Source of the DNA: Clostridium pasteurianum
GTDB taxonomy: Bacteria; Bacillota; Clostridia; Clostridiales; Clostridiaceae
NCBI RefSeq assembly: GCF_001705235.1
Contig: NZ_MCGV01000001.1
Coordinates: 2,232,001 to 2,296,000, forward strand
DNA length: 64,000 bases
Direction: 5' to 3'
A model generated the notes under the pieces. That model had not been told where the DNA came from. It did not search any database and worked only from the letters and a program-made list of their open reading frames with translations. Positions 1 to 64,000 of this stretch are shown here, in pieces; the first letter of the stretch is position 1; every line of letters begins with the position of its first letter. Made by a program: the position numbers and the translations under genes.

Positions 1-2
1 TA

Positions 3-593
3 ATACTATTAACTTTTACTGCTTGCGGTTCTAAGAAAGTAAAAAAATTAACCAAAGACGATATTAACAAATATACTTCTCAGATGAAAAGCGATCCATT
101 ATCCGGAGACATAACTTTAAATGGTGTAAAATATTCTCTTCCAACTAAAGCTAAAAAATTAGAGGATAACGGCTTTAAATATAATGATTATAAAGATAAA
201 GGACAACCCTTGAAGAATGGCTATTATGTACAAGATATCCATATGGATGATGGAAATAAAGGTGAAGACACTCGTATTGATGTAACTTTATATAATACAA
301 GTGGATCTAGCGTGAAATTTGATGATGCTATGCTTGGTGCTATTAAAATAGAAAAAAGCGGTGATACTTATAAAAATACTGTTGTATTACCAAAAAGCAT
401 TACCCTATCTTCTACTTACGAAGATGTAATAAAAGCTTATGGTAAACCAAAGGTTGATTATATGAAATCAGCTAATTGGATAATATATTACAATACTGAC
501 ATTGGTGAATATGGACAACAGCTTCGTATTTATTTCGATAAAAATACAAAAGTTATTCATTCAATAGAATTAAAAAATATACCTACAAACTAG
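3..593 (+). CDS. Putative lipoprotein, 5' end outside window
   Basis: The reading frame is open from the window's left edge, so the start codon is missing. The visible N-terminus reads ILLTFTACGSKK, which looks like the end of a type II signal peptide with a lipobox ending in Ala-Cys, so the mature protein is probably lipid-anchored on the outer face of the membrane. The remaining roughly 185 residues are hydrophilic and rich in Lys, Asp and Tyr, with no domain I recognise. A strong hairpin terminator follows directly. Function unknown. The lipoprotein call is inferred from the truncated lipobox alone. Confidence 0.6.
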   Translation: MLLTFTACGSKKVKKLTKDDINKYTSQMKSDPLSGDITLNGVKYSLPTKAKKLEDNGFKYNDYKDKGQPLKNGYYVQDIHMDDGNKGEDTRIDVTLYNTSGSSVKFDDAMLGAIKIEKSGDTYKNTVVLPKSITLSSTYEDVIKAYGKPKVDYMKSANWIIYYNTDIGEYGQQLRIYFDKNTKVIHSIELKNIPTN

Positions 594-600
594 AAATAAA

Positions 601-642
601 AAAACAGGCTTCCTAAAATTAATTTAGAAAGCCTGCTTTTAT
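601..642. terminator. Bidirectional rho-independent terminator
   Basis: The arms CAGGCTT and AAGCCTG flank an AT-rich loop. There is an A-run on the left and a T-run on the right. It can end the lipoprotein gene on the plus strand and the tRNA-Arg transcript on the minus strand. Confidence 0.75.
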
Positions 643-647
643 TTATT

Positions 648-724
648 TGGTGCGACAGGCAGGAGTCGAACCCGCAGCGCCTCGGTTCGTAGCCGAGTCC
701 TCTATCCAGTTGAGGTACTATCGC
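648..724 (-). tRNA. tRNA-Arg (ACG)
   Basis: On the minus strand the acceptor GCGATAG pairs with CTGTCGC, followed by A-CCA encoded in the DNA. The anticodon loop is CTACGAA, so the anticodon is ACG (A34 is expected to be edited to inosine). The T loop TTCGACT is normal. The gene is 77 nt long and is followed by the terminator at 601-642. Confidence 0.95.
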
Positions 725-830
725 ATAATTACTAAGCATATTTATATTATCACAATAATCCAAAAAAATCAAACCTATACTTCATTAAGTATATTTACAT
801 AATATAAGTTTATCTATCTTTAGAAAAAAT

Positions 831-860
831 AAAAGGACATTCATAAAATAAATGTCCTTT
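831..860 (-). terminator. Rho-independent terminator of tRNA-Ser pair
   Basis: AAAGGACATT and AATGTCCTTT form a hairpin directly after the CCA end of tRNA-Ser(GCU), followed on the minus strand by a T-rich tract. Confidence 0.75.
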
Positions 861-951
861 TGGCGGAGAAGGAGAGTTTCGAACTCTCGCACCGGTTACC
901 CGATCTATACCCTTAGCAAGGGCACCTCTTCAACCACTTGAGTACTTCTCC
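861..951 (-). tRNA. tRNA-Ser (GCT)
   Basis: The minus-strand acceptor GGAGAAG pairs with CTTCTCC, with G discriminator and encoded CCA. The anticodon loop TTGCTAA gives GCT. The long variable arm typical of serine tRNAs is present (91 nt in total). It forms a likely transcription unit with the upstream tRNA-Ser(TGA). Confidence 0.95.
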
Positions 952-985
952 ATGTGTTCTACTAAATAATCTTTTTTATATAAAA

Positions 986-1076
986 TGGCGGAAAGATAGG
1001 GATTCGAACCCTAGGTGCGGTTACCCGCACGCCGGTTTTCAAGACCGGTGCCTTAAACCAACTCGACCATCTTTCC
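986..1076 (-). tRNA. tRNA-Ser (TGA)
   Basis: The minus-strand acceptor GGAAAGA pairs with TCTTTCC, with G discriminator and encoded CCA. The anticodon loop CTTGAAA gives TGA. A long class II variable arm is present (91 nt). It lies 34 nt upstream of tRNA-Ser(GCT) on the same strand. Confidence 0.95.
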
Positions 1077-1224
1077 ACAACAACGACATAAAATATTATA
1101 TCAACTTATATTTAATTTGTCAACAAGTAAATAAAAATACAATAAAATATTTTATTTTCTAACTTGCAACAAGAACTATTATATCATCCTAAGATTTTTA
1201 TGTCAACGTTTTATTTCATATTTA

Positions 1225-2118
1225 TTATTTATTTTTTAACATAATCTCCTTGGACAGTTTAAGAAATGCACTAAGTGCCGGCGAAATCCACTTATCTTTA
1301 TGATACAGAACCTGTGATATAATACCAAAATCCGGTCCACACCAATTTAAAGGAACTAATCTTCCTGTCTTTATTTCATCTTCTACAGCAACTTTCGGTA
1401 AAAGCGTTGTACCTAGTCCACTCATAGTAAATTGTTTTATAGCTTGAACACTACCTGTTTCAAGCGCAAGATTAGGCTTTATATTGTACTCACTTAGAAT
1501 ATTTTCAAATGCAGCTCTATAACTACATCCCATTTCCGTTAATATGAGTGGCTCTTCTGATATATCTTCTGGAAATACCTTGTCCTTTTTTGTGAGTGGA
1601 TGTCCTGGATAAGTTAAAAGAACCATAGGTTCATCTATCTCAACTTCTGATATAAATTCTTTAGAATCTATCTTAGTTCCAAGTGAAAAAGCTGCATCTA
1701 TTATATTATCTTTTAGAAAATGCCTAAAATCAGAACAAGTACCAAATTTAAGCGAAACATCTACTTCTGGATAAAGCTTTCTATACCTTTTAAGAACCTC
1801 TGGAAGTCTTATTACACATAAAGATTCTGCTGCACCTATAGTAAGAGTACCACTTGGCTTGCCATCATCTATTACAATATTTTTCATTTGATTCGAAAGC
1901 TTAATCATCTGTTTAGCATATGGAAGAAGCTTTTTACCCTCATATGTTAATGTTACTTTTTTGCCCATTCTCTCAAAAAGTTTTACCTTAAGTTCACTTT
2001 CTAAGCTCTTTATTTGAGTAGTAACCGTAGATTGAGCATAATTAAGCACATTAGATGCCTCTGTAAAACTCTGGTATTTACTTATAGCTATAAAAGTATT
2101 GAGTTGTTTAAAATCCAT
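1225..2118 (-). CDS. LysR-family transcriptional regulator
   Basis: This is a 297-residue LysR-type regulator, the usual length for the family. The N-terminal 60 residues form the winged helix-turn-helix (LNTFIAISKYQSFTEASNVL, then the TVTTQIKSLE recognition region). The rest is a periplasmic-binding-like effector domain (about residues 90-290). The start ATG has a plausible GGAA-type ribosome site upstream. It is divergent from the aspartate-semialdehyde dehydrogenase gene across a 122-bp AT-rich gap, the classic arrangement for a LysR regulator and its target. Control of that gene is an inference from position; the co-inducer is not predictable. Confidence 0.85.
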   Translation of the reverse strand: MDFKQLNTFIAISKYQSFTEASNVLNYAQSTVTTQIKSLESELKVKLFERMGKKVTLTYEGKKLLPYAKQMIKLSNQMKNIVIDDGKPSGTLTIGAAESLCVIRLPEVLKRYRKLYPEVDVSLKFGTCSDFRHFLKDNIIDAAFSLGTKIDSKEFISEVEIDEPMVLLTYPGHPLTKKDKVFPEDISEEPLILTEMGCSYRAAFENILSEYNIKPNLALETGSVQAIKQFTMSGLGTTLLPKVAVEDEIKTGRLVPLNWCGPDFGIISQVLYHKDKWISPALSAFLKLSKEIMLKNK

Positions 2119-2240
2119 AAAACATCATTCCTATCAAAATTTTTGAATGTTTTAATCAAAATTATCAATTTTACTAATATGTACTTATATGTTAGCATAT
2201 ATAATATAAACAATCAATATTAAGTTTTGAGGTGATTTCA

Positions 2241-3323
2241 ATGAAAAAATTGAAGGTTGGATTAATTGGCGGAACTGGAATGGTGGGACAAAGATTTGCC
2301 TGTCTCTTAAAAAATCATCCCTGGTTTGAGGTAACAGCAATAGCTGCAAGTAAAAGATCCGCCGGTTTAACTTATGAAGAAGCTGTAAAAAATAGATGGA
2401 AAATGAACGAGCCTATACCTGATAATGTTAAAAATATAGTAGTAGAGGATGCTTTAGATGTTGATAAATTTTCAAGCATGGTTGATTTTGTATTCTGCGC
2501 AATATCATTAAACAAAGAGGAAACTAAAATTCTTGAGGAAAACTACGCAAAGCATGAAACTCCTGTTATATCTAATAATTCAGCTAATAGGGGCATACCT
2601 GATGTTCCTGTTTTAATACCTGAAATAAATGGAAACCAAACAGATATAATTGAATTTCAAAAAAGACGACTAGGAACTAAAAGAGGATTTATAAGTGTTA
2701 AGCCTAATTGCTCTATTCAAAGCTATGTACCTCCTATAAGTGCTCTTATGAAGTATAACCCTGAATCTATACTTGCATGCACTTATCAAGCTATATCAGG
2801 CGCAGGTAAAACATTTAAAGAATGCCCTGAAATCCTAGATAACGTGATTCCTTATATTAAAGGTGAAGAAGAAAAAAGCGAGAATGAACCTTTAAAGATA
2901 TGGGGATCTATAAAAAATGGTAAAATAATAAACGCTTCATCACCAATTATAACAACCCAGTGCATAAGAGTTCCAGTAACTGACGGTCACTTAGCAGCTG
3001 TATTTGTTAACTTTAAAAATAAACCTTCTAAAGATGAGATAATAGCTGCATGGGAAAATTTCAAAGCTCCTGATCAAATATTAAACCTACCAAGTGCACC
3101 AAAACAGTTTTTACACTATTTTGATGAATCTGATAGGCCACAAACTAAATTAGATAGAAACTTCCAAAATGGAATGGGCATAACTATGGGACGTTTAAGA
3201 GAGGATAAATTATTTCAATACAAATTTGTATGTCTATCCCACAATACTCTTCGTGGTGCTGCAGGTGGCGGAGTTTTAAGTGCTGAATTATTAAAATCAC
3301 AGGGATATTTAACCGCCAAATAA
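2241..3323 (+). CDS. asd: Aspartate-semialdehyde dehydrogenase
   Basis: It catalyses the NADPH-dependent reduction of aspartyl-4-phosphate to aspartate semialdehyde, the branch-point step to lysine/diaminopimelate, threonine and methionine in the cytoplasm. The N-terminal Rossmann motif is GLIGGTGMVGQRF. The catalytic Cys is in KPNCSIQ (about residue 157), and a C-terminal HNTLRGAAGG segment matches the family. At 360 residues with this motif set it resembles the archaeal/fungal-type Asd rather than the E. coli type. The ATG at 2241 is chosen because an upstream in-frame GTG (2232) lies inside the ribosome site GAGGTG. A strong terminator follows. Divergent from a LysR gene. Confidence 0.93.
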   Translation: MKKLKVGLIGGTGMVGQRFACLLKNHPWFEVTAIAASKRSAGLTYEEAVKNRWKMNEPIPDNVKNIVVEDALDVDKFSSMVDFVFCAISLNKEETKILEENYAKHETPVISNNSANRGIPDVPVLIPEINGNQTDIIEFQKRRLGTKRGFISVKPNCSIQSYVPPISALMKYNPESILACTYQAISGAGKTFKECPEILDNVIPYIKGEEEKSENEPLKIWGSIKNGKIINASSPIITTQCIRVPVTDGHLAAVFVNFKNKPSKDEIIAAWENFKAPDQILNLPSAPKQFLHYFDESDRPQTKLDRNFQNGMGITMGRLREDKLFQYKFVCLSHNTLRGAAGGGVLSAELLKSQGYLTAK

Positions 3324-3348
3324 TATATTATAAAAATATACAAAATAA

Positions 3349-3385
3349 AAAGGTGACAAGCCAACTTCTATGGTTTATCACCTTT
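3349..3385. terminator. Bidirectional terminator between asd and serS
   Basis: AAAGGTGA and TCACCTTT arms, extended by pairing AAGCC with GGTTT, form a long hairpin between the convergent asd and serS genes, with A/T tracts on both sides. Confidence 0.8.
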
Positions 3386-3394
3386 CATTTTATC

Positions 3395-4669
3395 CTATTT
3401 TATAACATCTACTCTCATATACTGTTTTAATGCATCTGGAACAGTTACAGTTCCATCTTCATTTTGATAATTTTCTAATATTGCTGCAACAGTTCTTCCA
3501 ACTGCAAGCCCCGAACCATTAATAGTATGAATAAATTCTGGTTTAGCTTTAGGTTCTCTTCTAAATTTGATATTTGCACGTCTTGATTGAAAATCCTCAA
3601 AATTACTACAGCTTGATATTTCAACATATCTATTGTAGCTAGGCATCCAAACCTCTATATCATATTTTAATGCTGCAGTAAATCCTAAATCGCCCTTACA
3701 TATTCTAACAACCCTGTAAGGTATATTTAATATTTGTAACATTTCTTCTGCATCATGAGTTAGTTTTTCAAGTTCATCATAAGAATCTTCCGGTTTAACA
3801 AATTTAACAAGCTCAACCTTATTAAATTGATGTTGACGAACAAGACCTCTTGTATCTCTTCCTGCTGAACCTGCTTCTGATCTAAAACATGCGCTGTAGG
3901 CAGCAAATTTATAAGGTAAATCTTCTCCCTTTAGTATTTCATCTCTGAAAAGATTTGTAACAGGGACTTCAGCTGTAGGTATTAAGAAGAAACCATTATC
4001 TACTTTGAATGCATCCTCTTCAAATTTAGGAAGCTGACCTGTACCTGTCATACTCGTTCTATTTACCATATATGGTGGAAGTATTTCTTCATATCCTTGT
4101 TTTTCAATATGTGTATCTAGAAAAAAGTTTATTACAGATCTTTCAAGTCTTGCTCCAAGTCCTCTATAAAAAGTAAATCTTGAGCCAGCTACTTTTCCTG
4201 CTCTCTCAAAATCAAGTATATTTAAATCTGTTCCAATATCCCAATGTGCTTTAAAATCAAAATTAAATTTCTTAGGTTCTCCCCATTTTCTGATTTCAAC
4301 ATTATCTGCATCAGATTTTCCTTCTGGAACACTTGGATGTGGAATATTAGGAATTCTAAGCATTATATACTGTATTTTTTCATCTATACCTGATAACTCA
4401 GCATCGATTCCTTTTATATCTTCTGAAATTTTCTTCATTTCAGTTAATAATTCATCTGCATTTTCTCCTGCCCTCTTAAGCTTAGCTATCTCTCCTGAAT
4501 CTTTATTTCTTTTACTCTTTAAGTTTTCTACCTCTACGAGCTTTTTTCGTCTATCTTCGTCAAGTTTTACAAGTTCATCTATGACGGAAACATCAAAGTC
4601 CTCTCCTCTATTAGTTAATGCCTTTTTTATTTCTTCTGGATTGTTTCTTATCTTTTTTAAATCTAACAT
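3395..4669 (-). CDS. serS: Seryl-tRNA synthetase
   Basis: It charges tRNA-Ser with serine. The 424 residues match the standard bacterial SerRS. An N-terminal long coiled-coil arm (about residues 25-100, rich in Lys and Glu) grips the tRNA-Ser variable arm. The class II catalytic core has motif 2 around [20 protein letters not shown] and motif 3 [18 protein letters not shown]. Two of its tRNA-Ser substrates are encoded about 2.5 kb away. No T-box leader is visible upstream. The ATG lacks a good ribosome site at normal distance; a strong GGAGGGAGG lies 36 nt upstream, in front of a short overlapping TTG frame (see findings). Confidence 0.97.
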
Positions 4670-4885
4670 ACTTGTTTTCTACTGAATATAAAATTCAATA
4701 GGTTCCTCCCTCCAATATTAAGCATTTTTTATATATAAATGTATTAATTTCAGCTTTATTAAACAATATATAATAATTTCATACATACATAACTTAGTTT
4801 ATCACTAAAGCCTTAAAAATTCAAATAAGAGGTGGAAATTTTAATCTAATTTATCAAATAATCTAATAAATTAGTTTCAATCTAG

Positions 4886-7555
4886 TTATATTACTTTTTG
4901 GGAAAGATTATCATTAGATTTTATATCATTTTTATTATTAACTTTTTTATCTGTTAATAATCCTAAAACTGATGATAACATAATTATAATTGAAGCAAAT
5001 GAAAATGTTTTATTGAAAGCCTCTGATATTTTTTCATTTTTGTCATCCTTAACTTTATTCAAAACCTCTTGCAGTGCACCTTTTTGACCTGCCATTCCCT
5101 CACTCTCTACTATCTTTTGAGTTCCATCTTTTACTTTTAGCGAAGCATCTACAAGTTTATCTGAACCATCTTTTAATTTTTCCGTTCCATCCTTAGCAAC
5201 CTTCATTCCAGCTGTAACTTTATTTGAACCATCATATAGTTTAGATGAACCATTTTTTAATTTGGAAACTACATCATTCATATTTCCTATTCCTGTTTGA
5301 AGCTTTAATAGACCTTGTGACCCTGCTGAAACTTTATCTAATCCACTTGAAATTTGAATTACACCACTTTTAAAGTTACCGCCGTCTTGAAACTGTGATA
5401 AAACCTTTGAAGATGCTACTGCAACACCGCTTGCTCCTGATTTAACTGCCGTTCCAGATGCCACAATATTTTGAGTTCCCATAGAATTTAATTTATTTTC
5501 AAAATCACTTTCATTAGTTACTTTTGGATCCAGAGCCGCTGAATAAACTGTAACTAAGCTTGAAAGCATTGCTATTTTACTATTATCATTTTGAGCCTTT
5601 GCAGTATTAAGATTATTTTCATAAATTTCGAGCATTTTATTTGAATCAGGATTATTTTTTATCATCAAGTACATCATGTTATTTACCGCTGTAACATAAC
5701 TATTAACACCACTAGAAAGCTTTTGAGCTCCATTATTAATACCAGAAGCTCCATCATATAAGGTTACACTGCCATTACCAGGTGAAAACTGCATAAGAAG
5801 CTTTTTAGCGCCAGCATCTAACTCCGATATACCATTTACTAAATTAGGAAGGTTATCACTTGCATCCTTTAATTTTTGACTACCCTCAGCTACTTTATTA
5901 ATTCCAGTATTAAAGGTACCAATTCCAGAATTTAAAGAATTACCTCCACTATATATGGAATCCATTCCACCCTTTAAGGAACTTATTCCATTATTTAAGT
6001 TTTCTTCGCCATTGTAAATTTTACCATTAGCATCTCTAAGTTTGCTCGTTGCGTCATAAAGCTTTTTGAGTGTATCATTATTAACAAAAGTGGCATCTTT
6101 AGAAAACAGGTCAGAATTCTTTAAAATAGTACTTTGAATTGATTTTTGTATTGAAGCCTGCGACATATTACTTTTACTATTACTATCAGAATCATTAAAT
6201 TCATCATTTATTATTTTTACAAGCTTTTTTCTAACTGGATATATTATTTCATGTTTATTATTTATATAAGAAATAGCATCTTTTTTAATGTCGTCCTTTG
6301 CACTAGATACATTTCCATTTAACATACTTACCAAAATTGCAATTCCTATACAACTTCCTATTTGCCTAGCGGCATTTATTATTCCAGAACCCATTCCACT
6401 TTTTTCTTTAGGGATGTATTTAACTGAAGATGAAAGCGCTTGAACAGAAAATCCAAGACCTATTCCACAGATAATTAAATCAAATATCATAGTACCCTTA
6501 GTAGTATTTACACTCAAATATGACAATCTAAAAGTGCCAATTCCAAGCATTAATATACCAATAAAATTTACAATTCTTGTACCAATCTTTTTACTTAAAA
6601 TACTTCCAGTAGGGGTTGCTACCATTGCTGTAAGTGATACCGTCATCATAATAAAAGCTGCCTCAAGAGTATCATAGTTTAGCACATTTTGAAGATAATA
6701 GTTCAAAATAAGGAGAGGACACATAAGCCCAAAACCAGTTATCAAATAACATATGTTAGAAGCTGTAAAAGTAGGTTCTTTAAAAAGCTTAAGTTCTACC
6801 ATAGGTTCAGAAAGCTTAAGTTCAATTATTATAAATGCTATAAGAGAAACTACAAAAGTTGTAAATAAAACTATTATTGTAGTTGAAGTCCATCCATAAT
6901 CTTTTCCTTTAAGAAGAGCAAAAGTAAGACAAAATAAACTTATAGTTAATGTTATCATACCAAGCCAGTCTATACTTTTAGAAACTGTATTATCATAAGA
7001 TTCTTCTACAAAAAGTAATATCATAACCAGTGATATTATAGTTAATGGTACATTTACAAAGAAAACTGACTGCCAGTTTATATATTTTATTAAAATTCCT
7101 CCAACCGGTGGACCACTTGCAGCTGCAAGACCAACTACTGCACCAGATGCTCCTACAACTATCTGCATTTTTTCCTTACCAAAAATCTCAATTCCCATTG
7201 GAAGCACTATTGGAGTTATTATAGCTCCACCAATACCCTGTATAAATCTCATTACTATAAGAAATAATAGCGAACTTGAAAATCCACAAAGTGCTGAACT
7301 AACGCCAAAAATTATAAGACCTATAATCATTAATTTTTTTCTTCCGAATTGATCCGCAATCTTTGATGCAGTAATCATAAAGACAGCCAATGCCAAAGCA
7401 TAAATTGTGCTTATCCAACTAGTGTCTTTTAAACTTACATTAAAATAATTAGTTATGTCAGGAAGAGCAATATTAACAATTGTACTATCAATTACTCCAA
7501 GAAAAGCTGATATTAATATTCCAATAAATCCAATATATTTTGCTTTTTTATTCAT
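4886..7555 (-). CDS. DHA2-family MFS exporter with large extracytoplasmic insert
   Basis: The first 420 residues are a 14-helix drug:H+ antiporter (DHA2/EmrB-QacA type). Residues 20-60 contain the DSTIVNIALPDI segment typical of the family, followed by ADQFGRKKL in the first cytoplasmic loop. Between the apparent helices 13 and 14 is an insert of about 430 residues made of degenerate L-x-x-G-x-x-x-L-x-x-G repeats (for example KLYDGSNKVTAGMK, KLKDGSDKLVDASL), resembling the YhgE/Pip extracytoplasmic region. The protein ends with one helix and a short hydrophilic tail. Its length of 889 is roughly double the family norm. Ribosome site GGAGGTGG precedes the ATG. A perfect TTGACA/TATAAT promoter drives it, facing tetR. 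Substrate unknown; efflux of a toxic compound is the usual role. Confidence 0.85.
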   Translation of the reverse strand: MNKKAKYIGFIGILISAFLGVIDSTIVNIALPDITNYFNVSLKDTSWISTIYALALAVFMITASKIADQFGRKKLMIIGLIIFGVSSALCGFSSSLLFLIVMRFIQGIGGAIITPIVLPMGIEIFGKEKMQIVVGASGAVVGLAAASGPPVGGILIKYINWQSVFFVNVPLTIISLVMILLFVEESYDNTVSKSIDWLGMITLTISLFCLTFALLKGKDYGWTSTTIIVLFTTFVVSLIAFIIIELKLSEPMVELKLFKEPTFTASNICYLITGFGLMCPLLILNYYLQNVLNYDTLEAAFIMMTVSLTAMVATPTGSILSKKIGTRIVNFIGILMLGIGTFRLSYLSVNTTKGTMIFDLIICGIGLGFSVQALSSSVKYIPKEKSGMGSGIINAARQIGSCIGIAILVSMLNGNVSSAKDDIKKDAISYINNKHEIIYPVRKKLVKIINDEFNDSDSNSKSNMSQASIQKSIQSTILKNSDLFSKDATFVNNDTLKKLYDATSKLRDANGKIYNGEENLNNGISSLKGGMDSIYSGGNSLNSGIGTFNTGINKVAEGSQKLKDASDNLPNLVNGISELDAGAKKLLMQFSPGNGSVTLYDGASGINNGAQKLSSGVNSYVTAVNNMMYLMIKNNPDSNKMLEIYENNLNTAKAQNDNSKIAMLSSLVTVYSAALDPKVTNESDFENKLNSMGTQNIVASGTAVKSGASGVAVASSKVLSQFQDGGNFKSGVIQISSGLDKVSAGSQGLLKLQTGIGNMNDVVSKLKNGSSKLYDGSNKVTAGMKVAKDGTEKLKDGSDKLVDASLKVKDGTQKIVESEGMAGQKGALQEVLNKVKDDKNEKISEAFNKTFSFASIIIMLSSVLGLLTDKKVNNKNDIKSNDNLSQKVI

Positions 7556-7573
7556 TTTGCACCCACCTCCAAA

Positions 7574-7661
7574 ATATGAAACTCATTTCATATTCATATT
7601 ATAATCTTGTACCTAGTCTTTGTCAATATAAATATGAATTCAGTTTCATATTATATTGACA
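7574..7661. promoter_or_regulatory. Divergent exporter/tetR promoters with paired operators
   Basis: Minus strand, exporter: TTGACA (7621-7626), 17-bp spacer, TATAAT (7598-7603). Plus strand, tetR: TTGACA (7656-7661), 17-bp spacer, TAAAAT (7679-7684). Two 20-bp palindromes share the arms ATATGAAA and TTTCATAT with a 4-bp centre: 7574-7593 is perfect and 7632-7651 has one arm mismatch. The first covers the exporter transcription start; the second sits between the two -35 boxes. These are the likely TetR operators. Confidence 0.8.
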
Positions 7662-7713
7662 ACACATTTTTATTGTATTAAAATAACTATAAAAGCTGTT
7701 AGGAGTGAATACT

Positions 7714-8319
7714 TTGAATAGAGAAGTTCGTGAACCGAAACAAAAACGTTCAATAGAAAAAAAGGAAAAAATATTATCTGCAGCCTATGAGCTTTTCACA
7801 AAAAATGGCTATTTCGATATGAATACAGCAGAAATTGCAAAAAAAGCTGGACTTTCAACGGGTACTGTTTACGCATATTTTAAAGATAAGAAAGACATAC
7901 TCCTTGAATGCCTTTATAAAAATGGTAAGTTTTTTAGAAATAAGATTGTTAGTGAATTTAGTAAGCTTTCAGAAAGTAATGATCTTTTTGTTACTGTAAA
8001 AAGTATTCTCAATGTTTTTGTTGAATTTCATAATGTTTATCCCAAAAAATCACATGATGAGCTTATGGCATTAGTACATACTGACAAAGACGTAATGGAA
8101 TATTTTCAATATATTAAAACTACAATGATGGATGCTGTTGTTGTGCAACTTAATAAATCTGGAATTGAATTAAAACACGAAAAGGAGCAATCATTTTTGA
8201 TGTATTCTCTTATTGAAAATATTGAAGATGAGCTTGCCTTTAATATAAACCCTGATTTAGACAAGGATGTACTTATAGATGAATGTACCCGTGTTATTGT
8301 TTCAATGATAACAGGATAA
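7714..8319 (+). CDS. TetR-family transcriptional regulator
   Basis: A repressor of about 201 residues. The N-terminal HTH (about residues 15-60) has the family pattern IAKKAGLSTGTVYAYFKDKK. The C-terminal helical domain binds an unknown ligand. The TTG at 7714 is chosen because the in-frame GTG at 7705 overlaps the ribosome site AGGAG. It is divergent from the exporter gene, and two palindromes lie in the shared promoter region, so it most likely represses the exporter and itself until a substrate releases it. That role is inferred from arrangement. Confidence 0.88.
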   Translation: MNREVREPKQKRSIEKKEKILSAAYELFTKNGYFDMNTAEIAKKAGLSTGTVYAYFKDKKDILLECLYKNGKFFRNKIVSEFSKLSESNDLFVTVKSILNVFVEFHNVYPKKSHDELMALVHTDKDVMEYFQYIKTTMMDAVVVQLNKSGIELKHEKEQSFLMYSLIENIEDELAFNINPDLDKDVLIDECTRVIVSMITG

Positions 8320-8335
8320 AGTATATTATAAAATG

Positions 8336-8386
8336 AAAAAGCTATTGATACTATGCGATTTTGATTGCATTATATCAATAGCTTTT
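8336..8386. terminator. Bidirectional terminator between tetR and DUF1015 gene
   Basis: AAAAGCTATTGATA pairs with TATCAATAGCTTTT in a 14-bp stem between two convergent genes. A-run and T-run flanks allow termination in both directions. Confidence 0.85.
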
Positions 8387-8407
8387 CTTGAAAAATTATA
8401 TAGAAAC

Positions 8408-9652
8408 TTATTTCAATTCATGAATAAACAGTCCACTTCTAAGCTTAGGTTCAAACCAGGTTGATTTAGGCGGCATTACATTATTACTATCAGCGACACC
8501 CATTAAATCTTCTATTGTTGTAGGATACATTGAGAACGCTATTTTCATATCTGTATTTGCTCTTTTTTCTAGTTCCTTAAGTCCTCTTATTCCTCCTACA
8601 AATTCAATTCTATCATCTTCTCTAGGGTCACCTATATTTAAAATAGGATGAAGAAGATTGTTTTGTAAGATTGAAACATCAAGACTCAGAACAGGATCAG
8701 ATTCATCAAATGTTCCACCTTTTGCCGTTAACTTGTACCACTTTTTTTCAACATACATTCCAAATTGATGCTTTTCTTGAGGTCTATATGCTTTATCATT
8801 ATTTACTTCCTCTACCTTAAATTTTTCCTTTATATTGTTTATTAATTCAGTAACAGTCATACCATTTAAGTCCTTAACCACTCTATTGTAGTCCATTATA
8901 GCAAGTTCTTCATCAGGAAAAAGCACTGAAAGGAAGAAATTGAATTCCTCTTCTCCTGTAAAGTCTGGATTTTCTTTTCTTCTCTTAAGTCCAACTTTTA
9001 CTGCTGATGCTGCCCTATGATGTCCATCTGCAATATAAAGCGCATTTACTTTACTGAATAAATTTTCTATTTCATTTACAGTTTTATCATTATCTATTAC
9101 CCATACTATATGAGCTATTCCATCATCACTTACAAAATCATAAACAGGCTTCTTTTTAGTTTCTTCTTTAACAATTTCATTTATTCGCGTGTCAGCTCTA
9201 TAAGTTAAAAATATAGGTCCAGTATTTGCATTACAAAAGTCAACATGATTTATTCTATCCTTTTCCTTACTTGCAAGTGTAAACTCATGCTTTTTTATAA
9301 CGCCATTAATATAGTCGTCAATAGCTGTGCACCCAACTATACCTGTTTGACTTCTGCCATTCATTATCTGTCTGTATATATATAAATTTTTCTTATTATC
9401 CTGAACAAGTATTCCCTTTTCAATCATTCCATATAAATTTTCTTTAGCTTTTTCATAAACTTCTTTGCTGTACTGATCTACGCCAACTGGTAAATCTATT
9501 TGTGCCTTATCTACATGGACGAAAGATAATTCATTCTTTGCACCAATTACCCTGGCTTCCGCTGTATTCATAACATCATATGGAAGCTCTGCAACTTTGC
9601 ATGCTAATTTTTCTGTAGGTCTTATAGCCTTAAAAGCTTTTAACACTGCCAT
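8408..9652 (-). CDS. DUF1015 family protein of the serine operon
   Basis: A 414-residue cytoplasmic protein of the DUF1015 family, often found beside serA in clostridia. No membrane segments or signal peptide. The key visible motif is LYIADGHHRAASA (about residues 205-217), which resembles the G-H-[HR]-R signature of the ParB/sulfiredoxin-like fold used by some free-serine kinases. It is the third gene after the aminotransferase and serA, separated from serA by 99 bp holding a hairpin. The biochemical role is unassigned. A job in serine/phosphoserine metabolism is inferred from the shared T-box-controlled operon. ATG preceded by GGAAGAAAA-type ribosome site. Confidence 0.85.
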   Translation of the reverse strand: MAVLKAFKAIRPTEKLACKVAELPYDVMNTAEARVIGAKNELSFVHVDKAQIDLPVGVDQYSKEVYEKAKENLYGMIEKGILVQDNKKNLYIYRQIMNGRSQTGIVGCTAIDDYINGVIKKHEFTLASKEKDRINHVDFCNANTGPIFLTYRADTRINEIVKEETKKKPVYDFVSDDGIAHIVWVIDNDKTVNEIENLFSKVNALYIADGHHRAASAVKVGLKRRKENPDFTGEEEFNFFLSVLFPDEELAIMDYNRVVKDLNGMTVTELINNIKEKFKVEEVNNDKAYRPQEKHQFGMYVEKKWYKLTAKGGTFDESDPVLSLDVSILQNNLLHPILNIGDPREDDRIEFVGGIRGLKELEKRANTDMKIAFSMYPTTIEDLMGVADSNNVMPPKSTWFEPKLRSGLFIHELK

Positions 9653-9691
9653 AATAAATTTTCTTCCTTTCCTTTGTAATTTATGTAATAT

Positions 9692-9738
9692 AAAAGCCGC
9701 TGTTTATATAATCTTGTTATATAAATTATTCAGCGGCC
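9692..9738 (-). terminator. Intercistronic hairpin after serA
   Basis: GCCGCTG and CAGCGGC arms with a long AT loop lie between serA and the DUF1015 gene, followed on the minus strand by TTTTATATT. It could be a partial terminator or a processing or stability hairpin that lowers DUF1015 expression relative to serA. Confidence 0.55.
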
Positions 9739-9751
9739 TATATTTATGTCA

Positions 9752-10669
9752 CTATTTAAACATATTTTCTACAAGATTTACTATTTCTTCACCGATTCTT
9801 GCCTGAGCTTCCTTTGTTGATGCCCCAATATGTGGTGTAACTGAAACTCTAGGATTTTCTATAAGCTCCTTACAAGGTTTAGGTTCTGTTTCAAAAACGT
9901 CAAGTGCTGCCCCTGCAATCTTTCCGTTATTAAGTGCATTTAGTAAAGCTTTTTCCGAAACAACTCCACCTCTAGCACAATTTATAATAAATGCCCCCTG
10001 TTTCATTACTGCAAACTCATCTTCACCTATTACATAACCTTTTTTCTTATCATAAGGTATATGCAAAGATACAAAATCAGCCTTCTTTAAAAGTTCTTTT
10101 ATATCGTCATAAAACTCATATTTGTCATAACCTTCTGCTTTACCACATATATCGTTATAGATTACTTTCATTCCAAGTGCTTCCGCTCTCTTAGCAACTT
10201 CTCTTGCAATTCTTCCAAATCCGATAAGCCCCAATGTTTTTCCAAAAATCTCTGTTCCAGTATAAGCTTTCTTTTCCCATTTTCCCTGTCTTATAGTTAC
10301 ATTCGCAGTATTTATAAATCTTGAAACTGCAAACATATGTCCTATTGTAAGTTCAGCTACAGAAATTGTACTTGCCTTCGGAGTATTGTGTACTGTAAGC
10401 CCCTTATCTTTAGCATATGCTACATCAATATTGTCAACTCCAACCCCTGCTCTTATAACAAGTTTAAGCTTTGCCCCTGGAACTGTTGCTGCATCAATAA
10501 CTTCTTTTGTTACTTTAGTTGCAGATCTTACTATAATAACTTCAAAATCTTTTATTTTTTCTAACAATTCATCTTTATCGTAGTGATCTTCAACTACATC
10601 ATAGCCAAGCTTTCTTAATTTCTCAGCTGCGTTTTTGTTCATGCCATCATTGGCTAAAACTCTTATCAT
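9752..10669 (-). CDS. serA: D-3-phosphoglycerate dehydrogenase, short form
   Basis: It oxidises 3-phosphoglycerate to 3-phosphohydroxypyruvate with NAD+, the first step of serine synthesis. Substrate-binding and Rossmann domains are present: LGLIGFGRIAREVAKRA (about residues 145-161), then the D-2-hydroxyacid dehydrogenase signature with Arg in NCARGGVVSE, Glu in DVFETEPKP and His in TPHIGAST. At 305 residues it lacks the C-terminal ACT/regulatory domains of E. coli-type SerA (about 410 residues), so allosteric serine inhibition is probably absent and control falls to the T-box. It follows the aminotransferase by 14 bp. Confidence 0.93.
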   Translation of the reverse strand: MIRVLANDGMNKNAAEKLRKLGYDVVEDHYDKDELLEKIKDFEVIIVRSATKVTKEVIDAATVPGAKLKLVIRAGVGVDNIDVAYAKDKGLTVHNTPKASTISVAELTIGHMFAVSRFINTANVTIRQGKWEKKAYTGTEIFGKTLGLIGFGRIAREVAKRAEALGMKVIYNDICGKAEGYDKYEFYDDIKELLKKADFVSLHIPYDKKKGYVIGEDEFAVMKQGAFIINCARGGVVSEKALLNALNNGKIAGAALDVFETEPKPCKELIENPRVSVTPHIGASTKEAQARIGEEIVNLVENMFK

Positions 10670-10683
10670 TATACAAAAGCCCC

Positions 10684-11757
10684 CTATTGTAATTTTAAAA
10701 TATCATTAATATTTGCTATAAGTTCCTTTAAGTCATCCATTGTAAGGTCAGCCATATGTGCAATTCTAAATGTCTTTTCTTTTAATTTCCCATATCCATT
10801 TGATATAGCAAATCCCCTCTTACCAAGTTCCTTATTTAACTCTGCTACACTTATGCCCCTTGTATTCTTTATAGCAGTTACTGTATTAGAAAGATTATTT
10901 TCATCTCCAAATATTTCAAAATACTTTTTAGCCCAATCTCTTACGTAGTTAGCCATTTCAATATGCCTTTTATATCTATTTTCCATACCCTCTTCAAGCA
11001 TCTTATTAAGTACATAGTCAAGTGCAAACATATGTGATAATGAAGGTGTTGATGGATATTGATAAGGTTTCTTTTGTACAAATTCGTAAAGTTTAAGTAA
11101 ATCTAGATAATATCCTCTATGTTCAACTGTCTTTGCTCTTTCTACTGCTTTCTTTGAGAAAGAACATACTGCTAACCCTGGAGGAAGTCCAAGTGCTTTC
11201 TGAGATGATGTTATACAGATGTCAACTCCAAGCTTGTCTACTGGTATATCAGTTCCTCCCATAGAACTTACTGTATCAAGACACCATACTACATCTGGAT
11301 ATTTCTTTATAACTTTTGATAATTCCTCAACTGGATTCATTATTCCTGTTGAAGTTTCATTATGAGTTATAGTTATTAAATCATACTTTCCTGTTGCCAA
11401 AACTTCATCTACAAATTCAGGTTTAATTACCTCGCCCCATTCGACTTCATATAAATCAGCTGGTACATTATTATATGTTGCCATTTCATACCATCTTTTT
11501 CCAAATGCCCCTATTGAAAATACTGCTGCTCTTTTAGCTGTACATGAACGGATTGCTCCTTCCATAAGCCCACTACCAGAACTTGTTGAAAGTAATATTT
11601 CCTCTTTAGTCTGAAAAACAATTCTAAGCTTATCGCTTATTCTTTTTTGAAGTTCTGAAGCTTCTTTACTCCTATGTCCAATCATTGGTGTAGCCATTTT
11701 TTCAAGTACATCTGGTGCCACTTCTACGGGTCCAGGTATAAATAATTTCTTATGCAT
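10684..11757 (-). CDS. Class V aminotransferase, phosphoserine/serine-pyruvate type
   Basis: A PLP-dependent aminotransferase of 357 residues with the class V fold. PLP Lys lies in DICITSSQKALGLPPGLAV (about residues 178-196). The start MHKKLFIPGPVEVAPDVLEKMA is typical of the alanine-glyoxylate/serine-pyruvate group. Its position as first gene of a serine T-box operon directly ahead of serA argues that it converts 3-phosphohydroxypyruvate to phosphoserine, replacing the classical SerC sequence type; this is inference, as family members vary in substrate. Ribosome site AAGGGGG precedes the ATG. Confidence 0.85.
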   Translation of the reverse strand: MHKKLFIPGPVEVAPDVLEKMATPMIGHRSKEASELQKRISDKLRIVFQTKEEILLSTSSGSGLMEGAIRSCTAKRAAVFSIGAFGKRWYEMATYNNVPADLYEVEWGEVIKPEFVDEVLATGKYDLITITHNETSTGIMNPVEELSKVIKKYPDVVWCLDTVSSMGGTDIPVDKLGVDICITSSQKALGLPPGLAVCSFSKKAVERAKTVEHRGYYLDLLKLYEFVQKKPYQYPSTPSLSHMFALDYVLNKMLEEGMENRYKRHIEMANYVRDWAKKYFEIFGDENNLSNTVTAIKNTRGISVAELNKELGKRGFAISNGYGKLKEKTFRIAHMADLTMDDLKELIANINDILKLQ

Positions 11758-11910
11758 TTAAATGCCCCCTTATTTTTTAATTTATTTAAAATAGTTACTT
11801 TTTTGTATTATTTTTCTTAAAAAAGGTTATAAAAATAAGCAAATGATATTTGCGGAAAAAAATCCATATCAATTACTCTAATAAAGCTGAAATTTTTAAA
11901 TTTTGACAAT

Positions 11911-12121
11911 AAAAAAAGCCTTTCAATCCCCCTACTAAGGGACGAAAGACCGCGTTACCACCCTAATTAACCATTTAAAATGATTATCTTAATTGAAATA
12001 TAACGACACATTGCCGTATTGCTCATCGCAATCCCTCCGAGGCGGATTCACCAAATAACAAATATCAGTTTTCACCAACCACTGACTCTCTTTAATTGCT
12101 AAATAGTTACTATTCTCTTCA
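11911..12121 (-). promoter_or_regulatory. Serine T-box leader with attenuator
   Basis: On the minus strand the conserved T-box core GGGTGGTAACGCGG lies at 11950-11963. It is followed by a terminator hairpin (CTTTCGTCCC against GGGGATTGAAAG) with seven T's (11911-11949). Upstream are Stem I elements: the AGTAA bulge, the distal GGTTGGTG segment, then GAA-TCC-GCC, in which TCC (12044-12046) is the probable specifier codon, so the leader senses uncharged tRNA-Ser. It should switch on the aminotransferase-serA-DUF1015 operon during serine shortage. Confidence 0.9.
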
Positions 12122-12210
12122 ACGGTTTATCAAATTCTTAAATTAACTTCAAATTCATTAACTATTTTAAATTATATATTTGCAAATACATTTTGTCAAT
12201 ACCTTTTTTA

Positions 12211-12438
12211 TTATTTCTCTATATTTTTTGCAGCAATTATATCTACACCTGTATTTAATATATTTTGACATACTAAATCTCCACACTTTATAGGTGTCCC
12301 AATATAAAGTCTGCTAAGTGCCTTAGAACAATCTATAAATAATGATTTATCAATAGGTTCTCTGCTTTTTACAGGAATAACTTTTTCCTGTGATCCCTTT
12401 AATCTTACAAGTGTAGTTAGTATATCTTTATCATCCAT
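12211..12438 (-). CDS. DUF1667 protein lacking its N-terminal Cys domain
   Basis: 75 residues matching the C-terminal half of DUF1667, the small third component found with GlpA-like flavoprotein and NAD(P)-type oxidoreductase genes. The family's usual N-terminal four-cysteine segment (C-x2-C-x2-GC type) is absent. The protein starts directly at DDKDILTTLVRLKG. A clear ribosome site (AGGTGAG, 4 nt before the ATG) suggests the short form is still translated. It lies 10 nt after the flavoprotein gene. The middle partner gene of the usual trio is missing. Probably a relic or a repurposed fragment. Confidence 0.75.
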   Translation of the reverse strand: MDDKDILTTLVRLKGSQEKVIPVKSREPIDKSLFIDCSKALSRLYIGTPIKCGDLVCQNILNTGVDIIAAKNIEK

Positions 12439-12448
12439 TGCATCTCAC

Positions 12449-13840
12449 CTACATTTCATTAAATTCTTTTATTCTTCCTGTAACAATATTAGATCCTTCA
12501 CCTTTATTAAGTATATCCGTAAGTTTTTTATTTGTCTCTTTAGCTAAAATTTTAGCTACCTTATCTTCACAAGAACTTCCACAGCATTCACCACTTAGTG
12601 CTCCAGTTCTCCTCATTATTCCATATAATGTCCTAGCGCCTAACGGCCTTCTTATAGCATCAATTATTTCGCCCTCAGTAACTTGTTTGCATGCACAAAT
12701 TATTCTTCCATACTTTGAATTCATAGCTATTACTTTCTTTTTTTGCTCATTATCCATGTATCTAAATCTATATATTTCACGTCTCTTATTATAAAAATCC
12801 TTTTTAGCCTTACACTTTAAATTTTCTACTACATTTTTGCATATGTTTTCACCCACTGTAGGTGCTATAGTTGCTGCAGCATAATTTTTGCATTGAATTT
12901 TTATGTATCCTTTATTTTCCAAATTATTTTCTATTATAACCTTATCATTGCTAAATTTACAACTATAAAAATCAATAATATTATCTTCTGAAATATTATC
13001 TGATATAATATTTAGTTTTTGCCTAGCCTCTTCATAAGTAATTTCATCTTTCGTAATAACTTTTGCTATAATATTTCCGTGGAAATCCTTAAAGAAATAT
13101 ACATTATTACCCTTATCATCTAATGCAAAAATAGCATCGTTCAATTTACTATTTACTTTTCCATCTATAACAAAACAGTTATAATTATTTTTAATAAAAA
13201 TACCTTTTTCCTCATTCTTGAGTACATTTTCATTTTTGTGGGGTATAGTATTTATAACAATCTTACAGGTAAATTTATTTTTATTTGTAGTAACTTTAAA
13301 TCCTTTTGATATTTTATTTATTTCAACTACCTTTTCATTTAGTCTAAAATTAACTCCATTATCAAAGGCTACCTCACCATATGCCAGTGTTAAATCATAA
13401 GGGGAAACAACTCCCATATTATGAGATAAAATTATACTTCCATCGCCGCATTTTAATTTTTTATTTTTTAAAAACTTCTTATCCTTAAGTAATTCTATCT
13501 CTTTTACTCCTCTTGTCTTAGCTCTATTATATATTTTATTTATTACATTTTGACTTTCTTCATCAATAGCCATAACAGCAGCATCAGCTCTTTTGAATTT
13601 AACATTTAACTCACTGCAAATATGCTCCATTAATTGGTTACCACGTAATTCTAAATTGTAAGTATCCTTACTTTTTGTCTCAATTCCGTTATAAACTAAA
13701 TCTGAATTTATAATCGAAGTATCATTACCAATTTCATATTTCTTTTCAATGAGAGACACATTTAAATTGTATTTTGACAATTCATATGCCACAGCACAAC
13801 CTATTATATCTCCTCCTAAAATTAAAACATCATAATCCAT
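12449..13840 (-). CDS. GlpA-like FAD-dependent oxidoreductase with [2Fe-2S] C-terminus
   Basis: 463 residues of the DAO/GlpA type. An N-terminal FAD-binding Rossmann segment (VLILGGDIIGCAVAYELSKY) is followed by a DAO catalytic domain and a C-terminal BFD-like [2Fe-2S] region (about residues 395-450) with Cys in IICACKQVTEGE and GECCGSSCEDK. The second Gly of the canonical G-x-G-x-x-G is Asp here, which is unusual and may impair FAD binding. The ATG at 13840 has a strong ribosome site (AGGGGGG); upstream in-frame codons overlap the neighbouring gene. It is followed by the truncated DUF1667 gene. The substrate may be glycerol-3-phosphate or another 2-hydroxy acid; activity is uncertain. Confidence 0.8.
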   Translation of the reverse strand: MDYDVLILGGDIIGCAVAYELSKYNLNVSLIEKKYEIGNDTSIINSDLVYNGIETKSKDTYNLELRGNQLMEHICSELNVKFKRADAAVMAIDEESQNVINKIYNRAKTRGVKEIELLKDKKFLKNKKLKCGDGSIILSHNMGVVSPYDLTLAYGEVAFDNGVNFRLNEKVVEINKISKGFKVTTNKNKFTCKIVINTIPHKNENVLKNEEKGIFIKNNYNCFVIDGKVNSKLNDAIFALDDKGNNVYFFKDFHGNIIAKVITKDEITYEEARQKLNIISDNISEDNIIDFYSCKFSNDKVIIENNLENKGYIKIQCKNYAAATIAPTVGENICKNVVENLKCKAKKDFYNKRREIYRFRYMDNEQKKKVIAMNSKYGRIICACKQVTEGEIIDAIRRPLGARTLYGIMRRTGALSGECCGSSCEDKVAKILAKETNKKLTDILNKGEGSNIVTGRIKEFNEM

Positions 13841-13868
13841 AAAATCCCCCCTATATATAAAACTTGCA

Positions 13869-14726
13869 TTAATAGTGAACAAATATGACACTTTTATCTG
13901 TTGCAATATTATATATATATTGAGCATCCTTCAATGAAAGTCTTATTCCTCCATTAGTATCACGTTTGCCCAAGTTATTTTTTTCTCTTTTGTCTTCTTC
14001 ATCTACTATTTTACCATTTTTTCTTATTTCATTAAAGGAAACAGAATTTATAAAATAATTATTAAAAAAACATATACCATACTTGGAACTTTCCTTTTCT
14101 CTTTTATTTGAAAATTCTAATGTTTTTTTCTTAACCTTAAAAATTCCTATAGGCGTTTCATCTTGAGAATTTTTTCTTCCGGTTGAGCATTTTATTGGAT
14201 TTCTATTTATAATAACATTATTTTTATATATATTTATAACCTGCTTTGTAACATCTACATCAAATAAATTATCATAGTTTGGATAAGTTGATCCATCTAA
14301 ATTTTCTGTGTTCTTTTTCACCCATCCGTTTATTAGCTTTCCACTTTCATCAACATAATTTGTTTCACAATATATATATCCCCTTTGTTCTTTAGTTGAT
14401 ACTAACTCATCACCTTTGTTTAGAATATATATTTTAGCAGAAGCCTTGTTAATATTACTTAATAGCTGAACATTATTTTTGTTTACATAATATGTAACCT
14501 TATTGCAATCATTTGAAGAAAATACTGCAATATTATCCTTCATCCTGTATTTCATTTCTTTAGTGACCTCTGCTTTAACTTTTTTTTCATAATCTATACT
14601 TGGCGGAACATATTCCCCTTTTTCATCATTATTTGTAAAAAATACAGGAGATATCACAATACAGCTCGCTATTACTGAACTAATAACGCACGATAAAAAA
14701 AACTTTTTAATACTTCCTCTAATCAT
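13869..14726 (-). CDS. L,D-transpeptidase (YkuD)-like pseudoenzyme, membrane anchored
   Basis: 285 residues. An N-terminal hydrophobic segment (about residues 7-28, FFLSCVISSVIASCIVISPV) acts as signal or anchor. A middle SH3-like region (about 60-135) follows. The last 120 residues align with the YkuD L,D-transpeptidase fold: TGRKNSQDETPIGIFKVKKK and the C-terminal GGIRLSLKDAQYIYN. The catalytic S-H-G-C-[IV]-R motif reads T-N-G-G-I-R, so both the active-site Cys and the preceding His are lost; the upstream His-Gly is also not seen. It therefore probably binds peptidoglycan without cross-linking it. The ATG at 14726 has GGAGG upstream; an earlier in-frame ATG (14765) has none. Confidence 0.75.
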   Translation of the reverse strand: MIRGSIKKFFLSCVISSVIASCIVISPVFFTNNDEKGEYVPPSIDYEKKVKAEVTKEMKYRMKDNIAVFSSNDCNKVTYYVNKNNVQLLSNINKASAKIYILNKGDELVSTKEQRGYIYCETNYVDESGKLINGWVKKNTENLDGSTYPNYDNLFDVDVTKQVINIYKNNVIINRNPIKCSTGRKNSQDETPIGIFKVKKKTLEFSNKREKESSKYGICFFNNYFINSVSFNEIRKNGKIVDEEDKREKNNLGKRDTNGGIRLSLKDAQYIYNIATDKSVIFVHY

Positions 14727-14918
14727 TTTTTCCTCCATATATTTGCTATTATTTACAAAAGTCATTTATTTAAACAAATACATGGATAAAAAATAGAGAA
14801 ACCAGTTTAAATATTAATTTACATGCACCATAATGACTTTAACATTAACATTTTGGACACACAAACTAATTTTCACTATGATTTCTCTACAAATTAAAAC
14901 ATACTATAATTTAATACT

Positions 14919-17627
14919 TTACTTATTCAATTCGCTTAAAATATTGCCAAGCTTATTAATATCTTCCCCATATTTACTCCAATCCCCACTTTTCTGTGCA
15001 TCAATAGCTTCGTTATATAAGTCCTGAGCCTGCTTTAATTTATCCTTATTATCATTATTATTTACTGAACCGTTTTGAACCGAATTATCGTTGCCATTTT
15101 CCGCATTATTAAATATCTGCTTAAAAGCATCATTAATATTTTGGGTCATAACTATTTTACTTCCAAGTGATACAATAACCCTTTTTACTTCCGGCATGCT
15201 ATTCTTTCCCTGCGCTCTTAAATACACAGGCTCCACATACAATAAAGAGTTTTTAATTGGAATTATAGAAGTATCTCCAAAGTAAACTTTAGATCCCTGT
15301 GTATTCCACAAAGAGACTTCTCTAGAAATTGCAGGATCCTGATTTATTTTTTGCTTAAACAAATATGGACTATAAACTGTTTTTTCAGTAGGAAGCTTAT
15401 ATAGAACAAACTTACCATAGTTGTTTCCATCCATTCTAGCTCCAAATATAGCAGCCATATTATCCTTATCTTTCATATTAAAATACTCCATAAGAACCAT
15501 TTCTGCCTTTTTTTCACCTGGAAGTTTCATAACCATATATGATGAATCACTTACTCCTTTTTCACCTTCTATTTCTTTCTGATTCTTAGAAGTTTCCCAC
15601 AAATCTTCACCGTTATAAAACACTCCTGTATCCTTAACATGGTATTTTCCAAGAACATCACATTGAGTTGTAAATAAATCCTGTGGATATTTAAAGTGCT
15701 TTTTTATATCATTAGGAATTTCACTTTCACTTTTAAATAGTCCCGGAAATATCTTAGAATAACTATTAGCTATAGGATCACTTTTATCAACAACATAAAA
15801 CTTAGTAGTACCATCTACAGCATCTATAATAACTTTTACAGAATTCCTTATATAATTCACATTATTATATGGCTGGGAATACGGATATCTATCTGACGTA
15901 GTATAGGCATCCACAACCCAATACATTTTACCTCCACTTAAAACAACATATGGATCCTTATCATATGTTAAAAATGGCGCAATTTTTTTTCCTCTATCAA
16001 CTACATTTCTATTTATTAAAATCTTACTATTATTCGTTATATTTTCGGAAAGTAAGAAATTAGAATCCCTTTTATTTATGGCAAATAAAACTTTATTTAA
16101 AAATGACGCTTTTATTCCACCTTTGCCATTGTAATTATTAGTTTTATTTTCTCCTCCATTTGGATAGTCAAATTCCCCAAGTGTATTATTTGCAATAGCA
16201 TAATCATTAGTTTGTTCTCCATAATATATTCTAGGGTTTGAAATCTTAAGATTACTATCAGTTTTAGGAGGTATATCATTAATTACAAAATTAGGCTGTC
16301 CTTCACTGGTTACTGAATTAACTTTGCTCATTACAAGTCCATATCCATGAGTATATATAAGATGCCTATTCTGCCATGTATCTGCATTTCCTTCAAGTGA
16401 CTTACTGTCTATTTCTCTTAGAGATAAAAAAACTTCATTGTATTTTCCATTTATATTATATCTGTCTACATCCATATCTTTAAAATCATAATAATATCTT
16501 ATTACCTGTACCTGATTATAAAATTCTAGAGCAGGGGTAACCGAATTTATTTTTATATTATCTATAGTATCTCTATTACTTGCTATATCACTTTCAGTAA
16601 GACTATCATCTGACGGAAATTTCTTTTCATCCACATTGTCTATATTAAAAGCCCTTCTCGTGTACTTAATATTATTTTTAATATATGGCGCTTCCATATT
16701 CTTTTCATTTGATTTTACAATTAAATTTTGTACTATTTCAGAGGTAATACCCTCTCCTGCAATTAAAACTAAAATCAAACCTACAGATATAAAAATAGGC
16801 TTTATCCTATACTTTACTATACTTCTAAAAATAACAATAGATGATATTACAGCCGCAGCTATTATTATTAAGTAAAAGACAAACGACACATGTATATCTG
16901 TATAACCAGCCCCGTACACTACACCTCTCAGCGAGTAGACTAAATTAAATGCCTTTATAATGTAGCCAAATGCAACTAATAGCATTATAAAAAAAGCTAT
17001 TGTAGCAAACTGTCTTCCCGCAAAATTACTTAGTCCTCTAAAAAACTCTCCTATCCTAATCCCACCGTGAAAATTCCTATTTTCTATGCTTTCCTTTAAG
17101 TTTAATGTTATGTAAAGTACAACAGTTACTACTGCCATAAATATTAAAAACATTAACAAAACACAATATAAAGATTCTATAAGTGGAAGCTTAAACACAT
17201 AAAAAGAAACATCGATATTAAAAATAGGATCTTTTACATTAAAACTTGTTGAATTAGTAAACTGAAGTATTCTATACCAGTAAATTGATGCTGTAAAATA
17301 CGATACAATAAAAGATATAATAGCATCTACTACAATAAAGATTCTTTTTTTTATTTTTTCACTTTTACTATTTATGCTGACAACCTTATTCCATTTAATA
17401 AGTACTTTTTTCATACTCTTGCAGTAAAGCCATATGCCAATATATATAATTGCAAAAATAGGAATCATTAATTTTAACACTGCATTAATTTTAGTAAAAT
17501 AAACAGAAATATATCCAACCTCTTTAAACCATTCTAAGTTTATTATAAAATCCGTTACTTTGCCTAAAGATGCTGCTATAATTACTAAAGCTAAAATTAC
17601 AGTTACAATAGTAACCTTCTTTTTCAT
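14919..17627 (-). CDS. UPF0182 family large membrane protein
   Basis: 902 residues. The first 320 contain about seven membrane helices. The remainder is a large soluble, probably extracytoplasmic domain (for example YTHGYGLVMSKVN and PRIYYGEQTNDYAIANN), the hallmark pattern of UPF0182. The C-terminal 60 residues are Asn/Asp rich, then helical. The function of the family is unknown. The ATG at 17627 fits the ribosome site GAGGTGG with a 6-nt gap; an upstream in-frame GTG overlaps that site. Standalone on the minus strand, just downstream of niaR. Confidence 0.9.
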   Translation of the reverse strand: MKKKVTIVTVILALVIIAASLGKVTDFIINLEWFKEVGYISVYFTKINAVLKLMIPIFAIIYIGIWLYCKSMKKVLIKWNKVVSINSKSEKIKKRIFIVVDAIISFIVSYFTASIYWYRILQFTNSTSFNVKDPIFNIDVSFYVFKLPLIESLYCVLLMFLIFMAVVTVVLYITLNLKESIENRNFHGGIRIGEFFRGLSNFAGRQFATIAFFIMLLVAFGYIIKAFNLVYSLRGVVYGAGYTDIHVSFVFYLIIIAAAVISSIVIFRSIVKYRIKPIFISVGLILVLIAGEGITSEIVQNLIVKSNEKNMEAPYIKNNIKYTRRAFNIDNVDEKKFPSDDSLTESDIASNRDTIDNIKINSVTPALEFYNQVQVIRYYYDFKDMDVDRYNINGKYNEVFLSLREIDSKSLEGNADTWQNRHLIYTHGYGLVMSKVNSVTSEGQPNFVINDIPPKTDSNLKISNPRIYYGEQTNDYAIANNTLGEFDYPNGGENKTNNYNGKGGIKASFLNKVLFAINKRDSNFLLSENITNNSKILINRNVVDRGKKIAPFLTYDKDPYVVLSGGKMYWVVDAYTTSDRYPYSQPYNNVNYIRNSVKVIIDAVDGTTKFYVVDKSDPIANSYSKIFPGLFKSESEIPNDIKKHFKYPQDLFTTQCDVLGKYHVKDTGVFYNGEDLWETSKNQKEIEGEKGVSDSSYMVMKLPGEKKAEMVLMEYFNMKDKDNMAAIFGARMDGNNYGKFVLYKLPTEKTVYSPYLFKQKINQDPAISREVSLWNTQGSKVYFGDTSIIPIKNSLLYVEPVYLRAQGKNSMPEVKRVIVSLGSKIVMTQNINDAFKQIFNNAENGNDNSVQNGSVNNNDNKDKLKQAQDLYNEAIDAQKSGDWSKYGEDINKLGNILSELNK

Positions 17628-17650
17628 AACATCCACCTCATTTTTTATTT

Positions 17651-18166
17651 CTAATCAGATATTATATATTTCTTTTTCGTCAATTCATCTATTATATTTT
17701 TCATATCCTCTTCATTTTCCGCACTTATAGTATGCAGGTGAACTCCTCCTGTAAGTATAGAAAGAGGCTCAGCTCCATAGTTATGAAGTTTTTTCATAAA
17801 GTTTTTCACATCAAAAAGCGTTCTAACCATAAGTATTCCACGTATTTCTCCATAAAGAGGGTGTTCTATAATAACATCTTCAACAATTCCTCCAAATTTA
17901 ACAACTGAATTAAGTTCGTCTTCTATATCTTCAGTATTATGTGATACTGCTAGTACTCTTTTTACTGAACTAAAAGTATCTTTCGTAGTTATATATCCTT
18001 TAGGTGTAGCTATTATTTTATTGCCCTCTGCTCTAAGTATAGCTATATCCTTTACAATAATTTGTCTTGTTACACCTAAGTCTTTTGCAATTGTACTTCC
18101 CTTAATAGGTTCATCACTTTTTTTTAATATATCTTTTATATTTTTTCTTCTTGTTTCAGAAATCAT
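17651..18166 (-). CDS. niaR: NiaR-type transcription repressor of NAD/niacin genes
   Basis: About 171 residues. An N-terminal HTH_11 winged helix (residues 5-60, GSTIAKDLGVTRQIIVKDIA) is joined to a C-terminal 3H domain. Conserved histidines appear in EHPLYGEIRG and GGVHLHTI, the metal/niacin-binding set. Family members bind nicotinic acid and repress NAD biosynthesis or niacin uptake genes. None of those genes lie in the window, so it would act in trans. The ATG at 18166 (ribosome site GGTGA) is preferred over the ATG four codons upstream, which overlaps that site. Confidence 0.88.
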   Translation of the reverse strand: MISETRRKNIKDILKKSDEPIKGSTIAKDLGVTRQIIVKDIAILRAEGNKIIATPKGYITTKDTFSSVKRVLAVSHNTEDIEDELNSVVKFGGIVEDVIIEHPLYGEIRGILMVRTLFDVKNFMKKLHNYGAEPLSILTGGVHLHTISAENEEDMKNIIDELTKKKYIISD

Positions 18167-18227
18167 ACATATCACCATACTTTAATTATATTTATATATA
18201 TAATTTTATCATATATAATAACATATA

Positions 18228-18710
18228 TTAATTTTTATCATCACATTTTTGCAATATATTGAGCTTTAAATCATTGCCAATTTTATTATCATGATTTTTT
18301 ACCAAAAATAACACTTCATCATTTTCTAATTCCTTAATGAGGCAATAACCAATATATCCATGATTATAATAAATATATATGCTTTTTATGCTGCTAAACT
18401 TTTTTATTTTTCCCTTTGTTATCTTATCTAAAATAACTATAATTGACTTATCGATTAAGTTTGTATGTACCTTTATTTTACCTATATCATGCAAAAGAGC
18501 TGCTTTTATTAAATCGTTTGAATCTATAAAATTAAGCTTACATTCTTCCTCTACATCCCTTGCTACATTAACTGAGTGCTTTTGCTCATGAATAGATAAT
18601 TTATTAAACAGAGTAATTTCAGCTACATTTAAATATTTTTTAACATACTTTTTATCTTCTGAATTCATATTTGCAACTACATAACTAAAAAATTGTCTTA
18701 TCCTATTCAC
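18228..18710 (-). CDS. HD-domain phosphohydrolase-like protein
   Basis: About 160 residues with an HD domain: His in HEQKHSVNVARD and the metal-binding pair in AALLHDIGKIKVH (about residues 72-84), followed by YYNHGYIGYCL and LVKNHDNKIG histidines. The order matches HD/HDIG metal-dependent phosphohydrolases of nucleotides. No other domain or membrane segment is apparent. A GTG start at 18710 is chosen because the in-frame GTG at 18719 lies within the GGAG ribosome site. Substrate unknown. Confidence 0.8.
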   Translation of the reverse strand: MNRIRQFFSYVVANMNSEDKKYVKKYLNVAEITLFNKLSIHEQKHSVNVARDVEEECKLNFIDSNDLIKAALLHDIGKIKVHTNLIDKSIIVILDKITKGKIKKFSSIKSIYIYYNHGYIGYCLIKELENDEVLFLVKNHDNKIGNDLKLNILQKCDDKN

Positions 18711-18763
18711 TATAATCACTCCAAACTTAACCTTATTATAACAAATAATTTAAATTAGTATAT

Positions 18764-18796
18764 AAAAAAAGATAGTAGATTAAATATCTACTATCT
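18764..18796 (-). terminator. rRNA operon terminator
   Basis: AGATAGTAGAT and ATCTACTATCT form an 11-bp stem directly after tRNA-Ala on the minus strand, followed by a T-run. It ends the rrn-tRNA transcript. Confidence 0.85.
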
Positions 18797-18798
18797 TA

Positions 18799-18874
18799 TG
18801 GTGGAGAATAAGAGATTCGAACTCTTGACCCCCTGCGTGCAAGGCAGGTGCTCTCCCAGCTGAGCTAATCCCCC
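18799..18874 (-). tRNA. tRNA-Ala (TGC)
   Basis: The acceptor GGGGGAT pairs with ATTCTCC, with A discriminator and encoded CCA. The anticodon loop CTTGCAC gives TGC. Last gene of the rrn operon, 76 nt. Confidence 0.95.
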
Positions 18875-18877
18875 ATA

Positions 18878-18954
18878 TGGTGGACCTTCAGGGACTCGAA
18901 CCCCAGACCGACCGGTTATGAGCCGGTTGCTCTAACCAACTGAGCTAAAGATCC
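18878..18954 (-). tRNA. tRNA-Met (CAT), elongator-like
   Basis: The acceptor GGATCTT pairs with AAGGTCC, with encoded CCA. The anticodon loop CTCATAA gives CAT. The paired first acceptor position (G1-C72) argues against initiator tRNA. The overall sequence resembles elongator Met of clostridia; tRNA-Ile with a lysidine-modified CAT is less likely. It lies between 5S rRNA and tRNA-Ala. Confidence 0.88.
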
Positions 18955-18957
18955 ATT

Positions 18958-19075
18958 ACCCGGCAATGACCTACTCTCCCACAGGGCAACCCCTGCAGTA
19001 CCATCGGCGCTTTGGTTCTTAACCTTCGTGTTCGGTATGGGAACGGGTGTTGCAACCAAGCTATGATCACCGGAT
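18958..19075 (-). rRNA. rrf: 5S ribosomal RNA
   Basis: On the minus strand the sequence begins near TCCGGTGATCATAGC, contains CACCCGTTCCCATACCGAAC and ends with GTAGGTCATTGCCGG. The 5' and 3' ends pair. Ends are approximate to a few bases. Confidence 0.95.
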
Positions 19076-19149
19076 TTACATTTTGTTTTTTGAAAGTTTT
19101 ATATACTTTCAAAATTGCATAGTAACTTATATATATTTACTCTTTATTG

Positions 19150-22057
<2,908 letters not shown>

Positions 22058-22169
22058 GTAAATATATTTAAATTCAAACAACAAAGAATTAACTTTGCCT
22101 TGCTTTAGAGTATTACTCTTATTCATTACTATGCAATTTTCAAAGTACATTAGAGAGAATTAAGCTCTC

Positions 22170-23823
<1,654 letters not shown>

Positions 23824-23861
23824 CAAAGTTCAAATCTCCGCTGCATTCATGCAGCTTTTAT

Positions 23862-23890
23862 ATAATATCACCTATGAGCTTTCATGTCAA
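23862..23890 (-). promoter_or_regulatory. rRNA operon promoter
   Basis: On the minus strand TTGACA (23885-23890) is followed after 17 bp by TATTAT (23862-23867). It lies about 130 bp upstream of the 16S gene and just before a GCTGCATGAATGCAGC hairpin. The rest of 23735-24114 is AT-rich leader and upstream DNA with no convincing gene; further upstream promoters are possible but not distinct. Confidence 0.8.
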
Positions 23891-24114
23891 CACTTTTTTT
23901 TAAGTTTTTCAAAACTTATTAAATGTTATCATTTGTACTCATTAAGTTCTGCTGTCTTGCGACAACAGATAATATCTTACCACATTATAATTTATACATT
24001 CACATGATTTCTTGTGATTACGTTAAATATATCAATATTTCTTATGATTTTTACATTATACTTCATTTTTCTCATATTGATACTCACGGTATAGTTTACT
24101 TAATTATTTCAATA

Positions 24115-24149
24115 AAAAAGCTCGTGAATCCTTGATTTCACGAGCTTTT
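24115..24149 (-). terminator. gyrA terminator
   Basis: AAAAGCTCGTGAA and TTCACGAGCTTTT form a strong hairpin 50 bp after the gyrA stop, with a following T-run on the minus strand. It separates gyrA from the rrn promoter. Confidence 0.85.
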
Positions 24150-24197
24150 AATTCAAATAATTTATTTAAGAACATAAATTATAAATAATTAAATTAT

Positions 24198-26672
24198 TTA
24201 TAAATCACTATTCTTTTCATCAGCTTCTTCACTATCACTATCATCTGATGAATCTTCATTATTTATTTTAGCTATAGCTAAAACTTTTTCGTCTTCACTT
24301 TTTCTCATAAGCGTAACACCCATAGCATTTCTACTTGTTGTCGATATATCTTCTACATTTATTCTAATTGCTATACCAAGACTATTTATAAGCATAAGTT
24401 CATCGCCGTCTTTTACCATTCTGACACCTACAAGTTTTCCCGTTTTATCAGAAACCTTATAAGTTATAAGTCCCTTTCCGCCTCTGTGCTGGCACTTATA
24501 TTCTCCAGAATGTGTTCTCTTACCAAATCCATTTTCACTTACAACAAGTACATCGCTTTCTTTATCTGATATTTCCATTCCTACAACAAAATCAGATTGT
24601 TTAAGACTTATTCCTTTTACTCCAAGTGCATTTCTTCCAAGAGGTCTTACATCGTGCTCATTGAATTTTATAGCGAGACCACTGTTAGTTACAATTAGAA
24701 TATCATCATTACCTTCTGTTATTCTAACAGAAACTAATTCATCATCGTCATTAAGATTTATAGCAATAAGTCCACTCTTCCTTATATTTTTATATAATCC
24801 TACTAATGTTTTCTTAATAATGCCCTTTTTAGTACACATAACTAAGAAACTTTTTTCATCAAATTCCTTAAGAGCTATAACAGCCTGTATTTTTTCATTT
24901 GCATCAAGCTGTAATATATTAATAACATTAGTTCCTTTAGCAACTCTTCCTGCTTCAGGTATTTGATAAGCCTTGAGCATATACATTCTTCCGTGATTTG
25001 TAAAGAATAAGATATTACTATGCGTTGAAGTTATAAATATATTCTCTACAAAATCATTTTCTTTTGTACTCATGGCCTGTATACCTCTACCCCCTCTTTT
25101 TTGGGCAGTATAAGTATCAGCATTTATTCTCTTTATATAACCTGCATGAGTAAGAGTTATAACTACATCTTCTTCTTGTATTAGGTCCTCTATGTCTATA
25201 TCATTTTCAGCTCTCTCTATTGTAGTTCTTCTCTCATCACCATATTTGTCCTTTATTTCATTAAGTTCTACTTTTATGATATTAAGAATTTTATTTTCAT
25301 CTGCAAGAATGCTTTTTAAGTTTTCTATAGTCTTTATTAATTCATTGTATTCTGCTTCTATTTTTTCTCTTTCAAGACCTGTTAACCTCTGAAGTTTTAA
25401 ATCAAGGATTGCCTGCGCCTGCTTTTCTGAAAGAGCAAATTTATCCATTAATCCTTGTTTTGCTTCCTGAGTTGTTTTAGATGATCTTATTAAATTTATT
25501 ACTGCATCTATATTATCTAAAGCTATTTTTAAGCCTTCTAAAATATGAGCTCTTGCTTGTGCCTTATTAAGATCAAACTCGGTTCTTCTTGTTATAACTT
25601 CTTCCTGGAATGAAATATAATGCTGCAAAATTTGTTTTAAATTTAATACTTCAGGTTTATTATTAACTAATGCTAACATGTTTATTCCAAAAGTATCTTG
25701 AAGTCTAGTATGCTTATATAATTGATTTAATACTATATTTGCATTTCCATCTCTTTTTATTTCTACAACAATTCTCATTCCGTCTCTATCTGATTCATCA
25801 CGAAGATCACTTATACCAGTAATTTTCTTCTCTTTAACTAAATCAGCAATATTCTCTACTAGTTTTGCTTTGTTTACCTGATAAGGTATTTCAGTGATTA
25901 TAATTCTTTGTCTTTCATTGTCATCTACTTCAATTTCAGATTTAGCCCTTACAATTATTTTTCCTCTTCCTGTTTCATAAGCAGCTCTTATACCAGATTT
26001 GCCCATTATGCTTCCAGCTGTAGGAAAATCAGGTCCTTTTATTTTTGACATAAGTTCAAGTACCGTAGATTCTGGATTATCAATAAGCATTGTTATTCCA
26101 TCTATAACCTCATTCAAATTATGAGGCGGTATATTAGTAGCCATTCCAACTGCAATACCAGCTGAACCATTTACTAATAAATTAGGAAATCTAGATGGTA
26201 TTACAACCGGTTCCTTTTCTTCACCATCAAAGTTAGGCATAAAGTCTACAGTATTTTTTCCTATATCCCTTATCATTTCAGTGGCAATTTTGTTCATCTT
26301 TGCTTCTGTATACCTCATGGCCGCAGCTGAATCTCCATCCACTGAACCAAAATTTCCATGTCCGTCAACGAGTGGATATCTTAAGTTAAAATCTTGTGCT
26401 AATCTAACTAAAGCATCATAAACAGAAGAATCTCCATGTGGATGATATTTACCTAAAACATCTCCAACTATTCTTGCACATTTTCTATATCCCTTCTCAG
26501 GGGTTAATCCAAGTTCATGCATTGAATATAATATTCTTCTATGAACTGGCTTAAGTCCATCTCTTACATCTGGAAGTGCACGACTTACTATAACACTCAT
26601 TGCATAATCTATATAACACTTTTTCATTTCACTGCTTATATCTACAGGTAAAACTTTTCCTTCATTTTGCAT
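24198..26672 (-). CDS. gyrA: DNA gyrase subunit A
   Basis: Breakage-reunion subunit of the A2B2 topoisomerase that introduces negative supercoils. 824 residues, normal length. The catalytic Tyr is in [11 protein letters not shown] (Tyr121). The quinolone region [10 protein letters not shown] keeps Ser and Asp at the positions equivalent to E. coli 83 and 87, so no common resistance change is seen. The C-terminal half carries the beta-pinwheel repeats with the GyrA-box (around [11 protein letters not shown]) and ends in an acidic tail. Ribosome site AGAGGTG. It lies 24 bp after gyrB, so the two are co-transcribed; a terminator follows. Confidence 0.98.
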
Positions 26673-26696
26673 ATATTACACACCTCTTTTAATGCA

Positions 26697-28628
<1,932 letters not shown>

Positions 28629-28633
28629 TCATT

Positions 28634-28897
28634 TTATGACTCTAAATATACAGCTGCTGATCTTTTGCATAACGTTGAAGATGAAATTGGGGATAGAAAT
28701 ATTTTGCTCTTTTTATCGACTTCTGCAATAACAAAAGACTTTGGCGGTTCATTTGTTATTCTCTCAACAAAACCATCTTCTTCTGACATCCTTAAAAACT
28801 GACTTGTGTCTGCACTATACATAGTTGTTTCAATATCAAAAATTCCTATTACATCTTTTATAGGAACTACCACATTCTCTCCTAAATGTAAAAACAT
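28634..28897 (-). CDS. remB: RemB-like (DUF370) regulator
   Basis: 87 residues of the DUF370 family (MFLHLGENVVVPIKDVIGIF), matching YaaB/RemB between recF and gyrB in Firmicutes. Relatives of RemA/RemB regulate extracellular matrix genes in Bacillus; in Clostridium the targets are unknown. The ATG at 28897 fits the AAGGAGG ribosome site with a 6-nt gap. An in-frame ATG seven codons upstream overlaps that site and the recF stop, so it is rejected as start. Confidence 0.85.
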   Translation of the reverse strand: MFLHLGENVVVPIKDVIGIFDIETTMYSADTSQFLRMSEEDGFVERITNEPPKSFVIAEVDKKSKIFLSPISSSTLCKRSAAVYLES

Positions 28898-28917
28898 AAA
28901 TTTCCTCCTTATTTTCA

Positions 28918-30009
28918 TTAAAATTCCATTACTTTACCTTGATGAATTTTAAAAATCTTAAAATCATTTCTCAGATACTTTTTTATGTCATCTATTCCTG
29001 TACAAGTTATAATTGTCTGTATTCCTTCTAAAGAGTTCAATATATATTCTTGCCTATTTTTATCAAGTTCAGACAGAACATCATCTAATAAAAGCACAGG
29101 AGTCTCACCTGATATATCTTTAATAATTTGTATTGAGGCAAATTTAATTGTCAAAACCGATGTCCTTTGCTGTCCTTGAGAACCAAAACTTTTAGCATCT
29201 ATTCCATTTATCTTTATATTGAAATCATCCCTATGAGGACCTACTGAAGTGCTCCCTTTTTCCATATCCTTTTTATGATTTTCTTTGAGTAAATAAAATA
29301 ACTCATCTGAAATTTTATTTTTGTCCTTAACACTCGTTAAGTAATTAAATTGTATTTCTTCATTTCCTTGAGTTATATCTGAGTGGATGGACTTTCCTTT
29401 TTCATTGAGACTTTCTAAGTATTTTAATCTGCTTCGCATTATAGAACTTCCAAACTCACTCAATTGTTTGTCGTATACATTTAGGATATTACTTTCCCAG
29501 AATTTTCTGTTCTTAAGCACACTATTCCTCTGCTCTAATATTTTATTGTATTGGACAAGGTTATAATAATACCCATGATCTAACTTTGATATTTCCATAT
29601 CCAGAAATTTTCTCCTACACCCTGGAGATTCCTTTACAATCTTTAAATCTTCTGGTGAAAACATAACAACATTAAATATCCCAAAAAGCTCAGATATTTT
29701 CTTTAATTTTATTGAGTTAATATTTATGCCCTTCTTACCACTTTTAAATATTTTTATCTCTATTTTTTTATCTAGCGGTTTCCTTGATACATTTAATCTT
29801 ATAAAAGCCTCTTCTTTATCCCACTTTATAAGTTCCTTATCTTTATTAGTACGATGAGACTTACCAAGACCACAATAAAAAATGCTTTCTAGTATATTTG
29901 TTTTCCCTTGTGCATTTTTTCCAGTTAAAATATTAACATTTTTATTAAAATTAATTTCCATGTTGTCATAATTTCTAAAATTATCTAAATTTAAATTTTT
30001 AATATACAT
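28918..30009 (-). CDS. recF: DNA replication and repair protein RecF
   Basis: An SMC-like ATPase that helps load RecA at single-strand gaps with RecO and RecR. 363 residues, standard. Walker A is LTGKNAQGKTNILESI (about residues 29-44), the signature motif is GSQGQQRTSVLTIKFA, and Walker B/D-loop is PVLLLDDVLSELD. It is located between the S4-domain gene and remB. Confidence 0.96.
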   Translation of the reverse strand: MYIKNLNLDNFRNYDNMEINFNKNVNILTGKNAQGKTNILESIFYCGLGKSHRTNKDKELIKWDKEEAFIRLNVSRKPLDKKIEIKIFKSGKKGININSIKLKKISELFGIFNVVMFSPEDLKIVKESPGCRRKFLDMEISKLDHGYYYNLVQYNKILEQRNSVLKNRKFWESNILNVYDKQLSEFGSSIMRSRLKYLESLNEKGKSIHSDITQGNEEIQFNYLTSVKDKNKISDELFYLLKENHKKDMEKGSTSVGPHRDDFNIKINGIDAKSFGSQGQQRTSVLTIKFASIQIIKDISGETPVLLLDDVLSELDKNRQEYILNSLEGIQTIITCTGIDDIKKYLRNDFKIFKIHQGKVMEF

Positions 30010-30055
30010 AATAACACCTATTATTATAACATAAGTATCAATTCTAAGTCCAAAC

Positions 30056-30262
30056 CTATACTATTTTATAAACTTCATTCTGGAACTCTACACTATCGCC
30101 CTTATGAATTTTTTTACCTCTTCTAAGTTCAACTGTACCATTGACTTTAACATCACCGTTCAAAATATACATTTTAGCTTCTGAGCCAAGGGTAACTGCT
30201 CCACACCACTTAAGTAGGGAATCCAATTTTATAAATTCAGTATTAATACTTATCTCTTTCAT
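30056..30262 (-). CDS. yaaA: S4-domain RNA-binding protein YaaA
   Basis: A small protein of about 68 residues with an S4 RNA-binding fold (DSLLKWCGAVTLGSEAKMYI, GDVKVNGTVELRRGKKIHKG). It sits at its conserved place between dnaN and recF. Family members are thought to act in ribosome-related processes. The ATG at 30262 is 13 nt after AGGAGG, a little long; no better start is seen, since the upstream in-frame TTG overlaps the ribosome site. Confidence 0.88.
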   Translation of the reverse strand: MKEISINTEFIKLDSLLKWCGAVTLGSEAKMYILNGDVKVNGTVELRRGKKIHKGDSVEFQNEVYKIV

Positions 30263-30292
30263 TTTTACAATTTTTCCTCCTGAACACAAATT

Positions 30293-31393
30293 CTAAATAG
30301 CAGCCAATCTTACTGGTAAAATTAAATACGTGCAATCATCGTTTTCTTTATTTTTTATAATGCAGGGACTTATACTGCTTGAAAAGTTCATTACAATCTC
30401 ATCTTCATTCATGATTTTTAGTACATCAATTAAGTATTTTGAGTTAAATGCAATTTTTAATGGCTGACCTTGCAAAATTATATTCATTTCTTCTCTTACG
30501 TTTCCCAATTGAGAATTAGAGGTTATTACCATTAAGTCATCTTCAATATCTAGTTTAATAAGATTGTTATTTCCATCCTTTGCCATAAGGGAAGCTCTTT
30601 CTATACAATCAAGCAAATCTTCCTTTTTAGCCACTATATTTAAATTATACTCCTCAGGAATTATTGAATTGTATTTTATAAATTCACCTTCAAGTAATCT
30701 AGATATTACCTTAGTATCTCCGAGATTAAACAATATATGGTTTGAAGTAAATGTAATATTTACATCTCCCTCATCTTCCAATATTTTTATAACTTCATTA
30801 AGGGTTTTACCTGGGATTACTGCATTTATGCTAGTTTCACTATCTATATATTCACTTCTAAGTGCCAATCTATATCCATCTATAGCAACTAAATTTAATT
30901 TTGCATTTTTCACTTCAAATAAAACTCCAGTTAAAATAGGTCTTGTTTCATCTTGAGCTATAGCAAAACTGGTACCTTTTATCATGCTTTTTAAAGTTTT
31001 TTGATTTATAGTAAATATGGAATCTTCATTTATCTCAGGTAAACTTGGAAAATCATCTGGATTTAAATATATAAGTGTAAATTTAGACTTATTGCAGGTT
31101 ATCTCAACGCAGTTATTTTCTGTAGTTATTATTTCAACTTTAGAATTTGGAAGTTTTCTTATTATTTCGCTAAAAAGTCTAGCATCTAAAACAACTCTTC
31201 CTGATTCTAGTACTTCAACATTTATTTTAGTTTCAATACTTAAATCTATATCTGAACCAATTAAAGTAAGTTGATTATTTTCTGCATTCATGTATATACC
31301 CTGAAGTACTGGCATTGTTGATTTTCCAGTAACTGCTTTTTGTGCTGTCATTATAGCTTCTTGTAATATATTTTTTTCACAAATAAATTTCAT
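30293..31393 (-). CDS. dnaN: DNA polymerase III beta subunit (sliding clamp)
   Basis: A processivity clamp of 366 residues forming three similar DNA_pol3_beta domains. It starts MKFICEKNILQEAI and ends with the typical ...YLILPVRL. The ATG at 31393 is chosen for its AAGGAGG ribosome site; the frame is open further upstream but that part is AT-rich intergenic DNA with Tyr/Leu-rich low-complexity translation. It follows dnaA by 257 bp containing DnaA boxes. Confidence 0.97.
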   Translation of the reverse strand: MKFICEKNILQEAIMTAQKAVTGKSTMPVLQGIYMNAENNQLTLIGSDIDLSIETKINVEVLESGRVVLDARLFSEIIRKLPNSKVEIITTENNCVEITCNKSKFTLIYLNPDDFPSLPEINEDSIFTINQKTLKSMIKGTSFAIAQDETRPILTGVLFEVKNAKLNLVAIDGYRLALRSEYIDSETSINAVIPGKTLNEVIKILEDEGDVNITFTSNHILFNLGDTKVISRLLEGEFIKYNSIIPEEYNLNIVAKKEDLLDCIERASLMAKDGNNNLIKLDIEDDLMVITSNSQLGNVREEMNIILQGQPLKIAFNSKYLIDVLKIMNEDEIVMNFSSSISPCIIKNKENDDCTYLILPVRLAAI

Positions 31394-31487
31394 TAAAACG
31401 TCCTCCTTATTAACAGGTATAAATAACAAAAAAAGTAGGTAAGATATATTAAAAGTTAAGTAGTAATAGTAGTAGGGCTTGTGAATT

Positions 31488-31580
31488 TGTTGATAAGTGG
31501 TTATAGCCAATAAATATCAAGGTTCACAAGAAAAAAATAACTGTGGATAATTTAGGGGTAAGTACTCAACGTTATCAACA
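31488..31580. promoter_or_regulatory. DnaA-box cluster between dnaA and dnaN
   Basis: TGTTGATAA (31488-31496), TGTGGATAA (31542-31550, a perfect reverse-strand TTATCCACA) and TTATCAACA (31572-31580). A near-match ATATCCACA follows at about 31610-31618. These lie downstream of dnaA, as in bipartite Firmicute origins. Confidence 0.75.
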
Positions 31581-31650
31581 GTATTAACACGTAAAGTAAA
31601 ATAAAAAAAATATCCACAAGCTATTCTAAATAAATAATAAACAGCTGTTA

Positions 31651-32988
31651 TTACTTTGGTGAAAGACGTTTCGTAATTTCATTTATGGTATATTTTAAAT
31701 CATCATCTTCTTTTAAACATGATGATATTTTCTCATAAGCATGAATTACTGTAGTATGATCTCTTCCGCCAAAAGCTTCTCCAATTTTAGGTAATGACAT
31801 ATCTGTCAATTTTCTAGAAAGGTACATTGCAATTTGTCTTGGAAAAGCTATATTTTTTGTACGCCTAGCTGATTTGAAGTCCTCAATTTTTAAATTAAAG
31901 TAGCTTGAAACTACATCTTGAATCAAATCTATTGTTATCTGTTTATTTTGCTTGCTTGAAATAATATCTTTGAGAGCTTCAGACGCTAGATCTACACTTA
32001 TTTCTTTATTAGTGAGAGATGAAAAAGCCACTATTCTTATAAGTGCCCCTTCTAGCTCTCTTATGTTCGATTTAATTTGTGTTGCTATGTACACCATAAC
32101 GTCGTTTGGTATATTTAAATGGTCTACGTCGGCTTTTTTCTTTAATATTGCTATTCTTGTTTCAAAATCAGGAGGTTGTATATCAGCTATTAATCCCCAT
32201 TCAAATCTTGAACGCAATCTATCTTCTAAAGTAGGAATTTCCTTTGGAGGTCTATCACTTGAAAGAATTATTTGTTTATTATTTTCATGTAATTCATTAA
32301 AAGTATGGAAAAATTCCTCTTGAGTACGTTCCTTCCCCGCTATAAACTGAACATCATCTATTAATAGAACATCTATATTTCTATATTTATTTCTAAATTC
32401 AACATTTTTATCATCTTTTATTGAATTGATTAGTTCATTTGTAAACTTTTCAGAAGAAACATATATAACCTTAGCTTTCGGATTATTGTCGAGTATGTAA
32501 TGGCCTATAGCCTGCATAAGATGAGTTTTTCCAAGACCTACCCCCCCATATATAAATAAGGGATTATAAGCTTTTGCAGGGGCTTCAGCTACAGCAAGAC
32601 ATGCAGCATGAGCAAATCTGTTGCTGTTACCTACTACAAATGAATCAAATTTGTACTTTGGATTAAGCATAGAAGATGAAGTATTATCTGGCGTTACTGC
32701 ATTAACTTCTGGCTTTTCATCAGTTTCCAAAGCTTCTTCAGATGCGATTAAAAATATTATATCGTATTTTTTAGTAGCAATAATTTTTACAGAATTTATT
32801 ATTAAATCTTTGTAGCGATTTTCAAGAATTTCTTTGGTAAATTGGTTTGGAACACCAAGGCGTATACTATCTTTATCAATAGATATAGGAGTGATACTTT
32901 TTATCCAAGTATTAAAGCTTACTTCTGTTAATTCGCCTTTTATTATGTTAATGGTTTTTTGCCACAGTTCGTTTAATTGGGCACCCAT
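31651..32988 (-). CDS. dnaA: Chromosomal replication initiator DnaA
   Basis: 445 residues. Domain I (1-85) binds partners, followed by a short linker (about 85-110). The AAA+ domain III has Walker [14 protein letters not shown] and Walker [15 protein letters not shown]. The C-terminal domain IV has the DnaA signature [14 protein letters not shown], which binds 9-mer DnaA boxes. It is flanked on both sides by DnaA-box clusters, so autoregulation is likely. Start ATG with ribosome site AGGAGG. Confidence 0.98.
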
Positions 32989-33400
32989 AGTATATCCTCC
33001 TGTCTAAAAATTTATTTTAATATAAAGTAATTAACAAATTAATAACATAGTTATGAACAAAAATAAGTATACATTAGATTTCTTGACATATGAACTAAAA
33101 AATATTCACATGTTGATAATAATGTGAATGAATCTAAATTGTTAATAGTTATCCACAAATCTTCAATATTAATATTAACACATAATTCAAATTGAGAAAA
33201 TAAGTATTAAAATTAAAAAATAAAAAGAAAAAAAACAAGTTATCAACAGACTTATACACAGTTTGTGCATAACTTACTTTTGAAAAAGTTATTAACAGCC
33301 CTTTCATAATAATATCAAAACATAATAGTGTATTCAAGAAATTATCCACAAAAAAATTTAAAAAGTGAATAAATTACTAACATGTGTAAAAAAATTAATA
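32989..33400. other. oriC: Chromosomal replication origin oriC
   Basis: An AT-rich region between dnaA and rpmH, without genes. DnaA boxes: TTATGAACA (33051), TGTTGATAA (33111), TTATCCACA (33149-33157, perfect), TTATCAACA (33240), TTATACACA (33252), TGTGCATAA (33264, reverse) and TTATCCACA (33342-33350, perfect). Three boxes are packed within 33240-33272. A/T-only stretches (for example 33190-33238) could be the unwinding element. Gene orientation flips here, minus to the left and plus to the right. Confidence 0.92.
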
Positions 33401-33445
33401 TGTAGAGGTTAAATTTCAGTATAAAGTTTGGCATAGTCGTTTTCC

Positions 33446-33474
33446 TTGACATTAGATATATTGAAATATATAAT
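33446..33474 (+). promoter_or_regulatory. rpmH operon promoter
   Basis: TTGACA (33446-33451), 17-bp spacer, TATAAT (33469-33474). A perfect sigma-A promoter about 75 bp upstream of the rpmH start. Confidence 0.9.
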
Positions 33475-33548
33475 TATAAAGTAAAACTTTAATTTGGAAA
33501 GAGCGTGTTTCTATAAAATAGTAGAAAAGTCAAAGGGGGTGCATAAAC

Positions 33549-33683
33549 ATGTTTATGACATATCAGCCTAAAAAGAAACAGAGAAAAAGAGAACATGGCT
33601 TTAGAAAAAGAATGAGTACTTTATCTGGAAGAAAAGTTCTTAAAAGAAGAAGACTAAAAGGAAGAAAAAGATTGACAGCATAA
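33549..33683 (+). CDS. rpmH: Ribosomal protein L34
   Basis: 44 residues, starting [20 protein letters not shown] and ending KRLTA: the strongly basic L34 sequence of the large subunit. Ribosome site AAAGGGGGTG. First gene of the rpmH-rnpA-yidD-yidC-jag group at the origin. A hairpin directly after the stop may reduce read-through into rnpA, giving more L34 than RnpA. Confidence 0.97.
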
Positions 33684-33709
33684 GGCCGCGTTGTGTGGCC
33701 TTTTTCTGC
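33682..33709 (+). terminator. Attenuating hairpin between rpmH and rnpA
   Basis: AAGGCC and GGCCTT arms with a GC-rich 9-nt loop and a T-run directly after the rpmH stop. Since rnpA follows closely without a clear own promoter, partial termination is likely. Confidence 0.65.
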
Positions 33710-33728
33710 AATTTAGGGAGTAGTTTTT

Positions 33729-34088
33729 ATGAAAGAAAACAAAATAAGAAAAAATGCAGAATTTAGAAAAGTATATAGAAAAGGAAAGTCTTTTTCAAAT
33801 AAGCTATTAGTTTTGTATATTTACAAGAATAATTTATACAAAGATAAAAATAGAATTGGTATATCGGTTAGTAAAAAAGTTGGAAAGAGCGTAATTAGAA
33901 GTCGAGTTAAGCGATTGATTGGAGAAAGCTATCGATTGAATTGTCAAAATTTAAAAATAGGATATGATTTTGTTATTATAGCTAGAACAGCTTGTAATGG
34001 TAAACGTTATTCAGAAGTACAAAGTGCTATGAAAAATTTATTTTATAAGGCAGGCCTGGTTATGAATGATAAAGAAGATATTAATTAG
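33729..34088 (+). CDS. rnpA: Ribonuclease P protein component
   Basis: A 119-residue basic protein that assists RNase P RNA in maturing tRNA 5' ends. The RNR-type motif appears in [29 protein letters not shown]. Ribosome site AGGGAG. Its last 23 nt overlap the start of yidD. Confidence 0.95.
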
Positions 34089-34281
34089 TTTAATAAAATT
34101 TTATAGATCATACTTATCACCTCTGAAAAGGAGAGCTTGTTGTAAGTATATGCCTACATGTTCACAGTATGCTATTGATGCTATAGAAAAGTACGGAGCA
34201 TTTAAGGGTGGATTAATGGCAATTTGGAGAATTTTAAGATGTAATCCTTTTTCAAAGGGAGGATACGACCCCGTTAAATAA
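34066..34281 (+). CDS. yidD: Membrane protein insertion efficiency factor YidD
   Basis: 71 residues with the conserved core [22 protein letters not shown] and [13 protein letters not shown]. An N-terminal amphipathic helix attaches to the membrane. Aids YidC-dependent insertion. It overlaps rnpA by 23 nt and precedes yidC by 23 nt, so expression is coupled. Confidence 0.94.
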
Positions 34282-34304
34282 ATATTAGGAGGTTTCTGTT
34301 TTAT

Positions 34305-35069
34305 ATGTTTAAGATAACTGCCTTGAACAATTTATTTGTTCAGTTTTTTAATTCAATAAATAGTTTTGTGTTTAATATTATTCCTAATAAAAATTATTCT
34401 TATGGTTTAGCTATTATAATTCTTACCATAATAATAAAAGCTTTATTGCTACCGCTTAGTGTGAAACAGATAAAATCATCTGTTCTTATGAGTGCGCTTC
34501 AACCACAATTAAAAAAGCTTCAAACTAAGTATAAAAGTGACCCACAGAAGATGCAAGCTGAGACTATGAAGCTATACAAGGAAAAAAACGTTAATCCTTT
34601 TGGTGGATGCATATTAATGCTTATACAATATCCTATATTAATAGCTTTATATTACGTTTTTTACAGCTTAAATATAAAGGGAATAGGATTTTTATGGATT
34701 ACTGATTTAGCTCAGAAAGCTTCATTTAAAGATTGGACCACATGGATTTTACCTATATTATCTGGTGCAACAACATATTTATCAGGCGTATTAATGATGC
34801 CTCCAAGTTCAGATCCAGCTCAGCAGAAACAAACTACAACTATGAATGCGGGAATGTCCATATTCTTCTTATGGATGAGTTGGAACTTTAGTGCTGCTCT
34901 TGTTTTATACTGGACCATAAGTAACTTGTTCCAGATGATACAATCAAAGGTTATTATTACTTCAGTAACTGCTAAGTTAGAAGCTGAGAAAGATGAAGAT
35001 ATACATAGTAATGAAATTGTTTCTGACAATAGCGATGCAAAAAAGAAGAAAAAGGGCAAAAATAAATAG
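34305..35069 (+). CDS. yidC: Membrane protein insertase YidC/SpoIIIJ type
   Basis: 254 residues, Gram-positive Oxa1/YidC type with about five helices. The hydrophilic-groove Arg equivalent is replaced by Lys in the first helix region (TIIIKALLLPLSVKQIKSS). The C-terminal tail is Lys rich (DAKKKKKGKNK) for ribosome contact. No lipobox is evident at the N-terminus, unlike Bacillus SpoIIIJ. Inserts membrane proteins alone or with SecYEG. Followed 39 nt later by jag. Confidence 0.94.
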   Translation: MFKITALNNLFVQFFNSINSFVFNIIPNKNYSYGLAIIILTIIIKALLLPLSVKQIKSSVLMSALQPQLKKLQTKYKSDPQKMQAETMKLYKEKNVNPFGGCILMLIQYPILIALYYVFYSLNIKGIGFLWITDLAQKASFKDWTTWILPILSGATTYLSGVLMMPPSSDPAQQKQTTTMNAGMSIFFLWMSWNFSAALVLYWTISNLFQMIQSKVIITSVTAKLEAEKDEDIHSNEIVSDNSDAKKKKKGKNK

Positions 35070-35108
35070 TATTTGTATGTGAAGTAATTGTATAGGGGGG
35101 GCTTTAAA

Positions 35109-35738
35109 ATGAAAAGTGTTGAAACTATTGGGAAAACGGTAGAAGATGCTATTGAAAAAGCTTTAAATGATTTACAAACTACAAAGGAAAATGTTAAAGT
35201 TGAGGTTATTGATGAAGGAAGTAAAGGAATTCTTAATATAATTGGCAAAAGAGAAGCTAAGGTTAAAGTTACCCTAAAAAAAGATTATGTATCGGAAGCT
35301 AGAAACTTTTTAAAAAAAGTCTTTGATGATATGAATTTGGATATAGAAATAAAAATCAGGGAAGTTGATAATAATTTATTTATAAATTTATATGGAAAAA
35401 ATATTGGTTTACTTATAGGGTATAGAGGAGAAACTCTTGATTCTTTACAGTATCTTGTGAATTTAGTTGTAAATAAGGATCATGAAGAAGGAAAGTATAA
35501 GAGAGTTGTTCTTGATACTGAAAATTATCGTGCTAAGAGAGAAGAAACATTAAAGCGACTGGCTTTTAAGATTGCGAAACGAGTAAAAGAAGAGCAAAGA
35601 CATTTTAAATTAGAACCGATGAACCCATATGAGAGAAGAATAATTCATTCAGCACTTCAAAATGATAAATATGTGAAAACTTACAGTGAAGGAGAAGAGC
35701 CTCATAGAAGGGTTGTAGTAGAGTTAAAAAAATCTTGA
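35109..35738 (+). CDS. jag: RNA-binding protein Jag (KhpB)
   Basis: 209 residues: Jag_N domain (about 1-50, SVETIGKTVEDAIEKALNDL), KH domain (about 70-145, with NIGLLIGYRGETLDSLQYL) and R3H domain (EPMNPYERRIIHSALQ). An RNA-binding regulator linked to sporulation and cell-wall synthesis, usually next to yidC. The ATG at 35109 fits the AGGGGGGG ribosome site; the in-frame start upstream lacks one. A terminator follows. Confidence 0.93.
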   Translation: MKSVETIGKTVEDAIEKALNDLQTTKENVKVEVIDEGSKGILNIIGKREAKVKVTLKKDYVSEARNFLKKVFDDMNLDIEIKIREVDNNLFINLYGKNIGLLIGYRGETLDSLQYLVNLVVNKDHEEGKYKRVVLDTENYRAKREETLKRLAFKIAKRVKEEQRHFKLEPMNPYERRIIHSALQNDKYVKTYSEGEEPHRRVVVELKKS

Positions 35739-35741
35739 ATA

Positions 35742-35772
35742 AAAAGAAAGCCTTTGGGCTTTCTTTTTAAGT
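35742..35772 (+). terminator. Terminator after jag
   Basis: AAAGAAAGCC and GGCTTTCTTT arms around a short loop (TTTG), followed by a T-run. Ends the rpmH-jag unit. Confidence 0.85.
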
Positions 35773-35829
35773 TTAGTGGAATGAAGGGAGGATATTGTAA
35801 GGTTAGAAATATAATCTTACTTAATACTT

Positions 35830-37209
35830 ATGAAAGAATTCGATACTATAGCGGCAATATCTACAGCAACTGGTAATAGCGGTATTTCAATAATAAGAGT
35901 TTCAGGAAGCAAATCTCTTAATATAGTTAATAAAATATTTAGAGGTAAAAATAAAGAAAATATTTTTGATATGAAAACTTATACTATGAGATATGGAAAT
36001 ATCATTGAATTAAATAGCGGCGATATAATAGATGAAGTCATTGTGAGTTTTATGAAGGGACCCAAGAGTTTCACTGGAGAAAATGTCGTAGAAGTAAATT
36101 GTCATGGTGGAAGTTATCCGGCCAAGAGAATATTAGAAGAAGTAATAAAAGCTGGAGCAAGACTTGCTGAACCGGGTGAATTTACTAAAAGAGCTTTTTT
36201 AAATGGTAGACTTGATTTGACAGAAGCAGAGGCTGTTATGGATATTATAAATTCTAAGACGGAATTAAGTATGAAAGCTTCAGTTGCACAGGCAGAAGGA
36301 ACGATTTCCAGGGAAATAAATAAATTAAGGCAAAATATCTTGGAAATAATAGCACATATTGAAGCTACTGTTGATTATCCTGAAGATGATTTAGAAGAAG
36401 CTACAGCTCAAAGTGTAGAGAAGAATGTAAAAGATATTATAAAAGAAATTGATAGGCTTATATTAAGTGCGGATGAAGGTAAGATTTTAAGAGAAGGTCT
36501 TAGTACAGTTATTATAGGAAAGCCTAATGTAGGAAAATCATCTTTATTGAATTTACTTTTGGATGAAAAAAGAGCTATAGTTACAGATATTCCTGGAACT
36601 ACTAGGGATGTTATAGAAGAATATATAAATATCTCTGGAATACCGGTTAAGATAGTTGATACGGCAGGTATAAGGGAAACTGAAGATGTTATAGAGAAAA
36701 TTGGAGTGGAAAAGTCAAAGGAAAAACTTCATGACGCTGATCTTATAATATTTATGATAGATTCAAGTAAAAAAGTGGATAAAAATGATCTTGAAATTAT
36801 TGATTATATAAAAGATAAAAATTATATTGTCTTATTGAATAAAGTTGATTTACCTAGTAAAATAGATAGGAATTGTTTTAAAAATTTAAATGAAAAATAT
36901 ATTGTCAATTTTTCTGTAAAGGATAAAATAGGATTAGAAGAATTAAAAGATTGTATTAAAAATATGTTTTTTAGTGGAGATTTAAAACAGGATAATATAA
37001 TGATTACAAATACAAGACATAAAGAAGCACTCATAAAAGCAAAGGGATATTGTGAATCATCTTTAGGTGCACTTAAAAATACTTTAGCTGTAGATCTTGC
37101 TTCTATTGATATACGTAATGCATGGATGGCTCTTGGAGAGATTACTGGGGAAACACTTCAGGAGGATTTGATTGATAAAATATTTAAAGATTTTTGTTTA
37201 GGAAAGTAG
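35830..37209 (+). CDS. mnmE: tRNA modification GTPase MnmE
   Basis: 459 residues. With MnmG it forms the complex that installs cmnm5 on U34 of certain tRNAs. N-terminal tetrahydrofolate-binding domain; GTPase domain with G1 GKPNVGKSS (about residues 227-235), G3 DTAG and G4 NKVD. The C-terminal essential Cys motif is CLGK at the very end. Ten bp separate it from mnmG, so they are co-transcribed. Confidence 0.97.
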
Positions 37210-37219
37210 GTGAAAAATT

Positions 37220-39103
37220 ATGGTAAAGTATTTTTCTGGTAATTATGATGTTATAGTAATTGGAGCAGGTCATGCTGGATGTGAGGCGGCACTTGCAGCG
37301 GCACGAATGGGATGTAAGACACTTGTATGTACAATGAATCTTGACAGCATAGCTATGATGCCATGTAATCCTAATATAGGAGGAACTGCCAAGGGACACC
37401 TTGTTAGAGAAATAGATGCTTTAGGTGGGGAAATGGGAGTTAACATTGATAAAACATTTATACAATCAAGAATGCTTAATCTTTCTAAGGGACCTGCAGT
37501 TCATTCATTAAGAGCACAGGCTGATAAATTAAGTTATTCTCAATCAATGAAAAATGTACTTGAACATCAAGAAAATTTGTATGTACGGCAGCTTGAGGTT
37601 GTAGCAATTGATATTGAGAATAATAAAGTTAAGGGAATTGTAACTAAAAATGGAGCTTGTTTTAATGCAAAAACTATTGTTTTAGCTACTGGAACATATT
37701 TAAGAGCTAGAATTATAATTGGTGAAGTAAATTATAGTGGTGGTCCTAGTGGATTAGTTCCAGCTAATGAGCTTTCACAGTCTCTTATAGATGCTGGAAT
37801 AAAATTAAGAAGATTTAAAACTGGTACACCAGCTAGAGTAAATAAGAGAAGCGTTGATTTTTCGAAAATGATTGAGCAGCGTGGAGATGAGAAAATAGTA
37901 CCTTTTTCATTTTTAGATGACAAACTTGAAAGGGATCAAATATCATGTTATTTAACTTATACTAATCAAGATACTCATAATGTTATAAGAAATAATATTG
38001 ATAGGTCACCTTTATATAATGGTACGATAAAGAGCATTGGTCCAAGATATTGCCCTTCAATTGAAGATAAAGTAATGCGTTTTCCAGATAAGACTCAACA
38101 CCAAATATTTATTGAGCCAGAGGGTGAAAACACAAATGAATTATATGTTGGTGGTATGTCAAGTTCACTTCCAGAAGAAGTGCAAATGAAAATGCTAAAA
38201 ACAGTACCAGGACTTGAAAACGTAGAGGTACTTAAAACTGCTTATGCAATAGAATATGATTGTATTGATCCTATTCAACTTAAGCTTTCACTTGAATTTA
38301 AAGAAATAAGTGGATTGTTTGGTGCAGGACAATTCAATGGTAGTTCTGGTTATGAAGAAGCAGGGGCACAGGGAATCATGGCTGGTATAAATGCAGCATT
38401 AAAAGCTCAAAATAAAGATCCATTTATATTATCCAGGTCAGATGCTTATATAGGAGTACTTATAGATGATCTAGTAACCAAAGGGACTAATGAACCATAC
38501 AGAATGATGACTTCTAGAGCTGAATATAGACTTTTACTTAGACAAGATAATGCTGATTTGAGACTTACAGAATTAGGACACAAAATAGGGTTAGTTAAAG
38601 AAGATAGATATAATAAGTTCATTAAAAGAAGAAGTATGATACAGAAAGAATTAGATAGATTAAAGGGAATTCAAATAACTAATAAAAAAGAAGTTAATGA
38701 CTTTTTAGAGACTCTTCATACGGTTCCTTTAAAGAAGCCTATAAGTTTATATGAATTAATAAGAAGACCGGAACTCGATTATAATAAATTGAAAGAACTA
38801 GATAATAGTCAAGAGGATGTACCATCAGATATAATTGATGAAGTTAACATAATGATAAAATATGAAGGATATATTGAGAAGCAACTTGAACAGGTAGATC
38901 AGTTTAGAAAATTTGAAAAAAGGCTTATCCCAGATGAAATTAAGTACGAAAATATAAAAAATTTGAGAACAGAAGCAATTCAAAAGTTAAATAAATTTAG
39001 ACCAGTAAATTTAGGTCAAGCATCGAGAATATCAGGAGTTTCTCCTTCAGATATTTCAGTTCTTATGATATACTTGGAGTATTATTTTAAGAATAAGCAA
39101 TAA
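37220..39103 (+). CDS. mnmG: tRNA uridine-5-carboxymethylaminomethyl modification enzyme MnmG
   Basis: 627 residues, FAD-binding partner of MnmE. The FAD Rossmann motif is [21 protein letters not shown] (residues 10-30). Family motifs [14 protein letters not shown] and [21 protein letters not shown] are intact. The C-terminal helical domain binds MnmE and tRNA. Standard length. Confidence 0.97.
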
Positions 39104-39135
39104 TTATATTGAATTCTATAAAACGGAGGAATAAA

Positions 39136-39855
39136 ATGGAATATTTTGACATTATGAGTTTAGAGTGTAAAAAAACTGGTTTAGAGTTAACAGAAGAAAA
39201 ATACAATAAATTCATGAAATACAAAGAATTGCTACAAGAATGGAACAAGGTAATGAATCTTACAGCAATTACGGAAGATGAAGAAATAGTAAAAAAGCAT
39301 TTCATTGATTCTATAAAAGTTTTTGAAGTAAAATATATGAATAAGGCTAAAAAAGTAATAGATGTTGGAACTGGAGCTGGATTTCCTGGAATACCTATAG
39401 CCATAATGGATGAAAACATTCAAGTTGTATTACTGGATTCTCTTCAGAAAAGGGTAAACTTCTTAGATGAGGTTATAAAACAATTAGATTTAAAAAATAT
39501 TAGAACAGTGCATGGAAGAGCAGAAGATTTTGGAGCAAATAAAGAGTATCGTGAAAAATTTGACATAGTTGTATCAAGAGCTGTTGCAAATATGTCAGTA
39601 TTAAACGAATTTTGTATTCCATTTGTAAAGATAAGTGGATATTTAATTGCTTTGAAAGGACCTGTAGTAAATGAAGAAATATCTCAAGCTAAAAAATCTA
39701 TATCAGTTCTTGGCGGAAAATTAGATGAGGTTATAAATGTTGAGTTTGAGAACGAGGATTTTAAACATAATTTGGTAGTTATAAAAAAAGAAAAGGCTAC
39801 TCCTAAAAAATATCCGAGAAAAGCGGGTAAGGTTTCTAAAAATCCTATACAATAG
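39136..39855 (+). CDS. rsmG: 16S rRNA (guanine527-N7)-methyltransferase RsmG
   Basis: 239 residues. The SAM-binding motif [17 protein letters not shown] (about residues 75-91) and the Arg/Ser region [16 protein letters not shown] are typical. The ATG at 39136 fits the GGAGG ribosome site; a TTG further upstream lacks one. It continues the mnmE-mnmG-rsmG unit. Confidence 0.95.
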
Positions 39856-39889
39856 ATATGTAATTCAATGAAAAGGAATGAATTTTTAT

Positions 39890-40672
39890 ATGGATAATGT
39901 TTTATATATTTCTGTGGATGATATATGCGCAAATTTAAATCAACCTAGAAAGTATTTTGACCAGAATGCGCTTGAAGAATTAGCTCAATCTATAAAAAAT
40001 TATGGAATAATTCAACCTATTACAGTAAGAAAATTATCTGATGATAAATATGAGATAATTGCAGGGGAAAGAAGATTTAGAGCTGCAAGGCTTGCAGGGC
40101 TCGATGAAGTACCTGTTATTCTAATTGATATAGATGATAAGGAAGCTGCAGAGATAGCTCTTCTTGAAAATATACAAAGAGAAAACTTAAATTATATCGA
40201 AGAAGCAGAAGCATATTATAATCTAATTAATCAATATGGTTATACTCAGGAAAAACTTGCTGAAAATGTAGGTAAGAAGCAGTCAACTATAGCTAATAAG
40301 TTAAGACTATTAAAACTTGATGACAGTGTAAGAAAAGATCTATTAAAAAATAATCTTACTGAGAGGCATGCTAGAGCACTTTTAAAATTGCCAAATAAAA
40401 AGATGCAAATTAGTGTTATTAAGACTGTTGTTTCTAAAGGATTAAATGTAAAGAAAACGGAAGAATTTATAGAAAATAAACTTCATAAAATTTATAATAA
40501 GGAAAACGACATTGCAGTAGATGGTAAGAAGCGTATTAAAGGAATATTCAGTTCTAAAATATATATAAATACTATAAAGCAAGTATTTGATAAGTATGGG
40601 ATAAAAGCAAAATACAAATCAAAGGAATTAGAGGATACTATTGAAGTTACGGTTGTAATTCCTAAGAAATGA
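39890..40672 (+). CDS. noc: ParB-family nucleoid occlusion-like protein (Noc)
   Basis: About 260 residues. ParB N-terminal domain with the CTPase motif AGERRFRAARLAGL (about 49-62) and the ENIQRENLN box. The central HTH is TQEKLAENVGKKQSTIANKLRL. It lies between rsmG and soj, the Noc position in Firmicutes. No Bacillus-type Noc-binding palindrome was noticed, while a perfect parS lies 4 bp after its stop, so it may act as a ParB paralogue instead. The start could also be the ATG at 39878, but that abuts the AAGGA ribosome site. Confidence 0.85.
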   Translation: MDNVLYISVDDICANLNQPRKYFDQNALEELAQSIKNYGIIQPITVRKLSDDKYEIIAGERRFRAARLAGLDEVPVILIDIDDKEAAEIALLENIQRENLNYIEEAEAYYNLINQYGYTQEKLAENVGKKQSTIANKLRLLKLDDSVRKDLLKNNLTERHARALLKLPNKKMQISVIKTVVSKGLNVKKTEEFIENKLHKIYNKENDIAVDGKKRIKGIFSSKIYINTIKQVFDKYGIKAKYKSKELEDTIEVTVVIPKK

Positions 40673-40676
40673 AAAA

Positions 40677-40692
40677 TGTTTCACGTGAAACA
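40677..40692. promoter_or_regulatory. parS site 1, embedded in a hairpin terminator
   Basis: TGTTTCACGTGAAACA, the perfect 16-bp ParB/Spo0J binding palindrome. It is extended by AAAAA on the left and a T8 run on the right, so the same palindrome can act as the terminator of the rsmG-noc unit. Confidence 0.95.
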
Positions 40693-40795
40693 TTTTTTTT
40701 TGCCCAAAATTTCAAAAAATCTATTTATAAAAAATTATTATAAGTTATAATATAAATATAAGAAGGATAATATATAACATAAGGTGGTGAACAAT

Positions 40796-41557
40796 ATGAA
40801 GGTAATAAGTGTTTTTAATCAAAAAGGTGGAGTAGGCAAAACAACGACTAACATAAATTTATGTACATATTTGGCGATGAAAGGGTTAAAGATATTAACT
40901 ATAGATATTGATCCACAAGGTAATACTACTAGTGGACTAGGAATAGATAAAAGTAAGCTTGAGCTATCAACGTATGATTCTTTGACAAATGATGTTGCCA
41001 TAGATGATATTGTACAGGAGTCTCAACTTATTAAAAATTTATATATTGCGCCATCGAATGTTGAACTTGCAGGTGCTGAAGTTGAATTAATAAATATTGA
41101 AAATAGGGAAAAAATACTTAAGAATAAAATAAGTGAAATGAAAGAAAAATATGATTTTGTATTTATAGACTGTCCTCCATCATTAGGACTTATAACTATT
41201 AATTCTTTAGCTGCATCAGATACAGTTCTTATACCTATTCAAACCGAATTCTATGCTTTAGAGGGAGTAGGTCAACTTGTAAATACCATACAACTTGTTA
41301 AAAAGTCAATGAATAAACATATTGAAGTTGAAGGCGTTGTATTAACGATGTGTGATAGTAGAACAAAATTATCAAATGAAGTATCAGAGGAAGTAAAAAA
41401 ATATTTTAGTGGAAAGCTTTATAAGACAACTATACCAAGAAATATAAGGTTAGCTGAAGCACCAAGCTATGGATTACCAATAGTTCTTTATGATGATAAA
41501 TGTAAAGGAGCGGAATGCTATTATAATTTAACTGAAGAATTTCTTAATAATCAATAA
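40796..41557 (+). CDS. soj: Chromosome partitioning ATPase Soj (ParA)
   Basis: 253 residues, deviant Walker-A ATPase (FNQKGGVGKTTTNINL at residues 6-21). Walker B VFIDCPPSLG. It works with Spo0J on origin segregation and regulates DnaA. The ATG at 40796 follows the AAGGTGGTGA ribosome site. It is followed after 15 bp by spo0J. Confidence 0.96.
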   Translation: MKVISVFNQKGGVGKTTTNINLCTYLAMKGLKILTIDIDPQGNTTSGLGIDKSKLELSTYDSLTNDVAIDDIVQESQLIKNLYIAPSNVELAGAEVELINIENREKILKNKISEMKEKYDFVFIDCPPSLGLITINSLAASDTVLIPIQTEFYALEGVGQLVNTIQLVKKSMNKHIEVEGVVLTMCDSRTKLSNEVSEEVKKYFSGKLYKTTIPRNIRLAEAPSYGLPIVLYDDKCKGAECYYNLTEEFLNNQ

Positions 41558-41572
41558 GGAAGGATGGTATTA

Positions 41573-42424
41573 ATGAATAAAAAGGGTGGATTAGGCAGAG
41601 GCTTAAATGCATTAATACAAGAAAGTAGTACAAGTAAAGATGAAAATGATGCTTCACAAAGAATACCCATAAATTTGATAAGACCCAATGAAAATCAACC
41701 ACGTAAAAATTTTGATGGTGATAAAATTGTACAACTGGCAGAATCAATAAAAGAACATGGTATAATTCAGCCATTAATTTTAAAGAAAAATGATAAGAAT
41801 TATATTATTATTGCTGGTGAAAGAAGATTCAGAGCCGCTAAAAGTCTTGGATTAAAAGAAGTTCCTGCTGTTATAATTGATGCTACTGAAAAGCAAATAC
41901 TAGAAATATCATTGATAGAAAACATACAGAGAGAAGATTTAAATCCTATTGAAGAAGCTTTAGCATATAGAAGACTAATAGAGGATTTTGAGCTTACTCA
42001 GGAAAAGTTGAGTCAAAGAATAGGAAAATCACGTGTTGCAATAACAAATTGCATGAGGTTATTAAATTTAGATAAAAGGGTACAAGAATATTTAATTGAT
42101 GGAGTTATATCAGAGGGGCATGGAAGAGTTCTACTTTCTATTTCAGATGGTGAGCTGCAATATGCTATATCCCAGAAGATAATCGATGAAGATTTGAGCG
42201 TTAGAGCAACTGAAAAGTTAGTAAAATCATGTAGAGAGTCAAAGAATGACAAGGATGATATAAAAAAAGAAGAAAATCAGTATATTATTGATATACGAAA
42301 TAGGCTTGAAGGATATTTTGGAACAAAAGTTTTATTGAAAACTAATAAAAATAAAGGTAAAATAGAAATTGAGTACTATTCAAATGAGGATCTACAGAGA
42401 ATAATAGATATACTTAAAATATGA
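41573..42424 (+). CDS. spo0J: Chromosome partitioning protein Spo0J (ParB)
   Basis: 283 residues. It opens with KKGGLGRGLNALIQ, the Soj-activating N-terminal peptide. ParB domain with AGERRFRAAKSLGL and ENIQREDLNP. HTH LTQEKLSQRIGKSRVAITNCMRLL. C-terminal dimerisation domain. Binds the two parS sites in this window. The ATG at 41573 is preferred since the in-frame ATG at 41564 is inside the ribosome site. Confidence 0.96.
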   Translation: MNKKGGLGRGLNALIQESSTSKDENDASQRIPINLIRPNENQPRKNFDGDKIVQLAESIKEHGIIQPLILKKNDKNYIIIAGERRFRAAKSLGLKEVPAVIIDATEKQILEISLIENIQREDLNPIEEALAYRRLIEDFELTQEKLSQRIGKSRVAITNCMRLLNLDKRVQEYLIDGVISEGHGRVLLSISDGELQYAISQKIIDEDLSVRATEKLVKSCRESKNDKDDIKKEENQYIIDIRNRLEGYFGTKVLLKTNKNKGKIEIEYYSNEDLQRIIDILKI

Positions 42425-42425
42425 T

Positions 42426-42441
42426 TGTTTCACGTGAAACA
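42426..42441. promoter_or_regulatory. parS site 2
   Basis: A second perfect TGTTTCACGTGAAACA, 1 bp after the spo0J stop codon. With site 1 it brackets soj-spo0J and marks the origin-proximal partition locus. Confidence 0.95.
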
Positions 42442-42488
42442 TTTCTAAATAGTAGTATCAAGTTATTTATAAGGAGAGGACGAAGAAA

Positions 42489-42992
42489 ATGCAAGATGTT
42501 TTTACATTACTTAGTGGATTAAATGAATATATAATAATAGCGTTAATTATTTTGAGTATTATATTACTAATATTTAATATATCTAATGCGCATTCGTTAA
42601 GTAAATTAAAGAAAAAACACAGAGAATTAATGCGCGGTGCTAAAGGAGAAAATTTAGAGGAAATTATAAAAGAATATTTCCAAAAGGTTGAACAGATAGG
42701 GAAAGAATCAGAAAATATTAAATCAATGTATAAAGGATTGCACGATGAAGTAAAAATGAGCATAAAAAATGTAGCTATGGTTAGATATAAAGCATTTGAT
42801 AATGTAGGAAGTGATTTAAGCTTTTCTCTTGTAATGTTAGATGATAATTATGACGGAGTAATATTGACAAGCATATATGGAAGAGGAGAAAGTGTTGTAT
42901 ACGCAAAGCCCATTAACAAAGGATTATCAAGATATGATCTTTCAGATGAAGAAAAAAATATTTTAAAAGAAGTATGCCAAAAAAATCAATAG
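42489..42992 (+). CDS. DUF4446 family membrane protein
   Basis: 167 residues. One N-terminal membrane helix (about residues 13-31, YIIIALIILSIILLIFNIS), then a helical cytoplasmic region (about 38-90) and a conserved MVRYKAFDNVGSDLSFSLVMLDDN...GVILTSIYGR core typical of DUF4446. Common directly after spo0J in clostridia. Function unknown. Ribosome site AAGGAGAGG. Followed by a terminator. Confidence 0.88.
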   Translation: MQDVFTLLSGLNEYIIIALIILSIILLIFNISNAHSLSKLKKKHRELMRGAKGENLEEIIKEYFQKVEQIGKESENIKSMYKGLHDEVKMSIKNVAMVRYKAFDNVGSDLSFSLVMLDDNYDGVILTSIYGRGESVVYAKPINKGLSRYDLSDEEKNILKEVCQKNQ

Positions 42993-43005
42993 AAGATAGT
43001 ATTAT

Positions 43006-43037
43006 AAAAACTTCTGATGAAAATTCGGAAGTTTTTT
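43006..43037. terminator. Terminator between DUF4446 gene and yyaC
   Basis: AAAAACTTC and GAAGTTTTTT arms with A- and T-runs, between convergent genes, so it may serve both. Confidence 0.8.
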
Positions 43038-43041
43038 ATAT

Positions 43042-43644
43042 TTAACTGTTTTCTAAGTTAGTATAGCATGACGTATCATTGTAAGCAGAATCATTTTCTT
43101 TTAATAGTTTTAAGGTTGAAAAATATATACATTTTGATATAACATCTGCAAGGTGCATAACAGTATATAGTCTTGTACTTTGGAGAACAATAAAATCAAA
43201 GGGGCCACATACATTTACAATTGCACTTATACTTAAATCACCAACGCCTGGAAGGTTTTTATTCATGGCTGCGCCAGGAAGTAAAGGTCCGTTTTCAATT
43301 ACAATATTACCTATATTTTTAACATTTCCAAGGCATGCATCTATGGCAATTATAAATGGATTTTTGTAGTTATTTTTAATAAAATCCATTGTTTCACGTA
43401 GATTTTTTGCATGTACTGGATTTTCAAGATTTCCAAGTACTAAAAACTTATCTTTTAATAGATCCCATAATTTGTGTCCAACAAGAGGACCTAAACTGTC
43501 GCCAGTAGATCGATCAGTACCTATACATAAAAATATAATATCTTTATTATTTCTTAGGGAAGTAGCAAGTTCACAACTTAAATAGTTGCTAAAATTAGTT
43601 ATCAAATTTTTATCATCAATGTTAAATACAACTTTTTTCTTCAT
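43042..43644 (-). CDS. yyaC: Spore protease YyaC family protein
   Basis: 200 residues. Matches the YyaC family (HybD/GPR-like fold): CIGTDRSTGDSLGPLVG, PVHAKNL, IAIDACLG and GVGDLSISAIVN. Associated with sporulation. The only minus-strand gene in an otherwise plus-strand stretch, convergent with the DUF4446 gene and divergent from mscS. The proteolytic role is family-based inference. Confidence 0.9.
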   Translation of the reverse strand: MKKKVVFNIDDKNLITNFSNYLSCELATSLRNNKDIIFLCIGTDRSTGDSLGPLVGHKLWDLLKDKFLVLGNLENPVHAKNLRETMDFIKNNYKNPFIIAIDACLGNVKNIGNIVIENGPLLPGAAMNKNLPGVGDLSISAIVNVCGPFDFIVLQSTRLYTVMHLADVISKCIYFSTLKLLKENDSAYNDTSCYTNLENS

Positions 43645-43781
43645 ATATAAATCCTCCTACTTTGATTATGGACAGATTTGTGGCATTTTATGCGTTTAAT
43701 AGATTTTTTTTTAATTTTATTGAAATATTATGAGAAAATATATATATTATAAGTACCATTACTTTATTGGAGGCTATATTG

Positions 43782-44678
43782 ATGAACTTTTTAAATAAAT
43801 TTAATTTTAATATTGAAAGTGGAACAGCTAAGATTGGTAGTTTTAAATTTAATTTGTATAATATTTTTTCAGGAATAGTAAAAGTTTTAATTATAATAGT
43901 ATTAATGTATGTTTCGATTAAAATCATCAATAAGGTTATTGATAGAACATTAAAAAAGCAGCAAGAATTCAGATTCTCTATTGATAAAAAAAGAAGTAAA
44001 ACAATAGGGGCTATATTAAAAAGTATTGTTAAGTATTGTATTTATTTCTTTGGTATAATGGGAATATTAACTCAGATATTAGGCAATAAGTTATTTTCTA
44101 CAATAAGCATAACTTTTGCAAGTATGGGTGGAATTGCAGTAGGTCTTGGTGCTCAGAGTCTTATCAAAGATGTTGTAAATGGATTTTTTATACTCTTTGA
44201 GGATCAGTATTCTGTAGGCGATTATATAACTATAGATACTAATTCAGGGATTGTGGAAAGTATAGAGCTTAGGGTTACTAAAATAAGAAATTTTAATGGT
44301 GATCTACATATCATACCAAATGGCAAAATAGCAGAGGTTATAAATCATTCTAGAGGACCAATTACAATAAATGTAATTGTTAGTATAGCTTATGAGGAAA
44401 GTATTGATAAAGCAATGAACGTTATAAATAATGCGTGTGATAAATTTTCAAATGGTAATGAGGACGTAGTTGAAAAACCTAAGGTAGTTGGAATTACAGA
44501 GTTTGGAGCTAGTGGTGTAACTATTAAAGTGTCTGGAAAAGTAAAACCAATGAAACAATGGTCAAATGAAAATCAACTGAGAAAATGTATAAAGGAAGCT
44601 TTAGATGAGGCTAATGTAGAAATACCTTATAATAAAGTACAGTTTGTAGGAGGAGATAAAAATGAACAAGGAATTTGA
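43782..44678 (+). CDS. Small-conductance mechanosensitive channel (MscS family)
   Basis: 298 residues. Three N-terminal helices; the pore helix includes SITFASMGGIAVGLGAQSLIKDVVNG, followed by the conserved FEDQYSVGDYITI beta domain and a cytoplasmic C-terminal domain. Releases solutes during hypo-osmotic shock. The ATG at 43782 follows GGAGG; the last 17 nt overlap the DUF951 gene. Confidence 0.93.
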   Translation: MNFLNKFNFNIESGTAKIGSFKFNLYNIFSGIVKVLIIIVLMYVSIKIINKVIDRTLKKQQEFRFSIDKKRSKTIGAILKSIVKYCIYFFGIMGILTQILGNKLFSTISITFASMGGIAVGLGAQSLIKDVVNGFFILFEDQYSVGDYITIDTNSGIVESIELRVTKIRNFNGDLHIIPNGKIAEVINHSRGPITINVIVSIAYEESIDKAMNVINNACDKFSNGNEDVVEKPKVVGITEFGASGVTIKVSGKVKPMKQWSNENQLRKCIKEALDEANVEIPYNKVQFVGGDKNEQGI

Positions 44679-44859
44679 TTTGGGTGATATTGTTGAAATG
44701 AAAAAGCAGCATCCATGTGGAACAAATAGATGGGAAATCATAAGAGTTGGTGCAGATATAAAAATAAAGTGTATTAACTGTGGTAGGATAATAATGCTTC
44801 CAAGAAGTAGTTTTGAAAAAAGATTAAAAAAAGTTTTAGAAAAGAAAGAAGAAAATTGA
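44662..44859 (+). CDS. DUF951 family protein
   Basis: 65 residues. Conserved motif KKQHPCGTNRWEIIRVGADI followed by KCINCGRIIMLPR, giving three Cys that may bind zinc. Found between an MscS gene and rpsF in many clostridia. Function unknown. Overlaps mscS by 17 nt, implying translational coupling. Confidence 0.9.
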   Translation: MNKEFDLGDIVEMKKQHPCGTNRWEIIRVGADIKIKCINCGRIIMLPRSSFEKRLKKVLEKKEEN

Positions 44860-44892
44860 TTTTTTCAAAGTTATGAGGTATAATAAGAAATT

Positions 44893-44950
44893 GTGAGTCC
44901 CTGCTGTGGCGTAAGTTTTTCACAGCCGTTAAGACCATAGGGAGGAGGTG
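44893..44950 (+). promoter_or_regulatory. Candidate S6:S18 ribosomal leader
   Basis: Directly upstream of rpsF. CTGTG (44904-44908) pairs with CACAG (44921-44925), followed by CCG (44926-44928), the trinucleotide recognised by the S6:S18 complex. An outer pairing CCCT (44899-44902) with AGGG (44939-44942) reaches the ribosome site GGAGGAGG, so protein binding could repress translation. Confidence 0.7.
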
Positions 44951-44957
44951 AACGGTA

Positions 44958-45245
44958 ATGAATAAGTATGAAACTTTATTTATACTTAACCCATCATTGG
45001 ATGAAGAAGCCGTAAATAATAATATTGAAAAGTTTAAGGCTGTAATCACAAATGGTGCTGGAGAAGTTGGTAATGTAGATTTATGGGGCAAGAGAAAGCT
45101 TGCTTATGAAATAAATAAATTAAATGAAGGAATCTATGTTTTAATTAATTTTAATTCTGATTCACAATTACCAAAAGAATTAGACAGAGTATTTAGAATT
45201 TCAGATGATATTGTAAGACATTTAATTGTTAATTTAGAAAAATAA
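44958..45245 (+). CDS. rpsF: Ribosomal protein S6
   Basis: 95 residues (NKYETLFILNPSLDEEAV..., WGKRKLAYEINKLNEGIYVLI). Binds 16S rRNA with S18. First gene of rpsF-ssb-rpsR, with a strong GGAGGAGGTG ribosome site under a probable S6:S18 feedback leader. Confidence 0.97.
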   Translation: MNKYETLFILNPSLDEEAVNNNIEKFKAVITNGAGEVGNVDLWGKRKLAYEINKLNEGIYVLINFNSDSQLPKELDRVFRISDDIVRHLIVNLEK

Positions 45246-45266
45246 AAGCCTAAAGGTGATGTTTAT

Positions 45267-45707
45267 ATGAATAAGGTTGTTTTAATAGGAAGATTAACTA
45301 AAGATCCTGAGTTGAAATTTACTCCCGGGACAGGAACAGCCGTTGCATCATTTACTTTGGCTGTAGATAGAAGATTCAAACGAGAAGGTCAGCCAGAAGC
45401 TGATTTTGTCCCTATAGTTGTATGGGGAAAACAAGCTGAATCTACAGCTAATTACATGAGTAAAGGAAAACTTATGGGAGTTAGCGGAAGAATACAAACT
45501 AGATCTTATGATGCTAAGGATGGAACTAGAAGATACGTTACAGAAGTTGTTGCTGAGGAAGTTCAATTTCTTGAATGGGGAAATTCTAGTAATAATGCTG
45601 CAGCAAATAATAATGATCAATATAATAATGGAAATCAAAATGGTTCGATGCAAATACCAGAGAATAATGATATAACACCGATAGATGATGGAGATATCCC
45701 ATTTTAA
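45267..45707 (+). CDS. ssb: Single-stranded DNA-binding protein
   Basis: 146 residues. OB fold ([20 protein letters not shown]), about 105 residues, then an Asn/Gln-rich flexible linker and the acidic C-terminal tip [11 protein letters not shown] that recruits repair partners. Lies between rpsF and rpsR as in most Firmicutes. Confidence 0.97.
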
Positions 45708-45734
45708 TTTCTTAATGTAAGGAGGGAAAAGAAA

Positions 45735-46010
45735 ATGGCAAGAGATAACGGAAACAGAGAAAGAGATAACGGAAACAGAAGATCAGGCGGAAGAAACAGA
45801 AGAATGAAGAGAAAAGTTTGTGCTTTCTGTATGGATAAGAGCGAAAGCATAGATTACAAGGATATAAACAAATTAAGAAAGTACGTTACTGAAAGAGGAA
45901 AGATTCTTCCAAGACGTATTTCTGGAAACTGTGCAAAACATCAAAGAGAGTTAACAATTGCAATAAAGAGAGCAAGAAATATTGCTTTATTGCCTTTTAC
46001 AACTGAGTAG
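45735..46010 (+). CDS. rpsR: Ribosomal protein S18
   Basis: 91 residues. Core [35 protein letters not shown]. The N-terminus carries a short duplicated basic element (RDNGNRE then RDNGNRR) that extends it beyond the usual length. Ribosome site AAGGAGG. Terminator follows. Confidence 0.97.
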
Positions 46011-46027
46011 TAAAGATTGATTTTTAT

Positions 46028-46060
46028 GACTGCCCCAAGATATTTTGGGGCAGTTTTTTA
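46028..46060 (+). terminator. Terminator after rpsR
   Basis: GACTGCCCCAA and TTGGGGCAGTT form a strong GC-rich stem, followed by TTTT. Ends the rpsF-ssb-rpsR unit. Confidence 0.9.
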
Positions 46061-46178
46061 ATAATTTTTTGAACTAAAAGTTAACACAGTTAGCTAGTTA
46101 TTGATTTATGTTAATGTAATGTGTTAAAATAGAAAACAGTGATTTAAATAAATTATCTGAATGTAGGTGGTATAGCAA

Positions 46179-47018
46179 ATGAAAAAGTTTTTTTCATTTA
46201 TGGTAGCAGTATTTGTAAGTGCATCATTAGTCGGTTGTGGTAGTAGTAGTTCAAGTAAGTCCGGAAATTCTAAAAAAGTAAATTATACAGACAAGAGTAT
46301 AACAAGTGTCATAGATAACAAGATTAAAGCTATTAATGATGGTAAGTTTGATGATTACATGAAGAATTATGATGAAAAATCATCAGTATATAAAACTATA
46401 AAGGCCGATAAACAAAATTATTTTGGAAAGTATAAAGTAAATGTAAAAGCTGATGATATAAAAGTTTTAAATAAAGATTCTAAAACAGCTCAGGTTCAGG
46501 TTATTGAAAATATGTCGAAGATTAAGGGTCCTGGTTTTTTAGATAACAAAACTTTATATGTGGATAATTTAAAAAACATAGATGGTGATTGGAAAATAAC
46601 AACTGAAAGTGTAATGAGAATTGAATACAAGGAACCTGTTTATGATACCTTGTACAAAAGCATTAAGAAAGCAAACGATAAAAAGCTTGATGATTACATG
46701 AGTACAATAGATCCAACGGATAACGATAATTACAACAAGACTAAAGATACAATGCTTGATTTGTTTAATAAATATGATATAGTATATACGCTTGAACAGG
46801 CAGATATAAAGAGCAAATCAGATAAGGATACAACAGTTGATTTTGTTGAAACTGCAATTGACAAAAAGAATTCTGATTACAAGGATAATAGATTCTCAGG
46901 AGTTTATCATTTAAGACTTATAAATGGTGATTGGAAAATATTTAAGACAGATATTAAGAAAACAGAATCAATTGATAAAAACGGAAATACTATTAAGAGT
47001 AGTAGTAAAAAGAACTAG
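46179..47018 (+). CDS. Secreted lipoprotein with two NTF2-like repeats
   Basis: 279 residues. Signal peptide with lipobox LVGC (Cys20), then a Ser-rich linker. Two similar halves follow, each about 115 residues: the first from SVIDNKIKAINDGKFDDYMK to NIDGDWKI, the second from YKSIKKANDKKLDDYMSTID to LINGDWKIFKT. The shared start (D-x-K-x-DDYM) and end (GDWKI) suggest tandem NTF2-like domains. Function unknown. Standalone between two terminators. Confidence 0.75.
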   Translation: MKKFFSFMVAVFVSASLVGCGSSSSSKSGNSKKVNYTDKSITSVIDNKIKAINDGKFDDYMKNYDEKSSVYKTIKADKQNYFGKYKVNVKADDIKVLNKDSKTAQVQVIENMSKIKGPGFLDNKTLYVDNLKNIDGDWKITTESVMRIEYKEPVYDTLYKSIKKANDKKLDDYMSTIDPTDNDNYNKTKDTMLDLFNKYDIVYTLEQADIKSKSDKDTTVDFVETAIDKKNSDYKDNRFSGVYHLRLINGDWKIFKTDIKKTESIDKNGNTIKSSSKKN

Positions 47019-47021
47019 ATT

Positions 47022-47056
47022 ATATCCCTCTTGCAAAATTTTGCAAGGGGGATATC
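47022..47056 (+). terminator. Terminator after lipoprotein gene
   Basis: ATATCCC and GGGATAT, with inner TTGCAAAATTTTGCAA, form a nearly perfect long palindrome just after the stop codon. A T-rich segment follows about 10 nt later, so it is an unusual but plausible terminator. Confidence 0.7.
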
Positions 47057-47171
47057 ATTATTAAATTTTTTTGTGCCTTTATATGAAAGCTAGTCATATA
47101 GTTTATAAAGCATATTGCATAAATATAAAAAGATAACTAAAATATAGTTATGGCATGGGAGGTAATGTAAT

Positions 47172-47489
47172 ATGAAAAAGGAAGATTTTAAAATAATGTC
47201 TGATATGAAAACAATAGAGGGACTAAAAGCAGATTTACTATGCGTTATCAGTGAGTTTTTTAAAATTTTAACTAAGGGAACAAATGCTGCACAAGATGCG
47301 ATTTTAAATTGTATCTCAGGAGCAATAATATTATTATATATACTTGGTGGAAGACTAGGGTACTCGCACATAGAAATCGATGAAACAATGAAAAAGAAAT
47401 TAAAGTTAGGAATAATTGAACAGGATGATATAGAGAAAGAGGGAAAAGATCTTACAAAGTTATATAGACACTTGAAAGAGAGAATCTAA
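47172..47489 (+). CDS. MazG-like family protein
   Basis: 105 residues resembling the small clostridial MazG-like proteins (LKADLLCVISEFFKILTKG..., LYILGGRLGYSHIEIDE). The MazG Glu-x-x-Glu metal motif is not evident, so pyrophosphatase activity is doubtful. Ribosome site GGGAGGTAA. Directly upstream of yybS. Confidence 0.7.
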   Translation: MKKEDFKIMSDMKTIEGLKADLLCVISEFFKILTKGTNAAQDAILNCISGAIILLYILGGRLGYSHIEIDETMKKKLKLGIIEQDDIEKEGKDLTKLYRHLKERI

Positions 47490-47510
47490 GAGTATTTGGA
47501 GGAAAAATCT

Positions 47511-48512
47511 GTGCAAAATTATAATATGAAGGCCATAGGTGAAACAATATTAATGTCTGTAATTTTAGCTATGTTAATATTATTAAATGTATATTCCTTA
47601 GGTATGGTTCAACTAATTATTTTTCTTATTCCATTACCTGTTTCAATAATATATGTAAGATATAATTTTAAGTATGCATTAATCTGTATGGCGATAGCTT
47701 TATTACTTGGAAGTGTTTTTGCGACTCCAATTTCAGCAGCTTTAACTTGGCTTATGTTTTTAATTCCAACGGCTGCATTTTGTTATAGTTATAAAAAACA
47801 ATTTAAGTTTTCTAAAGCATTTATTATTATAACGGTAGCATATGTTATTGCAATTATATTTGAATATACAGGGATAATAAAAATAGAGAGTAATACTACC
47901 TTTATTCAAATTGTTAATTATATCGTAAGTTCAGCTCAGGCAAGTATGAATTCAGTTGAAAAGGTATATATAGATGCTGGGATGAACAAACAGCAGGTAG
48001 ATGAAATTTTAGATATTCTAAGGCAAACTTTTACTAAAAGTAATATACTTATGATAGTTCCAGGTTTATTAGGAGTAGTGTCTATTATTTCAGCATATTT
48101 ATTATGCTTTATAGGAGGAAAAATTTTTAATAAATTAGGTGTAGAATCTAATTATAATATTAAAATATATAATATATATACTTATAATTTAGTTTTAGCT
48201 TTTTCCATAATTGCTGTATGTATAGGATTATTACTGAGAAGTAGGAATATACTTATTGGAAGTTACATTTATTATACTGTAGCTTTAACAGTAGGACTTT
48301 GGCTTTTAGCTAGTGGCTTATCTTTAATAATTTACTACTTAAAAAGTAAAACTAAGCTTAAAAATGGAATTATAGCTTTAATCGTAATATTTACTTTTAT
48401 ACTCTTTCAAAGTGTAGGCTATATGTATATGATTGTAGGATTTGTTGATTCGTTTGTAGATATCAGGAAAATTGGAAGAAAAAAAGGTGGCAAAGAACAA
48501 GGTGAAAAATAA
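47511..48512 (+). CDS. yybS: YybS family membrane protein (DUF2232)
   Basis: About 333 residues with roughly eight membrane helices, DUF2232/YybS type, always next to gdpP (yybT) in Firmicutes. The GTG at 47511 lies 8 nt after GGAGG; the in-frame TTG at 47496 is within that site. The stop overlaps the gdpP start by one base. Function unknown; possibly a transporter-like energy-coupling component. Confidence 0.85.
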   Translation: MQNYNMKAIGETILMSVILAMLILLNVYSLGMVQLIIFLIPLPVSIIYVRYNFKYALICMAIALLLGSVFATPISAALTWLMFLIPTAAFCYSYKKQFKFSKAFIIITVAYVIAIIFEYTGIIKIESNTTFIQIVNYIVSSAQASMNSVEKVYIDAGMNKQQVDEILDILRQTFTKSNILMIVPGLLGVVSIISAYLLCFIGGKIFNKLGVESNYNIKIYNIYTYNLVLAFSIIAVCIGLLLRSRNILIGSYIYYTVALTVGLWLLASGLSLIIYYLKSKTKLKNGIIALIVIFTFILFQSVGYMYMIVGFVDSFVDIRKIGRKKGGKEQGEK

Positions 48513-50497
48513 TGAAGAAAAGATATAGTGGGTTTTATAATGAAAATTCATCATATATGATTATTAATTTTGCACTTATAATATTTATGTTTGTATATGG
48601 TCACTATAAAACGAGTATAATTGCTTTAATTATTACAATTTTTGTTATTGGATATAGTTTTCAAAGATTAAGATCAAAAAAGGATGAATGGAAAGATTTT
48701 ATAAAGGATTTTTCATCCAGTTCAGATATTGCAGCAAGAAATATACTTATTAATTCGCCCTTTCCTGTAATAATAAGCAGTGAGAAAGGTAATGTTTTAT
48801 GGTATAATCAAAATATTTCTAATGTATTTAAAGAGGATATATTGGGAGTTAATCTATCAGCTATTATTGATGAGGAAGATCTAAGTGAATTATTAGGAGA
48901 AAACTGTAAAACTCATAAAAATTTAAAAATAAAAGATAAATATTATGATATATATAGTAGCAGGATAAAGATTTTTAAGCAGGATAAAGAAATACTTTTA
49001 ATATATTTTTATGATGTTACAGATAGGTATAAATTTGAAAACGAAATCTCAAATTGTAAAACTTCAGTACTATTAATTGAAGTTGATAATCTTGATGAAG
49101 TTGTAAAAAGTACTCCAGAAGATAAAAAACCTTTACTTAAAGCTCAGATTGAAAGAACTATAAATAGCTATGCAAAGAATATAGATGCTATGTTTAAAAA
49201 GTATTCTACAGGGAAATATGTTCTTGTTGTTCAAAATAAAAGACTTAAAAGTGAAGCTAAAAAGAAATTTGAAATATTGGATCAGATAAGAGAAATTAAC
49301 ATGGATAATAGTGTAGCTGTAACTTTAAGTATTGGCATCGGTAAATCAGGGAAAACACCTATTGAAAATTATAATTACGCTGTTTTGGCTAAGGAACTTG
49401 CACTAGGACGTGGTGGAGATCAAGTTGTAATAAAGGATGGTGAAAAGTTACTATTTTATGGTGGAAAAACTAAGGAAGTTGAAAAGAGAACTAAAGTTAG
49501 AGCAAGGGTTATAGGTCAATCTTTGGTTGATTTAGTTAAAGAGAGTACCAGTGTTTTTATAATGGGTCATGTAAATCCTGATATAGATTGTATTGGTGCT
49601 GCTATAGGATTATATAGTGTATTAAGCACTAAGGTAAAGGGAGAAATACATATAGTACTTGATAGTACTAATTCCAGTGTTAATGAGATTATAGATAAGT
49701 TAGTAACACAATATGATGAGTACAAAAATGTATTTATTAAGAGTGAAGACTGTTTAAAAATTGTAGATATGAGCTCAATTTTAATTTTAGATGATGTTAA
49801 TAGCCGAAATTATGTACTTAGTGAAAAGGTTATGCAGAGTGTAAGCAAAATAGTTGTAATTGATCATCATAGACGTGCTGCAAATTATATTAAGGATACT
49901 ATTTTAAGCTATATTGAATCTTATGCATCATCGACATCTGAATTAGTTACAGAAATGATACAATACATGGATGAAAATCACAAACTTAAACCAATTGAGG
50001 CAGAAGCGTTACTTGCAGGAATAGTTGTGGATACTAAAAACTTTTCTTTTAAGACAGGAGTAAGGACATTTGAGGCAGCAGCATTTTTAAGAAAGAATGG
50101 CGCTGATACTATTGAAATAAAAAAACTTTTTTCAAGTGATTTTGAAAATTATGTTAAAAAGTCTGAAATAATTAGGTCAGCCAAAATAGTCCACAATAAT
50201 ATTGCAATTGCAGTGTGCCCAAGTGAAATAGATAATAATGTCATGGCAGCTCAAGCAGCAGATGAGCTTCTTAATATAACTGGTATTAAGGCATCTTTTG
50301 TTCTTATTAAAATAAAGAATAATATACTTATAAGCGGAAGGTCTTATGGAGATATAAATGTCCAGATAATACTTGAAGCTTTAGGTGGTGGTGGACATAT
50401 TACAATGGCTGGAGCTAAAATAAAATCATCATCAGTTAATGATATTCTTATAAATTTAAATAAAGCAATAGATAAATATTTAGAGGAAGGTGAATAA
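48512..50497 (+). CDS. gdpP: c-di-AMP phosphodiesterase GdpP
   Basis: 661 residues. Two N-terminal helices (about 12-50), a PAS-like domain (about 70-170), a degenerate GGDEF domain (about 175-305; the signature reads GRGGDQ), then DHH (about 335-490; [19 protein letters not shown] and VVIDHHRR) and DHHA1 with [11 protein letters not shown] near the end. Hydrolyses c-di-AMP to pApA, controlling K+ and wall homeostasis. Overlaps the yybS stop. Confidence 0.95.
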
Positions 50498-50498
50498 T

Positions 50499-50942
50499 AT
50501 GAAGGTAATATTGTTAAAAGATATAAAGAGTGAAGGAAAAAAAGGAGAGGTTATAAACGTATCAGATGGATATGCAAGGAACTTTTTATTTCCTAGGAAA
50601 TTAGCTGAGGAAGCAAATAATAATAATATGAGGGTTTTAAATTTAAAGAAAGATGCTGAAAGAAAGCAAAAGCTTGAAGAAACAGAGGCAGCGCAGAAGC
50701 TTGCTAATGAGCTTAAAGGTAAGGTATTAAAATTGTCAGCAAAGGCAGGAGAAAACGGAAGATTATTTGGTGCAGTAACAAGTAAGGATATAGCAAATGA
50801 AATAAAAAAGCAATTTAAAGTGAGTATAGATAAGAAAAAGGTTAGTACTGAAACTATAAGACAGCTTGGAAATTATGAAGTTGAACTTAAATTATATCCT
50901 GAAATTTCAACAAAAATAAAAGTATTGATTTCAGAAGGTTAA
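50499..50942 (+). CDS. rplI: Ribosomal protein L9
   Basis: 147 residues. N-terminal [20 protein letters not shown] and [13 protein letters not shown] are the L9 signature; a long connecting helix leads to the C-terminal domain. The ATG at 50499 follows GGAAGGTG; it sits 1 nt after the gdpP stop. Confidence 0.96.
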
Positions 50943-50958
50943 TGAGAGGAGTTAACGG

Positions 50959-52863
50959 GTGAAATTGCATAATGATTCAGAAGAGATTAAAACACAAGAT
51001 AATAAAGCTATCCCTTTAGAAGTTCAAGTTGATGCTTTATATGATACTGTAAAGAACATTTTAAGTGAAAAGACTATTAGGGCTAGAATTGTTAAGTATA
51101 AACTTAATAAACATATATCAAGCAAAAATTATGCACATAAGATATATGCAATAAATAAAATTATAAGTGAAGAGAAGGGAATAGATACTATTCCTTCAAA
51201 TGAAAAAGAAATTTATGATGCTATAGAAAGTACAACTAAATGTATTGTAGAGGCTGTGGCAAAAAAATATATTGAAAACCAAATCGAAAGTCAGGTTGAA
51301 GATGCTTTAGTTAAAAAGCAAAATAAATATTTAGATGAAGTAAGATTAAATATAATAAGAAAGAAAAAGGGCTCTGAAAATAAAAATACTTTAAATAAAT
51401 ATGATAAACTAAAAAAACTCGAAAAAATTAGATTATCAAAGAGTATGCAAGGACTGCTTAGACCACAGTCATTTTCAGAGATAGTTGGACAAGAGAGAGC
51501 AGTAAAGGCACTTTTGTCAAAGTTAGCGTCACCATATCCACAACATATAATATTATATGGTCCTCCGGGTGTTGGAAAAACTACAGCTGCTAGAATAGCA
51601 CTTGAAGAAGTAAAAAAACTTAAGTATACACCGTTTAAGAAAAATGCAAACTTTGTAGAAGTTGATGGTGCGACACTTAGATGGGATCCTAGGGAAATAA
51701 CAAATCCTCTTTTGGGTTCAGTTCATGATCCTATATATCAGGGAAGTAAGAGGGATCTAGCAGAAACAGGAATACCGGAACCTAAAACAGGTCTTGTAAC
51801 AGATGCTCATGGTGGAATATTATTTATTGATGAAATAGGAGAACTTGATATAATGCTTCAAAATAAGCTTTTGAAAGTTCTTGAAGATAAGAAAGTTGAA
51901 TTTTCATCATCTTATTATGATCCTGATGATGAAAATATGCCTAAGTATATAAAATATCTTTTTGAAAAAGGGGCTCCAGCTGATTTTGTATTAATAGGAG
52001 CAACTACAAAAGAACCATCTGAGATTAATCCTGCATTGAGATCTAGATGTACAGAAGTATACTTTGAGCCATTGTCATCTAAAGACATAATTAAAATATT
52101 AGAGAATGCAGCAGCAAAACTCAATGTAACTGTAGAAGATGGTGCTTTTGAGTTAATAAGCCAGTATACTATTCAGGGTAGAAGAGCTATAAACATATTA
52201 GCAGATGTATATGGTTATGTATTATACAGTAAAGGACTTACGCCTGAAGATGGTATAGAAATTAAAATTAAAGATGTAGAAACAATAATAGGAATAAGCA
52301 GATTAACACCATATGAGAAAATAGATTTAGGCAAAAAATACGAGGTTGGCCATGTATTTGGACTTGGAGTTATGGGATTTATGGGTTCAACCATTGAAAT
52401 AGAAGCTGCGGCTTTTCCTGCTAAAGAAAAAGGAAAAGGAACTATAAGATTTAATGAAACAGCTGGAAGTATGGCAAAGGATTCAGTTTTCAATGCGGCT
52501 TCAGTTATAAGGAAATTAACAGATAAAGATATTAAGGATTATGATATACATGTTAATGTAATTGGAGGGGGAAAAATAGATGGCCCTTCAGCTGGAAGTG
52601 CAATAACAGTATGTATATTAAGTGCGTTATTAAATAAAGAGGTCAGACAGGATGTTGCTATGACTGGTGAAATTTCTTTAAGAGGAAATGTTAAACCTGT
52701 TGGAGGAGTTTTTGAGAAGATTTATGGAGCAAGAAGAAAAGGAATAAAGCTTGTAACGGTTCCAGTTGATAATATTAAAGATGTTCCAGAAGGGCTTAAA
52801 GACATAGAAGTAAAAAGCGTTTCAACAATAGAAGAACTTGTTAATATAGTTTTTAAAAAGTAG
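50959..52863 (+). CDS. lonC: Lon-family ATP-dependent protease, LonC type
   Basis: 634 residues. An N-terminal helical region of about 180 residues replaces the classical Lon N domain. The AAA+ module has Walker A YGPPGVGKTTAA and Walker B GGILFIDEIGELD. The C-terminal Lon Ser/Lys protease domain carries GPSAGSA (catalytic Ser) and GGVFEK (catalytic Lys). Matches the sporulation-associated LonC group found between rplI and dnaB in clostridia. GTG start with ribosome site GAGAGGAG. Confidence 0.9.
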   Translation: MKLHNDSEEIKTQDNKAIPLEVQVDALYDTVKNILSEKTIRARIVKYKLNKHISSKNYAHKIYAINKIISEEKGIDTIPSNEKEIYDAIESTTKCIVEAVAKKYIENQIESQVEDALVKKQNKYLDEVRLNIIRKKKGSENKNTLNKYDKLKKLEKIRLSKSMQGLLRPQSFSEIVGQERAVKALLSKLASPYPQHIILYGPPGVGKTTAARIALEEVKKLKYTPFKKNANFVEVDGATLRWDPREITNPLLGSVHDPIYQGSKRDLAETGIPEPKTGLVTDAHGGILFIDEIGELDIMLQNKLLKVLEDKKVEFSSSYYDPDDENMPKYIKYLFEKGAPADFVLIGATTKEPSEINPALRSRCTEVYFEPLSSKDIIKILENAAAKLNVTVEDGAFELISQYTIQGRRAINILADVYGYVLYSKGLTPEDGIEIKIKDVETIIGISRLTPYEKIDLGKKYEVGHVFGLGVMGFMGSTIEIEAAAFPAKEKGKGTIRFNETAGSMAKDSVFNAASVIRKLTDKDIKDYDIHVNVIGGGKIDGPSAGSAITVCILSALLNKEVRQDVAMTGEISLRGNVKPVGGVFEKIYGARRKGIKLVTVPVDNIKDVPEGLKDIEVKSVSTIEELVNIVFKK

Positions 52864-52875
52864 GAGGAATGAAAA

Positions 52876-54204
52876 ATGGATGCACCCCTTAGAGTTATGC
52901 CCCAGAATTTAGAGGCGGAGCAGAGTGTGTTGGGTTCCATGATAAGTGACAAGAATTGTATAGCTCAAGCAGCTGAGACGTTAAGGGGAGAAGATTTTTA
53001 TCGCGAAAACCACCAAATTATCTTTAATGCTATGATAGGGCTTTTTCAAAAGGATATACCTGTAGATTTAATAACTCTTTTAGAATATTTGAGATCGACA
53101 GATAAGCTTGAAGCTGCAGGTGGAATAACATATGTAACACAAATTAGAGATTCTATTGCATCTACAGTTAATATTCAATCTTATATAAAAATTGTAAAAG
53201 ATAAGTCAATTTTAAGAAGACTCATAAAATCTTCAAATGACATAATAGAAGAAAGTTACTCTAAGCAGGATGATGTTGAAAAAGTCTTAGATGGTGCTGA
53301 AAAAAGGATATTTGATATAGCACAAAATAAGGTTACAAGTGATTTTGAGCCTATGAATGTCGTACTTGAACGTGGCTTTGAACAGATAGAAAAACTTTAT
53401 AATAATAAGGGAGAATTAACAGGGGTTCCGTCAGGATTTCCAGAATTAGATGCTAAAACTTCAGGATTCCAGAGTGGAGATATGGTGCTTATAGCAGCAA
53501 GACCTTCAATGGGAAAAACTACTTTTGCACTAAATATAGCGGAATATGCAGCACTAAGAGCTGGAAAAAGTGTAGTAATATTTTCTCTCGAAATGTCAAA
53601 GGAACAACTTGCGTATAAACTTTTATGCTCAGAAGCAAATGTGGATATGTTGAAACTCAGAACTGGAAATCTTGAGGATGAGGACTGGGATAACATAGCT
53701 AAAGCTTCTGGCCCACTTGCAGATGCTAAGATTTTTATTGATGATACTGCTGGAATAGGTGTAATGGAAATGAGATCTAAATGCAGAAGACTTAAGATAG
53801 AGCATGGTATAGACCTTATAGTTATTGACTATTTGCAGCTTATGAGCGGAAGTGGAGAAAGCAGACAGCAGGAAGTATCTGAGATATCAAGATCCATAAA
53901 AGCTCTTGCTAAGGAAATGCAATGTCCGGTTATTGCTCTTTCCCAGCTGTCACGTGCGCCGGAACAGAGAAATGATCATAGACCTATGCTTTCTGACTTA
54001 AGAGAATCTGGTTCTATCGAGCAGGATGCCGATCTTGTTATGTTTCTTTATAGAGATGAATATTACAACAAGGAAACAGAACAGAAAAATGTGGCTGAGT
54101 GCATAATAGCAAAACAAAGAAATGGTCCTACTGGAACTGTTAATTTGGCTTGGCTTGGTCAGTATAGTAAGTTTGGAAGACTGGATATAATACATCAAGA
54201 ATAA
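52876..54204 (+). CDS. dnaB: Replicative DNA helicase DnaB/DnaC type
   Basis: 442 residues. N-terminal domain (about 1-150), then RecA-like domain with Walker A AARPSMGKTTFALN, Walker B LIVIDYLQLM and the DLRESGSIEQDADLV arginine-finger region. Hexameric helicase at the fork. Last of the yybS-dnaB run; strong terminator follows. Confidence 0.97.
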   Translation: MDAPLRVMPQNLEAEQSVLGSMISDKNCIAQAAETLRGEDFYRENHQIIFNAMIGLFQKDIPVDLITLLEYLRSTDKLEAAGGITYVTQIRDSIASTVNIQSYIKIVKDKSILRRLIKSSNDIIEESYSKQDDVEKVLDGAEKRIFDIAQNKVTSDFEPMNVVLERGFEQIEKLYNNKGELTGVPSGFPELDAKTSGFQSGDMVLIAARPSMGKTTFALNIAEYAALRAGKSVVIFSLEMSKEQLAYKLLCSEANVDMLKLRTGNLEDEDWDNIAKASGPLADAKIFIDDTAGIGVMEMRSKCRRLKIEHGIDLIVIDYLQLMSGSGESRQQEVSEISRSIKALAKEMQCPVIALSQLSRAPEQRNDHRPMLSDLRESGSIEQDADLVMFLYRDEYYNKETEQKNVAECIIAKQRNGPTGTVNLAWLGQYSKFGRLDIIHQE

Positions 54205-54256
54205 AAAAATACAAGACTGCCACAATAAATATTGTGCACAGTCTTGTATTTTTTTA
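54203..54256 (+). terminator. Terminator after dnaB
   Basis: AAAAAATACAAGACTG pairs with CAGTCTTGTATTTTTT; an inner CACAATA/TATTGTG pairing extends it. T7 run at the end. Confidence 0.9.
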
Positions 54257-54262
54257 TATAAA

Positions 54263-54335
54263 CTATCCACAGTCAGGACAAAATAATTATAGTCTTGTGG
54301 ATAAGATAAAGGAGGAAAAGTTAAATTGTGAATAA
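54263..54335. promoter_or_regulatory. DnaA-box cluster downstream of dnaB
   Basis: CTATCCACA (54263-54271, one mismatch), TGTGGATAA (54296-54304, perfect reverse box) and TGTGAATAA (54327-54335, one mismatch). They lie in a 135-bp noncoding gap about 21 kb from oriC. The first two boxes face each other as an inverted pair. Confidence 0.6.
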
Positions 54336-54342
54336 ATTTTTA

Positions 54343-54807
54343 TTAGTGAATGTCTATTCTTTTTGTGGATTCTTTTCCTTTAACCTTTTTAGGTAATACT
54401 ATTTTAAGAACACCATTGTTAAAGGAAGCATCAATATTTGCTTCATCTATATTATCCACATAGAAACTTCTTCTTGATTCGCCATAGCTTCGTTCACGTC
54501 TTACGAAATTGTTTTGGTCATCTTTGCTTTCAACTATATCTTCTCTCTTAGCGCCAATAGTTAAATAGTTGTTATCATACTCAAGAGCAATGTTTTCTTT
54601 CTTAACTCCAGGTAAATCTGCTGCTACGGTATATTTATTTTCATCTTCCTGTACATCTACAGTGAAATTTCCCATATTCATATTATTAAATTGTGCTGGT
54701 GCGAAAAAATCATCCGAGAAGAAGTTGTCAAACATTTTATCAAAAAAGTCGCCTCTTCTCATTAAACCATTATTATTATTTTTTCTAAAAGGAACCATTC
54801 CAAACAT
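54343..54807 (-). CDS. hsp18: Hsp20/alpha-crystallin small heat-shock protein (Hsp18, copy 2)
   Basis: 154 residues: an N-terminal arm rich in Asn/Phe/Asp, then an alpha-crystallin domain (about 45-145) with VAADLPGVKKENIAL and the C-terminal A-x-x-x-x-GVLKIVLPKK. An ATP-independent holdase that keeps unfolded proteins soluble. Very close to the preceding copy in sequence. Lies 74 bp downstream of it without a visible own CtsR box, so probably co-transcribed. Ribosome site TAGGAGG. Confidence 0.94.
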   Translation of the reverse strand: MFGMVPFRKNNNNGLMRRGDFFDKMFDNFFSDDFFAPAQFNNMNMGNFTVDVQEDENKYTVAADLPGVKKENIALEYDNNYLTIGAKREDIVESKDDQNNFVRRERSYGESRRSFYVDNIDEANIDASFNNGVLKIVLPKKVKGKESTKRIDIH

Positions 54808-54881
54808 ATTATCTAACCTCCTAAATTTTTTATATTAGTATTTATTATTATATGTGAATTTTTTATTTGAATTAGCTTTTA

Positions 54882-55340
54882 TTAATGAATGTCTATTTGC
54901 TTTGAAGATTCTTTTCCTTTAACCTTTTTAGGCAAAATTATTTTGAGAACACCATTGTTAAAGGAAGCGTCAATATTTGTTTCATCTATATTATCTACAT
55001 AAAAACTTCTTTTAAGCTCTCCATAGCTTCGTTCACGTCTTACGAAATTATTTTTATCATCTTTATTTTCGGCAATATCTTCTCTTTTAGCACTTATTGT
55101 TAGATAGTTATTATCATATTCAAGATTAATATTTTCTTTTTTAGTTCCAGGTAAATCAGCTGCAACTATATAATTATCTTCATTTTCTTGTACATCCACA
55201 TTAAAGTTTCCCGTATTAGTAAATGACGTTGGTGCGAAAAAGTCATTTGAGAAGAAGTTATCAAACATTTTATCGAAAAAGTCATCTCTTCTCATTAAAT
55301 TATTGTTGTTATTTTTTTTAAAAGGAACCATTCCAAACAT
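54882..55340 (-). CDS. hsp18: Hsp20/alpha-crystallin small heat-shock protein (Hsp18, copy 1)
   Basis: 152 residues, same architecture as its neighbour: FGMVPFKKNNNNNLMRRDDF, alpha-crystallin domain and GVLKIILPKKVKGKESS tail. The pair looks like a recent tandem duplication, with most substitutions conservative. First gene after a sigma-A promoter overlapped by a CtsR operator, so it should be induced by heat or other protein stress. Ribosome site TTAGGAGG. Confidence 0.94.
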   Translation of the reverse strand: MFGMVPFKKNNNNNLMRRDDFFDKMFDNFFSNDFFAPTSFTNTGNFNVDVQENEDNYIVAADLPGTKKENINLEYDNNYLTISAKREDIAENKDDKNNFVRRERSYGELKRSFYVDNIDETNIDASFNNGVLKIILPKKVKGKESSKQIDIH

Positions 55341-55412
55341 GTTATCAACCTCCTAATATTTTTTGAAAATATTGAATGTTTTTATTTTTCTCTCTTTCCT
55401 TTTTACAAATAT

Positions 55413-55442
55413 ATAATAGTCTAAAAGTCAAAGAAAGTCAAA
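55413..55442 (-). promoter_or_regulatory. hsp18 promoter with CtsR operator
   Basis: Minus-strand promoter: TTGACT (55436-55441), 17-bp spacer, TATTAT (55413-55418). The plus strand at 55426-55442 reads AGTCAAA-GAA-AGTCAAA, an exact match to the CtsR heptad repeat (RGTCAAA-NAN-RGTCAAA), covering the -35 region. No CIRCE element is present. Confidence 0.88.
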
Positions 55443-55636
55443 ATCAAAAATAATTTTTAATAGTGAGAAATATTTAGATATAATGAGAATTATGCATATA
55501 ATTTTAAATTTTAAAAAAATATAAATATATTTGCTCAATTTTATTTGAAATAGGTAATTATAATAAATTGTATAAAAATTTTTTAGCAAAAAGTTGTATG
55601 AAACCAATTAATGTAGTAAAATATATTTCGTAGTAT

Positions 55637-55712
55637 GCTCCTGTAGCGCAGTTGGTAGCGTAGCTGATTCGTAATCAGTTGGTCACAGGTTCGAATCCTG
55701 CCTGGAGCACCA
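55637..55712 (+). tRNA. tRNA-Thr (CGT)
   Basis: The anticodon loop TTCGTAA gives CGT. D-arm GCGC/GCGT and anticodon stem GCTGA/TCAGT pair, and CCA is encoded. Two pairs are imperfect: T6 with T67 in the acceptor, and A49 with C65 in the T stem. It is nevertheless followed by its own terminator, so probably functional. Confidence 0.88.
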
Positions 55713-55713
55713 G

Positions 55714-55746
55714 AAAAAGACGTCTCAATGATTTGAGACGTCTTTT
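55714..55746 (+). terminator. tRNA-Thr terminator
   Basis: AAAAAGACGTCTCAA and TTTGAGACGTCTTTTT form a long perfect stem directly after the CCA end. Confidence 0.9.
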
Positions 55747-55870
55747 TGTTTAATAATGAAAACAGTCCAACTAATTTATATATAAATTTAACGTGAGTAG
55801 CAGCTGAACAGTATGCTAAAAGAAATAATTTGAAGTTCGAAATTTACTAATTTATTTATGTCGTAATGTA

Positions 55871-55934
55871 TTAACATATAGTGAAATATATGGTACAATT
55901 AACGTAACGAAAATGTTTTACAAGTCATGTTAAT
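55871..55934 (+). promoter_or_regulatory. Promoter and palindromic operator of regulator 1
   Basis: TTAACA (55871-55876), 17-bp spacer, TACAAT (55894-55899). The inverted repeat ATTAACGTAAC (55898-55908) / GTCATGTTAAT (55924-55934), with nine of eleven positions paired, overlaps the -10 end and the transcription start. The same layout occurs in copy 2. Confidence 0.75.
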
Positions 55935-55949
55935 AAAGGGGTTTTAAGT

Positions 55950-57281
55950 ATGGCAAGTTATGAGATACTGTCTATTGGCGATAAACTTAAAAACTTAAGA
56001 GAAAAATATAATGTGAGGCAAGACGACATAGCTGGCGGAGATATTACTAGAAACCTTATAAGTCAGATAGAACATGGTAAGGCAAATCTTACTAGGAATG
56101 CTGCCGAAATTATATTAAAGAACCTAAAGAAAATTTGTGTTCAAAAGCATATCAAAGTTGATGAAAGTATAGAATATTTAATGGAAGATGAAAAATCTCA
56201 AGCTAATAAAATACTTGATGATTATATAAAAGAGCTTAAAGATTTGAGTGTTTATAAGGACGGGAGTTTTACCGAGAAATTAACAGAGGTAGAAGGGTTC
56301 TTGACTAATTGGAATTTAGTTGATAAAAAGATAGTCATTTTTGAGTTGGCTGGAGACTATTTTTCCAACGCTAATGATTTTTATAACAGTTCATTGTATT
56401 ATGAAAAGGCAAAGGCGCTAATGGACGTTAACGTTTATACCGAGGACTTAGTATCCATCTTAAGAAAGCTTTCAATGATTTATTCTTACATGGATAAATA
56501 TGAGGAAAACATAAAATGCTGTGATTTCGCTCTAAATCAGTTCGGGGACAAACTAAGCGAGCAATACCGCTCTATATTTCTTTTCAATAGTTCATTATGT
56601 TATTCAGGATTAAAGAAATATAACATAGCTCTCGACAGATTAAAAAAGTTAGAGCCTATAATCAAAGGCACAAATACGGATAAGTATTGTGAGGTGCTGG
56701 GGCAAGAGGGATTCTGTTTAGGAATGCTTGAAAAACACAATGAGGCACTAGACGTGTTTAGTAGAATACTTAAGTTAGTGAGCGAAGATAATCTTGAATT
56801 ACGGGTGTTAGTAATGTTTAATTTGGTAGACGCTTATATTAATCTTGGCAATATAGACATGGCAAAACAATACTTAGAAAAGATAGCTCAAACCATAGAT
56901 AAAGTACCACATACAGCAAAGAGTATCCCTTATCTATACCGTGAAGTCGGAAAGATACACAAAAAATTAAATGAAATAGTGACCGCAAAATCGTATTATT
57001 TAAAATCCTTGGACTATGCTAAGACATACAAGCAATACAACATAGTAAGAAGTGTATTAAATGATTTATTTGACATATACATTATTGACAACGATGATAA
57101 ATCAATTAACGAAGTTAAAGACATGTTTTTATTAAACGTAGGTAACGAGCAAAAGGTTGATGTACAGTTAATGAATAAGCTTTTTGAGTACTATTTGAAT
57201 CAAAAAGACTATGAAACCTTGAAAGAAATTCAAAAGTTTATTAAATTATATATGAAAGGTCGTGGCTATAATGTTATTTAA
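55950..57281 (+). CDS. RRNPP-type HTH-TPR quorum-sensing regulator, copy 1
   Basis: 443 residues. N-terminal XRE-type HTH (about residues 8-65: LKNLREKYNVRQDDIAGG, NLISQIEHGKANL), then a helical linker and TPR-like repeats from about residue 100 to the end, which form the peptide-binding superhelix of Rap/PlcR/PrgX-type regulators. The 3' end overlaps by 11 nt an opposite-frame gene for a 41-residue secreted peptide, the standard sensor-signal pairing. It presumably changes DNA binding when the processed peptide is re-imported. Start ATG after AAGGGG. Similar RRNPP systems regulate solvent formation and sporulation in C. acetobutylicum. Confidence 0.88.
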   Translation: MASYEILSIGDKLKNLREKYNVRQDDIAGGDITRNLISQIEHGKANLTRNAAEIILKNLKKICVQKHIKVDESIEYLMEDEKSQANKILDDYIKELKDLSVYKDGSFTEKLTEVEGFLTNWNLVDKKIVIFELAGDYFSNANDFYNSSLYYEKAKALMDVNVYTEDLVSILRKLSMIYSYMDKYEENIKCCDFALNQFGDKLSEQYRSIFLFNSSLCYSGLKKYNIALDRLKKLEPIIKGTNTDKYCEVLGQEGFCLGMLEKHNEALDVFSRILKLVSEDNLELRVLVMFNLVDAYINLGNIDMAKQYLEKIAQTIDKVPHTAKSIPYLYREVGKIHKKLNEIVTAKSYYLKSLDYAKTYKQYNIVRSVLNDLFDIYIIDNDDKSINEVKDMFLLNVGNEQKVDVQLMNKLFEYYLNQKDYETLKEIQKFIKLYMKGRGYNVI

Positions 57282-57396
57282 AAATCATAAATGGGGCATG
57301 AAATTGTTACTTTTATCAGTATTGGTTGTGGGGGCGTGTGTAGCGCTACCACATATTAGCTCTTTGTTGTCATATTCGCCTATGTTGGGTTGGTAA
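57271..57396 (+). CDS. Signalling-peptide precursor of copy 1 (41 residues)
   Basis: A short gene in a different frame from the regulator, whose end it overlaps by 11 nt. Positively charged N-terminus (LFKNHKWGMK), hydrophobic stretch (LLLLSVLVVGACVAL), then a polar tail ending SYSPMLGW. This is the charge-hydrophobic-mature-peptide layout of RRNPP pheromone precursors exported by Sec and trimmed to a short C-terminal peptide. A strong terminator follows the stop. No clear ribosome site (GGTCGTGG only), so translation is probably coupled to the regulator. The mature peptide is presumably within the last 10 residues. Confidence 0.8.
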   Translation: MLFKNHKWGMKLLLLSVLVVGACVALPHISSLLSYSPMLGW

Positions 57397-57419
57397 TTGA
57401 TAACGTTTCACATAGCAAA

Positions 57420-57470
57420 ACAAAAGGGGGCTGTACCGCTAAATCGATTAGTGGCGCAGCCCCCTTTTGT
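57420..57470 (+). terminator. Terminator of regulator-peptide unit 1
   Basis: CAAAAGGGGGCTG and CAGCCCCCTTTTG form a very stable 13-bp stem with a T-rich continuation. Confidence 0.9.
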
Positions 57471-57566
57471 TATTGTTATTCTATAGTTACTAATTTCTGC
57501 GTGTGTTTAATTTAGAAAATTTTATCTAGTATTGTTCTAAATAAGATTAAAATAAATTATACCATG

Positions 57567-57630
57567 TTAACAAATAATGAAGGATATGGTACAATTAACG
57601 CAACCAAAATATTTTATAAATTGCGTTAAT
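57567..57630 (+). promoter_or_regulatory. Promoter and palindromic operator of regulator 2
   Basis: TTAACA (57567-57572), 17-bp spacer, TACAAT (57590-57595). A perfect 10-bp inverted repeat ATTAACGCAA (57594-57603) / TTGCGTTAAT (57621-57630) with a 17-bp centre starts within the -10 element and ends just before the ribosome site AAGGGG. Confidence 0.78.
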
Positions 57631-57645
57631 GAAGGGGTTTTAAGT

Positions 57646-58977
57646 ATGGGAAGTTGTAAGATACTAACTATTGGAGATAAACTTAAAGATTTAAGAGAAA
57701 AATATAATGTGAGGCAAGACGACATAGCTGGCGGAGATATTACTAGAAACCTTATAAGTCAGATAGAGCATGGAAAGGCAAATCTTACTAAGAGTGCTGC
57801 TAAAATTATATTAAAGAATCTAAAAAAAATCTGTGCTGAAAAGCACATAAAAGTTGATGAAAGTATAGAGTATTTAATGGAAGATGAAAAATCTCAGGCT
57901 AATAAAATACTTGATGATTATATAAAAGAGCTTAAAGATTTAAGCATTTATAAAGACGGAAGTTTTGTTCATAAATTATCTGAGGTGGAAGAATTTTTTA
58001 TTGACTGGAACTTAGCCGATAAAAAAATAGCCGTTTTTGAGCTAGCAGGAGATTATTTTGCTAATACAAACGACTTATATAATAGTTCAATGTATTATGA
58101 AAAAGCTAGGGCGTTAATGGACGTTAGCGGTTATACCCAAAATATCTTCTCCGTTCTAAGAAAATTATCAATGGTTTATTCTTACATGGATAAATATGAA
58201 GAGGATATAAAATGTTGTGATTTCGCTTTAAATCAGTTTGCACATAAAATAAGTCAACAATATCGTTCTATATTTCTTTTCAATAGTGCATTAGGTTATT
58301 CGGGATTAAAGAAATATGATATAGCACTTAAACGACTAGCAAAGCTAGAAACTATGATGAAGGATACAAGCACAGATAAGTATTGTGAAGTGCTAGTGCA
58401 AGAGGCATTTTGCTTAGGGATGATGGAAAAGTACAATGAAACACTAGACATATGTAATAAAGTACTTAAGATTACGAGAAAAGATAATTTCGAGTTATGT
58501 GCTCTAGTTATGTTTAATATGGTGGATGCTTACATTGATCTGGGCAAGAAGGAAATGGCAAAACAATACTTGGAAGAGATAGCTCAAATCATAGACAAAG
58601 TACCACAGACGGCAAAGCGTCTCCCTTATCTATACTGTGAAGCTGGAAATCTGCACAAAAAATTAAATGACAATAAAATGGCAAAAGCATATTATTTAAA
58701 ATCTTTGCAATATGCTAAATTGTACAAGCAATACAACACAATAGGAAGTACATTAAATGATTTATTTGACATATATTTTCAAGATAACGATTATAAAGGA
58801 ATTAACAAAGTTAAAGACATGTTTTTATTGAATTTAAGTGACGAGCAAAAAGTTGATGTACAATTAATAAACAAGCTTTTAGAATATTACTTGGAGCAAG
58901 AAGACCATGAAGCTTTGAAAGAAATTCAGAAATTCATTAAATTATACATGAAAGGTCGAGGGTATAGCGTTCTTTAA
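57646..58977 (+). CDS. RRNPP-type HTH-TPR regulator, copy 2 (orphan)
   Basis: 443 residues, same length and domain order as copy 1: HTH (residues 8-65) nearly identical, TPR part more divergent. Paralogue by tandem duplication. The ATG at 57646 follows AAGGGG exactly as in copy 1; the open frame upstream runs through the promoter. Downstream, the homologous peptide gene has lost its ATG and is frame-broken, so this regulator has no intact cognate signal here. It could respond to the copy-1 peptide, act without peptide, or be decaying functionally. Confidence 0.87.
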   Translation: MGSCKILTIGDKLKDLREKYNVRQDDIAGGDITRNLISQIEHGKANLTKSAAKIILKNLKKICAEKHIKVDESIEYLMEDEKSQANKILDDYIKELKDLSIYKDGSFVHKLSEVEEFFIDWNLADKKIAVFELAGDYFANTNDLYNSSMYYEKARALMDVSGYTQNIFSVLRKLSMVYSYMDKYEEDIKCCDFALNQFAHKISQQYRSIFLFNSALGYSGLKKYDIALKRLAKLETMMKDTSTDKYCEVLVQEAFCLGMMEKYNETLDICNKVLKITRKDNFELCALVMFNMVDAYIDLGKKEMAKQYLEEIAQIIDKVPQTAKRLPYLYCEAGNLHKKLNDNKMAKAYYLKSLQYAKLYKQYNTIGSTLNDLFDIYFQDNDYKGINKVKDMFLLNLSDEQKVDVQLINKLLEYYLEQEDHEALKEIQKFIKLYMKGRGYSVL

Positions 58978-59041
58978 AATCATAAGGGTAGTGTTAAGTT
59001 AGTGCTTTTATCTGTGTTGGTTGAGGGTACTTGTGATTAAT
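58968..59041 (+). pseudogene. Decayed signalling-peptide gene of copy 2
   Basis: DNA alignable to the copy-1 peptide gene: TTTAAA-AATCATAA near the start and a region encoding KLVLLSVLVEGTC, comparable to KLLLLSVLVVGAC. The start ATG is replaced by GCG, a deletion of a few bases shifts the frame, and a TAA stop follows Cys-Asp, removing the mature-peptide part. No usable start with ribosome site is seen. Confidence 0.7.
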
Positions 59042-59075
59042 TTGCAAAATTTTATTTGTTATTATTCTAAATAAG

Positions 59076-59124
59076 GTAAGCCTGATCAGGTAATCACAGG
59101 TTTAAATGTTGCATGAAATACCAG
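59076..59124 (+). repeat. Degenerate tRNA-Thr 3' half, copy A
   Basis: From 59094 the 31 bases TCACAGG...ACCAG match the T-arm-to-CCA region of the tRNA-Thr gene (55684-55714 region) at 23 of 31 positions without gaps. Upstream, CCTGAT-CAGG resembles its anticodon stem with the loop deleted. Followed, like the tRNA, by a hairpin terminator. Not a functional tRNA. The surrounding 59042-59370 has no other gene. Confidence 0.55.
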
Positions 59125-59128
59125 TAAA

Positions 59129-59165
59129 ATAGCGGACTGTATAAGAATACAGTTCGCTATTTTTA
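59129..59165 (+). terminator. Hairpin terminator after degenerate tRNA copy A
   Basis: ATAGCG-G-ACTGTAT pairs with ATACAGT-T-CGCTAT, followed by TTTTTAT. Confidence 0.8.
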
Positions 59166-59370
59166 TATGCGGAAATTTAAAATACCTTTGATATTATGAG
59201 GTGCCTATTGTATATGGGAATAAATTTTAAATTTGGTATTAAAATCATATTGCTATATTGATATGGAATTTGCAATAATATATACTATTAATGTAAGTAA
59301 TCGTATTTTATTGGTTTGTATAGTTAAAATTAAAAAATGTACAAGGATATATAAATGGTGGAGGTGTAAA

Positions 59371-59433
59371 ATGTTTTGCATTAACTGCGGCAAAGAATTA
59401 AAAAGTGACAGTAAATTTTTTATGGAGGGGTAA
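59371..59433 (+). pseudogene. Truncated zinc-ribbon reading frame (20 residues)
   Basis: Starts MFCINCGKELKSDSKF, the first half of a zinc-ribbon of the type F-C-x2-C-G-x-E-L...F-C-x2-C, with a good ribosome site (GGAGGTG). The second Cys pair is missing: the frame runs into MEG and a stop inside the ribosome site of the next gene. It may be a relic of a zinc-ribbon membrane protein or now serve as a leader coupling translation to the ChW gene. Confidence 0.55.
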
Positions 59434-59437
59434 ATTA

Positions 59438-61450
59438 ATGAATATATTATTTAAAAATAAGATTGTAAATCTACTAATAGCAGCAAGTTTGGTTATTAGT
59501 TTAATAGGAGTTATACCTACTAAGAATGTAGCAGCTGATGCTACTGATCAGATTGGAGTCCAATATAAAGCACAAGTACAAAATATAGGTTGGCAAAAGG
59601 ATGTATTAGATGGTGCAGATGCAGGAACTGTAGGTCAGGGATTGAGAATGGAAGCTGTTAAACTCAATTTAACTAATGCTCCAAGTGGTACATCAATACA
59701 ATATCAAGCTCATGTTCAAAACATAGGCTGGCAAAAGTGGGTATCAGATGGACAAGAAGCTGGTACAGATGGAAGATCTTTAAGGGTTGAAGCAATAAGA
59801 ATTAAACTTAGTAACCTACCAGGGTATTCAGTTCAATACAGGGTTCAAGTTCAAAATAGAGGATGGACAAGTTGGGTTAGTGATGGACAAGAAGCTGGTA
59901 CAACAGGAAGTGGTTTAAGGCTTGAGACAATTGAAATTAAGTTAGTTAAAGCAAGTAATAATAGTGAAGTTGGCGTATCCTATAAGGGACATGTTCAAAA
60001 TATAGGTTGGCAGGATTCAGCTGAAAATGGTCAAATAAGTGGAACAGAAGGACAAGATTTAAGAGTAGAAGCATTTAAAATTGGATTATTAAATGCTCCT
60101 GCTGGTGCACATATAAGATATCAAACACATGTACAGAACATAGGTTGGCAAATCCCTGTAGAGGACAATGCAGAAGGTGGAACAGATGGCAAATCGCTAA
60201 GAGTAGAAGCTGTAAAAATTGCCTTAGAAAATCTCCCAGGGTATTCAGTACAATATAGGGCACATGTTCAAAACATAGGCTGGCAACAATGGGTGTCAAA
60301 TGGACAAGAAGCAGGAACAGATGGTAAATCACTAAGAATTGAAGCAATAGAAATAAGAATAGTTAAAACTACTGATGTAAATACAACACCAGTGCCATTT
60401 ATAGGTGATATAAATGTATTGGCAATAAAATTAAATAAAACTACAGATACCATAACTACAGGAACTACTGATACTTTAATTGCTACAGTAGCACCAAGCA
60501 ACGCTACAAATCAGGCAGTTAAATGGACATCCTCAAATAATAATGTAGCAACAGTAGATAATACCGGAAAAGTAACAGCAGTAAGTAAGGGAACAGCAAC
60601 TATTACAGCTACTACAGATGATGGAAATAAAACTTCAAGCTGTGATGTAACTGTAAATGATCCAGTAGTAGCAGTATCGTCAGTAAACTTAAATAAAACT
60701 ACAGATACCATAACTGTAGGAAATACTGATACTTTAACTGCTACAGTAGCACCAAGCAACGCTACAAATCAGGCAGTTAAATGGACATCCTCAAATAATG
60801 ATATAGCAACAGTAGATAATACCGGAAAGGTAACAGCAGTAAGTAAGGGAACAGCAACTATTACAGCTGCTACAGATGATGGAAATAAGACTTCAAGTTG
60901 TGATGTAACTGTAAATGATCCAGTAGTAACTTTCAAAGATAGTAATTTAGAGCGAGCTGTAAGACGAAGTATTAATCAGCCAACTGGGGATATTTATAAA
61001 AGTCATGTTATAAATATTAATTGTATAGTTTCAGATGAAGTAAATATAACTGACTTAAGTGGAATTGAAAACTTGTTGAATTTGCAGCATATTGAGATGA
61101 ATAAGGATAAAATAAGTGACATAAGTGCATTAAAAGGATTAACAAATTTACAATCTCTTTATATATATGATAATCAGATAAGTGACATAAATGCACTGAG
61201 AGGGTTAACAAATTTAGCATACCTCAACTTAGATAGTAATAAGATAAGTGATATAAGTGCATTGAAAGGATTAACTAATCTGCAGTCCCTTGATTTGAGT
61301 AACAATCAAATAAGTGATATAAGCGCATTAAAAGGATTAACTAATCTAAAAGATCTTTATCTATATGGTGATAACATAAGTGATTCTGATATTCAAGAAT
61401 TACAGAAAGCTTTACCTATTACGTTTATACATTATAAATATAATAAGTAA
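59438..61450 (+). CDS. Secreted ChW-repeat / Big_2 / leucine-rich repeat protein
   Basis: 670 residues. Signal peptide (residues 1-32, ending near NVAADA). Six ChW modules (about 35-310), each of about 45 residues with the Q-N-x-G-W-Q and DGQEAGT-x-G-x-x-LR-x-E pattern. Two bacterial Ig-like Big_2 domains (about 332-490) encoded by a 258-bp near-identical direct repeat. A C-terminal internalin-like part (about 495-670) with cap VTFKDSNLERAVR and five or so 22-residue LRRs (KGLTNLQSLDLSNNQISDIS). ChW repeats are a clostridial surface-module type, probably binding cell-wall or substrate. ATG at 59438 after GAGGGG. No sortase motif. Confidence 0.9.
   Translation: MNILFKNKIVNLLIAASLVISLIGVIPTKNVAADATDQIGVQYKAQVQNIGWQKDVLDGADAGTVGQGLRMEAVKLNLTNAPSGTSIQYQAHVQNIGWQKWVSDGQEAGTDGRSLRVEAIRIKLSNLPGYSVQYRVQVQNRGWTSWVSDGQEAGTTGSGLRLETIEIKLVKASNNSEVGVSYKGHVQNIGWQDSAENGQISGTEGQDLRVEAFKIGLLNAPAGAHIRYQTHVQNIGWQIPVEDNAEGGTDGKSLRVEAVKIALENLPGYSVQYRAHVQNIGWQQWVSNGQEAGTDGKSLRIEAIEIRIVKTTDVNTTPVPFIGDINVLAIKLNKTTDTITTGTTDTLIATVAPSNATNQAVKWTSSNNNVATVDNTGKVTAVSKGTATITATTDDGNKTSSCDVTVNDPVVAVSSVNLNKTTDTITVGNTDTLTATVAPSNATNQAVKWTSSNNDIATVDNTGKVTAVSKGTATITAATDDGNKTSSCDVTVNDPVVTFKDSNLERAVRRSINQPTGDIYKSHVININCIVSDEVNITDLSGIENLLNLQHIEMNKDKISDISALKGLTNLQSLYIYDNQISDINALRGLTNLAYLNLDSNKISDISALKGLTNLQSLDLSNNQISDISALKGLTNLKDLYLYGDNISDSDIQELQKALPITFIHYKYNK
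60431..60928 (+). repeat. 258-bp direct repeat encoding two Big_2 domains
   Basis: The segment starting TTAAATAAAACTACAGATAC at 60431 recurs at 60689, offset 258 bp (86 codons). The copies differ at only a few positions, implying recent duplication or gene conversion inside the gene. Confidence 0.85.
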
Positions 61451-61554
61451 TATAATTAAATGGATTTTGAATATTGGAGGTTTAGATATAGCAGTTGCTT
61501 AAATAATTAAGTAACATTTAATAAAAAAGCATGGTGTAACTACAAATTAGCTTG

Positions 61555-61585
61555 TCACAGGTTGAAATTTCGCCTAAAGTATCAT
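61555..61585 (+). repeat. Degenerate tRNA-Thr 3' half, copy B
   Basis: TCACAGGTTGAAATTTCGCC and the following 11 bases match the tRNA-Thr 3' end at 21 of 31 positions without gaps, with GTCACAGGTT identical. It is followed directly by a hairpin terminator, as at the tRNA and copy A. Weaker than copy A. The rest of 61451-61670 shows no gene. Confidence 0.4.
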
Positions 61586-61588
61586 GCT

Positions 61589-61624
61589 GGGCCTTGTAAA
61601 TTTAGTGTTTACAGGGCCTTTTTT
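61589..61624 (+). terminator. Terminator downstream of ChW/LRR gene
   Basis: GGCCTTGTAAA pairs with TTTACAGGGCC (one wobble), followed by T7. Confidence 0.85.
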
Positions 61625-61672
61625 GTTTTTTGAAAAACTCAATTTAACATTAATTTCAAAATAAGTATATAC

Positions 61673-61701
61673 TTGAATGTATTCAGACGCTATAATATAA
61701 T
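61673..61701 (+). promoter_or_regulatory. Promoter of LRR protein gene
   Basis: TTGAAT (61673-61678), 17-bp spacer, TATAAT (61696-61701), about 35 bp upstream of the LRR gene start. Confidence 0.7.
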
Positions 61702-61734
61702 ACATATATGTAACAATATTCAAGGAGGCATGGT

Positions 61735-63120
61735 ATGAAAAATATTAAATGCAAGGTTAACTTAATTTTAAGTATTTCTTTAATAGCTAGTTTAATTTTT
61801 ACTACTATGAGTTTTAATGGAGCAATGATACCGACTAATAACAATGTATATGCGGCAACTGCTAAAAATGATACTGTAGTAACTTTTAAGGATAAAAACT
61901 TAGAACAACTTGTAAGAGAAACTATAGACAAGCCTACAGGTAAGCTGTACAAAAGTGATGTTGTGGGTATTACTAAACTGAGTACTAATAAAGAAATAAC
62001 CGATATTAGCGGTATTGAGAATCTAACAAACCTACAATATCTTAGTTTGGAGGATAGTTCAGTAGGTCTTTTTAATGATATAACACCATTAAAAGGTTTA
62101 ACTAATTTAAAATTTCTTAAAATAATAAATAATAGGATATCAGATATAAGTCCATTAAAAAATTTAACAAAACTGCAATCACTTTGCTTAGATAATAATG
62201 AAATAATGGATGTAACACCGTTAAAGGGTTTAACTAATTTAAAATCTCTTGATCTAGAAGAAAACAAAATAAAAGATGTAAGTTCATTAAAAGGGTTATC
62301 TAGATTAACTAATCTTGATCTTGATGACAACGAAGTAGGAAGTATAAATGATTTAAGTACATTAACCAAGTTAACAACATTACGTTTGGATCATAATGTG
62401 ATTACAGATATAAGTCCTTTAGAAGGATTAACTAATCTTAACTTAATTATTTTAAGCGGAAACGAAATAAGTAGTATTGAGCCATTAGAAAAATTAACTG
62501 AACTACAGAATCTTGATTTAAGAGGTACTCACATAAAGGATATAACTACTTTAAAAGGTTTATATAAGTTGCAAGAACTTTATTTAGATGATAATGAAAT
62601 AACGGATGTTACTCCGCTAAAAAACTTGAAGAATTTGAAGGAGTTATATTTAAGTTGGAATCCAGTAAAAGATGTAAGTTCTTTAGATGGAATGCCAAAC
62701 TTACAAGTTCTTAATTTGTATAATACTAAAGTACAAAGTGTATCATTAAGTAATTTGCCAAATTTGGAATTGTTAAATTTAGGTAATACAAGAGAACTAA
62801 CTAATGTATCTTTAAATGGATTGCCTAAATTACAATCAGCTTATATAACGTTTTGTAAATTTGTAGTAAAATTTTCATTTAATAATTTGCCTAATTTAAC
62901 TTTTCTTGATTTAAGTAGTGAGGGTCCAATTGATTTGAATCAAATTAAAGGATTAACTAGTTTAGTATATCTTAAGTTGTATGATGATAGGATAAGTAAT
63001 GTAGATATATTAAAGGAATTTACAAATTTAAAAACGCTTATTTTATGGGGAGATCAAATAAGTGATACTGATAAAAATGGGTTAAAGCAAGCATTACCTA
63101 ATTGCGATATACAATATTAA
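61735..63120 (+). CDS. Secreted leucine-rich repeat (internalin-like) protein
   Basis: 461 residues. Signal peptide (about 1-40, LILSISLIASLIFTTMSF then VYAA). Cap segment VTFKDKNLEQLVRETIDKPT, shared with the preceding ChW protein. About sixteen 22-residue LRRs of the internalin type (LTNLKSLDLEENKIKDVSSL), the last few irregular, ending directly in a final repeat without anchor or sortase motif. Likely released or non-covalently wall-bound, binding a protein partner. Strong ribosome site (AAGGAGG). Related to the LRR part of the neighbour, so module shuffling is likely. Confidence 0.88.
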   Translation: MKNIKCKVNLILSISLIASLIFTTMSFNGAMIPTNNNVYAATAKNDTVVTFKDKNLEQLVRETIDKPTGKLYKSDVVGITKLSTNKEITDISGIENLTNLQYLSLEDSSVGLFNDITPLKGLTNLKFLKIINNRISDISPLKNLTKLQSLCLDNNEIMDVTPLKGLTNLKSLDLEENKIKDVSSLKGLSRLTNLDLDDNEVGSINDLSTLTKLTTLRLDHNVITDISPLEGLTNLNLIILSGNEISSIEPLEKLTELQNLDLRGTHIKDITTLKGLYKLQELYLDDNEITDVTPLKNLKNLKELYLSWNPVKDVSSLDGMPNLQVLNLYNTKVQSVSLSNLPNLELLNLGNTRELTNVSLNGLPKLQSAYITFCKFVVKFSFNNLPNLTFLDLSSEGPIDLNQIKGLTSLVYLKLYDDRISNVDILKEFTNLKTLILWGDQISDTDKNGLKQALPNCDIQY

Positions 63121-63203
63121 TCAATTAAATTAATATAAAGGTATTTATTTTTTCTTGATGATTTATAGGGAGCGTTCACAGAAAGGTGATGTCCTGTAAA
63201 TAT

Positions 63204-63236
63204 TGCAGCTTCAATTATTGTTGCTGCTTTTTTTTT
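63204..63236 (+). terminator. Terminator after LRR gene
   Basis: GCAGC and GCTGC arms (with inner CAA/TTG pairing) followed by nine T's, about 85 bp after the LRR stop. The 60 bp before it carry no gene I recognise. Confidence 0.65.
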
Positions 63237-63260
63237 ATTCAAAATACTTTTAAAAATATA

Positions 63261-63289
63261 TTGACAATAACTTTTAGTGGTAGTATTAT
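63261..63289 (+). promoter_or_regulatory. Promoter of rubrerythrin-like gene
   Basis: TTGACA (63261-63266), 17-bp spacer, TATTAT (63284-63289). Strong sigma-A match about 60 bp upstream of the start codon. Confidence 0.85.
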
Positions 63290-63350
63290 AAGAATATAAT
63301 CAATTGAGCACAATTAAATTTAGAAAAATTAATATAAAGGGGATAATAAT

Positions 63351-63764
63351 ATGGAAAAAGTAAATTTTATAGGTCAAACAAAGAACAGTGAAATAGAGGA
63401 GCTTATAGGAAGAGGCTTTAAGGGTGAATCGGGAGCAGTAGGTATATACTATGGCTTGGCACTTGTTTGCAGGGAAAAAGGTTTAGATGATATTGCAGAA
63501 GGGCTTGAAAAAATAGCATCGGATGAGGCAAGACATGCTGGAATGTATGCAGTGTTAAATGGAATGATATCAGATGATGTTATAGCTCAAATAAATAAAT
63601 TCTTTAAGGTTGAGGCAAATGAACTTAAGAATGTAACTGCATTGGCAGAAAAAGCTGGAGAGCTAGGATTAAAAGATGCAAAAGAGATGATCGCTAAATC
63701 TTATTTTGATGAGGAAAATCACGTGAAGATATTAAAAGAATTATTTGAAAAGCACAGTAAGTAG
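63351..63764 (+). CDS. Rubrerythrin-like ferritin-family diiron protein without rubredoxin domain
   Basis: 137 residues forming a four-helix ferritin-like bundle. Candidate iron ligands: Glu in GESGAVGIYYG, E-x-x-H in SDEARHAGMY, Glu in FFKVEANELKN, and E-x-x-H in DEENHVKIL. The C-terminal rubredoxin (Cys4) domain of classical rubrerythrins is absent. Family members reduce peroxide in anaerobes; here an external electron donor would be needed. Ribosome site AAAGGGG. Confidence 0.85.
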   Translation: MEKVNFIGQTKNSEIEELIGRGFKGESGAVGIYYGLALVCREKGLDDIAEGLEKIASDEARHAGMYAVLNGMISDDVIAQINKFFKVEANELKNVTALAEKAGELGLKDAKEMIAKSYFDEENHVKILKELFEKHSK

Positions 63765-63780
63765 TTCATATTCAGGAGAT

Positions 63781-63816
63781 AAAACATTGTATAATATACT
63801 TATACGATGTTTTTTT
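63781..63816 (+). terminator. Terminator after rubrerythrin-like gene
   Basis: AAAACATTGTATA pairs with TATACGATGTTTT (one G-U), continuing into T's. Confidence 0.75.
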
Positions 63817-63849
63817 ATGTATTAATAATAAGTAGGAGGAAGAGGTATA

Positions 63850-64000
63850 TTGAATTTTAAGGGAATTATAATAGCGGTAATTTCTTTTTTTATTATTGGA
63901 ATCTTTCATCCAATTGTAATTAAAACAGAATACTATTTTGGCAAAAAAGTGTGGCCTGTATTTTTAATATTAGGAGTACTTTTTATAGGAATATCTATTT
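63850..64000 (+). CDS. DUF4491 family membrane protein, 3' end outside window
   Basis: A TTG start with GAGG upstream opens a frame running off the window. The visible 50 residues contain two hydrophobic helices and the FHPIVIKTEYYFGKKVWPVF stretch, recognisable as DUF4491, a small two- or three-helix membrane protein of unknown function. Partial. Confidence 0.8.
   Translation, partial: MNFKGIIIAVISFFIIGIFHPIVIKTEYYFGKKVWPVFLILGVLFIGISI

Follow-up and report, generated by a model that had tools for sequence, protein, structure and literature searches.

A probable Qss-type receptor-peptide module of Clostridium pasteurianum and an operator-like dyad that recurs before related receptor genes

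Results

The window, the whole stretch of 64,000 nucleotides that we analyzed, contains a compact two-gene module on the plus strand. Its first gene, qsr (55950..57281, with the stop codon at 57279-57281), encodes an RRNPP-type receptor/regulator of 443 amino acids, consisting of an N-terminal HTH and a TPR superhelix. The second, qsp (57271..57396), starts with an ATG in another frame, overlaps qsr by 11 nt, and encodes a putative pheromone precursor of 41 amino acids, MLFKNHKW...SYSPMLGW; an in-frame GTG lies upstream of this ATG, at 57262. A preliminary description of the locus had reported the HTH-TPR regulator and the overlapping 41-codon frame, and its coordinates and frames proved correct. 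The translation likewise contains the charged N terminus, hydrophobic core, and SYSPMLGW tail that it had described, the tail reading Leu-Leu-Ser-Tyr-Ser-Pro...Trp. By alignment with the active QspB7 peptide of C. acetobutylicum, AEPTWGW, the mature pheromone is predicted to be approximately YSPMLGW (codons 57373..57393, plus strand), a length taken from that comparison. The very stable terminator-like structure claimed behind the peptide gene was also recovered, as a plus-strand hairpin at about 57412..57479 with a folding energy of -45.2 kcal/mol (z = -9.1) that none of 200 shuffles equaled, and it is absent from the list returned by a pattern-based terminator scan.

A consensus scan places the promoter of this operon at 55871..55899 on the plus strand (TTAACA and TACAAT with a TG, separated by 17 nt), and by eye a comparable layout precedes many of the paralogues described below. 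Directly behind the -10 element, at the predicted transcription start, lies the dyad GTAACGAAAATGTTTTAC (55904..55921; GTAA-N10-TTAC), which we propose as an autoregulatory Qsr operator. Within the receptor, a putative recognition-helix segment, TRNLISQIE, is encoded at 56046..56072 (plus strand) and corresponds to helix 34-41 of the structure model. The TPR region delimited by Pfam and the model, residues 81-437 (56190..57260, plus strand), is the predicted peptide-binding domain.

Next to the module, on the same strand, lies a second, orphan receptor gene (57646..58977; locus L011), whose 443-amino-acid product is 76% identical to the first. It has its own predicted promoter from the consensus scan (57567..57595, plus strand; TTAACA, 17 nt, TACAAT), followed by a degenerate dyad, GCAACCAAAATATTTTAT (57600..57617), with two mismatches to GTAA-N10-TTAC. 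Behind it, a decayed qsp remnant was recognized by eye at 58978..59046 (plus strand), lacking a start codon, frame-shifted, and stopping early; a precursor profile matches it at an E value of 0.09 with an internal stop. It is our guess that this orphan may listen to its neighbor's peptide. This second receptor with its decayed peptide gene goes beyond the preliminary description, as do ten more systems in the genome and the operator-like dyad.

The window receptor has the makeup that defines RRNPP (RRNPPA) regulators, an N-terminal HTH (except in Rap) followed by a TPR superhelix. Pfam TPR_12 scores above the cut-off and HTH_19 below it, and the structure model (pLDDT 90.7) contains HTH helices and TPR hairpins. 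In model comparisons the fold resembles those of solved members, NprR ranking best among the solved RRNPP receptors, and for the TPR region, eukaryotic LGN/Pins TPRs rank nearer than RRNPP receptors do. By sequence profile, RapH is the sole solved RRNPP protein among the best 60 of 69 matches and is reached weakly (E = 0.029); NprR/NprX gave no profile match at an E value of 0.01 or below. The qsp product resembles an RRNPP propeptide in its adjacency to the receptor gene, charged start, hydrophobic stretch, and C-terminal signal, and the genome encodes five PF00496 proteins, the family looked for as evidence of an oligopeptide permease.

The likeness to the Qss systems of C. acetobutylicum is closer still. 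Eight of these, QssA to QssH (QsrA-H/QspA-H), are described in the available text of Kotte 2020 (PMC7376267). The window receptor is 41 to 53% identical to the seven unbroken receptors of the genome that we took as C. acetobutylicum ATCC 824 (G003). As in the published systems, an HTH-TPR receptor gene is directly followed by a short precursor gene, 41 codons here and 39 to 50 there. The precursor tail contains the Leu, Pro, and Trp of Qss tails, and among ten aligned precursors of the window's genome, Pro and Trp alone are invariant in the tail. This agreement in gene order, precursor length, and Pro/Trp tail with the Qss systems, as the available sections of PMC7376267 present them, supports the preliminary reading of a pheromone precursor with its receptor upstream. 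The window system differs from the published ones in belonging to a separate paralogue clade (L009, L010, L012, L013, and the orphan L011), in which three members share the 11-nt overlap and the residue before Trp is not proline. Eleven complete systems occur in the window's genome, compared with eight in C. acetobutylicum. QssR/QssP of C. saccharoperbutylacetonicum has the same two-gene organization, a likeness drawn from its description rather than its sequence, and the portions of Feng 2020 (PMC7206700) available to us report effects of its mutation on solvents, sporulation, and motility. An origin from an Arbitrium-like (AimR/AimP) phage or prophage system found no support, as a search of 50,697 phage records gave no match at an E value of 1e-5 or below and the neighbors of the module are dnaB, hsp20, tRNA, and surface-protein genes. 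We regard the module, with a probability of roughly 80%, as a Qss-type RRNPP system of the known Qsr/Qsp kind, with a signaling role inferred from that kinship.

Protein searches of the window's genome (G000; 4.68 Mb, two contigs) returned 16 matches, comprising 14 full-length receptors, a remnant (L023), and a weak HTH match (L024). Adjacent to 11 of the 14 full-length receptors we found a short hydrophobic peptide gene ending in PxxxW. Besides SYSPMLGW in the window, the tails are AYFPMSGW, AYCPFFTW, SALPISAW (on the second replicon), SACPVMPW, SQVPLWAW, ATEPVLPW, AHAPELPW, SYFPDIPW, SAGPILPW, and AHYPVWPW. A profile built from ten of these precursors recovers all ten and the eleventh, L014, which was not part of the profile, at E < 1e-6; its next match (E = 5.5e-4) falls within a 690-amino-acid frame, and no convincing additional qsp emerged. 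The receptors without a peptide gene are L011, L021, and L022, the last of which groups with QsrB in the tree (support 100/99). L022 (G000:C1:2420727-2425013) is thus, of the receptors encoded here, the one closest to QsrB, the regulator of solvent formation, and it has no recognizable peptide gene.

The preliminary description had named a conserved short frame behind the regulator in relatives as its test, and such a frame is present at these 11 of 14 loci and at all eight receptor loci of G003, where a further weak HTH match (L070) has none. In two sister genomes (G001 and G002), 13 of 16 receptor loci have an ORF counted as a precursor; one sister locus, L083, has a 31-amino-acid ORF that ends in Trp and lacks the motif. 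The precursors at the sister loci (L071-L086) are likewise hydrophobic and show another tail type, for instance GIGGGFLDD or IDYPPMTD, instead of PxxxW. A search of genome contigs, from which records close to the window may be absent, added eight related loci, two in C. hydrogenum, five in Tissierella simiarum, and one in a Tissierellia MAG, and the second-replicon locus had no match in a search of plasmid DNA. At L089 (G017:C54:115899-122258), in another genus, three receptors stand in tandem, and a separate dyad precedes each of them by about 85 nt; the one receptor scanned there for a precursor gene has none behind it.

The preliminary description had further proposed that the peptide tail varies together with the TPR part of the receptor. 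Over 19 pairs, receptor distance does correlate with tail similarity (r = -0.33, permutation p = 0.00015; tail identity, p = 0.0005), and 16 pairs give p = 0.0038 for similarity and 0.0017 for identity. With 14 pairs, after exclusion of recent duplicates and two long branches, the relationship becomes unclear (p = 0.085 and 0.28). The tail residue before Trp correlates with receptor columns 394 and 179, among others, a pattern that represents only one (starred branches) to three independent pairs. Receptor and peptide are thus inherited together, which falls short of proof of co-adaptation.

We scanned 110 nt of upstream sequence for the dyad at 21 receptor genes of G000 and G003, leaving out L069 and L023, whose starts are missing. 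GTAA-N10-TTAC occurs in 12 of these 21 promoters, with 0.09 expected from shuffles, the receptors being paralogues related by descent and hence not independent. Each of the other spacings, 4-9 and 11-16, occurs zero to two times. The exact dyad is missing from nine of the 21, among them the promoter of qsrB, which has one mismatch. It also precedes seven of 16 sister receptors (0.03 expected), where it is sited further upstream. For more distant receptors, 200 nt upstream were scanned, and the dyad was present in seven of 21 and missing in 14; the seven include the G017 tandem array of three receptors and two loci where the dyad is present twice, and none of the six Tissierella/Tissierellia loci has the dyad within this distance.

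Receptor segment 30-50 is better conserved (mean identity 84% among 11 receptors) than TPR4-8 (40%), and TRNLISQIE is identical in all 18 peptide-paired receptors compared, 11 from the window's genome and seven from G003. One recognition helix combined with different signals suggests one DNA target. We put the odds at about even that GTAA-N10-TTAC is a shared Qsr operator, bound by Qsr and not by some other protein.

The strict form of the dyad, GTAAA-N8-TTTAC, has 30 sites in G000 and G003 (14 and 16). This is no excess, as two control spacings together have 35 and 29 sites, and placement rather than number is therefore the evidence. Twenty-nine sites were classified, two of them in receptor promoters (L010 and L012); the one left over is the L017 receptor promoter. 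Only one of the 29 lies inside a gene, compared with 43 of 64 sites with spacings of 9 or 10 (p = 2.5e-9), and that one, L208, looks promoter-like by eye, being followed by a start codon and a signal-like sequence; the count was left unchanged. Predicted secreted-protein genes begin within 160 nt of 12 of the 29 strict sites and one of the 64 controls (p = 1.3e-6), as judged by our own heuristic signal-peptide rule and gene caller, applied alike to sites and controls. Restricting the comparison to noncoding sites gives 12 of 28 versus one of 21 (p = 0.003), and a reach of 350 nt gives 13 of 29 versus two of 64. No gene start was found near nine of the 29 sites at 160 nt and near two at 350 nt. 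In G003, N7 sites lie in genes in four of six cases classified (of seven listed) and N11-20 sites in nine of 20 (of 26 listed). The N7 dyad was consequently rejected as a promoter-specific class, with four of six sites in genes; the unclassified seventh, at 2625051, is upstream of a thermolysin-type gene.

By Pfam, and with several genes incomplete at the end of the analyzed stretch, the candidate targets include GH5 cellulases (L214, L190, and L203, with L197 and L168 added by a weaker dyad or longer distance), GH9 enzymes (L194, and L191 at 145 nt), and a GH26 enzyme (L186, with the strict site at 195 nt). They further comprise a cellulosomal scaffoldin with CBM3, X2, and cohesin domains (L207 and L192), a thermolysin-type protease (L212), an M6 protease (L195), a polysaccharide deacetylase (L183), a protein with a starch-binding module (L185), a beta-helix protein (L211), metallo-beta-lactamase-fold proteins (L213 and L200), and histidine kinases (L189 and L198). 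Six promoters carry the strict dyad in both species, those of the kinase, GH5 (L214/L190), scaffoldin, GH9, lactamase-fold, and HAD hydrolase (L209/L184) genes, as paired by eye and Pfam and, for the kinases, by 39% identity. This recurrence before cellulase, protease, and sporulation-kinase genes may hint at what these signals control. NprR/NprX of Bacillus controls extracellular enzymes, a parallel to the regulon proposed here.

The kinase gene L189 adjoins qsrB in G003 and has 654 codons from its ATG. We took it as CAC0323 from its place beside QsrB (CA_C0324) and from the length in a review (PMC11210211), which equals these 654 codons. In the text available to us, that review describes CAC0323 as a 7-TM-PAS-HisKA protein, gives reduced spore formation for its mutants, and treats its direct action on Spo0A as uncertain. 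If QsrB represses the kinase gene, its effect on sporulation would follow.

Discussion

A tentative reading, whose chances we put slightly below even, is that GTAAA-N8-TTTAC is a common Qsr operator, that roughly a dozen pheromones per cell converge on one regulon, and that some of the published CcpA sites termed cre_var are really, or also, quorum-sensing sites. The same tentative reading would place the receptors, secreted cellulases, cellulosomal scaffoldin, proteases, sporulation histidine kinase, and sol operon in this regulon.

Alternatively, the module may be a genuine Qss system while the dyad is a CcpA cre_var or belongs to a different global exoenzyme regulator that controls the receptors too, and Qsr reads something else; we consider this a serious possibility, albeit a rather doubtful one. 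Exoenzymes are classic targets of carbon repression, which suits a CcpA site, and an outer T/A is found at 30 of 58 flanks of strict sites and, somewhat less often, at 44 of 128 control flanks. In the sol region of G003, sites with spacers of 7, 8, and 18 lie at 175376, 175486, and 175677 of the 192-kb replicon, and the N8 site, a strict dyad, stands 305 nt before a gene that we take to be of the adhE type. This strict site is sol-20, one of the cre_var sites (TGTAAA-Nx-TTTACA) bound by CcpA in the available text of Yang 2017 (PMC5263246), which reports gel shifts at sol-20 and a reporter effect that is lost in a ccpA mutant; the dyad-binding protein is therefore unproven. The same source, as far as its available text goes, also reports that light CcpA binding to sol-20 persisted after replacement of both arms and that single changes at the outer bases abolished binding at sol-41, whereas the dyads in 10 of the 12 dyad-bearing receptor promoters of G000 and G003 lack the outer T or A. 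Although the arms TGTAAA/TTTACA overlap our dyad, cre_var has a free spacer and outer T/A, while the dyad has a fixed spacing, the only one enriched in the receptor promoters, and optional outer bases. Placement in promoters, too, is strongest for N8 among the spacings compared. The window dyad (55904-55921) does not have the arms of a cre_var, since its left arm, CGTAAC, differs at two of six bases including the outer T, and the right arm, TTTACA, fits.

A further alternative, that the 41-amino-acid ORF is translated into a small membrane or toxin-like peptide beside an HTH regulator and carries no signal, draws on the hydrophobic core and the position directly behind an HTH protein; we consider it quite unlikely, given that the PxxxW tail is conserved in all 11 paralogous precursors of the genome and that, for one family member, short synthetic peptides matching the tail were active when added to culture. 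It is very improbable that the module is a nonfunctional leftover of the duplications that also produced the orphan receptor, a fate suggested by the lost qsp gene and degenerate dyad of that neighbor, because both reading frames of the window module are open, its promoter and dyad show no decay, and dN is below dS in both genes relative to the nearest paralogue, L010 (0.19 versus 0.54 for qsp and 0.11 versus 0.89 for the regulator).

With the module regarded as a Qss-type system, we propose a model in which one sigma-A promoter would drive the receptor gene and the translationally overlapping precursor gene. By analogy to known systems, the precursor would be exported via its signal-peptide-like part, trimmed to about YSPMLGW, and taken up by an oligopeptide permease, whereupon the peptide would bind in the TPR groove and alter DNA binding by the HTH. 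The receptor would repress its own promoter at GTAA-N10-TTAC, which overlaps the predicted transcription start. Such an arrangement would resemble that of RstA, an RRNPP regulator of Clostridioides difficile that, according to the accessible text of PMC6414698, autoregulates via an inverted repeat overlapping its own promoter. Its authors find no clear RstA box consensus in that text, whereas here a fixed-spacing dyad is repeated in many receptor promoters. Across the Qsr family, one recognition helix may read GTAAA-N8-TTTAC before exoenzyme, cellulosome, protease, and sporulation-kinase genes, so that many pheromones would feed one regulon.

What the module adds is a well-supported pair of peptide and receptor for which a candidate pheromone can be named, and the dyad weighs more in importance than the module itself. 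How QsrB acts is left open in the available text of Kotte 2020 (PMC7376267), the corresponding text of a 2021 review (PMC8102284) states that a mechanism had not been described, and the RstA authors state in the accessible part of PMC6414698 that they know of a defined motif for PlcR alone among these regulators. A candidate operator with listed targets, the kinase gene next to qsrB and the promoter of sol among them, makes Qsr action testable. In titles and abstract openings of the open-license papers listed on RRNPP with Clostridium motif, operator, autoregulation, or cellulosome, we found no such site, and as far as these papers show, neither the dyad nor its spacing or placement has been described before.

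Behind the window's qsp lies GATAACGTTTCA (57399..57410), a variant of the palindrome GATAACGTTATC. Within three mismatches, a palindrome of this type follows the qsp stop by 2-9 nt at 12 of 20 loci, against 0.33 expected in a test that is partly circular, the motif having been drawn from the same sequences; the loci besides the window are L010, L012-L018, L023, L065, and L066. Five of the eight distinct sites in the window's genome with at most one mismatch to TGATAACGTTAYC follow a qsp or, once, the L023 remnant. The palindrome, which has a LacI/CcpA-type look, was dropped as a Qsr operator because it is missing after eight of the 20 qsp stops (at up to three mismatches) and from all 13 sister peptide loci.

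Among the neighboring genes, 59405-61450 encodes a large protein with ChW repeats, Big_2, and LRRs and 61735-63120 a large protein with LRRs, and no exact dyad stands in front of either of these surface-type genes. On the minus strand, two tandem Hsp20 genes occupy 54343-54807 and 54882-55340; G003 has one in the stretch examined. A tRNA-Thr gene (55637-55712) lies directly upstream of the window locus in the same orientation, and L010 likewise follows a tRNA-Leu gene (L010:3233-3316), so that two of the 13 full-length loci scanned, L011 not being scanned by itself, are close paralogues directly 3' of tRNA genes. The hsp-tRNA-Thr segment of G003 is as in the window and is then followed by different genes.
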